From Acidobacteriota bacterium (lineage in GTDB: Bacteria; Acidobacteriota; UBA4820; DSQY01), in assembly GCA_021778515.1 (NCBI GenBank), contig JAJYCJ010000013.1, forward strand, positions 1 to 47,662: a DNA stretch of 47,662 nucleotides, written 5' to 3'. Positions 1 to 47,662 of the stretch are shown here, piece after piece. Numbering within the stretch: position 1 is the first letter of the stretch; each line of letters opens with the position of its first letter. The position numbers and the translations under genes were made by a program. A model generated the notes under the pieces. The model made no database searches. It was not told where the DNA came from and saw only the letters and a list, made by a program, of their open reading frames with translations.

Positions 1-264
1 GCGCAGGTCGCGCTCATCGAGCTCGTGGACCGCGAGCCCAAGGTGGAAGAGCCCAAGAAGGGCAAGGGGAAGGGCAAGGCCGAGAAGGCCGCCAAGCCCG
101 CGCCCGAGCCGGCCGCCGAAGAGGCGGCTCCGAAGAAGGCCCGCGCTCCGAGAAAGCCCAAGGCCGCCGCGGCCAAGACAGCCACGAAGGCCGAGGCCGC
201 ACCCGAGCAGGCCGAGGAGCCGGCCCAGGAACCGAGCGAGGGAGAGCCCGGCGACCAGGCTTAG
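1..264 (+). CDS. rplQ: 50S ribosomal protein L17, C-terminal part (truncated by window edge)
   Basis: The frame is open from base 1 and ends at TAG (262-264). Its first residues read AQVALIELVDRE, matching the end of bacterial L17 (E. coli: APMAYIELVDR), which lines the large-subunit exit region. The L17 fold therefore ends about 11 residues into the window. What follows is a tail of about 75 residues made almost only of Ala, Lys, Pro and Glu, starting with a lysine-glycine run and becoming acidic near the stop. Most L17 proteins end soon after this motif. A short conserved anchor supports the call; a different protein with a Lys/Ala-rich tail is the alternative. Confidence 0.75.
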   Translation, partial: AQVALIELVDREPKVEEPKKGKGKGKAEKAAKPAPEPAAEEAAPKKARAPRKPKAAAAKTATKAEAAPEQAEEPAQEPSEGEPGDQA

Positions 265-288
265 AGCTCTCCAGGCCGGAGGCAGCCC

Positions 289-1620
289 ATGACCTCCCTC
301 TTCCGCTCCGAGGGTGAGGCTCCGCCGCTGGCGGAGAGAGCCCGTCCGAAGCGCTGGGAGGACTTGGTGGGGCTGGAAGCGGTGGTCGGCCCCGAGACGC
401 CGACGGGCCGGGCCCTCGCCTCGGACAGCCTCGCGAGCACCATCCTCTGGGGCCCCCCGGGGGCGGGGAAAACCACCCTCGCGCGCATCATCGAACGTCA
501 CAGCCGGAGGCCCTTCGTGGGCCTCTCGGCCGTTTTATCGACCCTGAAGGAGGTCCGGGAGGTGATGGAGCGCGCTCGCACCCGCTGGCGCGGCGAGGGC
601 ACCCCGACCATCCTCTTCATCGACGAGATCCACCGCTTCAACAAGGCCCAGCAGGACGCCTTCCTGCCCTACCTCGAGGAGGGTTCCGTGATCCTTTTGG
701 GCACCACCACCGAGAACCCCTCCTTCCACCTCACGCCGGCCCTGCTCTCCCGCTGCCGGGTGGTCACCCTGGCCCCGCTGTCGGAGGAGCACGTCCTGGC
801 CGTGCTCAGGCGCGTCCAGGGGGAGGACGCCATCCTGGCCGAAAAGGGCCGGGCCGTTCCCGAGAACGTGCTTCAGGAGCTGGCCCGGATGGCCGCTGGC
901 GATGCCCGGTTCGCGCTGAACGCGCTGGAGGCGCTGGCCCTCCAATATCCGGCGGACTCCTCCATGGAGCCGGCGGAGGCCAGGGCCTGGCTCACGAGCG
1001 GCCGGGTGCTCTACGACTGGGGCGGGGAGGAGCACTACAACCTCATCAGCGCCTACCACAAGTCCATCCGCAACTCGGATCCCGACGCCGCCCTGTACTG
1101 GCTCTTCCGGATGCTGGAGGGCGGGGAGGAGCCGCTCTACCTCGCCCGGAGGCTCGTCCGCGCCGCCTCCGAGGACGTGGGCACGGCCGATCCGCAGGCC
1201 CTCCGCAGGGCCCTGGACGCCAAGGAGGCCATCGACTTCCTGGGGATGCCGGAGGGCGCGCTGGCCCTGGCCCAGGCCACGGTCTACGTGGCGGTGGCTC
1301 CCAAGTCGAACCGCGTCTACATGGCCCAGCAGGCGGTGGCCGCCGACCTCCGCAAGGGTCACCGCTATCCCGTTCCCATGGCCCTCAGGAACGCTCCGAC
1401 CCGGCTCATGGGGGAGGCGGGATACGGCCAGGGCTACCGCTACGCGCACGATGAACCCGAGGGGATCGCGGACCTCCAGTGCCTGCCCCCGCAGCTCGCC
1501 GGAAGGCGGTACTATGTTCCCGGCGAGGCTGGCTTCGAGGCCCGCATACGGCAGTGGATGGAGACCTGGCAGGAGCGCCGAAAGCGGGCCGCGGCCCGCT
1601 CACCGAAAGGACGACCATGA
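289..1620 (+). CDS. rarA: Replication-associated recombination protein A (AAA+ ATPase RarA/MgsA)
   Basis: A 443-residue clamp-loader-like AAA+ ATPase that acts at stalled replication forks. Walker [10 protein letters not shown] lies at residues 55-63, Walker [11 protein letters not shown] at 108-117, sensor 1 GTTTENPSF at 138-146 and the SRCR arginine-finger motif at 154-157. The C-terminal half carries the family tetramerisation region ([28 protein letters not shown], the [11 protein letters not shown] stretch). Length is normal for RarA (about 430-450). The ATG has a GGAGG ribosome site 7 nt upstream, 24 nt after the L17 gene. Its TGA overlaps the next ATG (ATGA), so the two are probably translationally coupled. 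Confidence 0.96.
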
Positions 1621-2660
1621 ACCCCTGGGACAACGGCGTGAAGAGATCGCTCATCGTGACGGCCCTCGTGCTCCTCGGATGCACCCCGCTCTTTGCCCAG
1701 CGGGTGCTCGTCTTCCCCCCGACCCAGACCAGCGGTCCCGTCTCGGCGAGCTGGATCGGGACCGGGCTGGCGGTGGCCCTGGACGAGTCCCTCACGCAAG
1801 GCGGCGTCCCCAACATCCCGTACGACAACCTCAAGCGGCTCTTCGAGCAGGAGGGGCTGGTGGAGGACCCCTCCTTCGACCTGCCCGCCGCCGTGGCCCT
1901 GGCCCGGCAGCTCGGCGCCGGGGTCCTGTTCTTCGGCCGCTACTCCGTCACGGACACGGCCCTGTCGGTGCACCTGGATGCCTACGACCTCAGGGGCAAC
2001 CTCAAGCGCCTGAACGGCTGGGATGAGAAGGAGGACCTCCAGGGCCTGCTGGACCTTACCGGCAAGCTGGGGCACGACGTCTTCACGGTGCTAGACAAGC
2101 CCTGGGCGGGGCCGCCCAAGGTGAGCCCCCAGGCCTTCGAGAGCTACATCCGGGGGCGAATCTCCCAGGACCCCCTCCTTCAGGAGGTCTATTTCCGCAA
2201 GGCGGTGGAGCTCCAGCCCGATTACGATGACGCCAAGTGCTGCCTGGCGGTGGTCCTGAAGGACACCGGCCGCGTGACGGAGGGCGCCGACATCCTGGAG
2301 GCCCTGGAGAAGAAGAGTTACCCGAAGGCCTACCTGGGGCTCCTCACGCTGGCCGAGATCCGCATGGAGTCGGGGCGCCTGATCGAAGCCAGGCGCCTGC
2401 TCATGGCCTCCCTGAAGGCCTCCGAGGGTCCCGAGGCCCACCTGGTCCTCGCCAAGCTGAACCTCCGCCAGAAGAAGTTCAAGGAGGCCCAGGCCGAGCT
2501 CGTGATGGCCGAGCGCTTCGGGACCCACCAGGACGAGATCGACGCGCTCCGGGCCCAGATCGACAGGGAGGCGGCCGCAGCCGCCCAACCCAAGGCCCCC
2601 GAAGCTCCGGAGGGGGGCTCCGCCCCGGTCGTCCAGGGAGGGGCAGGAGGCAAGCCCTGA
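1617..2660 (+). CDS. Exported TPR-repeat protein with FlgO-like N-terminal domain
   Basis: A 347-residue envelope protein of unknown role. The start chosen is the ATG overlapping the rarA stop; an upstream in-frame start would lie inside rarA. Residues 11-27 form a signal peptide that could be cut after LFA (before Gln28) or lipidated at Cys22 (LLGC, an imperfect lipobox). Residues 30-120 resemble the fold found in FlgO and related outer-membrane-associated proteins (VLVFPP, then WIGTGLAVALDESL). Residues about 175-320 look like TPR helices. The last 25 residues are Ala/Pro/Gly-rich. It is coupled to rarA upstream and to mtaB downstream (CTGA overlap), but nothing ties its function to either. 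Confidence 0.8.
   Translation: MNPWDNGVKRSLIVTALVLLGCTPLFAQRVLVFPPTQTSGPVSASWIGTGLAVALDESLTQGGVPNIPYDNLKRLFEQEGLVEDPSFDLPAAVALARQLGAGVLFFGRYSVTDTALSVHLDAYDLRGNLKRLNGWDEKEDLQGLLDLTGKLGHDVFTVLDKPWAGPPKVSPQAFESYIRGRISQDPLLQEVYFRKAVELQPDYDDAKCCLAVVLKDTGRVTEGADILEALEKKSYPKAYLGLLTLAEIRMESGRLIEARRLLMASLKASEGPEAHLVLAKLNLRQKKFKEAQAELVMAERFGTHQDEIDALRAQIDREAAAAAQPKAPEAPEGGSAPVVQGGAGGKP
2645..2650 (+). promoter_or_regulatory. Strong ribosome binding site that fixes a CTG start for mtaB
   Basis: AGGAGG sits exactly 6 nt before a CTG codon (2657-2659) that overlaps the previous stop (CTGA). The mtaB frame has no ATG, GTG or TTG nearby upstream, and the conserved LGCKLNQ motif begins only 7 codons later, so CTG is the best-supported start. 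Confidence 0.7.
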
Positions 2661-3904
2661 AGGTCACCATCCTCACGCTGGGCTGCAAACTGAACCAGGC
2701 CGATTCGGCGCGGGTGGCCGGGCGGATCCGGTCCCGCTGCGAGGAGGCCCGGCGTCCCGAAGAGGCCGACCTGATCCTGTTGAACACCTGCACCGTGACC
2801 CAAAAGGCCGACCGTGAGGCGAGGCAGGCTCTCCGGAGCCTGCGAAGGCGCAACCCGCACGCCCAGCTCGCGGTCATGGGCTGCTCGGCGCGGCGGGACC
2901 AGGCGCCCTACCGGGCCATGCCGGAGGTGGACGAGGTCCTGGCCACCGACCAGGATCTCGTGACCTTTCTGGACACCCTCGCCGGTTCGGAGGGGGGGCG
3001 AGGGCACGCCTGCGTCCCCCATTTCGGAGACCGCACGAGGGCCTTTCTCAAGATCCAGGAGGGGTGCAACTTCCCCTGCGCCTACTGCATCATCCCCTCG
3101 GTGCGCGGCCCCTCCCGCTCCGTGCCAGTGGAAGTGGTGGTGGAGGATTTTCGGGCCCTACTGGATGTGGGGTACCGGGAGGTGGTCCTCACCGGCGTGA
3201 ACACCGGGGAATACGGCAAGGACACCGGCTTCCGGGGAGGGCTGGTGGGCCTGATGGAGCGGCTCCTGGCGGTGCCGGGGCGGTACCGCATCCGCCTCAA
3301 CTCCCTCGAACCCCGGGCGCTCACGCCGGAAATCCGGTCGCTCATGCGACGGGAGGCGGCCCTCGCCAAGCACCTCCAGGTCCCCCTTCAGAGCGGCTCC
3401 GATCCCGTTCTGGGGGCCATGCGCCGCAACTACCGGGCGGGCTTCTACGAGGAGCAGCTCCGGGCACTGGCGGAGGAGGTGCCGGGCGTGGGCATCGGCG
3501 CCGACGTGCTGGTGGGGTTTCCCACGGAGAGCCCGGCCGATTTCGACGCGACCCTGGCCCTCCTGGAGCGCTCCCCCGTCGCCTTCGTCCACGCCTTCAC
3601 CTATTCGCCCAGGCCGGGAACCGCCGCGGCCGCCATGCCCGGCATCCCACCGCGGGAGGCCGCCGAGAGGACCCGCCGCGTCCGGGCCCTCGGGGAGCGC
3701 AAGAGCCTCGCCTTCGCGGCCCGGTTCGTGGGCCGACCCCTGCCCGCCCTGACCCTGGCCCCGGCGTCGGATCGGGGCCGGGCGCTCACGGACAACTTCC
3801 TCCACGTCGGCCTTCCCCGCCCAGAGGAGGCGAATCGCTTCGTGACGGTGGCCCTCCGGTCGGCCGGGAGAGAGGGACTCGCAGCAGAGCTCGTGGAGGC
3901 CTGA
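2657..3904 (+). CDS. mtaB: tRNA N6-threonylcarbamoyladenosine methylthiotransferase (MtaB-type, radical SAM)
   Basis: A 415-residue MiaB-family enzyme that adds a methylthio group to t6A37 of tRNAs reading ANN codons. The N-terminal UPF0004 domain supplies Cys10, Cys45 and Cys76 for the auxiliary [4Fe-4S] cluster. The radical-SAM cluster motif CNFPCAYC gives Cys137, Cys141 and Cys144. A C-terminal TRAM-like segment starts near residue 350. The opening LGCKLNQ and the overall length favour MtaB over MiaB or RimO. Translation apparently starts at CTG (2657), since no standard start codon lies upstream of the conserved N-terminus. It overlaps the TPR gene by 3 nt and ends 28 nt from the convergent kinase gene. 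Confidence 0.93.
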   Translation: MKVTILTLGCKLNQADSARVAGRIRSRCEEARRPEEADLILLNTCTVTQKADREARQALRSLRRRNPHAQLAVMGCSARRDQAPYRAMPEVDEVLATDQDLVTFLDTLAGSEGGRGHACVPHFGDRTRAFLKIQEGCNFPCAYCIIPSVRGPSRSVPVEVVVEDFRALLDVGYREVVLTGVNTGEYGKDTGFRGGLVGLMERLLAVPGRYRIRLNSLEPRALTPEIRSLMRREAALAKHLQVPLQSGSDPVLGAMRRNYRAGFYEEQLRALAEEVPGVGIGADVLVGFPTESPADFDATLALLERSPVAFVHAFTYSPRPGTAAAAMPGIPPREAAERTRRVRALGERKSLAFAARFVGRPLPALTLAPASDRGRALTDNFLHVGLPRPEEANRFVTVALRSAGREGLAAELVEA

Positions 3905-3932
3905 GCACCCGCTCCGGGCCCTCCTCTCAGCT

Positions 3933-4706
3933 TCACCCCAGCAGCCTCCAGCGAAGATGGGAGAGTCCGAATCCGCGGCGGCTGCGGATGATCCAGGCCT
4001 CCAGCCATGGCTCGCGCTCGCCCCAGCCGGCGGCGTAGCCTTCCGCAAGGGCCTCCCAGCAGCCCTCGGGCCAGGGCAGGGAGCGCAGGTGGTGGAGCTT
4101 GTGCAGGGAGCGGCTCAGGCGCAGGAGGTTGCGGCCCCTGGGGCCGGCGGACGGAGGAACGGGCCCGAGCGTGGAGTGGCGGAGGTCCAAGAAGAGCGCC
4201 GCTCCCCCTTCGTCCAACAGGAGGTTGCCGGCGTTGAGATCGCCGTGGAGCAGGCCGGCCCGGTGGAGACGGCCCACCGCCGCACCGGCCGCCCGGAGCT
4301 GCCCCTGCCCCAGCCGCCCCTCCATCCAGAGCCCCAGGAGGGAAGGAGCCTCCGGAATCGCCTGCGAGAGTGTGAAGACGGCGAACAGGGGACCCGCCGG
4401 GCGGAACACCTGGGCGTAGGGCTGGGGTGCCAGGCCCGCCTCGGCCAGCCGGCAGGCCATTTCCCACTCCCGGCGGAAGGGGCCCTCCAGCAGGTACAGG
4501 TCGGGCAGGAGGCTCGCGGCCATTCCGCCGCGGCGCTCCCTCTTGATGAAGATGACCCGGTGGTCTCCGAGGGCCAGCAGCCTGGCCGTCCCCCGGCCGC
4601 CGGGCAACGGCTCCCCAGCCGACCACAGCTCCTCGGGAGCCGCGTGCTCGACCCTCTCCCGCACCTCGGCGGGTATCCGTTCGTGAATGCGCCGCGACCC
4701 CTTCAT
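3933..4706 (-). CDS. Kdo-kinase-like protein (lipopolysaccharide core kinase family)
   Basis: A 257-residue protein-kinase-fold enzyme resembling 3-deoxy-D-manno-octulosonic acid kinase (PF06293), which phosphorylates Kdo in the LPS inner core at the cytoplasmic membrane. Visible elements are an ATP-site lysine (IFIKRE, Lys55), a conserved EWE near residue 80, the catalytic loop HGDLNAGN at 154-161 (Asp156, Asn161) and a metal-binding Asp174 (LFLDLR). A RIO-like or other small-molecule kinase is the alternative. The ATG at 4706 lies 6 nt after a -10-like hexamer, so the message may be leaderless. A longer in-frame reading to 4805 would run through that promoter and is not favoured. Confidence 0.82.
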   Translation of the reverse strand: MKGSRRIHERIPAEVRERVEHAAPEELWSAGEPLPGGRGTARLLALGDHRVIFIKRERRGGMAASLLPDLYLLEGPFRREWEMACRLAEAGLAPQPYAQVFRPAGPLFAVFTLSQAIPEAPSLLGLWMEGRLGQGQLRAAGAAVGRLHRAGLLHGDLNAGNLLLDEGGAALFLDLRHSTLGPVPPSAGPRGRNLLRLSRSLHKLHHLRSLPWPEGCWEALAEGYAAGWGEREPWLEAWIIRSRRGFGLSHLRWRLLG

Positions 4707-4712
4707 TCCTTC

Positions 4713-4741
4713 AGCATAGCCAGGCAAGAGCCGCGGGACAA
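4713..4741 (-). promoter_or_regulatory. Sigma-70-type promoter for the Kdo-kinase-like gene, probably leaderless
   Basis: Read on the minus strand: TTGTCC (4736-4741), a 17-bp spacer, then TATGCT (4713-4718). Six bases separate the -10 from the ATG, which puts the transcription start at or within a base or two of that ATG. The AAGGA touching the ATG is too close to act as a ribosome site. Confidence 0.5.
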
Positions 4742-4778
4742 GGGCGGCGCGAACTCGCGGTGTCCGTATGACCGAGGG

Positions 4779-4784
4779 TACAAT
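4779..4784 (+). promoter_or_regulatory. Possible -10 element upstream of the CoADR-like gene
   Basis: TACAAT fits a -10 in five of six positions and lies 44 nt before the ATG at 4829. No convincing -35 is present at 16-18 bp spacing. It faces away from the minus-strand promoter at 4713-4741. Confidence 0.3.
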
Positions 4785-4828
4785 AGGGGGGCGCGCGGCC
4801 CGCACGGCGGTGCGCGGGAGGAGGAACG

Positions 4829-6178
4829 ATGCCCAAACTGCTCGTGATCGGGGGAATGGCGGCCGGCATGAGCGCGGCGAGCAAGCTCCGGCGCCTGCGG
4901 CCCGAGTGGGAGGCCACCGTCCTGGAGGCGGGGCCCGACCTCTCCTACGGCGCCTGCGGCCTGCCCTACGTCGTGGGAGGAATCACGCCGAGCTTCGACG
5001 ACCTGAGCGCCCTCGATCCCGAGGAGATCCAGCGGCGCGGCATCGAGGTCCGCCTGCGCCAGCGGGTCGCGGAGCTCATGGAGGGCAAGAAGAGGGTCCG
5101 CGTGGAGGACCTGGCCTCCGGCCGGACCGCCGAGGAAGGCTACGATGCCCTCCTCGTCAGCACCGGGAGCACGCCGGTGCTGCCCGATCTGCGCGGCCTC
5201 GAGGGCGACAACCTCTTCACGCTCCACGACCTGCCCGACGGCCGTCGCCTCTCCACCTTCATCGAGACGGTCCGCCCCCGCTCGGCGCTCATCTGGGGCA
5301 CGGGCTACATCGCCCTGGAGATGGCCGAGAACTTCGCCGCGCGCGGCATGGCCGTGACCCTCATCAACCGCTCCACGCGAATCCTGAAGAACCTGGTGGA
5401 GCCGCTGCGCGACCGCCTCCTGAGGGAGCTGGAGGAGAGGGGCGTCCGCCTCTTCCTGGAGACCCAGGTGCTGGAGGCGCTGGGCGCGAAGGGCCGCCTC
5501 CTGGCCCTGCGCACCGACCGGGGCGAGCTCGCCGCCGACCTCTTCCTCATCGCCACGGGGGTGAGGCCCGCCACCGATTTCCTGCGCGGCTCGCCGGTCC
5601 CGCTGGCCCGAAACGGCGCCATCCAGGTGGACGAGACCTGCGCCACGGGGGTGCACGGCCTCTGGGCGGCGGGCGACTGCTGCGAGGTCCGCCACCTGGT
5701 GACGGGCCGGCCCGTCTACATCCCGCTGGGCACGACGGCCAACAAGATGGGACGGGTGGCGGGCACCAACATCGCCGGCGGGCGCGAGCGCTTCCCCGGC
5801 GTCGTGGGCACGGCCATCACGCGGGCCTTCGGCCTGGAGGTGGGCGTCACCGGTCTGGGCCCGGCGTCGGCCCGGGAGGCGGGCTTCGACCCCGCGGAGG
5901 CCTGGATCGAGGCGGGCAGCCGGGCCGGCTACTACCCCGGCGGAGGCGGCGTCCTGGTCCACCTCACCGCGGACCGGCGCGGGCGCCTGCTGGGCGGGCA
6001 GGTCTGCGGCCCGGAGGGGACCAAGGGGCGCATCGACACCCTCGCCGCCGCGCTGACCTGCGGGATGAAGGTCGAGGAGCTCGCCATGCTCGACCTCGCC
6101 TATGCCCCGCCCTTCGCCCCCGTCTGGGACCCGCTCCTCGTCGCCGCCGGCGTCCTCAAGTCCAAGCTGGAGCGGTAG
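4829..6178 (+). CDS. CoA-disulfide reductase-like / NAD(P)H oxidase-family flavoprotein
   Basis: A 449-residue FAD- and NAD(P)H-dependent pyridine nucleotide-disulfide oxidoreductase. The FAD-binding start VIGGMAAGMSAA is at residues 6-17. The single redox cysteine is Cys43 in SYGACGLPY, the arrangement of CoA-disulfide reductase and related NADH oxidases or persulfide reductases. The NAD-binding GTGYIALEMAE follows near residue 155, the second FAD motif GLWAAGDCCE near 280, and a dimerisation domain ends the protein. Substrate (CoA disulfide, polysulfide or oxygen) cannot be told from sequence alone. There is no rhodanese extension. A GGAGGAGG-type ribosome site precedes the ATG. It stands alone, divergent from the kinase gene. 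Confidence 0.88.
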   Translation: MPKLLVIGGMAAGMSAASKLRRLRPEWEATVLEAGPDLSYGACGLPYVVGGITPSFDDLSALDPEEIQRRGIEVRLRQRVAELMEGKKRVRVEDLASGRTAEEGYDALLVSTGSTPVLPDLRGLEGDNLFTLHDLPDGRRLSTFIETVRPRSALIWGTGYIALEMAENFAARGMAVTLINRSTRILKNLVEPLRDRLLRELEERGVRLFLETQVLEALGAKGRLLALRTDRGELAADLFLIATGVRPATDFLRGSPVPLARNGAIQVDETCATGVHGLWAAGDCCEVRHLVTGRPVYIPLGTTANKMGRVAGTNIAGGRERFPGVVGTAITRAFGLEVGVTGLGPASAREAGFDPAEAWIEAGSRAGYYPGGGGVLVHLTADRRGRLLGGQVCGPEGTKGRIDTLAAALTCGMKVEELAMLDLAYAPPFAPVWDPLLVAAGVLKSKLER

Positions 6179-6227
6179 GCCCCTCGCCGGCCCCTCGCCG
6201 GCGCCCAAGGGCCGGAGCTGCCTGGGA

Positions 6228-6281
6228 AGTGTTGTGTCCCGGGAAGAAGCCATGGTAAACACACCACAGGGACACAACACT
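6228..6281. repeat. Perfect 13-bp inverted repeat with 28-nt loop
   Basis: AGTGTTGTGTCCC (6228-6240) and its exact complement GGGACACAACACT (6269-6281) flank a 28-nt loop. The arms are far less GC-rich than the surroundings. No T-tract follows on either strand, so it is not a standard intrinsic terminator. It could be a miniature mobile element, a protein-binding palindrome or an RNA hairpin between the flavoprotein gene and the secreted-protein gene. A short direct repeat (CCCTCGCCGG, about 6181-6200) lies just upstream. Confidence 0.75.
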
Positions 6282-6354
6282 AGGCGGCCGCCAGCGTCCG
6301 AGGCCGCGGGAAGTGGAGGCGCGGGGTGGCGATGCCCTGCGAGGGGAGGGGCGC

Positions 6355-8052
6355 ATGCGCGGGATGAGAGGATCGTCCGGGAGTTTGTTGTTGTGCGTGG
6401 CGCTGGCCGCGGTGTCGCAAGGCGCGGCGGGGCAGGAGCTGGCGCGCTCCGACGCCCCCATCAGCGTGGCGGCCCCGCGGTGGGTGGCGGCGAGGACCGT
6501 CGTCCCCCTCTCGGGGATGAGCGTTCCGCTGGGGGGCCGGAACCAGGTGGCCCTCACTCTCACCCGCCCCTCGGGCCAGGCCGTCTCCCTCTCGGCGCCC
6601 GTATCGGGGACGGGTGCCTTCGCCGCCTCCTTCAAGGACACCTCGGCCACGGGGCTCTACCGCGTCCGGGCCGTGGCGCCCGACGGGAAGGCCAGCGCCG
6701 AGGCCTCCTTCTCGGTGCTGGCGCCCACGGGCATGGGGGATCTGGCGGCCCAGAAGGGCGCCTCGCTCCTGGCCGCCATGGCGGCGGGGCTGCCCGTTCT
6801 GGAAGGACGGGTGGCGGTGCTTCCGCCCTCCCCGGCCCGGGAGGAGGCCAGGAGCCGCCTGAAGGCGCTGGGGGCCAAGCTCCAGACGGGCCCCGGTGAG
6901 ATGAGCCGGTTCCAGGCGGCGCTGAAGCCCGTGGGCCAGCTCCCCGAGCGCTCCCCCGCCTTCGGGGCGGCGCTGGGGCCGGCCTTCGAGAGCATGGCCG
7001 AGGCCGCAGGGGAGGCGGAGGCGGCCCAGGCCCAGCTCGAGGAGCGGCTGAGAATCTGGGGCACCACCAAGCCCACGCGATGCGACGAGGTGGACACGGC
7101 CGTGGCGGGCCTCGACCTCTACGCGGGCGTCCTCCAGCTCGTCACCTCCTCCTGGAAGCAGATCGCCGTGGACGTGGCCGAAAAGACGGTGATGGACCGC
7201 CTGAGCCTCATCCCCACCCCCAAGGTCTCGCCGGAGGACGTCATGGCAGCCAAGGGGATCCTCAAGGCGGCCGAGGCGGGGCTGACCAAGGGGCGCGAGG
7301 GCTTCCTGGATGAGTCCAAGGGGCTGACCGCCTCCACCGCCGCCTGGTTCGCCGAGAAATTCCTGGGGGTCTACTGCGAGCGGTTCCAGGGGACCGTGGA
7401 CGCCCACTTCGGGGCCCAGTACTTCGCCTACGGCAGGAAGTGGTGGGCCTACAACATCGACCTGACGGGCAAGCTCACCCTCCGCTACCAGAAGGGTACG
7501 GGGGGCGGGCCGGTGCAGGTGTCCGGCGAGTTCGAGGGCAACGCCGGGAACTTCAAGGTCTGGGAAGATCTCATGGCGGGAACCCCGGCCATGCGCCAGT
7601 ACGTGCTCCTCCACCTGGCCCTGCCGCCCCCGCCGCCCCCCGGCCAGAAGGAGGCGGCCAACGAGTTCGGCAAGATCGGGAGGGCCTTCGTGGGCCCCTA
7701 CTCCTTCCTCGTGCCGGTCCACGGCATCATCGAGGGCGACCAGCTCATCCTGGAGGTGGACCCCGCGAAACAGGACTACGGCAGCCTCGTAAAGGGGCGG
7801 GTCTGGTACGTCATGGTGGACCCCGCCTCGCCGACCCCCATCCCGTTCATCATGAAGACCGACCTGCCCATGGTGAAGGCGCAGTTCATCCTCTCACGCG
7901 GCACGAGGGGCAAGCCCTCCTTCCCCGTCGTCCTCCACGGCGACGTGGCTTCCATCGAGAAGACCTTCACCCGCGAGGAGGCGGACGCCAAGGGCAACTA
8001 CAAGGTGGTCTGGAGGGTCACCATCAAGGCGTGCAATCCGAAGTGCCCTTGA
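6355..8052 (+). CDS. Secreted protein of unknown function
   Basis: I do not recognise this 565-residue protein. The start is the ATG at 6355, preceded by GAGGGGAGG; an in-frame ATG lies 3 codons later. A signal peptide (MRGMRGSSGS, a hydrophobic run, then cleavage near AAG-Q) comes first. An Ig/macroglobulin-like beta segment covers roughly residues 30-125. An Ala-rich helical stretch spans about 130-240, a Cys-containing helical part about 240-350, and a beta-rich C-terminal half holds a run of six prolines and ends CNPKCP. It may form one unit with the following DUF3124 protein, which is also exported. Confidence 0.75.
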   Translation: MRGMRGSSGSLLLCVALAAVSQGAAGQELARSDAPISVAAPRWVAARTVVPLSGMSVPLGGRNQVALTLTRPSGQAVSLSAPVSGTGAFAASFKDTSATGLYRVRAVAPDGKASAEASFSVLAPTGMGDLAAQKGASLLAAMAAGLPVLEGRVAVLPPSPAREEARSRLKALGAKLQTGPGEMSRFQAALKPVGQLPERSPAFGAALGPAFESMAEAAGEAEAAQAQLEERLRIWGTTKPTRCDEVDTAVAGLDLYAGVLQLVTSSWKQIAVDVAEKTVMDRLSLIPTPKVSPEDVMAAKGILKAAEAGLTKGREGFLDESKGLTASTAAWFAEKFLGVYCERFQGTVDAHFGAQYFAYGRKWWAYNIDLTGKLTLRYQKGTGGGPVQVSGEFEGNAGNFKVWEDLMAGTPAMRQYVLLHLALPPPPPPGQKEAANEFGKIGRAFVGPYSFLVPVHGIIEGDQLILEVDPAKQDYGSLVKGRVWYVMVDPASPTPIPFIMKTDLPMVKAQFILSRGTRGKPSFPVVLHGDVASIEKTFTREEADAKGNYKVVWRVTIKACNPKCP

Positions 8053-8131
8053 GGCGTAAGCCGGGTATGGGCCAGAATGCATCCGGACTCAAGCCAGTAG
8101 GGGATTTTCAGATTTGCGAGAGGAGGCGGCG

Positions 8132-8653
8132 ATGGGAAGGCCACGGAGTACATGGCTGCCCGGCCTTGTGGCCGGGCTGGCGATCTGGGCGGCGGGGACA
8201 GCGCTGCCGGCCCAGGAGGGGCTCGCCCTCTCCAAGGGGCAGACGCTGTACGTGCCCGTCTATTCTCACATCTACTGGGGTCCCAAACAGCGGGTCTTCG
8301 ACCTGGCCTGCACCCTGAGCATCCGCAACGTGGATCCCTCGGAGGCCATCACGATCATCTCGGTGGACTATTTCAACACGGAGGGGAAGCGGATCCGCTC
8401 CTTCCTCCAGAAGCCGCTCGCGGTTCCTCCGCTGGGGACCAAGGAGGTCTACATCGAGGAGAAGGACACGGCGGGAGGATCGGGCGCCAATTTCCTCGTG
8501 AGGTGGAGCGCCGTCAGCGAGGTCAACCCGCCCATCGTGGAGTGCGTCATGATCGGCGTCCAGGCGGCCCAGGGGGTCTCCTTCACCTCGCGTGGCCGGG
8601 TCATCCTCGATCATCCGCGCGAGCCCGCCGCCCCGGCCAGGGGTGCGCACTAG
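8132..8653 (+). CDS. DUF3124 exported protein
   Basis: A 173-residue protein with an N-terminal signal peptide (cleavage likely after LPA, before QEG). The mature part matches the DUF3124 pattern: LYVPVYSHIYWG, then TLSIRNVD, SVDYFNTEGK, GGSGANFLVRW and VMIGVQAAQGVSF. No biochemical role is established for the family; its layout suggests a periplasmic beta-sandwich. The start is the ATG with AGGAGG 5 nt upstream (8121-8126). It lies 79 nt after the unknown secreted-protein gene and ahead of the MgtE-like transporter gene, with no visible promoter between them. Confidence 0.85.
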   Translation: MGRPRSTWLPGLVAGLAIWAAGTALPAQEGLALSKGQTLYVPVYSHIYWGPKQRVFDLACTLSIRNVDPSEAITIISVDYFNTEGKRIRSFLQKPLAVPPLGTKEVYIEEKDTAGGSGANFLVRWSAVSEVNPPIVECVMIGVQAAQGVSFTSRGRVILDHPREPAAPARGAH

Positions 8654-8719
8654 AACGCGCCGGTCGGCCGCGTCCCTGTGGCCGGTAGGGAGGGGCGCCG
8701 AGGGCCCGCGAGGTGGTCC

Positions 8720-9715
8720 ATGTCTCCTTTGAGCTTCGATCCCGACCGCTTCAAGGAGCCGGCGGTCAGCCACCTCCGGCGGGATCTTCCCCTGCTACGG
8801 CCCGGCCAGACGGTGGAGGAGGCGCTCGCCGCGATCCGGAGCCACGGCCTGGGGGAGCGGGTCATCTATTTCTACGTCACGGACGAGAAGGGGAGGCTCT
8901 TGGGCGTGGTGCCCACCCGCCGCCTTCTGACCGCCCCTCTCGAGGCGGCCGTCGGGTCGCTGATGGTGGGCAACGTGGTGAGCCTCCGGGACGATGCCAC
9001 CATGCTGGAGGTGTTCGAGGCGTTCCACGCCCACAAGTTGCTGGCCTTGCCTCTGGTGGAGCCGGACGGGAGCCTGGAGGGGGTCATTGACCTCGGCGCG
9101 ATCTCCGAGGATCTCTTCGACACCGAGGCGCGGATCCAGGCCGACGCCGTCTTCGAGGCCATCGGCTTCGAGCTCGGCCGGATCCGGAACCTCTCCAGCG
9201 CCCAGGTGATGCTCATCCGCCTGCGGTGGCTACTGGTCACCATGGCCAGCGGCTTGGTGTGCGCGCTCCTGGCGGCGGGCTTCACCGCCACCCTGGCGGC
9301 CGGGACCTCCCTGGCCTTCTTCATCGCCCTCGTCCTCGCGCTCGGCGAGAGCACCGGCATGCAGACCATGACGGTCACGCTGCAGGCCCTTCACGGCATA
9401 AAGCCCGGTAGACAGTGGCTCCTGCGCTCCCTGGCCCGCGAGGTGAGGGTGGCCGTGCCCCTCGGCCTGGTCGCGGGCCTGCTGGCGGGCTCCGTGGTCT
9501 ACCTCTGGCTGCGAGAGCCCTCGACGGCGCTCATCTTGGGCTCGGCGGTGGCCCTGTCCATCGGGAGCGCCTGCGTCGTGGGGCTGTCGGTGCCGGCCCT
9601 TCTGCACGCCGCGGGGTTGGACTATCGGATCGCGGCCAGCCCCACCACGCTGGCCATCACCGACGTTCTGACGCTGTCCATCTACTTCTTGATCGCCTCC
9701 GCGCTCATCCGGTAG
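8720..9715 (+). CDS. MgtE-like divalent cation transporter lacking the N-terminal MgtE domain
   Basis: A 331-residue inner-membrane protein. Two CBS domains (about residues 15-75 and 80-135) are followed by a linker helix and about five transmembrane segments (168-331). The core motif ALGESTGMQTMTVTLQAL corresponds to the Mg2+-selective part of MgtE (usually GGNAGTQ-like). Typical MgtE proteins are about 450 residues with a helical N domain that senses Mg2+; that domain is absent here, so gating would rely on the CBS pair alone. The ATG at 8720 has GAGGTGG just upstream. A GTG at 8678 would add 14 residues and is less likely. Confidence 0.85.
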   Translation: MSPLSFDPDRFKEPAVSHLRRDLPLLRPGQTVEEALAAIRSHGLGERVIYFYVTDEKGRLLGVVPTRRLLTAPLEAAVGSLMVGNVVSLRDDATMLEVFEAFHAHKLLALPLVEPDGSLEGVIDLGAISEDLFDTEARIQADAVFEAIGFELGRIRNLSSAQVMLIRLRWLLVTMASGLVCALLAAGFTATLAAGTSLAFFIALVLALGESTGMQTMTVTLQALHGIKPGRQWLLRSLAREVRVAVPLGLVAGLLAGSVVYLWLREPSTALILGSAVALSIGSACVVGLSVPALLHAAGLDYRIAASPTTLAITDVLTLSIYFLIASALIR

Positions 9716-9799
9716 CGGCGGAAGCGGGTGGCCCGCCCGCGGCCGGGAAACGGCGCGCACCCCAGAGGCCGGGAGGCCAGGGGACCTTTCTCCTCCGCC

Positions 9800-10681
9800 C
9801 TACCTCTTCCCCATCCACAAATCGGCGGCGGCCACGAGGAAGAGGCCGATGGCGATGTAGCCGTTGACGGTGAAGAAGGCCTTGCCGAGGCGGCTGAGGT
9901 CGCCGGGCTTGACGAGGCTGTGCTCGTAGAGGAGGAGGAGGAGGGTGGCGGCGACGCCGGCGTAGAAGAGCCAACCGGCGCCGACGCCGAAGCCGGCGGC
10001 GATCAGGCAGGCGACGGTGGCGAGGTGGGCGGCGGTGGAGAGGCGCAGGCCGGGCCGCACGCCGTAGCGGGCGGGGAAGGAGTAGAGCCCCTTCTCGCGG
10101 TCGAAGGCGAGGTCCTGGAGGGCGTAGAGGAGGTCGAAGCCGCCGATCCAGGCGGTCATGGCGCCGCAGAGCCACCAGGCGGGGGCGGAGCCGTGCAGGG
10201 TCCCCGTCACGGCGATCCAGGCGCCCGGGGCCGAGATGCCGTCGGCGAAGCCGAGGAAGAGGTGGCAGAAGACGGTGAAGCGCTTGGTGAGGGAGTAGCC
10301 GAGGAGGACGGCCAGCGCGAGGGGGGCCAGGGCGAGGCAGAGGGGGTTGAGCCTCCAGGCGGCGAACAGGAGCAGGAGCACGCACGCGGCGAGGAAGCCC
10401 CAGGCGAAGGGGAGGGAGACGGCGCCCGTGGAGAGGGGCCAGCGGGAGGTGCGCGGGTTCTCCACGTCGTAGCGGCGGTCCGCGATGCGGTTGAAGGTCA
10501 TGGCCGCCGAGCGCGCCGCCACCATGGCCAGCAGGATCCAGCCGAAGGTCCGCCAGGAGGGCCAGCCGCGCGCGGCCCAGAGCATGGCGAGCAGGGCGAA
10601 GGGCAGGGCGAAGATGGTGTGGTGGACCTTGATCATGTCCAGGACGGCCCAGAGCCGCCGTGCGAAGTTTCTCAGGCCCAT
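9800..10681 (-). CDS. ubiA: UbiA-family polyprenyltransferase (4-hydroxybenzoate/MqnP type)
   Basis: A 293-residue multi-pass membrane enzyme that prenylates an aromatic acid in quinone synthesis. Both Mg-diphosphate motifs are present: NRIADRRYD with Asn64, Asp68, Asp72, and a second acidic pair Asp190/Asp194 in YALQDLAFDREKG. About eight or nine hydrophobic segments are spaced as in the family. Its reading frame overlaps the end of ubiX by 10 nt, so the two are co-transcribed. With UbiX and a distant UbiE/MenG in this window, the pair could serve menaquinone synthesis by the futalosine route (MqnP) or ubiquinone synthesis; I cannot decide which from this window. Confidence 0.93.
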   Translation of the reverse strand: MGLRNFARRLWAVLDMIKVHHTIFALPFALLAMLWAARGWPSWRTFGWILLAMVAARSAAMTFNRIADRRYDVENPRTSRWPLSTGAVSLPFAWGFLAACVLLLLFAAWRLNPLCLALAPLALAVLLGYSLTKRFTVFCHLFLGFADGISAPGAWIAVTGTLHGSAPAWWLCGAMTAWIGGFDLLYALQDLAFDREKGLYSFPARYGVRPGLRLSTAAHLATVACLIAAGFGVGAGWLFYAGVAATLLLLLYEHSLVKPGDLSRLGKAFFTVNGYIAIGLFLVAAADLWMGKR

Positions 10682-11286
10682 CGGCTGGAGAGGGCGGAGG
10701 GCAGGCCCAGGTGGTCGAAGAGGCGCATGAAGAAGTGGTCCATCAGGGCTTCGACGGAGCCGGGGCGCTGGTAGAAGGCGGGGATGAAGGGGGCGATGAG
10801 GGCGCCGGCCTCGGCCAGGGTGGCGAGGTTCCGCAGGTGGATCAGGGAGAGGGGGGTCTCGCGGGGGACCAGGATGAGGGGGCGGCGCTCCTTGAGGGCC
10901 ACCTCGGCCACGCGATGGCAGAGGGTCCTGCCGGCGCCCGAGGCGACGGCGCCCACCGTGGACATGCTCGCCGGGATGATGATGGTGCCGTCCACCGGGA
11001 AGGAGCCCGAGGAGACGCAGGCGTCGAGCTGCTCCTCCTGGTAGAGGTGCAGCTTCTCCCGCCCGGTCAGGCCCTTGAGCATCTCGGGGAGCTTTCTCCC
11101 CTCCTCGCGGGCGGCCACGAGGGCGAAGGCGCGCGAGCCCACGAAGTGGACGGCCCCGACGCCGGGATGGGCCAGGAGGTGGCCGAGGAAGCGCACCGCC
11201 AGGCGCGCGCCGCTGGCGCCGGTGGCGGCCACCACCAGGGTACGGCCGGAGGGTTCGGGATCACAGGGCTTCGCTCTCTGGGCCAC
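10672..11286 (-). CDS. ubiX: Flavin prenyltransferase UbiX
   Basis: A 204-residue enzyme that makes prenylated FMN, the cofactor of UbiD-type decarboxylases in quinone synthesis. Hallmarks are the FMN-binding TGASGA near the N-terminus, PASMSTVGAVASG in the middle and the C-terminal RETPLSLIHLRN. I chose the GTG at 11286 because GCGAGGTGAG lies just upstream; an in-frame GTG at 11304 would add 6 residues but has no ribosome site. It lies 24 nt after the membrane-protein stop and overlaps ubiA by 10 nt. No ubiD is visible in the window. Confidence 0.94.
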   Translation of the reverse strand: MAQRAKPCDPEPSGRTLVVAATGASGARLAVRFLGHLLAHPGVGAVHFVGSRAFALVAAREEGRKLPEMLKGLTGREKLHLYQEEQLDACVSSGSFPVDGTIIIPASMSTVGAVASGAGRTLCHRVAEVALKERRPLILVPRETPLSLIHLRNLATLAEAGALIAPFIPAFYQRPGSVEALMDHFFMRLFDHLGLPSALSSRWA

Positions 11287-11310
11287 GGGCTCACCTCGCT
11301 CCACGGCTTT

Positions 11311-12339
11311 TTACCCCGCGGCCGCGGAGCTGTCAACCGGGAGGCGGCCCCGCGGGCGCGGCGGCCCCGGCGCCGGGCGCCCGGCCTCCTCGCGGCAGAG
11401 CCCCATGGCGGCCCCGAGCCCCGCCACCTTCAGCCCCTGTCCGCCCAGGTTCTGGAGCAGGGCCAGGAGCACGCGGAGCCCCACGAGCCACAGGCCCGCC
11501 CGCGGGATCCAGGAGAGGAGGAGCAGCGGGGCATCCATCGCGGCAAAGAGTCCCGCCAGGATGAGGGCGAGGAGGAAGCCGATGCCGAAGAGGGCCAGCA
11601 CCGGGAGGGGCCGGCTCCTAAAGATCCGGGTGGCCTGCGTCACGCTCTGGCCGGGCGGGAGGTCGAAGAGCACGAGGCAGGCCAGGGCGTAGCGGGCGTG
11701 GACCTTGAGGAGCATGAAGAGGGGGACCTCGGCGACGGCCAGGGCCCCGGCGGCGAGGAGACCGGCATAGGTGGCCCACGGGTTCGGGCGGAGGAGGGCG
11801 TGGAGGGCGATGCCCGCGACGGGGACGACCGCCGCCAGGCCCAGGCCGGCGAGCGAATAGTAGGAAGCGAGCAGGCTCACGGGCCAGACCCGCCGGCGGG
11901 CCTGATCGCGAAACTCGGCATAGCGGAAGCAGCGGAAGGCCTTCGAGTATCCGAGGCGGGAGAAGGAGGTCGGCCCCTCCGGGGTCAGGCGCGAGAAGGC
12001 GGAGGCCAGGAGGCCGGCGAGGCCGGCCTGGACGTAGAGGTAGGGAAGGCAGAGGAGGGCGATCCAGAGCACGAAAAGGGCGGCGAGGAGAAAGAGGGCC
12101 GGCAGGTGGGGGATGAGCAGGTCCAGGAGCCGGAGCAGCAGCGCGTCATAGCCCTCGTGCCGCAGGAAGGGACCCTTCAGGCGGCGGTAGAGAAGCCAGG
12201 CGCCCGGCGCGAGCGGGGCAAGGCCTCCGAGCGTCAGCAGGAGGGTGGCGCCCCACTGCCAGAGGGGCAGCTCGGGGTTGGAGAGGGTGATCCTGGTGCC
12301 GGCGAGGTAGAGGCGGAGGGGGGAGAGCGGGGCTTTCAC
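11311..12339 (-). CDS. Multi-pass membrane protein of unknown function
   Basis: A 342-residue inner-membrane protein with about six hydrophobic segments, an Arg-rich loop in the middle (RYAEFRDQARRRVW) and a Pro/Arg-rich C-terminus. The layout resembles DUF975/glycerophosphodiester-phosphodiesterase-type membrane proteins, but I see no diagnostic motif. Start choice: GTG at 12339 sits 6 nt after TATACT, a leaderless arrangement. A TTG at 12369 would add 10 residues but would place the -10-like element inside the gene. Downstream ubiX begins 24 nt after its stop, so this may be the first gene of the ubiX-ubiA transcript. Confidence 0.7.
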   Translation of the reverse strand: MKAPLSPLRLYLAGTRITLSNPELPLWQWGATLLLTLGGLAPLAPGAWLLYRRLKGPFLRHEGYDALLLRLLDLLIPHLPALFLLAALFVLWIALLCLPYLYVQAGLAGLLASAFSRLTPEGPTSFSRLGYSKAFRCFRYAEFRDQARRRVWPVSLLASYYSLAGLGLAAVVPVAGIALHALLRPNPWATYAGLLAAGALAVAEVPLFMLLKVHARYALACLVLFDLPPGQSVTQATRIFRSRPLPVLALFGIGFLLALILAGLFAAMDAPLLLLSWIPRAGLWLVGLRVLLALLQNLGGQGLKVAGLGAAMGLCREEAGRPAPGPPRPRGRLPVDSSAAAG

Positions 12340-12345
12340 GCGGGG

Positions 12346-12351
12346 AGTATA
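12346..12351 (-). promoter_or_regulatory. -10 element, possibly giving a leaderless message
   Basis: On the minus strand TATACT is followed by 6 bases and then GTG (12339-12337). A TTGACC lies upstream but only 12 bp away, too close for a normal -35. No ribosome site precedes the GTG. The spacing repeats that of the Kdo-kinase-like gene. Confidence 0.4.
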
Positions 12352-12400
12352 GCGCGGGAGGGAGGTCAAGGTGTAGGTGGGATGGCGCGAAGGACGGGAT

Positions 12401-12429
12401 AACCACAGAGACGCAGAGGCACAGAGGGA
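12401..12429. repeat. CACAGAG-type dispersed intergenic repeat (single copy here)
   Basis: The sequence is built from ACAGAG/GCAGAGG units, beginning AACCACAGAGACGCAGAGG. Very similar AACCACAGAGacACAGAGG strings occur between genes in many unrelated bacteria. Its reverse translation gives the familiar spurious peptide LCLCVSVV. The window holds only one copy. Confidence 0.55.
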
Positions 12430-12633
12430 ACAGGCTCACGCGTCACGTCCCCCGTGGCCTTCTCCAGCGGTCTCCTGACACGGGGTCCCGTCGTCTCCGT
12501 CCCACGTGCCTTCCTCCCCGCCGTTCTCCACCTTCGGAAGAGGAGGAACCGGTCCGGAGTTACGGAATACGGGTTCGAGATGCGCCGCCGCGGGGAGGGC
12601 GGCGGCTGGCGACGAGCCATGGAGGAGTCAACG

Positions 12634-13101
12634 ATGCTGGAAAAGGGCCAGAAGCTGCCACCTTTCAAGGTTCCCGACCAGGACGGTCGGGCGAGGTCAT
12701 TCTCCGATCTGGTGGGGCCGAAGGGGCTGGTGCTCTACTTCTACCCGAAGGACAACACCCCCGGCTGCACCCTGGAGGCCCAGGGGTTCCGGGACCGCCT
12801 GGAGGAGTTCCGGAAGCTGGGCTACAACGTGACCGGCGTCTCCAGGGACTCGGTCAAGTCCCACACGGCCTTCATCGAGCGGCACCAACTCCCCTTCACC
12901 CTGCTGAGCGACGCCGAGGGCGCCCTCAGCGAGGCCACGGGGGCCTGGGGCGAGAAGGTGCTCTACGGGCGGCGCTCCGTGGGGATGATCCGGAGCACCT
13001 TCGTGGCGGGGCGCGACGGCACGCTCCTGAAGGTCTACCCGAGGGTCAGCGCCAAGGGCCACGTGGAGAAGCTCCTCTCCGACCTCATGGGGATGGGCTG
13101 A
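12634..13101 (+). CDS. bcp: Bcp/PrxQ-type thioredoxin-dependent peroxiredoxin
   Basis: A 155-residue cytoplasmic peroxidase that reduces hydrogen and organic peroxides. The peroxidatic Cys45 is in DNTPGCTLEAQGFRD. In classical Bcp the motif is TPGCTxEACxFRD, with the resolving cysteine five residues on; here that position is Gln50. No other cysteine is present, so it should work as a 1-Cys enzyme with an external thiol. The start is the ATG at 12634 with GGAGGAG 6 nt upstream; ATG 12619 overlaps that site and is less likely. The next gene starts directly after its stop. Confidence 0.92.
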   Translation: MLEKGQKLPPFKVPDQDGRARSFSDLVGPKGLVLYFYPKDNTPGCTLEAQGFRDRLEEFRKLGYNVTGVSRDSVKSHTAFIERHQLPFTLLSDAEGALSEATGAWGEKVLYGRRSVGMIRSTFVAGRDGTLLKVYPRVSAKGHVEKLLSDLMGMG

Positions 13102-13521
13102 ATGCGGTTTTGGTTGGTCAAGAGCGATCCCGAGGAGTACGGGTGGAACGATCTCGTGCGCGAGGGGCGCACCGCGTGGACCGGCGTGCGCAACTTCCAG
13201 GCCCGCAACCACCTGCGCGCCATGCGGAAGGGGGAGCTCTGCCTCTTCTACCACTCGGGCGGGGAGAGGAGCGTGGTGGGGAGGGCGAGGGTGGCGCGCG
13301 CGGCCTACCCGGACCCGACGGCCGAAGCGGGGGATTGGTCCTGCGTGGACCTGGAGCCGGTGAGCCCGCTTCATCGCCCGGTGGAGCTGGCGGCCATGAG
13401 GGCCGATCCGGCCCTGGGCGGCATGGCGCTTCTCCGGCAGTCGCGCCTCTCCGTAAGCCCCGTGACCCCCTCCGAGTACCGGCGTCTCTTGGCGCTGGGT
13501 AGCGCACCTCTCTCCGTTTGA
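13102..13521 (+). CDS. EVE-domain protein
   Basis: A 139-residue protein consisting of one EVE (PUA-like) domain, a fold that binds modified bases in DNA or RNA. Recognisable parts are FWLVKSDPEEYGWNDL at the N-terminus, TAWTGVRNFQARNHLRAMRKGELCLFYHS and the later VGRARVARAAYPDPTA. The family is known as the thymocyte-nuclear-protein-1 group; its role in bacteria is not settled. It begins immediately after the bcp stop, so the pair is very probably one transcript. The -35 of the next promoter overlaps its stop codon. Confidence 0.9.
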   Translation: MRFWLVKSDPEEYGWNDLVREGRTAWTGVRNFQARNHLRAMRKGELCLFYHSGGERSVVGRARVARAAYPDPTAEAGDWSCVDLEPVSPLHRPVELAAMRADPALGGMALLRQSRLSVSPVTPSEYRRLLALGSAPLSV

Positions 13522-13546
13522 CTCCCGCCCTCCACCTTCCTACACT
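13518..13546 (+). promoter_or_regulatory. Sigma-70-type promoter for the patatin lipoprotein gene
   Basis: TTGACT (13518-13523), a 17-bp spacer and TACACT (13541-13546). The -35 overlaps the stop codon of the EVE gene. The predicted start near 13553 leaves a leader of about 60 nt before the ATG at 13616. Confidence 0.5.
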
Positions 13547-13615
13547 CGGGTGGGGCCTTGGGGGCCGCGCCCGTCCGGCGTGGCCCGGGGCCCGCTCACC
13601 CGGAGGGATCCGCCC

Positions 13616-14602
13616 ATGCACCTGCCCGAGACACGCCCCACGCCTCCACGACCGGACTCGCCCGCGAAGGGCGCGCTCCTGCTCCTCATCGCGGCACTCC
13701 TCCTGCCCCTCGGGTGCGCCCCCGCGCGGCCGCCCGCGGCCCAGCCGCCGCAGGCCAGGCGGAGCGTCCCGCCCAAGGTGGGCCTCGCCCTCGGCGGCGG
13801 CGGCGCCCGGGGCTTCGCCGAGATCGGCGTCCTGCGCGTGCTGGAGCAGGAGAAGATCCCCGTCGACCTGGTGGTGGGAACCTCCGTGGGCAGCCTCGTG
13901 GGCGCCATGTACGCCGACTCGGGCCGGGTGCTCGACGCCGAGTTCATGGCCGTGGCCGTGAAGGAGGAGGACCTCTTCGACTACCACGCCCTCTCCTTCT
14001 TCTCCGGCGGCCTGGTGCAGGGCCAGGGGCTCGAGTCCTTCATCCGCGCCCACCTGAAGCACGCCAACATCGAGGACATGAAGGTGCCCTTCGCCGCCGT
14101 GGCCGTCGATCTGTCCACGGGAAGGCCCATCGTGTTCCAGCGGGGGTCGGTGGCCAGGGCCGTTCACGCGTCCTGCGCCATCCCGGGAGTCTTCGTCCCC
14201 GTGCAGATCGGCGATGCCACCTACGTGGACGGCGGGGTGGTGGACCCGGTCCCGGCCGACGTGGCCCGGAACCTCGGGGCCGGCGTGGTCATCGCCGTGG
14301 CCATCCCCCGGGGGCTCCCCATGAAGGCCCCCGGCAACGCCGTGGAAGTGGCCTACCAGGGAGTGGCCATCATGCAGGAGCAGATCACCCAGTGCCGCCT
14401 GCGGGAGGCCGACGTGGTCATCCGGCCCGACGTTTCGGGCGTGGCCTTCGACGACTTCTCCCAGAAGAAGCGGCTCATGGAGGCGGGCGAGGCCGCGGCC
14501 CGCCTGGCCCTCCCGGAGATCCGGGCGGCCATCTCCGCCAAGACGCGCCTCGTTCCGGTCGAAACCTCCGCGCCCGGGGCGGGCGCCGGGCAGACGCCAT
14601 GA
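13616..14602 (+). CDS. Patatin-like phospholipase lipoprotein (RssA-like)
   Basis: A 328-residue serine hydrolase anchored by lipid. The signal peptide ends at a lipobox PLGC with Cys34. The patatin core has the oxyanion loop GGGGARGFAEIG (from residue 60), the nucleophile elbow GTSVGS (Ser90) and the catalytic Asp in DGGVVDP (Asp205). Such proteins hydrolyse acyl esters of phospholipids; a periplasmic or outer-membrane location follows from the lipobox. The ATG at 13616 has GGAGG 9 nt upstream. Its TGA overlaps the ATG of a second lipoprotein gene (ATGA), so the two are coupled. Confidence 0.92.
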   Translation: MHLPETRPTPPRPDSPAKGALLLLIAALLLPLGCAPARPPAAQPPQARRSVPPKVGLALGGGGARGFAEIGVLRVLEQEKIPVDLVVGTSVGSLVGAMYADSGRVLDAEFMAVAVKEEDLFDYHALSFFSGGLVQGQGLESFIRAHLKHANIEDMKVPFAAVAVDLSTGRPIVFQRGSVARAVHASCAIPGVFVPVQIGDATYVDGGVVDPVPADVARNLGAGVVIAVAIPRGLPMKAPGNAVEVAYQGVAIMQEQITQCRLREADVVIRPDVSGVAFDDFSQKKRLMEAGEAAARLALPEIRAAISAKTRLVPVETSAPGAGAGQTP

Positions 14603-15174
14603 GACCCCCGATGGCGGGGCGCGCCGCCGTTCTCGGCCTGCTGCTCGCGGCCGGCTGCTCCCAGATGAAGACGGGGCCGGTCAGTGACCTGCACGCGCTG
14701 GAGGCCCTGGGCGGCTACCGGTTGCAGGTGCGGACCGACGCGCCGGAGATGGAGGTGCCCATCCGCCTCATGGTCGCCCAGGCCTTTCAGCCCTACCTGC
14801 CCATCGGAGGCAGCGGAGCCCAGGGCGAGGTCCAGGTCGTCTTCCACAGCTCTGCCGAACTCGCCACCTCCTTGTCCGGCGGTTCGGAGAAGACCACCGT
14901 CCCGTCCACCGGGCCCTCCAGCCAGCCGACGGCGGAGGCGGGGCCGCCAGCCTCGCGGCGCTGGCTGGATGCCACCATGAGCGTCGTGATCAAGGACCCG
15001 GCCGGCAAGGCCCTTTGGTCGGCCGACTACCGTTTCCGGGGCCGCTGGTCGCTCGCCGGGTTTTTCGTGGCGACGCCCGAGCAGGCGGCCCGCGTCTGCG
15101 TGAAGGAGATCGCGAAGGCCATGCGGAAGTACTTCCCGCCCAGGGCGCAGGCCGAGACCCGGCCGGCGCCGTGA
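14599..15174 (+). CDS. Small lipoprotein of unknown function
   Basis: A 191-residue protein with a signal peptide ending in a good lipobox, LAAGC (Cys20). The mature part has a beta-rich first half, a Ser/Thr/Pro/Gly-rich linker near residues 95-115 and a C-terminal part (LDATMSVVIKDPAGKALWSADYRFRG) like that of proteins that report an inherited or conserved lipoprotein fold in many deltaproteobacteria. I cannot name a family. It overlaps the patatin gene by 4 nt and probably works with it in the envelope. Confidence 0.75.
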   Translation: MRPPMAGRAAVLGLLLAAGCSQMKTGPVSDLHALEALGGYRLQVRTDAPEMEVPIRLMVAQAFQPYLPIGGSGAQGEVQVVFHSSAELATSLSGGSEKTTVPSTGPSSQPTAEAGPPASRRWLDATMSVVIKDPAGKALWSADYRFRGRWSLAGFFVATPEQAARVCVKEIAKAMRKYFPPRAQAETRPAP

Positions 15175-15217
15175 GGAGAAGACCAGGCCGGCGCTTCGCT
15201 GAACCACGGAGGTGATG

Positions 15218-15733
15218 ATGCGCGTCGTGAAACCCGAGGAGTTGACGCTGAGGCCCTTCCACATTCTCGACAAGCGCTGGGCCCTGCTGGTGGCGGGGGC
15301 GCAGAACCCCAATCCCATGACCGTCTCGTGGGGCGGCTTCGGGACCCTCTGGAACCGCCCGGTGGTGACCGTCTACGTGCGGCCCACCCGCCACACCTAT
15401 ACCCGCCTGGCGAGCCAGCCCGAGTTCACGCTGAACGTGCTGCCGCCGGACCGGAGGGAGGCCCTGAACCTCTGCGGCTCGCTCTCGGGCCGCGACGTGG
15501 ACAAGTGGTCCATGGCCGGGCTGAAGCCCCTGCCCTCCGAGCGCGTCGCGGTGCCGAGGGTGGAGGGAGCGGATCTCTCCTTCGAGTGCCGCATCCTGGC
15601 CAACATGGACCTGGATCCCGGCCACTTCCTGGATTCGGGGCTGGAGGGGCACTACCAGGACCGGGACTACCACCGGGTCTTCCTGGGAGAGGTGCTCCTG
15701 GTCTGGGTGTCGGACGCCTTTCAGGGCGGCTAG
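15218..15733 (+). CDS. Flavin reductase-like FMN-binding protein
   Basis: A 171-residue protein with the flavin-reductase-like split-barrel fold (PF01613): TLRPFHILDKRWALLVAG, then NPMTVSWGGFGTLWNRPVVTVYVRPTR and FTLNVLP. Such proteins bind FMN and reduce it or transfer electrons. Three starts sit in a row (GTG 15212, ATG 15215, ATG 15218); the last has the best distance from GGAGGT (15208-15213). A flavodoxin-fold quinone reductase gene begins 3 nt after its stop, so the two form a redox pair of unknown substrate. Confidence 0.9.
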   Translation: MRVVKPEELTLRPFHILDKRWALLVAGAQNPNPMTVSWGGFGTLWNRPVVTVYVRPTRHTYTRLASQPEFTLNVLPPDRREALNLCGSLSGRDVDKWSMAGLKPLPSERVAVPRVEGADLSFECRILANMDLDPGHFLDSGLEGHYQDRDYHRVFLGEVLLVWVSDAFQGG

Positions 15734-15736
15734 GGC

Positions 15737-16354
15737 GTGCGAATCCTCGTGGTGCTGGCCCATCCGAGGCGGGACTCCTTCAACGGGGCGGTGGCTGCGG
15801 CGCTCCTGGACGGGCTCCGCGAGGCGGGCCACGATCCCGACATGGCCGATCTCTACGCCGAGGGCTTCCGGCCGGCGCTCACGGAGGCCGACATGGCCGC
15901 CTTCTCCTCGGGCTCCGCACCCGCGGACGTGACCGGCTACCAGGAGCGGGTGCGGCGCGCCGAGGGGCTGGCCTTCGTTTTTCCCATCTGGTGGTTCTCC
16001 ATGCCGGCCGCGATGAAGGGCTTCTTCGACCGCGTCTTCTTCGAGGGTTTCGCCTTCCGGTTCCTGCCGGATGGCCGGGTGGAGGGGCTCCTGCGCCACT
16101 CCAGGGCCCTGGTTCTCAATACCGCCGGGGCCAGCGCGCTGCAGTACGAGGCCTTCGGATTCCAGAAGCCCCTGGAGCGCCTTCTGGATGACTGGACCCT
16201 GCGGCTCTGCGGGGTGGGCCAGGTGCGGCACGTGGTCTTTCACGGCCTGGCGGCGGCGGATGAGGGCACCCGCCGGGGCTACCTCGCGGAGGCCCGGCGC
16301 CTGGGCGCGGAGAGCTTCGGCCGCGCCGGCGCGAGCCCCCCTACCGGATCCTAG
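15737..16354 (+). CDS. NAD(P)H:quinone oxidoreductase-like flavoprotein (flavodoxin-2 fold)
   Basis: A 205-residue protein of the NQO1/MdaB/KefF group. Signatures are the N-terminal ILVVLAHPRRDSFNGAVA (FMN phosphate site) and FVFPIWWFSMPAAMKGFFDRVF in the middle. It probably performs two-electron reduction of quinones or related acceptors with FMN or FAD. Translation starts at GTG 15737, 3 nt behind the flavin-reductase-like gene. Its TAG stop is shared in a CTAG palindrome with the convergent gene. Confidence 0.9.
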   Translation: MRILVVLAHPRRDSFNGAVAAALLDGLREAGHDPDMADLYAEGFRPALTEADMAAFSSGSAPADVTGYQERVRRAEGLAFVFPIWWFSMPAAMKGFFDRVFFEGFAFRFLPDGRVEGLLRHSRALVLNTAGASALQYEAFGFQKPLERLLDDWTLRLCGVGQVRHVVFHGLAAADEGTRRGYLAEARRLGAESFGRAGASPPTGS

Positions 16355-16815
16355 TGTGCGGAGGAATTGGGCGTGGAGTGGTACCCCTTGTCCTTCACGT
16401 ACCAGCCCAGCTGCCGGCCGGTGGAGGCGTCGAATACGAAGGCCCAGTCCCAGCCCAGATGCCCGGTGATGGCGGCGACCCGTGGCGCGTGCTCGGTGGG
16501 CAGCAGGGCGTTCCACTTGGCCGCGTCCACGAAGAGCTCCTGGCGGTCCTGCTGAACCTTCAGCAGGAGGCCGCTATCCCTGGCCTCCCGCCACACCTGG
16601 GCGTCGCGCTCCAGGACAACCTGCCGCGCGGCCAGCTCGGCGGGGCCGGGCTTGAGCCAGAGGGGCGACAGGAGGAGCCAGAGAAAGCCCAGGACGAGGG
16701 CGATGACGAGAACGCCCACGGCGGCCAGCGCCACCTCGCTCTTGCGGCTCATGCTGAAGCGGGTGAGCTTCCGCTCCCGCCTTCTGCCCGGGTGTCTCCC
16801 GGATTCTCGCGCCAT
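16351..16815 (-). CDS. Single-pass membrane protein of unknown function
   Basis: A 154-residue protein: a basic N-terminus (RHPGRRRERK), one transmembrane helix at about residues 29-52 (VALAAVGVLVIALVLGFLWL) and a soluble C-terminal domain that ends in a beta-rich stretch (HLGWDWAFVFDASTGRQLGW). I recognise no family. ATG 16815 has a GGAGAG-like site; an in-frame ATG 21 codons later is an alternative. It follows the YjbQ gene by 6 nt on the same strand, and its stop codon overlaps that of the convergent flavoprotein gene. Confidence 0.65.
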   Translation of the reverse strand: MARESGRHPGRRRERKLTRFSMSRKSEVALAAVGVLVIALVLGFLWLLLSPLWLKPGPAELAARQVVLERDAQVWREARDSGLLLKVQQDRQELFVDAAKWNALLPTEHAPRVAAITGHLGWDWAFVFDASTGRQLGWYVKDKGYHSTPNSSAH

Positions 16816-16821
16816 GCCCGG

Positions 16822-17241
16822 CTACTCTCCGATGACCTTGACGAGCACCCGCTTGGGCCTGCGCCCGTCGAACTCGCCGTAGAAGATCTGCTCCCACGGG
16901 CCGAAGTCCAGCCGCCCGCCCGTGACGGCCACAAGCGCCTCGCGGCCCATCACCTGCCGCTTGAGGTGGGCGTCGGCGTTGTCCTCCCCGGTGCGGTTGT
17001 GCCGGTAGCGGCTCACGGGCTCGTGCGGGGCCAGCCCCTCGAGCCACTCCTCGTAATCCTGGTGGAGCCCGGGTTCGTCGTCGTTGATGAAGACGCTGGC
17101 GGTGATGTGCATGGCGTTGACCAGGCACAACCCCTCTCGGATCCCGCTGGCCGCCACGGCCGCCTGGACCCGGTCCGTGATGTTGAGGAAGGCCCGCCGG
17201 CTGGGCGTCTCGATGGTCAGGGTCTCCCGGTGCGACTTCAT
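16822..17241 (-). CDS. YjbQ/UPF0047 family protein
   Basis: A 139-residue protein of the YjbQ family, small trimeric proteins with a conserved metal- or phosphate-binding pocket. Some members show weak thiamine-phosphate synthase activity, but the cellular role is open. Conserved stretches here are [42 protein letters not shown] and [18 protein letters not shown]. An AGGAGG ribosome site precedes the ATG. The next gene on the strand follows after 6 nt. Confidence 0.93.
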
Positions 17242-17418
17242 GGACGCCTCCTGGTGTGGGCCTGCGCTCGCGCAGGATGCACTGCTTCCCCCATTCTATG
17301 GCACCCAGCACGAATCCGCGCAAGCCCGGGTACGAAGATGCCCGCCGGCGGACGGATGAGGCCGCCTGGCGACGCCCCGCTCGGAGACTCTCGGGGAAGC
17401 GGCAGAGAAGCCGCCAGC

Positions 17419-17447
17419 TTGCCAGGGTGCGGCCCTGCTCCTAGAAT
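17419..17447 (+). promoter_or_regulatory. Sigma-70-type promoter for the sigma factor operon
   Basis: TTGCCA (17419-17424), 17-bp spacer, TAGAAT (17442-17447). Both hexamers match the consensus in five of six positions. The predicted start near 17454 leaves a leader of only about 9 nt, made almost entirely of the GGAGGAG ribosome site. Confidence 0.6.
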
Positions 17448-17462
17448 GCTGGCGGAGGAGCG

Positions 17463-18038
17463 ATGGAGGCCCAGCGGGTCCTGACCGATGCGGAGGTGGT
17501 GAAGGAGATCCTGGGGGGAGACCGGGAGGCCTTCGCGTTGCTGGTGGAGCGCTACCAGAAGGGCCTGGTGAACTACATCTACCACATGGTCCACCGCTAC
17601 GAGGAGGCCCTCGAGCTGTGCCAGGAGGTCTTCCTGAAGGCCTACGGAAGCCTCGACCGATACGACGGCCAGTACAAATTCTCCACGTGGCTCTACAAGA
17701 TCGCGAGCAACCACACCATCGACTATCTGAGGCGCCAGAAAATGACCACCCTCTCCATCCAGGAGCGGCAGGACGACCCCGACCACCCCGAACTGCCCCT
17801 GGAAAGTGCAACTTTGAATCCGCACGACGCGTATCGAAACCAGGTGATACTCGCCGAAGTCACGAAGGCCCTGGAAGAGCTGCCTCCCTCATACAGGGAG
17901 CTCATCCTGCTCAGGCACTTCAACTTCCGCTCCTACGAGGAGATGGCGAAGATCACCGGACTGCCGATCGGGACCGTCAAGAATCGGATTTTCAGGGCCC
18001 GCCAGCTCCTCATGGAGCGGCTCAAGGACTTTCGGTAG
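17463..18038 (+). CDS. RNA polymerase ECF-type sigma-70 factor (RpoE-like)
   Basis: A 191-residue sigma factor with regions 2 and 4 only. Region 2 runs from about residue 20 to 90 (AFALLVERYQKGLVNYIYHMV, then FSTWLYKIASNHTIDYLRR). An acidic linker follows (QDDPDHPELP). Region 4 is at about 130-190 (ALEELPPSYRELILLRHFNFRSYEEMAKITGLPIGTVKNRIFRAR). It directs transcription of a target set that cannot be read from this window. The gene directly downstream encodes a zinc-finger anti-sigma-like protein, the usual partner. Its own promoter looks like the housekeeping type. Confidence 0.96.
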   Translation: MEAQRVLTDAEVVKEILGGDREAFALLVERYQKGLVNYIYHMVHRYEEALELCQEVFLKAYGSLDRYDGQYKFSTWLYKIASNHTIDYLRRQKMTTLSIQERQDDPDHPELPLESATLNPHDAYRNQVILAEVTKALEELPPSYRELILLRHFNFRSYEEMAKITGLPIGTVKNRIFRARQLLMERLKDFR

Positions 18039-18057
18039 CTCCGTTGGAGGTGGGACG

Positions 18058-18315
18058 GTGACGGACAAAACCAGCACTCGCTGCCTGAAAGTCCTGGCGT
18101 TGCTTCCCCGCTTCATCGAGAACGACTTCACACCGGAGGAGGCCGAGGAGATCCGGGCCCACCTGGCCGCCTGCCCCTCCTGCTGGGCGGAGTACGAGGC
18201 CATGCGGGGGCTGGTGGACACCCTCGAGAGCCTGCCCAACATCGGCGTGCCGGCCTCCTTCAAGGACGCGGTCATGCGGCACCTGCCGCCGTCCAAGGAT
18301 CCCGAGGACTCATGA
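18058..18315 (+). CDS. Small soluble zinc-finger anti-sigma factor-like protein
   Basis: An 85-residue protein starting at GTG, with GGAGGTGGG upstream. It has the HxxxCxxC zinc motif of ZAS-type anti-sigma domains (His35, Cys39, Cys42), with Cys9 as a possible fourth ligand. There is no transmembrane helix and no sensor domain, so it would act in the cytoplasm, perhaps as a redox-responsive inhibitor of the adjacent sigma factor. It lies 19 nt after the sigma gene, and its TGA overlaps the smpB ATG. Confidence 0.85.
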   Translation: MTDKTSTRCLKVLALLPRFIENDFTPEEAEEIRAHLAACPSCWAEYEAMRGLVDTLESLPNIGVPASFKDAVMRHLPPSKDPEDS

Positions 18316-18785
18316 CCGACCGAACCGAGGCCCAGCGGGACATCTCGCGCAACCGGCAGGCCTTCCACCTCTACGAGATCCTCGACAAGTTCGAGGCGGG
18401 CATGGTGCTCCTGGGCCCCGAGGTGAAGTCCATCCGGGCTGGCCACATCCAGTTGAAGGAGGCCTACGCGCTGGTGGAGGGCGAGGAGCTCTGGCTCCAT
18501 CAGTGCCACGTCTCGCCCTACAGCCACCACACGCACGAGGCCCTGACCCCCGTGGACCCGCTCCGCAAGCGCAAGCTCCTCATGCACAAGAAGGAGATCC
18601 TGAAGCTCAAGGGGAGGGTGGAGGAGAAGGGGCTGGCGCTGGTTCCGCTCAGGGTCTACCTCAGCCGCGGCTCCATCAAGGTGGAGCTGGGCCTGGGGCG
18701 GGGCAAAAAGATCTACGACAAGAAGGAGGCCCTCAAGGAGCGCGACATCGCCCGCGAAACCGAGCGAGCCATGAGGGAAAGGTAG
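18312..18785 (+). CDS. smpB: SsrA-binding protein SmpB
   Basis: A 157-residue protein that binds tmRNA and brings it to stalled ribosomes in trans-translation. It has the SmpB start SRNRQAFHLYEILDKFEAGMVLLGPEVKSIR (in parts), the central PLRKRKLLMHKKEI and the basic C-terminal tail GRGKKIYDKKEALKERD that probes the empty mRNA channel. Length is typical. The ATG overlaps the anti-sigma-like gene stop, so it is probably transcribed from the sigma-factor promoter. I found no ssrA (tmRNA) gene in the window. Confidence 0.97.
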   Translation: MTDRTEAQRDISRNRQAFHLYEILDKFEAGMVLLGPEVKSIRAGHIQLKEAYALVEGEELWLHQCHVSPYSHHTHEALTPVDPLRKRKLLMHKKEILKLKGRVEEKGLALVPLRVYLSRGSIKVELGLGRGKKIYDKKEALKERDIARETERAMRER

Positions 18786-18831
18786 GGCTGGGCCGCCGGG
18801 GAAGAGCGGCGGGGGGGTGGCGAGGCGGTTC

Positions 18832-20115
18832 ATGGGCAGCATGATCTCCGATCCCTTCGTGGTCCCGAGCGGCAGGGCGGCCCGCGGCACGGCCCGCGTT
18901 CCCACCTCCAAATCCATCGCCCACCGCGCCCTGATCCTGGCGGCCCTCGCCGAGGAGACGAGCGAGCTCCACCCCGTGCCCGATGCCCAGGACGTTCGGG
19001 CGACGCTGTCCTGCATCCGGGCCCTGGGGGCCCGAACCGAGGGCGGCGAGCGCCTCACGGTGCGCGGAACTTCCGGCCGTCTCTCCCCGCCGGACTCGCC
19101 CCTTCACTGCGCCGCCAGCGGCACCACCCTCCGCCTGCTCATGGCCGTCTGCGCGGCCTCGGAGGGCAGCTTCACCCTGGATGGAGATTCGCAGCTCCGC
19201 CGCCGCCCCGTCGGTCCCCTGGCCCGAGCCCTGGCCGGGACGGGCGCGGTGCTGCGGTTCGCCGACCGCGAGGGCTTCCCGCCGGTGGTGATCGAAGGGC
19301 GGAGCTGGGAGGGCGGAGGGATGGAGGTGGACTCCTCCATCAGCAGCCAGTTCGTCTCCGGGATGCTCCTGGCGGCGCCCCTGGCGCGGGGCCCCGTTCG
19401 GCTCCGCGCGTCGCGGCTGGTGTCCGGGGCCTACGCGCGCATGACCGCGGCGCTCATGGGCCGCTTCGGGGCCGAGGTGCGCGAAGCGGCCGGAGGGTGG
19501 TGGGAGGTGAAGCCGGGCCTCTACCGGGCAGCTCAGGTGGAGATCGAACCCGACGCCTCGGCGGCGGCCTTTCTGCTGGCCGCCGCGGCCGTGACCGGCG
19601 GCGAGGTCACGGTGGCCGGGATGCGGCGGCGCATGCTCCAGGGCGACGCCGCCTTTGCGGACCACCTGGAGGCGATGGGGTGCCGTCTTTCGGAATCGGA
19701 GGAGGGGATTGCGCTGGAGGGCCGACCCGCCCGCGGGCTGGAAGCCGACGTGCGCGATTGCCCGGATCTGGTGCCTCCCCTCGTGGCCGTGGCCCTCTTC
19801 GCGCCCTCTCCCACCGTCCTTTCGGGGGTCGGGCACCTGCGTTTCAAGGAGAGCGACCGGCTGGCGGTGCTGGCGGACGCCGTCACGGCCCTCGGGGGGA
19901 GCATGCTCGTGGAATCGGACCGTCTCACCGTCGTGCCGGCCCGCGACTATTGCCCCGCCCGCCTCGACCCCCACGGCGACCACCGCATGGCCATGGCCTT
20001 CGCCGTCATGGGGCTGATGGTCCCGGGAGTGGAGATCTCGGACCCCGCCTGCGTGGCCAAGTCGTTCCCCCGTTTCTTCCAGATTCTGGAAGGGCTCCTA
20101 CACCCCTCCTCTTAG
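18832..20115 (+). CDS. aroA: 3-phosphoshikimate 1-carboxyvinyltransferase (EPSP synthase)
   Basis: A 427-residue enzyme of the shikimate pathway. It transfers enolpyruvyl from PEP to shikimate-3-phosphate. Motifs: PTSKSIAHRALILAALA (Lys27, Ser28), CAASGTTLRLLMA, FKESDRLA and DPHGDHRMAMAFAVM. The start is uncertain: ATG 18832 was chosen, ATG 18841 and GTG 18817 are also in frame, and none has a convincing ribosome site. It follows smpB by 46 nt. Its TAG directly abuts the stop of the convergent methyltransferase gene. Confidence 0.94.
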   Translation: MGSMISDPFVVPSGRAARGTARVPTSKSIAHRALILAALAEETSELHPVPDAQDVRATLSCIRALGARTEGGERLTVRGTSGRLSPPDSPLHCAASGTTLRLLMAVCAASEGSFTLDGDSQLRRRPVGPLARALAGTGAVLRFADREGFPPVVIEGRSWEGGGMEVDSSISSQFVSGMLLAAPLARGPVRLRASRLVSGAYARMTAALMGRFGAEVREAAGGWWEVKPGLYRAAQVEIEPDASAAAFLLAAAAVTGGEVTVAGMRRRMLQGDAAFADHLEAMGCRLSESEEGIALEGRPARGLEADVRDCPDLVPPLVAVALFAPSPTVLSGVGHLRFKESDRLAVLADAVTALGGSMLVESDRLTVVPARDYCPARLDPHGDHRMAMAFAVMGLMVPGVEISDPACVAKSFPRFFQILEGLLHPSS

Positions 20116-21120
20116 CTAATGCTCCTTCCGTCCGACCAGGGCGGCCGTTTCGGGGCCGGTTTCCATCCGGGTCATACCCGTGAATCCGGCGGCCTCCATC
20201 CAACCCGTGACCTCTCCCACCGTGTAGGTATCTCCTCTCTCCGTCCCCACCAGCATGTTGAGGGCAAAGAGGGCCGCTCGGGCCGGTCCGCCACGGTCCT
20301 CGTCCATGAAGAACTCCTGGATGACCAGCCAGCCTCCCGGGCGGAGCGCGGCCGCGCATTTGCGGATCAGCAGCTGGTTCTCCTCCGCCCCGTTGCTGTG
20401 GAGGATCGCCGAAAGAAGGACCAGATCGAAGCCAGGCGGGAGGGGGTCTTGCAGATAATCTCCGCCCACCGTGTCCACGCGCTCCGAAGCCCCCTCCATG
20501 TCGAGAAACCGCCGGGTCAGCGGCAGCACCTCGGGCAGGTCGAAGACCGTTGCGCGGGTGGCCTCCCCCGCCCGGACGAAGGCCGCCGCGTAGGCTCCCG
20601 AGCCGCCACCCACGTCGAGCACGCGCCGAACCTCGCGCAGATCCAGCCTGGTGACGAGGCCGTCGGCGGCCCTGCGAGCGCGGTCGTGCATGGCCGCGAT
20701 GAAGGCTTCGGTTTTCTCCGCATCGGCGCGGCGGTTTTCGCGGACGACCGAGGTACCGGCGCGCACGGCGGCGGTGAGGGTGCTCCAGCTCTCCCAGAGG
20801 TTCACCTGGTGCATCAGGCCGGCCAGGTACTCCGGGCTGTCCGGCAGGAGAAATCGCCTGCCCTCCGGCGTGTGGGCGAAGCGCCCGCCGCGCTTTTCCA
20901 GGATGCCCGTGGCGGCCAGCGCGGTCATGAGACGGTCCGTGGCCCGGCGATCGGTGCCGAGCGCCTCGGCCACCTCATCCGAGCTGCGCTCCTGCGCCCC
21001 GAGCGCCGCAAAGAGCCCCAGCTCCACGGCCGACAGGAAGGCGCGGCTTCGCTGGAAGGCCCCCGCTGCGTCCCAGTAGGCCTGTGGGTAGGAGAGGTTC
21101 TTGGGCGAGTGGGTATCCAT
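20116..21120 (-). CDS. SAM-dependent O-methyltransferase (plant/hydroxyneurosporene type)
   Basis: A 334-residue protein. Residues about 15-100 form the winged-helix dimerisation domain of O-methyltransferases (AFLSAVELGLFAAL, then TGILEKRGGRFAHT). Residues about 165-330 form the Rossmann domain with the SAM motif RRVLDVGGGSGAYAAAF, DLPEVLP and later LRPGGWLVIQEFFMDEDR. It resembles methyltransferases of natural-product or pigment pathways (Methyltransf_2), but the acceptor is unknown. A very good GGAGGTG site precedes the ATG. It is a single gene between the convergent aroA and the divergent hisS. Confidence 0.9.
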   Translation of the reverse strand: MDTHSPKNLSYPQAYWDAAGAFQRSRAFLSAVELGLFAALGAQERSSDEVAEALGTDRRATDRLMTALAATGILEKRGGRFAHTPEGRRFLLPDSPEYLAGLMHQVNLWESWSTLTAAVRAGTSVVRENRRADAEKTEAFIAAMHDRARRAADGLVTRLDLREVRRVLDVGGGSGAYAAAFVRAGEATRATVFDLPEVLPLTRRFLDMEGASERVDTVGGDYLQDPLPPGFDLVLLSAILHSNGAEENQLLIRKCAAALRPGGWLVIQEFFMDEDRGGPARAALFALNMLVGTERGDTYTVGEVTGWMEAAGFTGMTRMETGPETAALVGRKEH

Positions 21121-21190
21121 GACGTCACCTCCTGATCACACGAGCACCATATCACGGCCGGTTGGGGTGGTGCGGCGGGGCACCGGCGCG

Positions 21191-21219
21191 TTGGGCTTTG
21201 GGGGCGGGGATGGTAGAAT
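21191..21219 (+). promoter_or_regulatory. Promoter for hisS-aspS
   Basis: TTGGGC (21191-21196), 17-bp spacer, TAGAAT (21214-21219). The -10 is identical to that of the sigma-factor operon. Predicted start near 21226 gives a leader of about 12 nt that includes GGAGG (21229-21233). Confidence 0.5.
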
Positions 21220-21237
21220 CCCCCCGTTGGAGGACGC

Positions 21238-22488
21238 ATGATTTCAGCGGTCAAGGGGACACAGGACCTTCTCTTCCCGGACATCACGGTCTGGCAGACC
21301 GTGGAGAGGGCGGCGCGCGAGACCTTCGCGAGGTACGGCTTCACGGAGATCCGGACGCCGATCCTCGAGCCCACGGAGCTCTTCGTGCGGGGCATCGGGG
21401 ACGAGACCGACATCGTGACCAAGGAGATGTACACCTTCCAGGACCGGAAGGGGCGGAGCCTGACCATGCGGCCCGAGAACACGGCCGGCGTGGCCCGCTC
21501 CATGGTGGAGCACCGGCTCTACGAGTCGCCGATCCACGGGAGGCTCTACTACATCGGGCCGCAGTTCCGCTACGAGAGGCCCCAGAAGGGGCGCTACCGG
21601 CAGTTCCACCAGATCGGCGCCGAGGTCCTGGGCGATCCCGCGCCGGGTGTGGATGCCGAGACCATCGCCATGGTGATGGAGTTTCTGGGGGCCGTGGGGG
21701 TGATGGGCCTGGTCGTGCAGCTCAACTCCGTGGGCTGCCCCAATTGCCGGCCCATCTACGTCTCCGCCTTGAAAGAGGAGCTGGCCGGCTCGGCGGAACA
21801 CCTGTGCGGGGACTGCCGCCGCCGCCTGGAGACCAACCCGCTGCGCGTGCTGGACTGCAAGGTGCCCACCTGCCAGCCCTACCTGGACAAGGCGCCGCAC
21901 TTCACCGATTTCCTGTGCGAGGCCTGCGCCGAGCACCACGATGCCCTGCGCGAGGCGCTGGAGATCCTCCACGTGCCCTTCGTGCCTCGCCCCAGGCTCG
22001 TGCGGGGGCTGGACTATTACACCCGAACGGTGTTCGAGGTGACGAGCAGCGCGCTGGGTGCCCAGGACGCCCTGCTGGGGGGCGGGCGGTACGACGGCCT
22101 CCTGGAGCAGATCGGCGGCCCGGCCTGCGCGGGCTTCGGTTGGGCCCTCGGCATGGAGCGGCTCCTCATGGCCCTCCCGCAGCCGGCGGCCTCCCGCCTG
22201 CCTTGGAGCTACCTCGCCTGGGCGGGCGGAGGGACCTACCGAGCCGCCCTCGCCCTGGCGAGGGATCTGAGGGCGGCGGGCGCCGTCGTGGTGATGGAGC
22301 ACACGGCCCGCTCCTTCAAGTCGGCCCTCAAGCGGGCGGACCGGATGAACGTGCGCTTCGTGGTGCTGTTGGGCGAGGAGGAGGCCGGTTCGGGGCGCTA
22401 CACGCTCAAGGACATGGCGACGGGCGAGCAATCCGCACTGGGGCGCGAAGAGCTGACGCGCCACCTGACGGAGGAGGAGGGAGCATGA
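21238..22488 (+). CDS. hisS: Histidyl-tRNA synthetase
   Basis: A 416-residue class II aminoacyl-tRNA synthetase that charges tRNA-His. Motif 2 is in FRYERPQKGRYRQFHQIG; histidine-binding motifs are LVRGLDYYTRTVFE and GGGRYDGL; motif 3 is FGWALGMERLL. The insertion domain carries cysteine pairs CPNC and CGDC followed by LDCK and LCEAC, a zinc-ribbon-like pattern seen in many bacterial HisRS. The anticodon-binding domain follows residue 325. ATG 21238 has GGAGG 4-5 nt upstream. The stop overlaps the aspS ATG. Confidence 0.97.
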   Translation: MISAVKGTQDLLFPDITVWQTVERAARETFARYGFTEIRTPILEPTELFVRGIGDETDIVTKEMYTFQDRKGRSLTMRPENTAGVARSMVEHRLYESPIHGRLYYIGPQFRYERPQKGRYRQFHQIGAEVLGDPAPGVDAETIAMVMEFLGAVGVMGLVVQLNSVGCPNCRPIYVSALKEELAGSAEHLCGDCRRRLETNPLRVLDCKVPTCQPYLDKAPHFTDFLCEACAEHHDALREALEILHVPFVPRPRLVRGLDYYTRTVFEVTSSALGAQDALLGGGRYDGLLEQIGGPACAGFGWALGMERLLMALPQPAASRLPWSYLAWAGGGTYRAALALARDLRAAGAVVVMEHTARSFKSALKRADRMNVRFVVLLGEEEAGSGRYTLKDMATGEQSALGREELTRHLTEEEGA

Positions 22489-24251
22489 GCCTGCCTGAGA
22501 GGAGCCTCTACGCCGGTCTGGTCCGGAAGAGCCACGTGGGGGAGGAGGTGGTCCTGAAGGGATGGGTCCGCCGCCGCCGGGACCTGGGCAGCCTCGTCTT
22601 CATCGACCTGCGGGATCGGGAGGGAATCTGCCAGCTCGTCTTCTCCGAGGACGGGACGCCCGCCGCCTTCGCCCTGGCCAAGGAGCTGCGGCCCGAGTAC
22701 GTCATCGCGGTACGCGGAACCGTCCGACCCCGCGGCGAGAGGGACGTGAACCCCCACATGGAGACGGGGTCGGTGGAGGTGGAAGTCTCGGAGATCGAGG
22801 TCCTGGCCGAGGCCGAGACCCCGCCCTTCGCGGTGGAGGATGAGGCGCTCGTGAGCGAGGAGATGCGCCTCGCCTACCGGTACCTGGACCTCCGGCGCCC
22901 CTTCCAGAACGCCCGCATCGTGGCCCGCCACCGGCTGGCCCAGCGGACGCGCTCGCACCTCAGCGAACGGGGCTTCATCGAGATCGAGACGCCCTTCCTG
23001 ACCAAGTCCACGCCGGAGGGGGCCCGCGACTTCCTGGTCCCCTCGCGCCTCCGACCCGGCTCCTTCTACGCGCTCCCCCAGTCGCCCCAGCTCTTCAAAC
23101 AGCTCTGCATGGTGGCGGGCTTCGACCGCTACTTCCAGGTGGTCCGCTGCTTTAGGGACGAGGACCTGCGAGCGGACCGCCAGCTCGAATTCACGCAGAT
23201 CGACATCGAGATGTCCTTCCCCACGGAGGAGGCCATCATGGCGCTGGCCGAGGGGCTGGTGGCGGCTCTCTTCGAGGAGGCCGGTCTCGCTCCGCCCTCC
23301 TCAATTCCCCGGCTGACCTACGCCGAGGCCATGGAGCGCTACGGGTGCGACAAGCCCGACACGCGCTTTGGGCTCGAGCTGAGGACGGTCTCGCAGATCG
23401 CCAAAGGGACGGACTTCGGGGTCTTCAGGGGGGCGCTGGAGGCGGGCGGGTGCGTGCGGGGCCTGGCCGTGCCCGGCATGGCGGGGATCTCCCGGAAGCA
23501 GATCGACGAGCTGAACGGCATCGTGAAGCCCTTCGGCGGCAAGGGCGTCGTCAGCCTCATGCGCCGGGATGGGGCGCTCGCCGGCGCGGCTCTGAAGCAC
23601 ATCGGCGAGGGGCCCGCCGCGGCCATGCTGGAGGCTGTTGGAGCCAAGGAAGGGGACCTGGGGCTCTTCGTGGCCGACGGCTACGACACGGCCTGCGCCT
23701 GCCTGAGCGCGCTCCGGCTCCACTTCGCCGGGGCCCTGGGGCTCGTGGAGAAGGGCCGCCACGACCTGCTCTGGGTGCACCGCTTCCCCATGTTCGAGTG
23801 GAGCCCGGAGGAGGCGCGGTGGATGGCCCGCCACCATCCCTTCACCATGCCGCGCGAGGAGCACTGGGGGCTGCTGGAATCGGATCCCGGCGGGGTGGAG
23901 GCGCTGGCCTACGACCTCGTCCTGGACGGCAACGAGATCGGCGGCGGCTCCATCCGCATCCACCGGGGCGACGTCCAGCGCAAGGTGTTCAAGGCCCTCG
24001 GCTTCTCGGAGGAGCAGGCCCAGGAGAAGTTCGGCTTCCTCCTGGACGCCTTCCGCTTCGGCACTCCTCCCCACGGGGGAATCGCCTTCGGTTTCGACCG
24101 ACTGGTGATGCTCCTGCTGGGGTGCGACTCCATCCGCGATGTGATCCCCTTCCCCAAGACCACCTCGGGCCTCTGCCTGATGACCGGTTCTCCCGGCACC
24201 GTGGAGGCCAAGCAGCTCGACGAACTGGGGATCGCCGTCAAAGAGAAATAG
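22485..24251 (+). CDS. aspS: Aspartyl-tRNA synthetase (bacterial type)
   Basis: A 588-residue class II synthetase, the normal length for the bacterial type. Order of parts: OB-fold anticodon domain (about 1-110, GWVRRRRDLGSLVFIDLRDREG), catalytic domain with motif 2 (FRDEDLRADRQLEFTQID), a GAD insertion (about 290-415) and motif 3 (GIAFGFDRLVMLLLG). At the position where non-discriminating AspRS often has His in RRRDHG, this protein has Leu34 (RRRDLG), so it is more likely specific for tRNA-Asp. Its ATG overlaps the hisS stop by 4 nt, giving a hisS-aspS operon. Confidence 0.97.
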   Translation: MSLPERSLYAGLVRKSHVGEEVVLKGWVRRRRDLGSLVFIDLRDREGICQLVFSEDGTPAAFALAKELRPEYVIAVRGTVRPRGERDVNPHMETGSVEVEVSEIEVLAEAETPPFAVEDEALVSEEMRLAYRYLDLRRPFQNARIVARHRLAQRTRSHLSERGFIEIETPFLTKSTPEGARDFLVPSRLRPGSFYALPQSPQLFKQLCMVAGFDRYFQVVRCFRDEDLRADRQLEFTQIDIEMSFPTEEAIMALAEGLVAALFEEAGLAPPSSIPRLTYAEAMERYGCDKPDTRFGLELRTVSQIAKGTDFGVFRGALEAGGCVRGLAVPGMAGISRKQIDELNGIVKPFGGKGVVSLMRRDGALAGAALKHIGEGPAAAMLEAVGAKEGDLGLFVADGYDTACACLSALRLHFAGALGLVEKGRHDLLWVHRFPMFEWSPEEARWMARHHPFTMPREEHWGLLESDPGGVEALAYDLVLDGNEIGGGSIRIHRGDVQRKVFKALGFSEEQAQEKFGFLLDAFRFGTPPHGGIAFGFDRLVMLLLGCDSIRDVIPFPKTTSGLCLMTGSPGTVEAKQLDELGIAVKEK

Positions 24252-24373
24252 CCTTCGCGCCCTACCCGTCCACGATGGACCGCCTTACCGGCTCGAAGCC
24301 ACGGCCGGGTCTGGGCCGCGCCTTTGACGCGGCGCCGGGGGCCTTCGCCGGGCGCGTCCAGCTCGCGTGGCCG

Positions 24374-24955
24374 CTAGGAAGCCAGCCCGGCCTTCTGGAG
24401 CGCCTCGGCGGCGGAGCGAGCCACCTGAGCGATGGCATCCTGCGGCGACTTGGGGTCGAAGGTCCGGAACACGCCGGCCCAGACGAGCTTGTCCGTCGAG
24501 ACCCGGTAGACGCGGACCTCGGTCCACACCGTGGTGTCGGTCCAGGCCCAGGCGGGCGACTCGGCCCAGGCCCATCGGTAATAGCCCCAGAAGGTCGGGC
24601 CCATTCCCGGCGCCCAGTTCAGCTCCCGCTGAACCCCGGCGAAGCGGAGCAGGATGACCGCATCTACCCCCTTGGCCTTCAGCGCCTTCATGGTGGCGTC
24701 CTTGTCCTTCAGGACGGGCTCGGTCAGCAGGCGGTAGGCGGGGGCGGCGTGGAGGCCGGGCAGAAGGGATGCCAGCTCGTCCTCCCCGCTCCGGCGGGTC
24801 ACCTCGTTGGGGCTGATCACCAGGACCATGGCCGACTTGGGTTTGAAGCCGGAGGCCTGGGGGTCGGCCCAGGAGGAGCTGATGCGGGTGGAGGCGCATC
24901 CGATCAAGAGCAGGGGGGCGGAAAGGAGAAGGAGCGTTCGAAAGGTTCGTCGCAT
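24374..24955 (-). CDS. Lipoprotein of unknown function
   Basis: A 193-residue protein with a clear lipobox LLIGC (Cys20) after an N-terminal hydrophobic run. The mature start CASTRISSSWADPQASGFKPKSAMVLVISPNEVTRR (in parts) resembles a common family of uncharacterised bacterial lipoproteins with CASTxxxSSWxDP and a conserved second beta-strand. A Trp/Tyr-rich middle (WGYYRWAWAESPAWAW) is followed by a beta-sheet stretch and a helical end. ATG 24955 has GAGGAG 7 nt upstream; the frame upstream stays open opposite coaBC but that part is not coding. It faces aspS and diverges from coaBC. Confidence 0.82.
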   Translation of the reverse strand: MRRTFRTLLLLSAPLLLIGCASTRISSSWADPQASGFKPKSAMVLVISPNEVTRRSGEDELASLLPGLHAAPAYRLLTEPVLKDKDATMKALKAKGVDAVILLRFAGVQRELNWAPGMGPTFWGYYRWAWAESPAWAWTDTTVWTEVRVYRVSTDKLVWAGVFRTFDPKSPQDAIAQVARSAAEALQKAGLAS

Positions 24956-25062
24956 GGTGGACTCCTCGGGCGGGGCAGCCCTCCGGCGACCGCCGCCGGT
25001 GGCTCGTTCCCGATTCCCAATGTATGGCGCACCCAAGCCGAATGCCCGCAGGAGCTGGCTCG

Positions 25063-25091
25063 TTGGAGGAATGCCCGGCGGATGCCATAAT
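25063..25091 (+). promoter_or_regulatory. Promoter for coaBC
   Basis: TTGGAG (25063-25068), 17-bp spacer, CATAAT (25086-25091). The -10 matches the consensus in five of six positions. Predicted start near 25098 gives a leader of about 58 nt. Confidence 0.5.
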
Positions 25092-25156
25092 GGCGGACGA
25101 GGGCGCCGGGAGGGTGGAGAGCGACTCACGCCGGGCGCGAGCAGGGAGGGTCGGCC

Positions 25157-26398
25157 ATGGCTAAGACGAAACCCGTTGCCCCGTCGGGACCTGCGGCCGG
25201 CACACACCGGGTCACCCTGGGCGTGTGCGCCGGCATCAGCATCTACAAGGCCTGCGACCTGGTGAGGCGGCTGCAGGACCGGAGGTGCGAGGTGAAGGTC
25301 GTGATGACGGCCCACGCGGCCCAGATGGTGGCGCCCGTCACCTTCCAGGCCCTCTCGGGCCATCCGGTCATCACGGACCTCTTCGAGGGATCGGGCGAGC
25401 CCACCATCGCCCACATCGAGCTGGCCCGGTGGGAGGAGCTGTTTCTGGTCGCTCCCGCCACGGCGAACATACTCGGGAAGCTGGCCCGGGGCATCGCCGA
25501 CGACTTTCTGACCACCCACTATCTGGCCAACCGCGGGGCGCCGGTGGTTCTGGTGCCGGCCATGAACGGATCCATGTGGCGCCACCCCGCCGTGCAGGAG
25601 AACCTTCGGATCCTGGAGGGACGGGGGCACGTGGTCCTTCAGCCCGCGAAGGGGAGCCTGGCCTGCGGCGACGTGGACGAGGGGCGGTTGCCCGAACCCG
25701 CGGCCGTCGCGAACGAGGCCGTGGCCATTCTGGAGCGCGAGGGGGGCCTGCAGGGCGTGAAGGTCCTCGTGACGGCGGGCCCCACGCGGGAGCCCGTAGA
25801 TCCGGTGCGGTTCCTCTCCAACCGCTCCTCGGGCAAGATGGGCTACGCCGCGGCCCGCGAGGCCATCCAGCGAGGCGCCAAGGTCACGCTGATTTCGGGG
25901 CCCACGGGGCTGGAGCCTCCGTCGGGCGTCGATTTCGTCCCCGTCGTCACGGCGGCCCAGATGGCCGAGCTGGTGCGGGCCCGCTTCCAGGAGTGCCAGG
26001 TCCTGGTCATGTGCGCGGCCGTCGCCGACTACCGGGCCACGCAATCCCTTGCCTCCAAAAGGAAGAAGGGCAAGGGAGCCTGGCGGCTCGACCTCGAGCC
26101 CACCGAAGACATCCTCGAGGGGCTGGCGCCCCTGAAAGGCAAGGGGCAGTTCGTGTGCGGCTTCGCGGCCGAGACCGAGGACCTCAAGGAGAACGCCCTG
26201 GCCAAGCTGAAGCGCAAGGGACTGGACCTGGTGGCCGCCAACGACGTTTCGAAGGAGGGGGTGGGGTTCGAATCGGACCGCAACGCCCTCAGCCTCTTCT
26301 GGCCGGACGGCTCCGAAGAGCGCATCCCCGAAGCCTCCAAGACGGACTGCGCGAGGGCTCTTTGGGACGCCATTCAAGAGGCCCTGAATGGCCGATGA
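25157..26398 (+). CDS. coaBC: Bifunctional phosphopantothenoylcysteine decarboxylase/synthetase
   Basis: A 413-residue fusion enzyme of coenzyme A synthesis. The N-terminal CoaC part is an FMN-dependent decarboxylase: a His in IAHIELARW, the PATANILGK loop, VPAMNGSMW and the active-site Cys in GSLACGDVDEGRLPEP. The C-terminal CoaB part joins cysteine to phosphopantothenate using CTP: VTAGPTREPVDPVRFLSNRSSGKMGYAAA, then AAVADYR and GFAAETED. Length is typical. The ATG has AGGGAGGG upstream. Its end overlaps the uracil-DNA glycosylase gene by 11 nt. Confidence 0.96.
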   Translation: MAKTKPVAPSGPAAGTHRVTLGVCAGISIYKACDLVRRLQDRRCEVKVVMTAHAAQMVAPVTFQALSGHPVITDLFEGSGEPTIAHIELARWEELFLVAPATANILGKLARGIADDFLTTHYLANRGAPVVLVPAMNGSMWRHPAVQENLRILEGRGHVVLQPAKGSLACGDVDEGRLPEPAAVANEAVAILEREGGLQGVKVLVTAGPTREPVDPVRFLSNRSSGKMGYAAAREAIQRGAKVTLISGPTGLEPPSGVDFVPVVTAAQMAELVRARFQECQVLVMCAAVADYRATQSLASKRKKGKGAWRLDLEPTEDILEGLAPLKGKGQFVCGFAAETEDLKENALAKLKRKGLDLVAANDVSKEGVGFESDRNALSLFWPDGSEERIPEASKTDCARALWDAIQEALNGR

Positions 26399-27185
26399 CG
26401 CTTTTGCGGAGCAGGTGAGGCTGAGGGCCGCCTTCCTGAAGGAGCAGGGCCTGGACTACGGCCTGGCGAGGCAGGTCCGGGCGGCCGGCGCGGTGGAGGC
26501 CGAGAAACCCGGCCGGTCCAAGGCCGCGATCCGGCGGCCGGCCAGCGTCCCCGCTGCACCCCCCGCGCACTCAGACGGGTCCACTGCCCCCCCGAGCCCT
26601 TGGCCCGAGGAGCCGGGCCAGGCTCTCGATGCCATCCGCGCCTGGATCGGTGACTGCCGGCGGTGCAGGCTCTGCGAGAAGAGGACCCACATCGTGTTCG
26701 GAGTTGGGGACCCGAAAGCCAGGGTCATGTTCATCGGCGAGGGGCCGGGGGCCGATGAAGACGCCCAGGGCGAGCCCTTTGTGGGCCGCGCGGGAAAGCT
26801 CCTGACGGACATCATCACCAAGGGAATGGGCCTCTCCAGGTCCCAGGTCTACATCGCCAACGTCGTGAAGTGCAGGCCCCCGGGCAACCGGGATCCTGAA
26901 CCCGACGAGGTGCAGGCCTGCCTTCCCTTTCTGGAGGCTCAGATCGACGCCATCCGGCCGGAGGTCATCGTGGGGCTCGGGCGGGTGGCCATCCAGGCGT
27001 TGCTGAAGGCCCCCGTTCAGATCACCAAATTCCGGGGCACCTGGACGGACTATCGGGGCACTGCCATGATGCCGACCTACCATCCCTCCTACTTGCTGAG
27101 AAACCCGGCCGCCAAAGGCGAGGTTTGGAAGGACATCCAGGAGGTCATGGCCAAGCTCGGCCTATCGGGTCCTCCTAGGAAGTAA
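26388..27185 (+). CDS. Type 4 (iron-sulfur) uracil-DNA glycosylase
   Basis: A 265-residue repair enzyme that removes uracil from DNA. The [4Fe-4S] ligands are Cys90 and Cys93 (DCRRCRLCEKRT), Cys162 and Cys178. Motif A is GEGPGADEDAQGEPFVGRAGKLL (from residue 117, in parts) and the C-terminal motif is YHPSYLLRNP. The first 75 residues are a Pro/Ala-rich extension not needed for the fold, seen in many family members. The ATG lies inside the coaBC end, so translation is coupled to it. Confidence 0.95.
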   Translation: MADDAFAEQVRLRAAFLKEQGLDYGLARQVRAAGAVEAEKPGRSKAAIRRPASVPAAPPAHSDGSTAPPSPWPEEPGQALDAIRAWIGDCRRCRLCEKRTHIVFGVGDPKARVMFIGEGPGADEDAQGEPFVGRAGKLLTDIITKGMGLSRSQVYIANVVKCRPPGNRDPEPDEVQACLPFLEAQIDAIRPEVIVGLGRVAIQALLKAPVQITKFRGTWTDYRGTAMMPTYHPSYLLRNPAAKGEVWKDIQEVMAKLGLSGPPRK

Positions 27186-27251
27186 GGCCCGGATCACGTC
27201 TATTCAAGAACGATGAACCGGCTCCAGCCTCGGGCTAGGCTCTCCTGCGCC

Positions 27252-27290
27252 TCATTCCGGAAGGCAGAAGCGCCTGCCGCAGCGGAATGA
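27252..27290. repeat. Nested stem-loop downstream of the uracil-DNA glycosylase gene
   Basis: Outer arms TCATTCCG (27252-27259) and CGGAATGA (27283-27290) are perfect complements. Inside, GGCAG (27263-27267) pairs with CTGCC (27274-27278) around a 6-nt loop. No T-tract follows on either strand. It could be an RNA-stabilising 3' element or a REP-like repeat; only one copy is visible here. Confidence 0.5.
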
Positions 27291-27361
27291 ACTGGGGACA
27301 GCAAAACCCAGATCTTCTGGTCTGGTCGAGAATGGTCATGGGCAAACGGAGGAAAACACGA

Positions 27362-27388
27362 AAGCGGCGGGGATTGTCCCCGCCGCTT
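27362..27388 (-). terminator. 12-bp hairpin, probable terminator of the small minus-strand unit
   Basis: AAGCGGCGGGGA and its perfect complement are separated by a 3-nt loop. On the minus strand the stem is followed by a T-rich stretch interrupted by CG (TTTCGTGTTTT). On the plus strand it is followed by GTCCCCTC, so plus-strand termination is unlikely. It begins 7 nt after the stop codon of the small ORF at 27395-27583. Confidence 0.55.
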
Positions 27389-27394
27389 GTCCCC

Positions 27395-27583
27395 TCACTG
27401 AGGAGCCGAAATCCGCGAAGCCGGAACGACCGGATTCGCGGGGAACGGATCAGAACCTTGGAAAGGAGGGGATTTCTTGGCCGCCGCTTGGGAAGCACCC
27501 GTCCACTGGCCGTGGCGGGGAGCAGGAACCCTTTTGGATTCTTGGGGGAGCATCCGGCGAACGTAGGAGATCGATTTCGGCAT
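27395..27583 (-). CDS. Possible small protein, 62 residues
   Basis: A short ORF framed by all the signals of a gene: a near-consensus promoter (27609-27637), an AGGTGA/GAGGTG ribosome site 4-5 nt before the ATG, and a strong hairpin right after the stop. The product begins MPKSISYVRRML and is rich in Pro, Ala, Ser and Lys/Arg, with no transmembrane helix, signal peptide or cysteine. I recognise no family. Third codon positions are only about 60-65% G/C by my count, lower than in neighbouring genes. That could mean a small young gene, or that the transcript acts as RNA and the ORF is incidental. Confidence 0.4.
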   Translation of the reverse strand: MPKSISYVRRMLPQESKRVPAPRHGQWTGASQAAAKKSPPFQGSDPFPANPVVPASRISAPQ

Positions 27584-27608
27584 CAGGTCACCTCACCCAT
27601 GCCGCGAG

Positions 27609-27637
27609 AATATAAGTCCCCTGGAAAGTCCTGTCAA
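27609..27637 (-). promoter_or_regulatory. Near-consensus sigma-70-type promoter of the small minus-strand unit
   Basis: On the minus strand: TTGACA (27632-27637), a 17-bp spacer, TATATT (27609-27614). The -35 is perfect and the -10 matches in five of six positions. The hexamers are identical to those of the hsp20 promoter. Predicted start near 27602 gives a leader of about 18 nt. Confidence 0.75.
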
Positions 27638-27699
27638 GCTTTGTAACCACATGATAACTAAAGGCAAATTCCAAGATGCCCATGGGGCGTGGGTTGTGG

Positions 27700-27761
27700 A
27701 AAAAAGTTCCCGCCCAACCGGTGTGGGAATAAGAAACACCCTGCCTCGGAGGCCGGGCGGG
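27700..27761 (-). terminator. Branched intrinsic terminator after the glnA-DUF1318 unit
   Basis: On the minus strand CCCGCCC (27755-27761) pairs with GGGCGGG (27709-27715), and the paired arm is followed by AAC and six T (27700-27705). The 39-nt interior holds a second stem, GGTGT/ACACC (27720-27724 with 27736-27740), and a short GCCT/AGGC stem. The position just downstream of the DUF1318 stop fits a 3' end. Confidence 0.45.
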
Positions 27762-27772
27762 GCGGCGGCGGA

Positions 27773-28435
27773 TTACTTCTTCCGCCAACTCCCGTCGGGC
27801 ATCTGGATCCACCAGCCGGCCTGGGCCTTTTCGCGACGCAGGGAGGCGAAGGTCGCCGCCGCGTCGGGCTCAACCCGGCTGATGGCCGCCGCGGTCACCG
27901 CCTGGCCCTGGGCCAGAAGCGCCGCCTTGGCCAACCCGCGGATGACCACGAGGCGGTCGGCGTTCTCCTCCTCGATGGTCCGCTGGTCCCGCCGGTCGGG
28001 AATCGCCTGCCTGGGCTTGAGCAGCCCGTCGTTGCCCTCCCCCACGAGGCCGGACTGGCGCAAGGCGTCCACCCGGGCCATCCTGGCCCCGATTCGCTGG
28101 TAGGCCTCCACCACCTGGGGCATGGACTTGATGCGGTTGTAGATCTCCTCTTCCGTGACGGACCCGGCGGCGTAGGCCACCTGGGGGCGGAAAAGGCCGA
28201 GCCAGGCGCTCTCCCTCGGCCCCTTGGGGGGCGTGGCGGGTTCCTGGGGCGTCGCCGGCTGTGCCGGTTTTTCCTGGGTGGAGGGGGTCTTGCCGGGGCT
28301 GCCGGCGAGAAGCTCATCCTCCAGGGAGGCCAACGCGCCCTTGGCTTCGGAGGCAGGGAAATAGACGTTCACGACCACGTGGATGCAGGAAAGCGCGGCC
28401 AGCAGAAGGATGGTGGCTCCCAGGGTACGCTTCAT
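27773..28435 (-). CDS. DUF1318 (YdbL-like) lipoprotein
   Basis: A 220-residue envelope protein. The N-terminal hydrophobic run ends ALSC (Cys17), then IHVVVNVYFPASEAKGAL, the usual start of DUF1318 proteins, which are often lipoproteins. A Pro/Thr/Glu-rich linker (residues 45-75) comes next. The conserved C-terminal part is ENADRLVVIRGLAKA followed by GWWIQMPDGSWRKK. The E. coli homologue YdbL sits with YnbE/YdbH, proteins linked to outer-membrane lipid homeostasis; those partners are not here. A GGAGG site precedes the ATG, and a 6-bp hairpin lies just upstream of it. It follows glnA by 42 nt. Confidence 0.88.
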   Translation of the reverse strand: MKRTLGATILLLAALSCIHVVVNVYFPASEAKGALASLEDELLAGSPGKTPSTQEKPAQPATPQEPATPPKGPRESAWLGLFRPQVAYAAGSVTEEEIYNRIKSMPQVVEAYQRIGARMARVDALRQSGLVGEGNDGLLKPRQAIPDRRDQRTIEEENADRLVVIRGLAKAALLAQGQAVTAAAISRVEPDAAATFASLRREKAQAGWWIQMPDGSWRKK

Positions 28436-28448
28436 GGGGTTCCTCCCA

Positions 28449-28464
28449 GCGGCTGCCCAGCCGC
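28449..28464. promoter_or_regulatory. Hairpin between glnA and the DUF1318 gene
   Basis: GCGGCT (28449-28454) and AGCCGC (28459-28464) form a perfect 6-bp stem around a 4-nt loop. On the minus strand it ends next to the GGGAGG ribosome site of the DUF1318 gene. It lacks a T-tract. It may be an mRNA-stability or partial-termination element. Confidence 0.4.
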
Positions 28465-28477
28465 CCGTTTCACGTCT

Positions 28478-29890
28478 CTATATATCGTAGTACAGGGCGA
28501 ATTCGTAGGGATGGGGCCTGAGGTTGATCTCCTCCACCTCACGGTGGCGCTTGTATTCGATCCAGGTGTGCAGAAAGTCCTCGGTGAAGACGTCGCCCTT
28601 GAGCAGGAATTCGTGGTCCTTCTCCAGCTCGGACAGTGCCTCGGAGAGCGATCCCGGCATGGTGGGGATCTCCTTGAGCTGCTCGGGCGGCAGGCCGTAC
28701 AGGTCCTTGTCCAGAGGCGGCCCCGGATCGATCCGGTTCAGGATGCCGTCGAGCCCGGCCATGAGCTGGGCGGCCAGGGCCAGGTAGGGATTGCAGGAGG
28801 GATCCGGCGGCCTGAACTCCAGGCGCTTGGCCTTGGGGCTCTCGGTGTAGAGGGGGATCCGGATGGAGGCGGAGCGGTTTCGGCGCGAGTAGGCCAGGTT
28901 CACGGGCGCCTCAAATCCTGGTACCAGCCTCTTGTAGGAGTTGGTGGTGGGGGCGATGATGGCGGCCAGCGCGCGGGCGTGCTTGAGCAGACCCCCGATG
29001 TAGTAGAGGGCGGTCTGGGAGAGGCCGGCGTAGCCGTTGCCCGGGAAGATCGGCTGGCCCGCCTTCCACAGGCTCTGGTGGGTGTGCATCCCGGAGCCGT
29101 TGTCCCCGAAAATGGGCTTGGGCATGAAGGTGGCCGTCTTGCCGTACCGCAGGGCCGTGTTCTTCACGATGTATTTGAATTTCATCAGGTTATCCGCGGT
29201 CCGCACGAGGGTGTCGAAGCGGATGTCGATCTCGCACTGGCCGGCCGTGGCCACCTCATGGTGGTGGGCCTCGACGGTCATCCCCACTTCCTGCATGACG
29301 CGCACCATTTCGGCGCGTAGGTCGTGGGTGGCATCCGTGGGCGGCACGGGGAAGTAGCCCTCTTTGTACCTCGGCTTGTACCCGAGGTTGGGCTTCTCGT
29401 CCCGGCCGCTGTTCCAGCGGCCCTCCACCGAGTCCACGTAGTAGAAGCCGCAGCTCGGCGTCTGATCGAAGCGGATGTCGTCGAAGACGAAGAACTCGGC
29501 CTCACAGCCGAAGTAGGCCGTGTCCGCGATGCCCGTCGAGATCAGGTAGTTCTGGGCCTTGAGGGCGATGTTGCGAGGATCGCGCGGGTACGATTCCTTG
29601 GTCACGGGGTCGAGGATGTCGCAGATCAGGGTCAGGGTGGGCAGCGTGAAGTAGGGGTCCTCGTAGGCCGTGGTCGGGTCCGGAACCACGATCATGTCGC
29701 TCTCGTGGATGGACTTCCAACCTCGGATGGAGGAGCCGTCGAAGCCGACGCCCTCCGTGAAGGCGTCTTCCGAAAAGGAATCCGCCGGAACGGTGAAATG
29801 CTGCCAGAGGCCCGGCATGTCCATGAACCTCAAGTCCACCATTCGGATACTCTTTTCCCTGATCAGCTCCATTACCCGTTTTGCGTCCAT
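28478..29890 (-). CDS. glnA: Glutamine synthetase, type I
   Basis: A 470-residue enzyme that makes glutamine from glutamate, ammonia and ATP; it forms dodecamers. Visible: [20 protein letters not shown], the metal-binding [25 protein letters not shown], the [10 protein letters not shown] region, [10 protein letters not shown] and the C-terminal YALYYDI-type end. Tyr398 in DLYGLPPEQ matches the adenylylated Tyr397 of E. coli, so control by GlnE-type adenylylation is possible. The start is ATG 29890, preceded by GAGGGAG; an upstream in-frame start at 29923 falls at the -10 element. Its promoter is at 29924-29952. Confidence 0.97.
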
Positions 29891-29923
29891 GATTGGCTCT
29901 CCCTCAAGGAAAGTATGCGGCAC

Positions 29924-29952
29924 AGTCTATCGGGAAGACCCCCGTGCGTCAA
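29924..29952 (-). promoter_or_regulatory. Promoter for glnA
   Basis: On the minus strand: TTGACG (29947-29952), 17-bp spacer, TAGACT (29924-29929). Predicted start near 29917 gives a leader of about 27 nt. A sigma-54-like TGGCAC overlaps the -35 but its GG-to-GC spacing is one base short. Confidence 0.55.
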
Positions 29953-30118
29953 CGTGCCAGAATGGCGCTGCGCCCCGCGCCGCATTGGCGAAGCCGGACG
30001 CCTCGTGGTTGAATAAGCTGGCTGGCACGCCGGAGTCGGACCTATCTCCAACGGAGGGCGGGGGCGTTGGCCCGGCGGCTGGTTCTCGGGGCCAGATTGG
30101 AAAGGAGCCGGGCAGGCG

Positions 30119-32692
30119 ATGCCGAGCGAGATGAAGCTTACCCCTGCCATGCGGCAGTGGCAGCGGGTCAAGGATGCCCACCCGGACAAGATCGTCCTCT
30201 TCCGCATGGGCGACTTCTACGAGATGTTCGGCCCCGATGCCCTGGTGGCCTCCGATCTTCTCGAAATCGCCCTGACGACGAGGGACCGGGACAAGGCCGA
30301 TCCCATGCCCATGTGCGGCATCCCCCATCATGCCCTGGAGGGCTACCTCGGGCGCCTCATCCGTGCTGGCCACAAGGTGGCCCTCTGCGACCAAGTGGAG
30401 AATCCCGCCCAGGCCAAGGGGATCGTCCGGCGGGAGGTGACCCGGGTGGTGACGCCCGGAACGGCCCTGGAGGAGGGCGTGGTGGAGGCCGGCCAGCCCG
30501 TTTTTCTGGCGGCATGGAACGCGGCCGGGGCCAGGGTGGGCGTGGCCTGGACCGACCTCTCTTCGGGTGAAGTCGTGGTGTGGCAGTCCGGGCCCGAGGA
30601 GGCCTTCGAGCGCCTCAGGGCGGTGGCGCCTGCCGAGCTCCTCCATCCCGAATCGGCCGACGCGATTCCCGAGGTGGGCCAGGCGGCCAACTCCCCCATT
30701 CCCGACGAGGAGTTCGCCCACCGGAGAGCCCTGGAGCGGTTGACCGGTGGTCTGGGGCTCCCGCCCGGCCTGCCCGGTCTTCCCGCAGAGCCCGAGCCCT
30801 TGGGGGCGCTCAGCGCCCTCCTGTCGTACGTGAGAGAGCGAGGCGCCGCCACCCTTAAAATGCCCAGGTACGAGACACCCGGCACCTTTCTCGCCATGGA
30901 CGAGGCCACTCGGCGCAATCTGGAGTTGGTGGTCGGCCAGGAGAGCGGCGGGCGGCGGGGGAGCCTGCTCCAATGCCTCGATGGGACTCTCACTCCCATG
31001 GGGGGAAGGCTCCTGAGGGATTGGCTCCTGACCCCCTGCGCGGATCGCGCGCGGATCCTGGCGCGCCAGTCCACGGTGGCCGCGTGGATGGGGAAGCCCG
31101 CCGAGCTGGCCGCGTGGCGGTCGCTATTCAGGGGGTATCCCGACCTCGGCCGGCTCGTGGCGCGCTTTGCCGCCGGAATCGCCTCCCCGCGGGATGCGGG
31201 CGGCCTCCGGGCGGCCCTCGACAGATTGCCCGAGGCGCTGGCCCTGCTTCGGGGAATAGGGGAAGGCTCCGAGGCGCTGGAGGCCGCCCTGCCCCAGGTG
31301 CAGGCCTGGACGCGCCGGCTGGCCGAACAGCTCGAAGAGACGCTGCCGGCCCACGCCCGGGAGGGAGGGATTTTCGCGCGCGGCTTCCTACCGGAGCTGG
31401 ACCGCCTGCGGGGCCTGTCGGAAAACGCCCACGATGCCATCCTGCAGGTGGAGGCGAGGGAGCGAGGACGGACGGGCATCGGCTCGCTGAAGATCCGCTA
31501 CAACCGGGTGTTCGGCTATTTCATCGAGGTAAGCAGGACGAACCTGCCCAAGGTGCCCCGCGAATACGAGCGCCGGCAGACCCTCGTGAACGCCGAGCGC
31601 TTCGTGACCGCCGAATTGCGCGAGTTGGAGGGCCGGATCCTGTCCGCCAGGGCCGACCGCTACGCGCTGGAGGAGCGCCTGTGGGGCGAGCTGGTTCAGG
31701 AGCTGGCCCCCGCCCTACCCCTCTTGCGGGAGGTGTCGGGCGAGCTCGCCTCCCAGGACATCCTGGCGGGTTTCGCGCACCTGGCCCGGGAGCGGGGCTA
31801 CGTCCGGCCCCTGGTGGTGGAAGAGCCGGTGATCTCCATGGAGGAGGCCCGCCACCCGGTCCTGGAGCTGGACGAGCGCCACCGGCCCTTCGTGCCCAAC
31901 CCCGTGGAGATGGACACGGCGGAGAAGCAGGTCACTCTGCTGACGGGGCCCAACATGGGCGGAAAGTCCACCTACCTGAGGCAGACGGCCCTCCTGGCCG
32001 TCATGGCGCACGTGGGCTCCTGGGTGCCCGCGAAGAGTGCAACGGTGGGGCTGATGGACCGCCTCTACTGCCGCGTCGGGGCAGGGGACAGCCTGCTCAG
32101 GGGGCTCTCGACCTTCATGGTGGAGATGACCGAGACGGCCGCCATCCTGAGGGGAGCCACGGTGCGCTCCCTGGTCATCCTCGACGAGGTGGGACGGGGC
32201 ACGAGCACCTACGACGGGCTAGCCATCGCATGGGCCGTCGTGGAGGCGTTGCGGAGGCCGGAGGGGATCGGATGCCGGACGCTCTTCGCCACCCATTACC
32301 ACGAGCTCACCGAGCTCGGCCGCACTCTGCCCGGCGTGCGGAACCTGACCATGGCCGTGCGCGAGTACGCCGGCACCGTGCACTTCCTCAAGATGGTGGA
32401 GCCGGGGGCGGCGGACAAGTCGTACGGCATCCACGTGGCGGAGCTGGCGGGGGTGCCCGCGCCCGTGGTGTCCAGGGCCCGTGAGGTGCTGGAGCGGCTG
32501 GAGCGGCGGCGCGAGCAGGTGGGTCTCTCCGAGCAGGCCCAGCCCCGGTTGCGGCAGTCGAATCTCTTCTCGGGTGAGGATCGCGGGCGCGAGGACGAGG
32601 TGGTCGCAGCCCTGCGTCAAGCCGATCCTCACCGTCTGACGCCGTTGGAGGCCCTCCTGCTCCTCGAACGGCTCAAGCGAATGCTCTCCTGA
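30119..32692 (+). CDS. mutS: DNA mismatch repair protein MutS
   Basis: An 857-residue MutS1 protein that recognises mismatches and recruits MutL. The mismatch-binding Phe-x-Glu is FYE at residues 33-35 in MGDFYEMFGPDA. The connector, lever and clamp domains follow. The ATPase has Walker A TGPNMGGKSTYLRQTA near residue 610, GDSLLRGLSTFMVEM, Walker B SLVILDEVGRGTSTYDG and the ATHYHEL motif. A C-terminal helical tail ends KRMLS. Length is typical. An AAGGAG lies about 11 nt before ATG 30119; ATG 30131 is a possible alternative. It diverges from glnA. Confidence 0.97.
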   Translation: MPSEMKLTPAMRQWQRVKDAHPDKIVLFRMGDFYEMFGPDALVASDLLEIALTTRDRDKADPMPMCGIPHHALEGYLGRLIRAGHKVALCDQVENPAQAKGIVRREVTRVVTPGTALEEGVVEAGQPVFLAAWNAAGARVGVAWTDLSSGEVVVWQSGPEEAFERLRAVAPAELLHPESADAIPEVGQAANSPIPDEEFAHRRALERLTGGLGLPPGLPGLPAEPEPLGALSALLSYVRERGAATLKMPRYETPGTFLAMDEATRRNLELVVGQESGGRRGSLLQCLDGTLTPMGGRLLRDWLLTPCADRARILARQSTVAAWMGKPAELAAWRSLFRGYPDLGRLVARFAAGIASPRDAGGLRAALDRLPEALALLRGIGEGSEALEAALPQVQAWTRRLAEQLEETLPAHAREGGIFARGFLPELDRLRGLSENAHDAILQVEARERGRTGIGSLKIRYNRVFGYFIEVSRTNLPKVPREYERRQTLVNAERFVTAELRELEGRILSARADRYALEERLWGELVQELAPALPLLREVSGELASQDILAGFAHLARERGYVRPLVVEEPVISMEEARHPVLELDERHRPFVPNPVEMDTAEKQVTLLTGPNMGGKSTYLRQTALLAVMAHVGSWVPAKSATVGLMDRLYCRVGAGDSLLRGLSTFMVEMTETAAILRGATVRSLVILDEVGRGTSTYDGLAIAWAVVEALRRPEGIGCRTLFATHYHELTELGRTLPGVRNLTMAVREYAGTVHFLKMVEPGAADKSYGIHVAELAGVPAPVVSRAREVLERLERRREQVGLSEQAQPRLRQSNLFSGEDRGREDEVVAALRQADPHRLTPLEALLLLERLKRMLS

Positions 32693-32779
32693 GCCTGTCT
32701 TCTCCCCCTCTCCCCTCCCATTATTCTGGATGCAACTCATGTAATATCAATCAATTGCAATCTATGTGAGCGTGGTATT

Positions 32780-32790
32780 AGTATGATACT
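32780..32790. promoter_or_regulatory. Palindrome abutting the hsp20 -35 element
   Basis: AGTAT-G-ATACT is a perfect 5+1+5 palindrome whose last base is the first base of the -35. Its place suggests a regulator site. It does not match CIRCE or HAIR heat-shock operators as I know them. Confidence 0.4.
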
Positions 32791-32818
32791 TGACAATCTT
32801 ACTGTGCGGTTTTATATT
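32790..32818 (+). promoter_or_regulatory. Near-consensus promoter for hsp20
   Basis: TTGACA (32790-32795), 17-bp spacer, TATATT (32813-32818). It sits in a roughly 100-bp AT-rich patch that stands out from the GC-rich surroundings and could act as an UP element. Predicted start near 32825. An 11-bp palindrome touches the -35 and a second dyad overlaps the start. Confidence 0.8.
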
Positions 32819-32822
32819 AGGG

Positions 32823-32848
32823 CAGGATGCAGAGAGAACGGCATCCTG
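32823..32848. promoter_or_regulatory. 8-bp dyad overlapping the hsp20 transcription start
   Basis: CAGGATGC (32823-32830) and GCATCCTG (32841-32848) are perfect complements 10 nt apart. The predicted start (about 32825) lies in the first arm. As DNA this could be a repressor operator; as RNA it would be a 5'-terminal stem-loop. The ribosome site (about 32858-32865) lies outside the stem, which argues against a classical RNA thermometer. Confidence 0.5.
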
Positions 32849-32872
32849 AGCCAAAGAAAGGAGGATACACAC

Positions 32873-33313
32873 ATGGCCATCAGTCGTTGGAACCCCATGC
32901 GGGATCTGCTCACCATGCACGACCAGTTGAACCGTCTCTTCGACGAAAGCTATGGAAGGTCGCAGTCGGCCGAATTGGAGTACGGAACCTGGAGCCCGGC
33001 CGTGGATCTGCGCGAGGAAGAGGGGCAGTACGTGATCGAGGCCGACATGCCCGGCATGAAGCGGGAAGACATCGAGATCCACGTGGAGAACAACGTCCTC
33101 TCCATCCGGGGCGAGCGGAAATTCGAGGCGGAGTCCCAGAAGGAGACCTACCACCGCATCGAGCGCGCCTACGGCCGATTCACGCGCTCCTTCACACTGC
33201 CCTCGAGAGTGGAGGCAGAAAAGATCTCAGCCACCTACCGGGACGGCATCCTGCAGCTCGTCGTCCCGAAGGCCGAAGAATCCAAGCCCAAGCGGATCTC
33301 CATCAAGGCCTGA
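32873..33313 (+). CDS. Small heat-shock protein, Hsp20/alpha-crystallin family
   Basis: A 146-residue ATP-independent holdase chaperone. The N-terminal arm (MAISRWNPMRDLLTMHDQLNRLFDE) is the usual one of bacterial class A Hsp20. The alpha-crystallin domain follows at about 40-135 (WSPAVDLREEEGQYVIEADMPG, then FTRSFTLPSRVEAEKISATYRDGILQLVVPK). The C-terminal RISIK is the I-x-I-type anchoring motif. ATG 32873 has AAAGGAGG 7-8 nt upstream; the frame is open further upstream but runs through the promoter. It is a single-gene transcript with its own promoter and terminator. Confidence 0.95.
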   Translation: MAISRWNPMRDLLTMHDQLNRLFDESYGRSQSAELEYGTWSPAVDLREEEGQYVIEADMPGMKREDIEIHVENNVLSIRGERKFEAESQKETYHRIERAYGRFTRSFTLPSRVEAEKISATYRDGILQLVVPKAEESKPKRISIKA

Positions 33314-33337
33314 CCGCACCAAGCGGATGCCGAATCA

Positions 33338-33365
33338 GGGGGGCCGCCGGCCCCCCGTTTTCTTT
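33338..33365 (+). terminator. Intrinsic terminator of hsp20
   Basis: GGGGGGCC and GGCCCCCC form an 8-bp stem with a 3-nt loop, followed by GTTTTCTTT. It begins 25 nt after the hsp20 stop. Confidence 0.85.
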
Positions 33366-33477
33366 GCTCCAGCTGCTTCCGCTCAAGTCCCTTGACCCCA
33401 AGCCGGCCGCGCAAGGGGTCCCCCTCGCCTCCCGGCGATGGCGGGTGTATGCTGGGCACCTTCACGGAGGATGCCGC

Positions 33478-33822
33478 ATGGCGAGTGCCAGATATCCCCT
33501 GACGGTAGCCGAGAAGCACAAGATCCTCTTCACCAACCCGGAGCCCCCAGCCGAACTCAGCGCCTGGGGGAGCACGTACGAAAAGGCGGGCAATCTCCAC
33601 GACGCCCTGGAGTTCTACCAAGCCGCCCAGGACAGGCCAGCCCTGGAGAGACTCCTGAACGGGGCGGTGGAGACCGCCGATCTTCTGCTCCTTCTGAACA
33701 CCTGCAAGGCCCTGGGTATCCCGCCCAGCAAGAGCCACCTGCAGGCTCTGCAAGACCGCGCCCACTCCGCCGGCAAGGCGGAAACCGCACGTAGGGTTTC
33801 GTTGTTTCTCGTCTCTGCCTAA
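33478..33822 (+). CDS. Small protein of unknown function preceding the Gld-type ABC genes
   Basis: A 114-residue protein with GGAGG 7 nt before its ATG. It is predicted to be helical throughout: STYEKAGNLHDALEFYQAA looks like one TPR-type helix pair, followed by RPALERLLNGAVETADLLLLLNTCKALG. No signal peptide or membrane helix is seen. I recognise no family. The next gene, an ABC transporter ATPase, starts 18 nt after its stop, so it is likely the first gene of that operon. Confidence 0.7.
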   Translation: MASARYPLTVAEKHKILFTNPEPPAELSAWGSTYEKAGNLHDALEFYQAAQDRPALERLLNGAVETADLLLLLNTCKALGIPPSKSHLQALQDRAHSAGKAETARRVSLFLVSA

Positions 33823-33840
33823 CACAATCTGGAGGTCCGG

Positions 33841-34797
33841 ATGATCGAAGTGAAGGACCTGGTCAAGAGGTATGGCGACACCGCGGCCGTCAATCACGTC
33901 TCCTTCCAAGTCCACCCCGGCGAAATCGTGGGTTTTCTTGGACCCAACGGGGCCGGCAAGTCCACCACCCTTCGGATCATGACGGGTTTTCTCCCCCCGA
34001 CGGCCGGCGAGGTCTTCGTCGGCGACCATTCGGCGCAGGAGGACACCAAGGCGGTGCGCCGGCTCATCGGCTATCTGCCCGAGAACAACCCCCTCTACGA
34101 GGACTTGCGCGTCCAGGAATATCTCGCCTTCCGGGCAGCCCTCAAGGGCATTCCCGGTAAGGCGCGCAAGGGGCGCATCCAAGAGGTCCTCGAAGCCTGC
34201 GAAGTGACAGAGGTCAAGGACCGGATCATCGGCGCCTGCTCGAAGGGCTTTCGCCAGAGGATAGGCCTGGCCGACGCGCTCCTGGCCAATCCGCCGGTGC
34301 TGATCCTGGATGAGCCGACCGTGGGGCTGGATCCGGTTCAGATCGTGCACACCCGCTCGCTGATCAAGACCCTGAGCGCCGACCACACGGTGATCCTCTC
34401 CACCCACATCCTGCCGGAGGTGGAGGCCATCTGCTCCCGGGCCCTGATCCTCCACCACGGCGCCCTGCTCTACGACGGTCCCGTCTCCGAGCTTCGCCAG
34501 GGACTCGGGGGCGAGGCCGGCGGGCTGCTGTGCACCGTCTCGGCGGATGCGGAGGCGGCGAGGCGGTGCCTGGAAGGAGTGGAAGGGGTGGAGCGAGTGG
34601 AGCGCCTGGCGACGGCCGAAGGCCCGCCCCGTTTCCACATTCTGACGGCGCAAGGCGTTGATGTGCGGGAGGGCCTCTTCAGGGCCTGCGCCGCGGCCGG
34701 GCTCCCGCTTCTAGAGCTGACCGTCCAGCAGGTCTCGCTGGAGGAGGCCTTCCTCTCCATCATGACCCAGGAGAACAGCTCGGAGGTGCTCTCATGA
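33841..34797 (+). CDS. ABC transporter ATP-binding protein (GldA/NatA-like)
   Basis: A 318-residue ABC ATPase. Walker A is GPNGAGKST near residue 38, the signature is CSKGFRQRIGLADAL (the SKGxRQR form common in GldA-like ATPases) and Walker B is VLILDEPTVGLDPVQ, followed by STHILPEVEAIC (switch His). The extra C-terminal 100 residues are typical of ABC-2 exporters of this type. It powers the permease encoded directly downstream, whose ATG overlaps its stop. The ATG has GGAGGTC upstream. Confidence 0.94.
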   Translation: MIEVKDLVKRYGDTAAVNHVSFQVHPGEIVGFLGPNGAGKSTTLRIMTGFLPPTAGEVFVGDHSAQEDTKAVRRLIGYLPENNPLYEDLRVQEYLAFRAALKGIPGKARKGRIQEVLEACEVTEVKDRIIGACSKGFRQRIGLADALLANPPVLILDEPTVGLDPVQIVHTRSLIKTLSADHTVILSTHILPEVEAICSRALILHHGALLYDGPVSELRQGLGGEAGGLLCTVSADAEAARRCLEGVEGVERVERLATAEGPPRFHILTAQGVDVREGLFRACAAAGLPLLELTVQQVSLEEAFLSIMTQENSSEVLS

Positions 34798-35534
34798 GAG
34801 CGGTGATGGCCATCGCCCGTAAGGAATTGACGAGCTACTTCTTTGCCCCCATGGCCTACATCGTGATCGCCGCCTTTCTCCTCATGAACGGATTCATCTT
34901 CTCCGTGATCCTGGCGGCCCTGAGCCAGCCCGGGGCCTTCTCGGCCCAGCCCATGCTCCTCTTCTTCGGAGGGACGACCTTCTTCTGGATCTTCATGATC
35001 GTCATGACGCCCGTCATCACCATGAAGCTGGGCGCCGAGGAGCGAAAAACCGGGACCATCGAGACCCTCATGACGGCTCCCGTCTCCGATCTGGAGGTGG
35101 TGCTCGGCAAGTACCTGGGCGCCATGGCCCTCTACGCGGCGGCCTGGCTGCCCACGGTCTTCTACGTCTGGGCGCTCACGGCTTACTCGAAGGTGGACGT
35201 GGGCCCCGTGATTTCGGGCTATCTGGGCGTGCTGCTGGTGGGCATGTTCTTCATCGCCATCGGCCTGTTTACGAGCCTGGTCTCCAAGAACCAGGTGGTG
35301 GCGGCCATGCTGTGCTTCGCCATCCTGCTCCTGCTGATCCTGATCTCCATCCTCACCTTCCTGGTGACCGATCCTTTCTGGAAGCCCGTCCTTCAATACG
35401 TGGATCTCTGGTCGATCATGCAGGGCTTCGCCAAGGGGGTGGTGGACAGCCGCTCGGTGGTCTACTGCCTGTCGGGAACCGCCCTTTTCCTGGCCCTCGG
35501 GTATCAGGCCATGCAGACTCGGCGTTGGAGATAG
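34794..35534 (+). CDS. ABC-2 type permease (GldF-like)
   Basis: A 246-residue inner-membrane protein with six hydrophobic segments. It begins with the ABC-2 permease start (MAIARKELTSYFFAPMAYIVIAAFL) and has the cytoplasmic EERKTGTIETLMTAPVSDLEVVLGKYLG segment that couples to the ATPase. GldF-type permeases pair with a GldA ATPase and a GldG auxiliary protein, the same order as here. In Bacteroidota the trio supports gliding; in other phyla its role is not known. Confidence 0.93.
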   Translation: MRAVMAIARKELTSYFFAPMAYIVIAAFLLMNGFIFSVILAALSQPGAFSAQPMLLFFGGTTFFWIFMIVMTPVITMKLGAEERKTGTIETLMTAPVSDLEVVLGKYLGAMALYAAAWLPTVFYVWALTAYSKVDVGPVISGYLGVLLVGMFFIAIGLFTSLVSKNQVVAAMLCFAILLLLILISILTFLVTDPFWKPVLQYVDLWSIMQGFAKGVVDSRSVVYCLSGTALFLALGYQAMQTRRWR

Positions 35535-35538
35535 CCCC

Positions 35539-36987
35539 ATGAAGAAAAGACTCCTGCAAGAGACCAACTGGAGCGTCTTCCTGGTGCTCCTGGCCGCTCT
35601 GTTCCTGATCGTGAACTACCTGGCCTTCCGCCACTACCACCGCTGGGACCTCACCGCCAGCCGCTCCTTCACCATTTCTCAAGAGACCAAGAAGGTGCTC
35701 GGAGATCTCAAGGAGCCGCTCAAGGTCGTGGTCTTTCTGGCCCCCAACGACCCCCTTTACGAGAGGGTGAAGGATCTGCTGGACGGCTACGCCGCCGCCA
35801 GCTCCCGGGTGCAGGTGGAAACCATCGATCCCGACCGGCAGCGCGCCAGGATGGAGGCCCTCGCCCAGCAGTACAAGGTCTCCATGGCCAACGTGGTGGT
35901 CTTCGCCCTCGGGGGCAACAGCAAGTACGTCGAGAAGGACCAGATGGTGGATTACGACTTCTCCAGCGCGGGCCTCGGCGGCCAGCCCGCCATCAAGAGC
36001 TTCAAGGCCGAGGCGGCCTTCACCAACGCCATCTTCAGCCTGGAGCACCCCGAGACCCCGGTGATCTACTTCACCACCGGCCACGGCGAGCGAGACGCCG
36101 GCGCCCAGGGAGAGGGCATCAGCCTTCTCAAGGCCCGCCTGTCGAAGGAGGGGGCCAAGGTCCTGGAATGGGCCAGCCTGGGCAAGACCGAAGTGCCCGC
36201 GGACGCCAGCATGCTGGTCATCGCGGGGCCCAAGAGCCCCTTCCTTCCGCAGGAGGCCCAGGTCATCGACCAGTACCTCCAAAAGGGGGGAAAGGCCCTC
36301 TTCCTTCTGGATCCCGTCATCGTGAGCGGAAAGCCTCCGACCTTCGGCTCCACGGGCCTCGGGGCGACCCTCCAGGAATGGGGCATCACGCTCGGGCACG
36401 ACATCGCGGTGGATCCGGCCGCGTCCGTGCCCTACCTCGGAGCGCAGACCTTCTTCGCCCGGGCCGTGGGGGAGGAGCCCGTGGTGAAGGACCTGGTCCA
36501 GAACAAGCTGCCCGTCCTCCTCAGCCTGGCCGAGTCTCTCACCCTCGGCACCCCCAACAACAAGGCCTATCACTGTGAGGCTCTCCTGCAGTCCTCGCCC
36601 CAGTCGTGGGGCATGCGGGATCTCGCCCATATCGACAAGGGCGTCGAAAAGAAGCCGACGGACGCGCAGGGTCCCCTGACCATGGCCGCTGCTGTGAGTT
36701 CCCAGAACGCCGCCGACCAGTGCCGCTTGGTGGTGGTGGGCGACTCCGACCTGGCGAGCGACGGGCTCCTGCAGACGGGGGCGGGGAACCTCCTCTTCTG
36801 CCTCAACTCCATTCACTGGCTTCTCTCCCAGGCCAGCCGGCTGGCCATTCCGCCCAAGAGCGAGGTGGAGACGCACCTGAGCCTGACCGCCTCGCAGTCC
36901 AATTTCCTCTTCATCCTCTTCGTCGTGATCCTTCCCGGACTGGTCGTCGCGGCGGGGGTGTTCGCCTACCTGCGCCGGCGGAGGTGA
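35539..36987 (+). CDS. GldG-like auxiliary component of an ABC transporter
   Basis: A 482-residue protein anchored by an N-terminal transmembrane helix (about 13-32) and a C-terminal one (about 455-476, FLFILFVVILPGLVVAAGVFAYL). The large periplasmic part resembles the GldG/ABC-type uncharacterised transport domain (PF09822): YHRWDLTASRSFTISQETKKVL, then VYFTTGHGERD-type IYFTTGHGERDAG and VVGDSDLASDG. It lies 4 nt after the permease gene and belongs to the same operon. Confidence 0.9.
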   Translation: MKKRLLQETNWSVFLVLLAALFLIVNYLAFRHYHRWDLTASRSFTISQETKKVLGDLKEPLKVVVFLAPNDPLYERVKDLLDGYAAASSRVQVETIDPDRQRARMEALAQQYKVSMANVVVFALGGNSKYVEKDQMVDYDFSSAGLGGQPAIKSFKAEAAFTNAIFSLEHPETPVIYFTTGHGERDAGAQGEGISLLKARLSKEGAKVLEWASLGKTEVPADASMLVIAGPKSPFLPQEAQVIDQYLQKGGKALFLLDPVIVSGKPPTFGSTGLGATLQEWGITLGHDIAVDPAASVPYLGAQTFFARAVGEEPVVKDLVQNKLPVLLSLAESLTLGTPNNKAYHCEALLQSSPQSWGMRDLAHIDKGVEKKPTDAQGPLTMAAAVSSQNAADQCRLVVVGDSDLASDGLLQTGAGNLLFCLNSIHWLLSQASRLAIPPKSEVETHLSLTASQSNFLFILFVVILPGLVVAAGVFAYLRRRR

Positions 36988-36993
36988 GGAGCC

Positions 36994-38334
36994 ATGAAGA
37001 GATCCACGTGGATCCTGCTGGCCATGGTGGCGCTTTTGGCCTGCTTCATCGCGCTCTGGGAGCACAAGCAGCCCAGCACCGAACAGATCGCCGAGCGGCG
37101 CAACCGGCTCGTGGACTTCAAGCCCGAGCAGGTCACCCAGCTGAGCCGCAGCGGACAGGGGGCGGTCTCCCTGGTCAAAGAAAAGGGAGGTGGCTGGCGA
37201 GTGAGCCAGCCCGTTGATGACGCCGCCGACCGGTACGGCGTGGAGGGTTTCCTGGACCGCGTCTCCAAGGCGACGGTCCTGCGCTGGGTGGAACCCACCG
37301 CATCCGAGGCGCAGCTGGGCCTCTCTCCGCCCAGGGCCGTATGGACCCTGAAGGGGCTGACGAAGCCGGTGGTCCTTGACGTGGGGGCCAAGGCGCCCCT
37401 GGCCGAAGGGCTCTACGTGCGGATCGGCGGCCGGACCGCCCTGGTTCCGCCGGACCTCGAAAGCCTGCTCCTCGAGCCCGTGTCCAGCTTCCGCTCCAAG
37501 GACCTCCTCACGGTCGGAACGGCCGACATCCAGTCCCTGAAGGTCGTGCGCGGTGGAGCACAGACCCTCGCCCTCGCGCGCGACCCCACCGGAGGATGGA
37601 CCGTCACCGCCCCCTTCACCGATCGCGGGGATACCAACCAGATCGAGAATCTCCTCGACGATATTTCCCTATGCCCCGTGGACCAATACGTTTCGGACAA
37701 GCCGGCCGACCTGTCCACCTACGGCCTCGATCCGCCCTCCGCGGACATTCTGGTGACGGCCAAGGGCCAGACCATCGAGGCCAAGCTCGGGAAAGCCGTC
37801 CCCGGTGGCGCACCCGAGAAGCGGCTGGTGTACGCCTGGGTCTCCGACCGCCCTTCGGTCATGGCAGTCTCCCTCAACTCGCTGAAGTCCTTGGACCAGA
37901 GTCCGGAGAAGCTGCGCTCCATGAGCCTCATCTCGCATGACTTTTACGACGTCCAGGAGATCGGCGTCTCGGGCCTCTACACCCTCGCATTGAGGCGGGA
38001 CGAGAAGCTGGGCTGGGTGTTCACGCAGCCGAAGCTCCCACCCAAGGGGGCCCAAGCCAGCATCCTGGCGGATGGCCTCTCCTCCCTTCGGGGGGAGCGC
38101 GCCGTGCCTCTCACCGAGCCCGGTAAAATGGGGCTCTCCCCGCCCGCCTTGACGATCACCTTTCAGGGCAAAGGGTTCTCGGACCGCGTGGAGCTGGGCC
38201 GGGATTCCTCGGGCACCTGGTATGCCCACCCCGCCAAGCGCAGCGTGGCCCTCGTTCTTCCCGAGCAGGCCTGGGGCAAGATCGTGGCCTCCTTCACCTT
38301 GGTGCAGGGGGCAACGAAGGCGGGGCCGAAGTGA
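36994..38334 (+). CDS. DUF4340 membrane-anchored protein
   Basis: A 446-residue protein with one N-terminal membrane helix (residues 6-22) and a periplasmic region of repeated beta-rich modules. It contains DUF4340-type segments (GWTVTAPFTDRGDTNQIENLLDDIS, then YGLDPPSADILVTAKGQ). DUF4340 proteins commonly follow GldG-like genes and are taken to be part of the same envelope machine. ATG 36994 has GAGGTGAGGAG upstream. Its stop overlaps the GTG of the next gene. Confidence 0.88.
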   Translation: MKRSTWILLAMVALLACFIALWEHKQPSTEQIAERRNRLVDFKPEQVTQLSRSGQGAVSLVKEKGGGWRVSQPVDDAADRYGVEGFLDRVSKATVLRWVEPTASEAQLGLSPPRAVWTLKGLTKPVVLDVGAKAPLAEGLYVRIGGRTALVPPDLESLLLEPVSSFRSKDLLTVGTADIQSLKVVRGGAQTLALARDPTGGWTVTAPFTDRGDTNQIENLLDDISLCPVDQYVSDKPADLSTYGLDPPSADILVTAKGQTIEAKLGKAVPGGAPEKRLVYAWVSDRPSVMAVSLNSLKSLDQSPEKLRSMSLISHDFYDVQEIGVSGLYTLALRRDEKLGWVFTQPKLPPKGAQASILADGLSSLRGERAVPLTEPGKMGLSPPALTITFQGKGFSDRVELGRDSSGTWYAHPAKRSVALVLPEQAWGKIVASFTLVQGATKAGPK

Positions 38335-38747
38335 GGCTCCAGTGGGCTCGGCATCGGAGAGAGAATCTCACTCCCGCGTGGGTCGGCGTGGGGCTGGGGC
38401 TGCTGGTGCTGGGCGCGGCTGGTCTGGTGGCGGAGCGCCTCCCGGCGCGGTTTCTGCCGCCCTGCGGCTTCCATCTGATCACCGGCCACCCCTGCCCCAC
38501 CTGCGGGGCCACGAGGATGGTGCTCAATCTGCTGCACGGGAGGCTGGCCGCATCCTTTCACAGCAATCCGCTCCTGCTCCTCATCCTGGCTGCCCTCGTT
38601 CTCTGGGCCCTCGCCGGGCTCGTCGCCCGGTTCGCCGGGCGGGATCTCACGATCGAACTCTCGCCGAAGGAGGAGAAGTGGTTCTGGCTCGGCCTGCTCG
38701 TGGCATTTCTGCTGAACTGGTGGTATTTGTGGGAGGCCGGCATATGA
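38331..38747 (+). CDS. DUF2752 membrane protein
   Basis: A 138-residue membrane protein with three hydrophobic segments. It has the family motif GHPCPTCGATRMV, two cysteine pairs in a CPxCGxTR loop near residues 53-62. DUF2752 function is unknown. Translation starts at GTG, overlapping the DUF4340 stop by 4 nt (GTGA), which places it in the Gld-type operon. The next gene starts 19 nt later. Confidence 0.88.
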   Translation: MRLQWARHRRENLTPAWVGVGLGLLVLGAAGLVAERLPARFLPPCGFHLITGHPCPTCGATRMVLNLLHGRLAASFHSNPLLLLILAALVLWALAGLVARFAGRDLTIELSPKEEKWFWLGLLVAFLLNWWYLWEAGI

Positions 38748-38766
38748 CCGATGGGCGGGGGGAAGC

Positions 38767-39732
38767 ATGAGGGGCGAGCTGCCAGACTGGCGAGGGGTGA
38801 GGATCTTGGTGGCCGGGGACCTGATCCTCGACCGCTTCGTCTACGGAACCGTCCACCGCATCTCGCCCGAGGCCCCCATCCCGGTGGTGGAAGTGAGCAG
38901 CGAGCGGGCCCTGCCCGGTGGTGCGGCGAACGTGGCCAACAACATCGCGGCGCTCGGAGGGGCGGTGACCCTGGTGGGGGCGATCGGGGGCGATCCCATC
39001 GGGAGGCAGTTCCGCGAAGTGCTGGCGGGCGCCGGACTCTCCACCGACGCGCTGGTCGAAATCCCCGGCCGCACGACCACCGTGAAGACCCGGATCGTCG
39101 CCCACCACCAGCAGGTGGTTCGGGTCGATCGCGAGGTGAGGGACCCCCTGGACGAGCGGGCGCGCCAAAGAGTCCTGGCCTCCATAGAGGCGGCATTGCC
39201 CGGTTGCGCGGCACTCGTGGTCTCGGACTACGCCAAGGGGCTTTTTGACCACACCAGCCTGGCGGCCATCGGCGAGATGGCCAAGGCGGCCGGCATTCCC
39301 TACGTCGTGGATCCCAAGCCCTCCCACTTTCCCTATCCGGGGGCCACGGTCCTCACGCCGAACCGTGCCGAGGCCGCGGGCCTCTGCGGCCACGCCTTCT
39401 CCCTGGATCAGGCGGGCGCCGAGGCCGAGGGGCTCTTTTCCCGCACCGACTGGGCGGCGATCCTCTTCACGGTGGGGGAGGAAGGCATGGTCCTGGCGCG
39501 GCGGAAGGGAGCCGTGGAGCACATCCCCGCCCGGGTCCGCGAGGTCTACGACGTGACCGGGGCGGGGGACACCGTGGTGGCCGTGCTGAGCTTGGCGCTG
39601 GCCTCGGGCATTCCCCTGTCGGAGGCGGCGCACATGGCCAACGCCGCGGCCGGCGTCGTGGTGGGCAAGGTGGGCACGGCTACCTGCAATCCCGAGGAGC
39701 TGACCAGGGCGCTGGCGGACGAGCTGCCATGA
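38767..39732 (+). CDS. D-glycero-beta-D-manno-heptose-7-phosphate kinase (RfaE domain I)
   Basis: A 321-residue PfkB-family sugar kinase for LPS heptose precursor synthesis. The N-terminus reads VAGDLILDRFVYGTVHRISPEAPIPVVEV, typical of HldE domain I; GGAANVANNIAALGG and the ATP/anion-hole motif DVTGAGDTVVAVL follow. The nucleotidyltransferase domain of full-length HldE is missing, so a separate HldC/RfaE2-type protein must exist elsewhere. It overlaps the ubiE gene by 4 nt. Confidence 0.93.
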   Translation: MRGELPDWRGVRILVAGDLILDRFVYGTVHRISPEAPIPVVEVSSERALPGGAANVANNIAALGGAVTLVGAIGGDPIGRQFREVLAGAGLSTDALVEIPGRTTTVKTRIVAHHQQVVRVDREVRDPLDERARQRVLASIEAALPGCAALVVSDYAKGLFDHTSLAAIGEMAKAAGIPYVVDPKPSHFPYPGATVLTPNRAEAAGLCGHAFSLDQAGAEAEGLFSRTDWAAILFTVGEEGMVLARRKGAVEHIPARVREVYDVTGAGDTVVAVLSLALASGIPLSEAAHMANAAAGVVVGKVGTATCNPEELTRALADELP

Positions 39733-40526
39733 CCCGGGCCGTTCGCCGGGTGGCTCCGGACCCCCAGCGGAAAGAGGCCGGGGAGGTGGCCCGCATGTTC
39801 GGGGCCATCGCTCCCACCTACGATTTCCTGAACCACGCCCTGTCTCTGAATGTGGACCGCTACTGGAGACGGATGGCCGTCCGGGCCATGGAGCCCAAGC
39901 CCCGGGGCCTCTACCTGGACCTCTGCACGGGCACCGGAGATCTCGCCTTCGCGCTGGCGAGGCGTTCGGGCGCCAGGGTGATGGGCCTCGATTTCACGGG
40001 ACCCATGCTGGACATCGCGCTGAGGAAGGCGCGCCGCCGGCGGAGGGAAATCTGCTGGGTGCAGGCGGACGCGTTGCGGCTGCCCCTGCGCGATGACTGT
40101 GTGGATGGCATTACGGTGGCCTTCGGGGTGCGCAATTTCGAGGATCTGGAGCGGGGGCTCACGGAGGCCGCCCGGGTGCTCAAACCCGGTGGGCGGCTCG
40201 TGGTTCTGGAGTTTTCGGAGCCGCAGGGCCAGCTCTTCGGTCCCATCTACCGCTTCTATTTCCGCCGCCTGCTGCCCCGGATCGGGGCGCTCTTCAGCCG
40301 CGTCAGGGGGCCCTACGGTTACCTCGCGGCCACCGTCCAGGGCTTTCCAGAGTCCGCGCATTTCGCCATGACCATGCGGCGAAACGGCTTCGCTGAAGTT
40401 CGACAGCGTCCGCTGACGGGCGGTATCGCCACGCTTCACGTGGCCGAGAGGGCCCAGAGGAAGGCGTCGATCGCGGGTTCCGGTGAGAGGAAGAGATCCG
40501 CCGAAGCCAGAGGCCCGGTGGCATAG
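39729..40526 (+). CDS. ubiE: Demethylmenaquinone/2-polyprenyl-benzoquinol methyltransferase
   Basis: A 265-residue SAM-dependent C-methyltransferase for the quinone ring. It shows MFGAIAPTYDFLNHALSLNVDRYWRR, the SAM motif YLDLCTGTGDLAFALA, AFGVRNFEDLERGLTEAARVLKPGGRLVVLEFSEP and the C-terminal GGIATLHVA. The final 25 residues are a charged tail. It could be MenG (menaquinone) or UbiE (ubiquinone); sequence does not separate them. The ATG overlaps the heptose kinase stop (ATGA). Confidence 0.95.
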   Translation: MTRAVRRVAPDPQRKEAGEVARMFGAIAPTYDFLNHALSLNVDRYWRRMAVRAMEPKPRGLYLDLCTGTGDLAFALARRSGARVMGLDFTGPMLDIALRKARRRRREICWVQADALRLPLRDDCVDGITVAFGVRNFEDLERGLTEAARVLKPGGRLVVLEFSEPQGQLFGPIYRFYFRRLLPRIGALFSRVRGPYGYLAATVQGFPESAHFAMTMRRNGFAEVRQRPLTGGIATLHVAERAQRKASIAGSGERKRSAEARGPVA

Positions 40527-40551
40527 TTCACGTTGGCTGTAGGATGGCACC

Positions 40552-40971
40552 ATGGGAAGAGTGATGGCGGTGGACTGGGGGAAGCGTCGGATCGGGATGG
40601 CCGTCTCGGACGAGACGAGGACCATCGCCCGCCCCCTTCCAACACTGGAGATCACATCCCGCCGCGAGGCGCTCAGGCGCGTGATCGCGGTCGCGGTCGA
40701 GAACGGAGCCAGCACCATCCTCATCGGGCACCCCCTTCACATGGAGGGAGGCGAAGGTGAGAGCGCCCGGGAGGCCCGTGCGATGGCTGAGGAGATCGCC
40801 GCCCGCCTACCGGAGGTGGCGGTTCGGCTCGCGGACGAACGGCTCACCAGCCGAGAGGCCTCGAAGGTGCTTCAGGAGCACGGCGAGCGGCGGCGCAGGG
40901 AGAAGGGACGCTTGGACCAGGTCGCCGCCGCCATCCTTCTCCAGAGCTATCTGGACGCCGGTGCCCCATGA
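40552..40971 (+). CDS. ruvX: Putative pre-16S rRNA nuclease YqgF/RuvX
   Basis: A 139-residue RNase-H-fold protein for 16S rRNA 5' processing. Motifs are MAVDWGKRRIGMAVSDE, VIGHPLHMEG-type IGHPLHMEGGEGE, and DERLTSREASKVL, and the final LDQVAAAILLQSYLD. ATG 40552 is 25 nt after ubiE; ATG 40564 is an alternative. TAGGAT lies 6 nt before ATG 40552 and could be read either as a -10 of a leaderless message or as an AGGA ribosome site. Its stop overlaps the mltG ATG. Confidence 0.94.
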   Translation: MGRVMAVDWGKRRIGMAVSDETRTIARPLPTLEITSRREALRRVIAVAVENGASTILIGHPLHMEGGEGESAREARAMAEEIAARLPEVAVRLADERLTSREASKVLQEHGERRRREKGRLDQVAAAILLQSYLDAGAP

Positions 40972-41993
40972 AGACCTGGGCGAGAAGGGTGGCTCTGGCG
41001 GCCGGGCTGGCGGCCGCGGCCTGTGCCGTATTCGCTGTCTGGCTGGCCTGGGACTGGCACGAGCCCTATCCATCCCAGCCGAGAGTCGTCCTCGTGCACG
41101 TGCCCAGGGGCATGAGCGCAGGACAGGTCCTGGAGCGGATGGCGGGTGAAGGCGTCGTCCGGAGCCGGTTCTCGCTGAAACTCGCCTTCGCCCTGTTCGG
41201 CCATCCCAAGACTCTGAAGGCCGGAACCTACCGATTTGAAAGGCCCATGACACCCCTTCAGGTGGTGCAGATGTTGAACAGGGGCGAGGTCTTGCTCACG
41301 AAGGTGACCATCCCCGAAGGGCTGCGCCGCGACGAGGTGGCCCACTTGCTGGCGGCGGCCGGCCTGGGCCGCGAAAAGGCATTCCTGAGGCTCACCTCCG
41401 ATCCGGCCCTGATCCGGGACCTCGACCCCGCGGCCACCACGCTGGAGGGGTATCTCTTTCCGGAGACCTATCTGATGGACCCGGATCTGCGGGAGGAGGC
41501 CGTTCTGAAGGTGCTCGTGGCGAGTTTCCGATCGTGGTGGGAGAAGATCGGACTGCCCAATTCGGGCGGCATGCCGATCCGCGAAGTGGTCACCTTGGCT
41601 TCCCTGGTGGAGAAGGAGACGGCCGCGCCGCAGGAGCGTCCCCTGGTGGCGGACGTTTTCTTGAACCGGCTGCGCATCGGCATGCCGCTCCAGACCGACC
41701 CCACCATCGTGTACGCCGAAACCATCGGCGGCGTGTACCGGGGGTACCTCACCCGACAGGATTGGGAATACGCGAGTCCCTACAACACGTATCTCCACGC
41801 GGGCCTCCCGCCGGGGCCCATCTGCAGCCCCGGCAAGGCCTCCCTTGATGCGGTGCTCCACCCGACCCCATCCGACTACCTCTACTTCGTAAGCCGGAAC
41901 GACGGGACGCACTATTTCTCCCGAACGCTCGCCGAGCACGACCGGGCGGTGGACCGGTTCCAGCGGCGGGCGGGCGCGGCCGGAATCCGGTGA
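40968..41993 (+). CDS. mltG: Endolytic murein transglycosylase MltG
   Basis: A 341-residue membrane-anchored enzyme that cuts nascent peptidoglycan strands. An N-terminal membrane helix lies at about 8-28. A LysM-like segment follows (VPRGMSAGQVLERMAGEGVV). The YceG domain shows LEGYLFPETY (from 159), the catalytic glutamates in ASLVEKETAAPQER (Glu215/Glu217), RLRIGMPLQTDPTIVY and YNTYLHAGLPPGPICSPG. Length is typical. It overlaps ruvX at the 5' end and trmJ at the 3' end, a common gene order. Confidence 0.96.
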   Translation: MKTWARRVALAAGLAAAACAVFAVWLAWDWHEPYPSQPRVVLVHVPRGMSAGQVLERMAGEGVVRSRFSLKLAFALFGHPKTLKAGTYRFERPMTPLQVVQMLNRGEVLLTKVTIPEGLRRDEVAHLLAAAGLGREKAFLRLTSDPALIRDLDPAATTLEGYLFPETYLMDPDLREEAVLKVLVASFRSWWEKIGLPNSGGMPIREVVTLASLVEKETAAPQERPLVADVFLNRLRIGMPLQTDPTIVYAETIGGVYRGYLTRQDWEYASPYNTYLHAGLPPGPICSPGKASLDAVLHPTPSDYLYFVSRNDGTHYFSRTLAEHDRAVDRFQRRAGAAGIR

Positions 41994-42730
41994 TGGCCCC
42001 GCTTCGGTTCATCCTGGTCCGTCCCAGGACTCCCGCCAACGTCGGCTCCGTGGCGCGGGCCATGAAGAACTTCGGCTTCCGGGATCTCGTCCTGGTGGAT
42101 CCGCGCCTTCACCGCTCGCAGGACCTTCCGGGCTCTCCGCCCCTCTTCGAGACCGAGTCCCGGCGCACGGCGTGGGGGGCCGTAGACGTTCTCGGCGCCG
42201 CCAGGACCGCCGGCTCTCTCGAAGAGGCTGTGGCGGGGTGCCAGGTGGTGTTGGCCACCTCCCCGCATGCCCACGCCAATCTGTCCACCCTGACGCCAGA
42301 GGCGGCGGCGGATCTCGTCGGGCGGCCCGGCGTGGAGGCGGCGCTCGTCTTCGGCTCCGAGTCGTCGGGGCTCACCCTGCGGGAACTTTCGATGTGCGGG
42401 CGGGTCGTGGTGATTCCCACGGACCCGGGATACCGGGACCTGAACGTGGCGCAGTCCGCGGTCTTGATGGCCTACCTGGTCTTCCGGGCCGGAGGAGGGG
42501 CCGCGCCGGCGGCCGCGCCGGAGCCGGCGGGCCACGAGCAGGTGGAGGCGGTTGCGCAGGATCTGTTCGAGGTGGCGGAGCGGATCCGCTTCATCCGGCA
42601 CCCCGGCGCCCCCGTGGGCCGGGAGCTCCGCTCCATGCTGCATCGGATCGGATTGTCCAAACGCGAGGCCGGCCTGCTCCGGAGCTTGATCCGCCGCCTG
42701 AAGCCCCACCTGTCCCAGGCCTCTGAATAG
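41993..42730 (+). CDS. trmJ: tRNA/rRNA 2'-O-methyltransferase, TrmJ-like (SPOUT)
   Basis: A 245-residue SpoU-class methyltransferase. The N-terminal FILVRPRTPANVGSVARAMKNFGF, the middle ALVFGSESSGLT and the PTDPGYRDLNVAQSAVLMAYL are the three SPOUT motifs, in the TrmJ form. TrmJ methylates position 32 of tRNA. The C-terminal helical part carries RSMLHRIGLSKREAGLLRSLIRR. Starts at GTG 41990 and ATG 41993 are both in frame; ATG 41993 overlaps the mltG stop by 1 nt and was chosen. It ends 13 nt from a convergent gene. Confidence 0.92.
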   Translation: MAPLRFILVRPRTPANVGSVARAMKNFGFRDLVLVDPRLHRSQDLPGSPPLFETESRRTAWGAVDVLGAARTAGSLEEAVAGCQVVLATSPHAHANLSTLTPEAAADLVGRPGVEAALVFGSESSGLTLRELSMCGRVVVIPTDPGYRDLNVAQSAVLMAYLVFRAGGGAAPAAAPEPAGHEQVEAVAQDLFEVAERIRFIRHPGAPVGRELRSMLHRIGLSKREAGLLRSLIRRLKPHLSQASE

Positions 42731-42743
42731 CCCCAGCTTCGCA

Positions 42744-44048
42744 TCACCCGGTGATTCGGACATCCTCGAAGAGGGCCGTCGTTCCAGCGGTTCCGCCGGG
42801 AAAGGTGAGCGGCTCGCCAGCCACCCGGGCGAGCTTGAGAAGAAGGTCCGGCAGGGCGTCGGCCAGGCAGACCGGCCCCACCGGCTCCGCCGGCTGGCCG
42901 TCCCGAACCGCCCATCCCCACCCCGTGAGAAGGCGGCCGTATCCGGCGTGGAAAGGGGGCGAGCCGGCCAGTTCTTCCAGGTAGAGGCAAGGACGGGCCT
43001 TTTCGAGCAGCGCCTCGGGGGTGATGCCCGGCTCTCCCGCCAGGTAGAGGTTGTGAAAGCCGATCTCGGGCAAGTGAGCGAAGCCCCGGCGGAGGCCGTG
43101 CCCCGTGCTCGCAAGCCCGGCCTTGGCGGCGGAGCCGCAATGGTGGGCTAGGGCCCGCAGGATGCCCTTCGCCGCCAGGCAAAGAGGTTCTGCCGACACC
43201 CCCTCATCGTCGAAGGGCGAGCTCCCGGCGCCGGGAAGCCGGGGGTCATCCACGAGCGTCATGGCCCCCGAGCCGACCGCTTCACCGAGGATCGGCCTCC
43301 AGGACCGCTCGCCCTCGCCCGCAAGATGGGGCGTGAGGCGCTGCAGAAGGGAGGCCGTCGCCCAGGGGCCCAGTACTACGGTGGTCATGGCCGGAAACGG
43401 AGCCTTGCGGGCCGCCAGAGCGGCCGTCCGCATGGAGGCCCGGCGGCCTGCGGAGGCGGGGTCCAGGTCCCAGGCCGTGGCCCCAAACTGGGAGAAACGG
43501 CCGGAGAGGTCCCCCGAGTCGGTCCTGCAGGCTACGGACAGGGAGGAGCGGCGCCGCTCAAAGGCCACGGCGAGGCCGTGGCTGTTGCGGATGCTGATGC
43601 GGTCCTCGGCCTGGCGCAGGCGGCACTCCCCGACCGCCAGGCCGGGGCCGCGGGCGCCGGACGCCGCTTCCCTGAGCATGGATTCCGCTTCCCGCCAATC
43701 GAGCGGGGCCGCCGGCGAGGTTGCTTGGGGGCCGCTCGCGGCCCCGCCTGGATGCTCTGCCAAAGGCCATGGCGCTTCGGGATCGGCGGACCGGACCACC
43801 GCATCGAGGCGGTCCAGAAGATCCACGAGTCCCTGCGGGCCCAGGTTCGTGGTGGAGACAAAGCCCCGCCTGTCTCGGCGGCAGGCCCGGATCCCGAGCC
43901 CGGCCTCCTCGATGGCCAGAAATTTGAGATCGGAATCCCCGGTGAGCAGAGCGGTCCGCGCGGTGCGCCGGAGGTGATAGGTCTCCCAGGCGTCGAATCC
44001 GGCAGCGGACAACAGCGCGACGCCCCGGCTCGGGTCGGAGTCGGTCAT
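42744..44048 (-). CDS. TldD/PmbA-family protein (PmbA-like, divergent)
   Basis: A 434-residue member of the TldD/PmbA family of modulators of small-protein processing. The PmbA-like parts are DWREAESMLREA, RNSHGLAVAFERR, the AARKAPFPAMTTVVLGPWATASLL segment, SPFDDEGVSAEP with LASTGHGLRR and the LYLEELAGSP segment. The TldD metal site HExxxH is absent, as expected for the PmbA side, and the conserved C-terminal NF-type end is degenerate. No TldD partner is in the window. It is the last gene of the minus-strand operon, 22 nt after the LapB-like gene. Confidence 0.8.
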   Translation of the reverse strand: MTDSDPSRGVALLSAAGFDAWETYHLRRTARTALLTGDSDLKFLAIEEAGLGIRACRRDRRGFVSTTNLGPQGLVDLLDRLDAVVRSADPEAPWPLAEHPGGAASGPQATSPAAPLDWREAESMLREAASGARGPGLAVGECRLRQAEDRISIRNSHGLAVAFERRRSSLSVACRTDSGDLSGRFSQFGATAWDLDPASAGRRASMRTAALAARKAPFPAMTTVVLGPWATASLLQRLTPHLAGEGERSWRPILGEAVGSGAMTLVDDPRLPGAGSSPFDDEGVSAEPLCLAAKGILRALAHHCGSAAKAGLASTGHGLRRGFAHLPEIGFHNLYLAGEPGITPEALLEKARPCLYLEELAGSPPFHAGYGRLLTGWGWAVRDGQPAEPVGPVCLADALPDLLLKLARVAGEPLTFPGGTAGTTALFEDVRITG

Positions 44049-44070
44049 TGCAAACAGGGGGGTGGCGAAC

Positions 44071-45447
44071 TCATCGGGGCTTCCACTGGATCTCTTGGTA
44101 GAAGACCGGGCTGGGTTCGTGGATCTCCTGCATCAGCTCGTCGCGGAACGTGGGGAGAAAGGTGTCCCACCGCTGGCATTGGGTGCAGTAGTCCCTCCAC
44201 TCGGGAGAGGGCTGGTGGCAGGAGGTGCACTCGTAGTTGAATTCGAAGGGATCCAAAATCCGTATGACTTCCCGGTAGTGGTCGCAGGCCTTGGCAAGGT
44301 CTCCGCGCCTCTCCCTCACCCGTCCCAGGTAATACTGGAGAAGGCCCGACTGACCGACGTTGCCCTCGACCTCCCTGAGGATGTGCTCAGCCCGGTCGAG
44401 GATCTCTAGCCGGTAGAAGAACCGCCCGAGCAGGAACTTGGGCAGGACCTTCCGATCCGTGGACGCGATGAGGGCTTGGTACTGCTGGATGGCGCCCTCC
44501 GGGTCCCCCTTTTCGAGATAGAGCTGCTCCATGGCCAGAAGGCAGGTTGGGAATGCATTCTTGCGGTATCCGTCGATGTAGGTCTCCACCGCCTTCTGCT
44601 CCTCGCCGTTCAAGAGGTAGGCTTCGGCGAGCTTCAGGTAGGTGGCCTGAAACGCCGGATACTTCTTTCTGACCTTTTCCAGCTGGGCGATGGCCTCGCC
44701 GTGCTTGTCCTGGAGCAGGAGATCCACCCCGATCTGGTACAGCAGGCCGGGCGTGAACGGAGCGTCCGCGACCCGCTCCTCCTCCAGAACCCGCGCCTCT
44801 CCGATGTGGTCCTGGATCTCGAGGGCCCGGCGCCAATTGCCTTCTTTGATGTACAGGTCCCTCAGCATCCGCATGCCCTTGAGGGCCCGGCGGGGCTGAA
44901 TGCGGATGATTTCCAGCAGGTACCGCTTGGCCTCCTCGTGGTCCTGGAGCGCCAGGGCATCTTCGGTGAGCGCATAGAGCGTCGGGATGTCCTCCGGGTG
45001 CTCGTTGAGAGCCTCCCGGTGGTAGGTCAGCGCCTCTTGGGGACGGTCGGCGGAGCGGAGGGCATCGCCCAGCTTGAGGAGCGCGGGCAGATAGTTGGGC
45101 TGAGACTCCAGGGCGTGTTGGAAGTGGTTGATGGCTTCCAGCGGCCGGCTGCCCAGGACGGCGTCGAGGCCCTTGAGATAGTGCTCCTCGGCCGCCCTCT
45201 CGCTCTGACGCCTCAGATCCGTCAGCCAGCGCCGCACCACCTGGGCCAACCCGCTGGCCGCGATCCAAACGGCGAAGCTGAGGAAGCCGGCCAGGAGGGC
45301 GACCGTCAGCACCCACGCCATGGGGACTCGGAGCCCGAAGAAGATGAAGGGCTCTCTCAGGACCTCCACGTTCCTGGAGACGAGTCCGAGCAAGAGGGCC
45401 ATCAACAGGATCAGCGTCCCGGTGATGAGGGCGGTTTTCAGGCGCAT
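44071..45447 (-). CDS. LapA/LapB-like fusion: membrane-anchored TPR protein with rubredoxin-type zinc site
   Basis: A 458-residue inner-membrane protein. Two N-terminal membrane helices (about 5-25 and 43-67) enclose VSRNVEVLREPFIFFGLRVP, the arrangement of LapA (DUF1049/PF06305). A charged helix and then about nine TPR units (about 88-390) follow. The end carries CTSC (407-410) and CTQC (421-424), the rubredoxin-like zinc site of LapB/YciM. LapB controls LPS synthesis through FtsH and LpxC in E. coli, where LapA and LapB are separate neighbours. Here both appear in one chain. The gene lies between the DksA-like and PmbA-like genes. Confidence 0.82.
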   Translation of the reverse strand: MRLKTALITGTLILLMALLLGLVSRNVEVLREPFIFFGLRVPMAWVLTVALLAGFLSFAVWIAASGLAQVVRRWLTDLRRQSERAAEEHYLKGLDAVLGSRPLEAINHFQHALESQPNYLPALLKLGDALRSADRPQEALTYHREALNEHPEDIPTLYALTEDALALQDHEEAKRYLLEIIRIQPRRALKGMRMLRDLYIKEGNWRRALEIQDHIGEARVLEEERVADAPFTPGLLYQIGVDLLLQDKHGEAIAQLEKVRKKYPAFQATYLKLAEAYLLNGEEQKAVETYIDGYRKNAFPTCLLAMEQLYLEKGDPEGAIQQYQALIASTDRKVLPKFLLGRFFYRLEILDRAEHILREVEGNVGQSGLLQYYLGRVRERRGDLAKACDHYREVIRILDPFEFNYECTSCHQPSPEWRDYCTQCQRWDTFLPTFRDELMQEIHEPSPVFYQEIQWKPR

Positions 45448-45457
45448 GCCGATTCGG

Positions 45458-45817
45458 TCACTCGATGAGCCCGCGTTCCTGCAAATCCTGGCACTCGAGG
45501 CAGTGGCGGGCCCAGGGAACGGCCTCGAGGCGCTTTCGCTGGATGGGCTTGCCGCAGTGGACGCACTCCCCGTAGCCTCCCTCCGTTACGATGACCCGGA
45601 GCGCCTCGTCAATCCGCCGCATGATCTTCCGGTCCGCGTCCGAGAGGGAGTACCAGAACTCCTTGTTGTAGTTGGCGGAGGCCTCGTCGGCCGAGTCCAG
45701 CGCTCCGTCCGCCCCCGCGTCCCCGCTCCTGGAGAGCTTATCGCGGTAGGCGCTCTGGAGTTCCGCCCTCTTGTCCAGGAGCAGCTTCTCGAAGTGCTTC
45801 AGGGTCTTCTTGTCCAT
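45458..45817 (-). CDS. DksA/TraR-type C4 zinc-finger protein
   Basis: A 119-residue transcription factor that binds the RNA polymerase secondary channel or a related partner. A helical hairpin (residues 1-75, with the acidic DGALDSADEASA near the tip region) leads to the zinc finger CVHC...CLEC with GKPIQRKRLEAVPWARH between. It is shorter than DksA (151 in E. coli). It lies 17 nt after rlmH and 10 nt before the LapB-like gene. Confidence 0.92.
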   Translation of the reverse strand: MDKKTLKHFEKLLLDKRAELQSAYRDKLSRSGDAGADGALDSADEASANYNKEFWYSLSDADRKIMRRIDEALRVIVTEGGYGECVHCGKPIQRKRLEAVPWARHCLECQDLQERGLIE

Positions 45818-45834
45818 GGAGACTCCTCTTCACG

Positions 45835-46296
45835 CTATTTGGAGTAGGCCCTTCCCGTGCAGTGGGCGAAGGCTCGATAGACTTGTTCGGCGAGGACCAG
45901 CGTGGCCATGTCGTGAGTGAAGGTCATGGGAGAGAGGCTCAGCTGGATCTCGGCGAGATCGAGGGCCTCACGGCCCAGGCCGTGGGGGCCGCCCACGAGA
46001 AAGGCCACGCGCTTGCCGGCGTCCTTCTGGCGCTGCAGGAGGCAGGCGAAGCCGTCGCTGTCCATCGTCCGGCCTCCGGGGTCCAGAGCCACGGCCAAGC
46101 AGCCCTTGGGAATCCGTCGGACCAGGAAGCTCGCCTCTTCCGTCTTGCACGCCTGGGGCTCCTTCTTGCGGGAGGACCGAACGGGCTCGACGCGGAACCT
46201 CCACTCCCCTCCGACCATCTTCACGTAACGCTCCACGGTGCGCCCGATCCCCTCGTCCGAGATCCTTCCCACGTGCAACAGCAAGATCTCCCACAT
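45835..46296 (-). CDS. rlmH: 23S rRNA (pseudouridine1915-N3)-methyltransferase RlmH
   Basis: A 153-residue SPOUT methyltransferase that modifies helix 69 of 23S rRNA. The SAM-binding knot is FLVGGPHGLGREAL and the C-terminal LSPMTFTHDMATLVLAEQVYRAF is the family end; ALDPGGRTMDSDGFA precedes them. Length matches E. coli RlmH (155). It follows the degenerate activator gene by 22 nt. RsfS and RlmH are commonly neighbours; here one gene separates them. Confidence 0.96.
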   Translation of the reverse strand: MWEILLLHVGRISDEGIGRTVERYVKMVGGEWRFRVEPVRSSRKKEPQACKTEEASFLVRRIPKGCLAVALDPGGRTMDSDGFACLLQRQKDAGKRVAFLVGGPHGLGREALDLAEIQLSLSPMTFTHDMATLVLAEQVYRAFAHCTGRAYSK

Positions 46297-46318
46297 CCGA
46301 TTGGCCTCACACTATACC

Positions 46319-47242
46319 CTATCTGACTTCGCCCCTCAAATGACTCCAGAGGGCCTTGCGGCTGATTCCCAACCACTTCGCGGCCTGGGTCCGGTTGCCG
46401 CCTACGCGGGCCAGGACCTCGTGCATGTATGCGTCCCGAAGTTCCGACAGCGTGAGGCGCTGGCGGATCGCGGTCTCCAGGCGCTCGCCTCCGCCCCAGA
46501 AGGCCGGCGGCAGATCCGCCGGGGTGAGGGGGTCCGCCCCCACCATGGCCAAGTGTTCCATCCGGTGGGCGAGCTCCCGGCAGTTCCCCGGCCAGGCGTG
46601 GCTCTTCAGGGCGTCGATGAGCTCCTGGGACATGCGGGGTTTCTCGCGGTGGTTCCGGCGGCAGGTTTGGGCGAGGAAGAAGTCGGCGAGGATCGGGATG
46701 TCTCCGGGCCGCTGGGCGAGCGGCGGGATCTCGATCCGGATGACGTCCAGCCGGTAGAGAAGGTCGGGCCGGAGGATTCCCCGCTGGACGAGGAGCTCGG
46801 GGGAGTCCAGGAAGGTCGCGCACAGGCGGGCCAGGACCTGAATGGGGCGGCCACCACCCACCCGTTCCACCTGGCGGGTTTCGAGGACTCGCAGCAGGGC
46901 GGCCTGCTGATGGCTCGGCAGTGCCTCCACGCCCGCCATGCAGAGCGTCCCCTCTCCGGCCCTCTCGAAGAGACCCGGCCTCTCCGCCACGTCCGTCGCG
47001 GTTCCCGAATGGACGCCGAAGAGTTCGGCCTCCAGAAGGGTCTCGGGTGCCGCCCCGGTGTGCCATTCCAAAAAGGGTCCCCGACGGGGACCCCAGTGAT
47101 GGATCCATTGGGCCAGGTGGCTCTTCCCGCATCCCGTCGGTCCCACGAGGAGCACGGGGCTGGATTCGCGCGCCACCCGCCGGGCCAACTGCATCACCGC
47201 CCGGAAGGCCGGGTCCCGGCCCACCGTTCGGGGAGGAGTCAC
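46319..47242 (-). CDS. Sigma-54-activator-like protein, degenerate AAA+ domain with Fis-type HTH
   Basis: A 307-residue protein made of an AAA+ domain of the bacterial enhancer-binding type and a C-terminal Fis-like HTH (about 265-305, GGNRTQAAKWLGISRKALWSHLR). There is no N-terminal receiver or sensor domain. Walker A is intact (GPTGCGKS, 34-41). The GAFTGA loop after ELFG is GTATDV (80-85), and the Walker B acidic pair is lost (GTLCMAG, where DE would be Ala103-Gly104). The R-finger region LRPDLLYRLDV is kept. It probably cannot remodel sigma-54 holoenzyme. Start: GTG 47242 overlaps the rsfS stop (GTGA); a longer frame would overlap rsfS more. Confidence 0.85.
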   Translation of the reverse strand: MTPPRTVGRDPAFRAVMQLARRVARESSPVLLVGPTGCGKSHLAQWIHHWGPRRGPFLEWHTGAAPETLLEAELFGVHSGTATDVAERPGLFERAGEGTLCMAGVEALPSHQQAALLRVLETRQVERVGGGRPIQVLARLCATFLDSPELLVQRGILRPDLLYRLDVIRIEIPPLAQRPGDIPILADFFLAQTCRRNHREKPRMSQELIDALKSHAWPGNCRELAHRMEHLAMVGADPLTPADLPPAFWGGGERLETAIRQRLTLSELRDAYMHEVLARVGGNRTQAAKWLGISRKALWSHLRGEVR

Positions 47243-47586
47243 GGCGCTACCCGAGGGGCGTCCATCCAGATGCGTTCCAGGCTGTAAAATTCGCGCTTGT
47301 CCTCCAGCATCAGGTGGATGATGAAGGAGCCGTAGTCGAGGAGCACCCACTGGCCGTGGGAGAGGCCTTCCACGTGGTGGGGCCGGAGTTGGAACTCCTC
47401 CCGGAGGGCATCCTGCAGGTCGCGGGCCAGAGCCTGAACCTGCCGGGTATTGGTGCCGTGGGCTATGGCGAAGTAGTCGGTCATGCTCGTCAACTTGCGA
47501 AGGTCCAGGATGACGGGGTCCAGAGCCTTCCCATCCTCCAGGATTCTCACGATCCCCGCCAGGACTTCTCTCTCATCAGCCTTCAC
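47239..47586 (-). CDS. rsfS: Ribosomal silencing factor RsfS
   Basis: A 115-residue protein that binds L14 and blocks subunit joining under starvation. It shows ILDLRKLTSMTDYFAIAHGTNTRQVQALA, VEGLSHGQWVLLDYGSFIIHLM and the final YSLERIW, all typical. I chose GTG 47586, which has AGGAGG 5 nt upstream and gives the usual length; GTG 47625 would add 13 residues and has a weaker AAGGG site. It heads the minus-strand operon. Its TGA overlaps the next gene. Confidence 0.95.
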   Translation of the reverse strand: MKADEREVLAGIVRILEDGKALDPVILDLRKLTSMTDYFAIAHGTNTRQVQALARDLQDALREEFQLRPHHVEGLSHGQWVLLDYGSFIIHLMLEDKREFYSLERIWMDAPRVAP

Positions 47587-47591
47587 CGGTT

Positions 47592-47597
47592 CCTCCT
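47592..47597 (-). promoter_or_regulatory. Ribosome binding site deciding the rsfS start
   Basis: AGGAGG on the minus strand, 5 nt from GTG 47586. This favours the shorter RsfS over one beginning at GTG 47625. Confidence 0.6.
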
Positions 47598-47644
47598 CCC
47601 CGACGGCGCGCCTGGATTCATCCACGATAGAGCCCTTCCTTCCG

Positions 47645-47650
47645 AATATA
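47645..47650 (-). promoter_or_regulatory. -10 element of the probable rsfS operon promoter
   Basis: TATATT on the minus strand, the same -10 as in two near-consensus promoters of this window. The matching -35 would lie just past the right edge of the window and cannot be seen. Confidence 0.4.
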
Positions 47651-47662
47651 AGCCGCCACGCA

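Follow-up and report, generated by a model that had tools for sequence, protein, structure and literature searches.

A sigma-54-activator homologue in an Acidobacteriota rsfS-rlmH operon has lost GAFTGA and the Walker B acids and probably regulates genes by a simpler route

How does a relative of the sigma-54 activators act when both its GAFTGA loop and the acidic residues of its Walker B motif are gone? The question is raised by a gene in positions 1 to 47,662 of contig JAJYCJ010000013.1 from an Acidobacteriota bacterium (the whole 47,662-nucleotide stretch is called the window here). The original prediction held that the encoded protein hydrolyses ATP poorly, does not activate sigma-54 and works by a different route, and that the gene is not dead. 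The gene and its neighbours lie as follows:

46319..47242, minus strand: sigma-54-activator-like AAA+/Fis-HTH protein of 307 aa with a GTG start
47239..47625, minus strand: rsfS, ribosomal silencing factor, the upstream neighbour (TIGR00090, above cut-off)
45835..46296, minus strand: rlmH-type SPOUT methyltransferase, the downstream neighbour (PF02590)
45458..45817, minus strand: DksA/TraR-type zinc-finger protein (PF01258)
44071..45447, minus strand: LapB-like TPR protein with C-terminal Cys pairs (LapB models matched below cut-off)

The 307-aa protein is a homologue of the AAA+ sigma-54-activator superfamily, consisting of a Sigma54_activat domain (PF00158, E 1.6e-39), a lid (PF25601) and a Fis-type HTH (PF02954, E 3.6e-8). 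As predicted, it has no sensor domain, and its gene, part of an operon of the ribosome-assembly/lapB type, is flanked by rsfS and rlmH. The start codon, a GTG at 47242, overlaps the stop of rsfS, and other genomes have the orthologous starts at the equivalent position; a longer start at 47350 was ruled out because these starts match 47242. An AlphaFold2 model from nine sequences (pLDDT 83) had an intact fold, for which Foldseek returned NtrX, ZraR, PspF, FleQ and FlrC, the best match being NtrX of Brucella abortus (PDB 5m7n, 5m7o, 5m7p). With the TyrR equivalog NF008085 (NCBIfam, cut-off 576 bits) the protein scored only 147.8 bits. Its motifs are these:

47120..47143, minus strand: Walker A GPTGCGKS, residues 34-41 (by alignment; the class has GK[S/T], activators usually GKE)
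46988..47005, minus strand: L1 loop GTATDV, residues 80-85, at the GAFTGA position (class pattern GxAT[G/D]V)
46931..46951, minus strand: degenerate Walker B GTLCMAG, residues 98-104, replacing GTLFLDE (by alignment)
46751..46771, minus strand: retained arginine-finger segment RPDLLYR with R158 and R164 (by alignment)
46334..46456, minus strand: Fis-type HTH, residues 263-303 (PF02954), the most conserved part across the orthologous group

The register of GTATDV and GTLCMAG was secured by alignment to NtrC-family and ZraR PDB chains, to 21 activators of the same genome and to orthologues, and translation and alignments together bore out both replacements as first read. The L1 loop is of full length, without any deletion; relatives read GxATGV, and Asp at the fifth position was confined to the window protein and its congener. 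Of the bEBP signatures, the protein thus has neither a GAFTGA with Phe or Tyr and Thr or Ser (it reads GTATDV) nor the Walker B DE (AG stands there). The Walker A Lys (K40), the arginine fingers (R158, R164) and the sensor II Arg (R222) are all present. Lacking a functional GAFTGA while keeping a DNA-binding HTH, the protein in these two respects matches the sigma-70-acting regulators of the TyrR/RcNtrC/VpsR kind, a grouping by function and no clade.

Homologues with the same substitutions at the rsfS-rlmH position, which the prediction had named as a check, occur throughout the window's class. The gene was found in all 13 class genomes, in each by far the best match and an open frame without stops. 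Among nine complete class relatives, the position of the GAFTGA Phe, the residue that contacts sigma-54, was invariably Ala and the position of its last Ala invariably Val (V85 in the window protein). Gly took the place of the Walker B Glu in nine of nine, and the Asp position held S, G, E, V, T or A, never Asp. The resulting class pattern is xGxE, with G104 and E106 invariant; E106, two residues past the lost Glu, might compensate for its loss. The sensor I Thr had become Phe in all nine. K40, R158, R164 and the sensor II R222 were retained by every one of them, in agreement with the claim that Walker A, the arginine-finger segment and the HTH are kept. The residue after the Walker A Lys was Ser or Thr (9/9), whereas 43 of 46 paralogues have Glu.

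Between the window and its congener, dN/dS was 0.11 for the gene, 0.06 for the AAA core and 0.05 for the HTH, the neighbours ranging from 0.05 to 0.31. Because of this low value, and because the same substitutions are fixed class-wide, comparison indicates that the gene is alive and under purifying selection; its presence in 13 genomes and a fixed gene order likewise speak for the earlier view that it is not dead. The order rsfS, the gene, rlmH, dksA and the LapB-like gene held in all class genomes whose contig reaches that far, with rplU, obgE and nadD further upstream. In one class genome (G008; L026, 3335-3426) about 90 bases separate the gene from rsfS, unlike the rest of the class, where the two abut or overlap.

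Beyond the class we drew rsfS regions from 89 more Acidobacteriota genomes, so that the counts describe a sample of the phylum: in 35 of the 89, rsfS had as its same-strand neighbour an activator homologue with a single domain, after which rlmH and dksA mostly came. In a tree that joined 43 syntenic proteins with 46 paralogues, a branch with 100/99 support set all the syntenic ones apart, and among these the window's class formed one 100/100 clade. Because of this separation, the 43 rsfS-linked proteins form one orthologous group, to which rsfS adjacency, the single AAA+/HTH architecture and the supported branch also assign the window protein. Outside Acidobacteriota, the matches in Myxococcales, Anaeromyxobacter and Proteobacteria were canonical, and none stood beside rsfS. 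One rsfS-linked homologue (L134; G117, 2940-3647) does not lie in a single frame, as its relative L130 does, but in two, through a frameshift or an assembly error.

The catalytic Walker B Glu was absent from 27 of the 43 syntenic proteins versus none of the 46 paralogues, with G, Q, L, M, D, N, H or another residue in its place. Parsimony on a tree with masked motif columns, in which many branches are weak, gave about six changes (bootstrap 5-8), of which the well-supported branches alone force two; by this count, the group appears to have dropped the catalytic residue repeatedly, about six times, across the phylum. All 43 retained the Walker A Lys and the sensor II Arg, and every one that could be read had the HTH Arg-Lys pair. 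In four rsfS-linked homologues from other families (L101, L107, L135, L070), the arginine fingers are gone along with the Walker B Glu, and the P-loop and HTH are kept.

Intact GAFTGA and DE motifs occur among syntenic homologues of other classes, such as L033/L149, L071, L074 and L097. Since both motifs survive in L149, L071, L073, L074, L097 and L112, the ancestor of the group was probably canonical. The original prediction had named such homologues as a sign of local decay; they do exist (L033/L149), but decay of that kind is not what they reveal, the loss being old, class-wide and maintained. Comparison gives good support to the prediction that the protein would neither hydrolyse ATP nor activate sigma-54 and would act by a different route.

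Where, then, does constraint on the protein lie? For this gene in G001 and G009, the AAA identity was 0.47 and the ratio of HTH to AAA identity 1.25. In contrast, nine canonical orthologue pairs of the window's genome and G009 had AAA identities of 0.62-0.85 and ratios of 0.51-0.98. HTH identity exceeded AAA identity in 774 of 901 syntenic pairs, and the HTH recognition region was 0.63 identical across the group, as against 0.38 among paralogues. Constraint thus appears to have shifted from the motor to the DNA-binding part, the opposite of canonical orthologues, and this shift suggests a DNA target common to the members of the group.

On balance we favour, with reservation, the reading that a sigma-54 activator has turned into a nucleotide-binding, non-hydrolysing DNA-binding regulator independent of sigma-54, one that probably controls genes by a simpler route than ATP-driven sigma-54 activation. 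A canonical single-domain activator would have entered the rsfS-rlmH operon early in the history of Acidobacteriota, and the activator machinery would have been lost later. To judge by its retained P-loop, its arginine fingers and its sensor II, the protein would bind ATP or ADP without appreciable hydrolysis. The nucleotide and the arginine fingers acting in trans would hold together an oligomer presenting HTH units, which would bind the conserved DNA target and repress or activate a sigma-70-type promoter. It would do so without sigma-54 and without ATP-driven remodelling, in the manner of R. capsulatus NtrC or TyrR/VpsR. Most likely its regulon would have to do with ribosome assembly or the control of growth.

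PspF variants in the Walker B Glu engage with ATP and hardly hydrolyse it, E108Q being a constitutive hexamer (PMC4132715). R. capsulatus NtrC requires the binding of ATP, not its hydrolysis, and works with sigma-70, while VpsR does not require ATP (PMC10274813); TyrR, DhaR and HupR, with altered or deleted GAFTGA, depend on sigma-70 (PMC3162934). Against the nucleotide-binding part of the reading, sensor I and both Walker B acids are gone. A residual link to sigma-54 may also exist, RpoN being encoded in nearly all genomes of the phylum including the window's.

Upstream of rplU, seven class members have TTGACA, a spacer of 17-18 bases and, 22-27 bases ahead of the start codon, a box resembling TATAAT, with no sigma-54 site; this promoter was seen in relatives, the window's own contig ending just upstream of rsfS. 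By this evidence the operon promoter is of the sigma-70 type and conserved in class relatives. No palindrome upstream of rplU was common to the seven class members, and none was conserved in the spacer between rsfS and the gene at 22 loci, where the commonest, GAGC-N1-GCTC, occurred in six loci, three of them near-identical, and was given no weight. Autoregulation through a palindromic operator, considered for both regions, was thus unsupported. The LapB-like protein (44071-45447) has an N-terminal hydrophobic segment and, in the whole class, always comes after dksA. Elsewhere in the window (33841-38334), genes for an ABC transporter ATPase, an ABC-2 permease, ABC_transp_aux (PF09822) and DUF4340 lie in a row that we take to resemble the Gld-type auxiliary ABC transporter clusters.

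Instead of regulating specific promoters, the protein might bind DNA in a structural or nucleoid-type capacity or serve in some way tied to ribosome assembly, but this is unlikely. Such a role would suit an operon of rplU, obgE, nadD, rsfS, rlmH, dksA and a LapB-like gene in which no palindromic operator was found, either ahead of rplU or between rsfS and the gene. However, gene order alone does not show function, and the conservation of the HTH recognition region (0.63 versus 0.38 in paralogues) is what a specific site would lead one to expect.

The same genome offers possible partners. All 21 other activators aligned from it keep DE, so that the Walker B loss is specific to the window gene. 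One of them (L165, G000:C162:54588-55091) has GAFEDA for GAFTGA with DE intact; in another (L171, G000:C124:905-1393) the GAFTGA region is shortened and the Walker A Lys has become Arg (GTGRG) with DE kept, the opposite pattern of loss. Might the window protein join one of the cell's canonical activators in mixed rings, where it would lend its neighbours arginine fingers and block or tune their cycle? We regard such a trans-acting modulator as unlikely. In its favour, the class has lost the protein's own catalytic residues but holds both arginine fingers and the sensor II Arg invariant, the genome has about 21 canonical partners, and PspF rings are reported to remodel DNA even when alternating subunits are defective in hydrolysis (PMC4132715). 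Yet no part is better conserved than the HTH, a sign that the protein binds DNA itself; L070, L101, L107 and L135 lost the arginine fingers and kept the HTH, and no partner is linked to the window gene.

It is very improbable that the protein is still a sigma-54 activator with odd motifs, in which, for example, E106 would replace the Glu and GxATGV would contact sigma-54. RpoN is encoded in the window's genome and was found in 117 of 119 genomes of the phylum; the two without it (G009, G120), considered as a natural test, are incomplete assemblies and hence uninformative, although both have Glu-less versions of the protein. The L1 loop, too, keeps its length and Thr, in relatives also the second Gly, and E106 is class-invariant. 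However, known activators allow little variation at the L1 Phe and Thr (PMC3162934), the window protein has lost Asp, Glu and sensor I alike, and the approximately six Glu changes across the group have no common replacement. The operon promoter is sigma-70-like, and a search of the operon for sigma-54 promoters gave one weak match, below chance expectation. Finally, a decaying gene or assembly error, to which the canonical versions at the same place in other classes (L033/L149, L071, L074, L097) might point, is scarcely credible and already contradicted by 13 genomes with identical substitutions, frames without stops, a dN/dS of 0.11 and an intact HTH and P-loop.

The annotation 'sigma-54-dependent regulator' is probably wrong for the window protein. 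A broader proposal, which we put forward as doubtful, is that regulators embedded in operons across the phylum repeatedly shed the ATPase motor and kept the P-loop and HTH. The version in the window's class would then sense nucleotides, its P-loop having gone back to GKS/T and its catalysis being lost; responding to the cell's ATP/ADP or to some other nucleotide, it would control genes of ribosome assembly from inside their operon. In the library of papers searched we found none on an rsfS-linked activator, none joining Acidobacteriota with GAFTGA, and no described orthologous group that traces an intact activator to a motor-less regulator at one fixed genomic place. Members of the present group stand at different natural stages: intact; Glu lost; GAFTDA; arginine fingers lost; and, in the window's class, Asp, Glu, sensor I and the L1 Phe lost. 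These stages make it testable which parts of an AAA+ activator serve DNA-bound regulation rather than remodelling, and they bring to light an unstudied regulator inside the Acidobacteriota obgE-nadD-rsfS-rlmH-dksA operon.

Single activator paralogues that have left sigma-54 are already known. The NtrC proteins of R. capsulatus and Caulobacter are, like the window protein, activator homologues without GAFTGA, and both act at sigma-70 promoters (PMC10274813). In these two, however, part of L1 is deleted and receiver domains are present, whereas the window protein has a full-length L1 and no sensor domain; Caulobacter NtrC also keeps and needs the Walker B Asp, and the window protein has neither Walker B acid. 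Full-length NtrX of Brucella abortus, the closest structural match, differs in having a receiver domain. PspF resembles the window protein in its fold, its AAA+ plus Fis HTH architecture and its lack of a sensor domain, but keeps GAFTGA and DE and activates sigma-54. Most of the set TyrR, DhaR, HupR, VpsR and YplP carry a sensor or receiver domain and control metabolic or surface functions. All five are sigma-54-activator paralogues with GAFTGA altered or deleted, as in the window protein (PMC3162934). Unlike the window group, they have been reported neither in a ribosome-assembly operon nor with a group-wide loss of the catalytic Glu.
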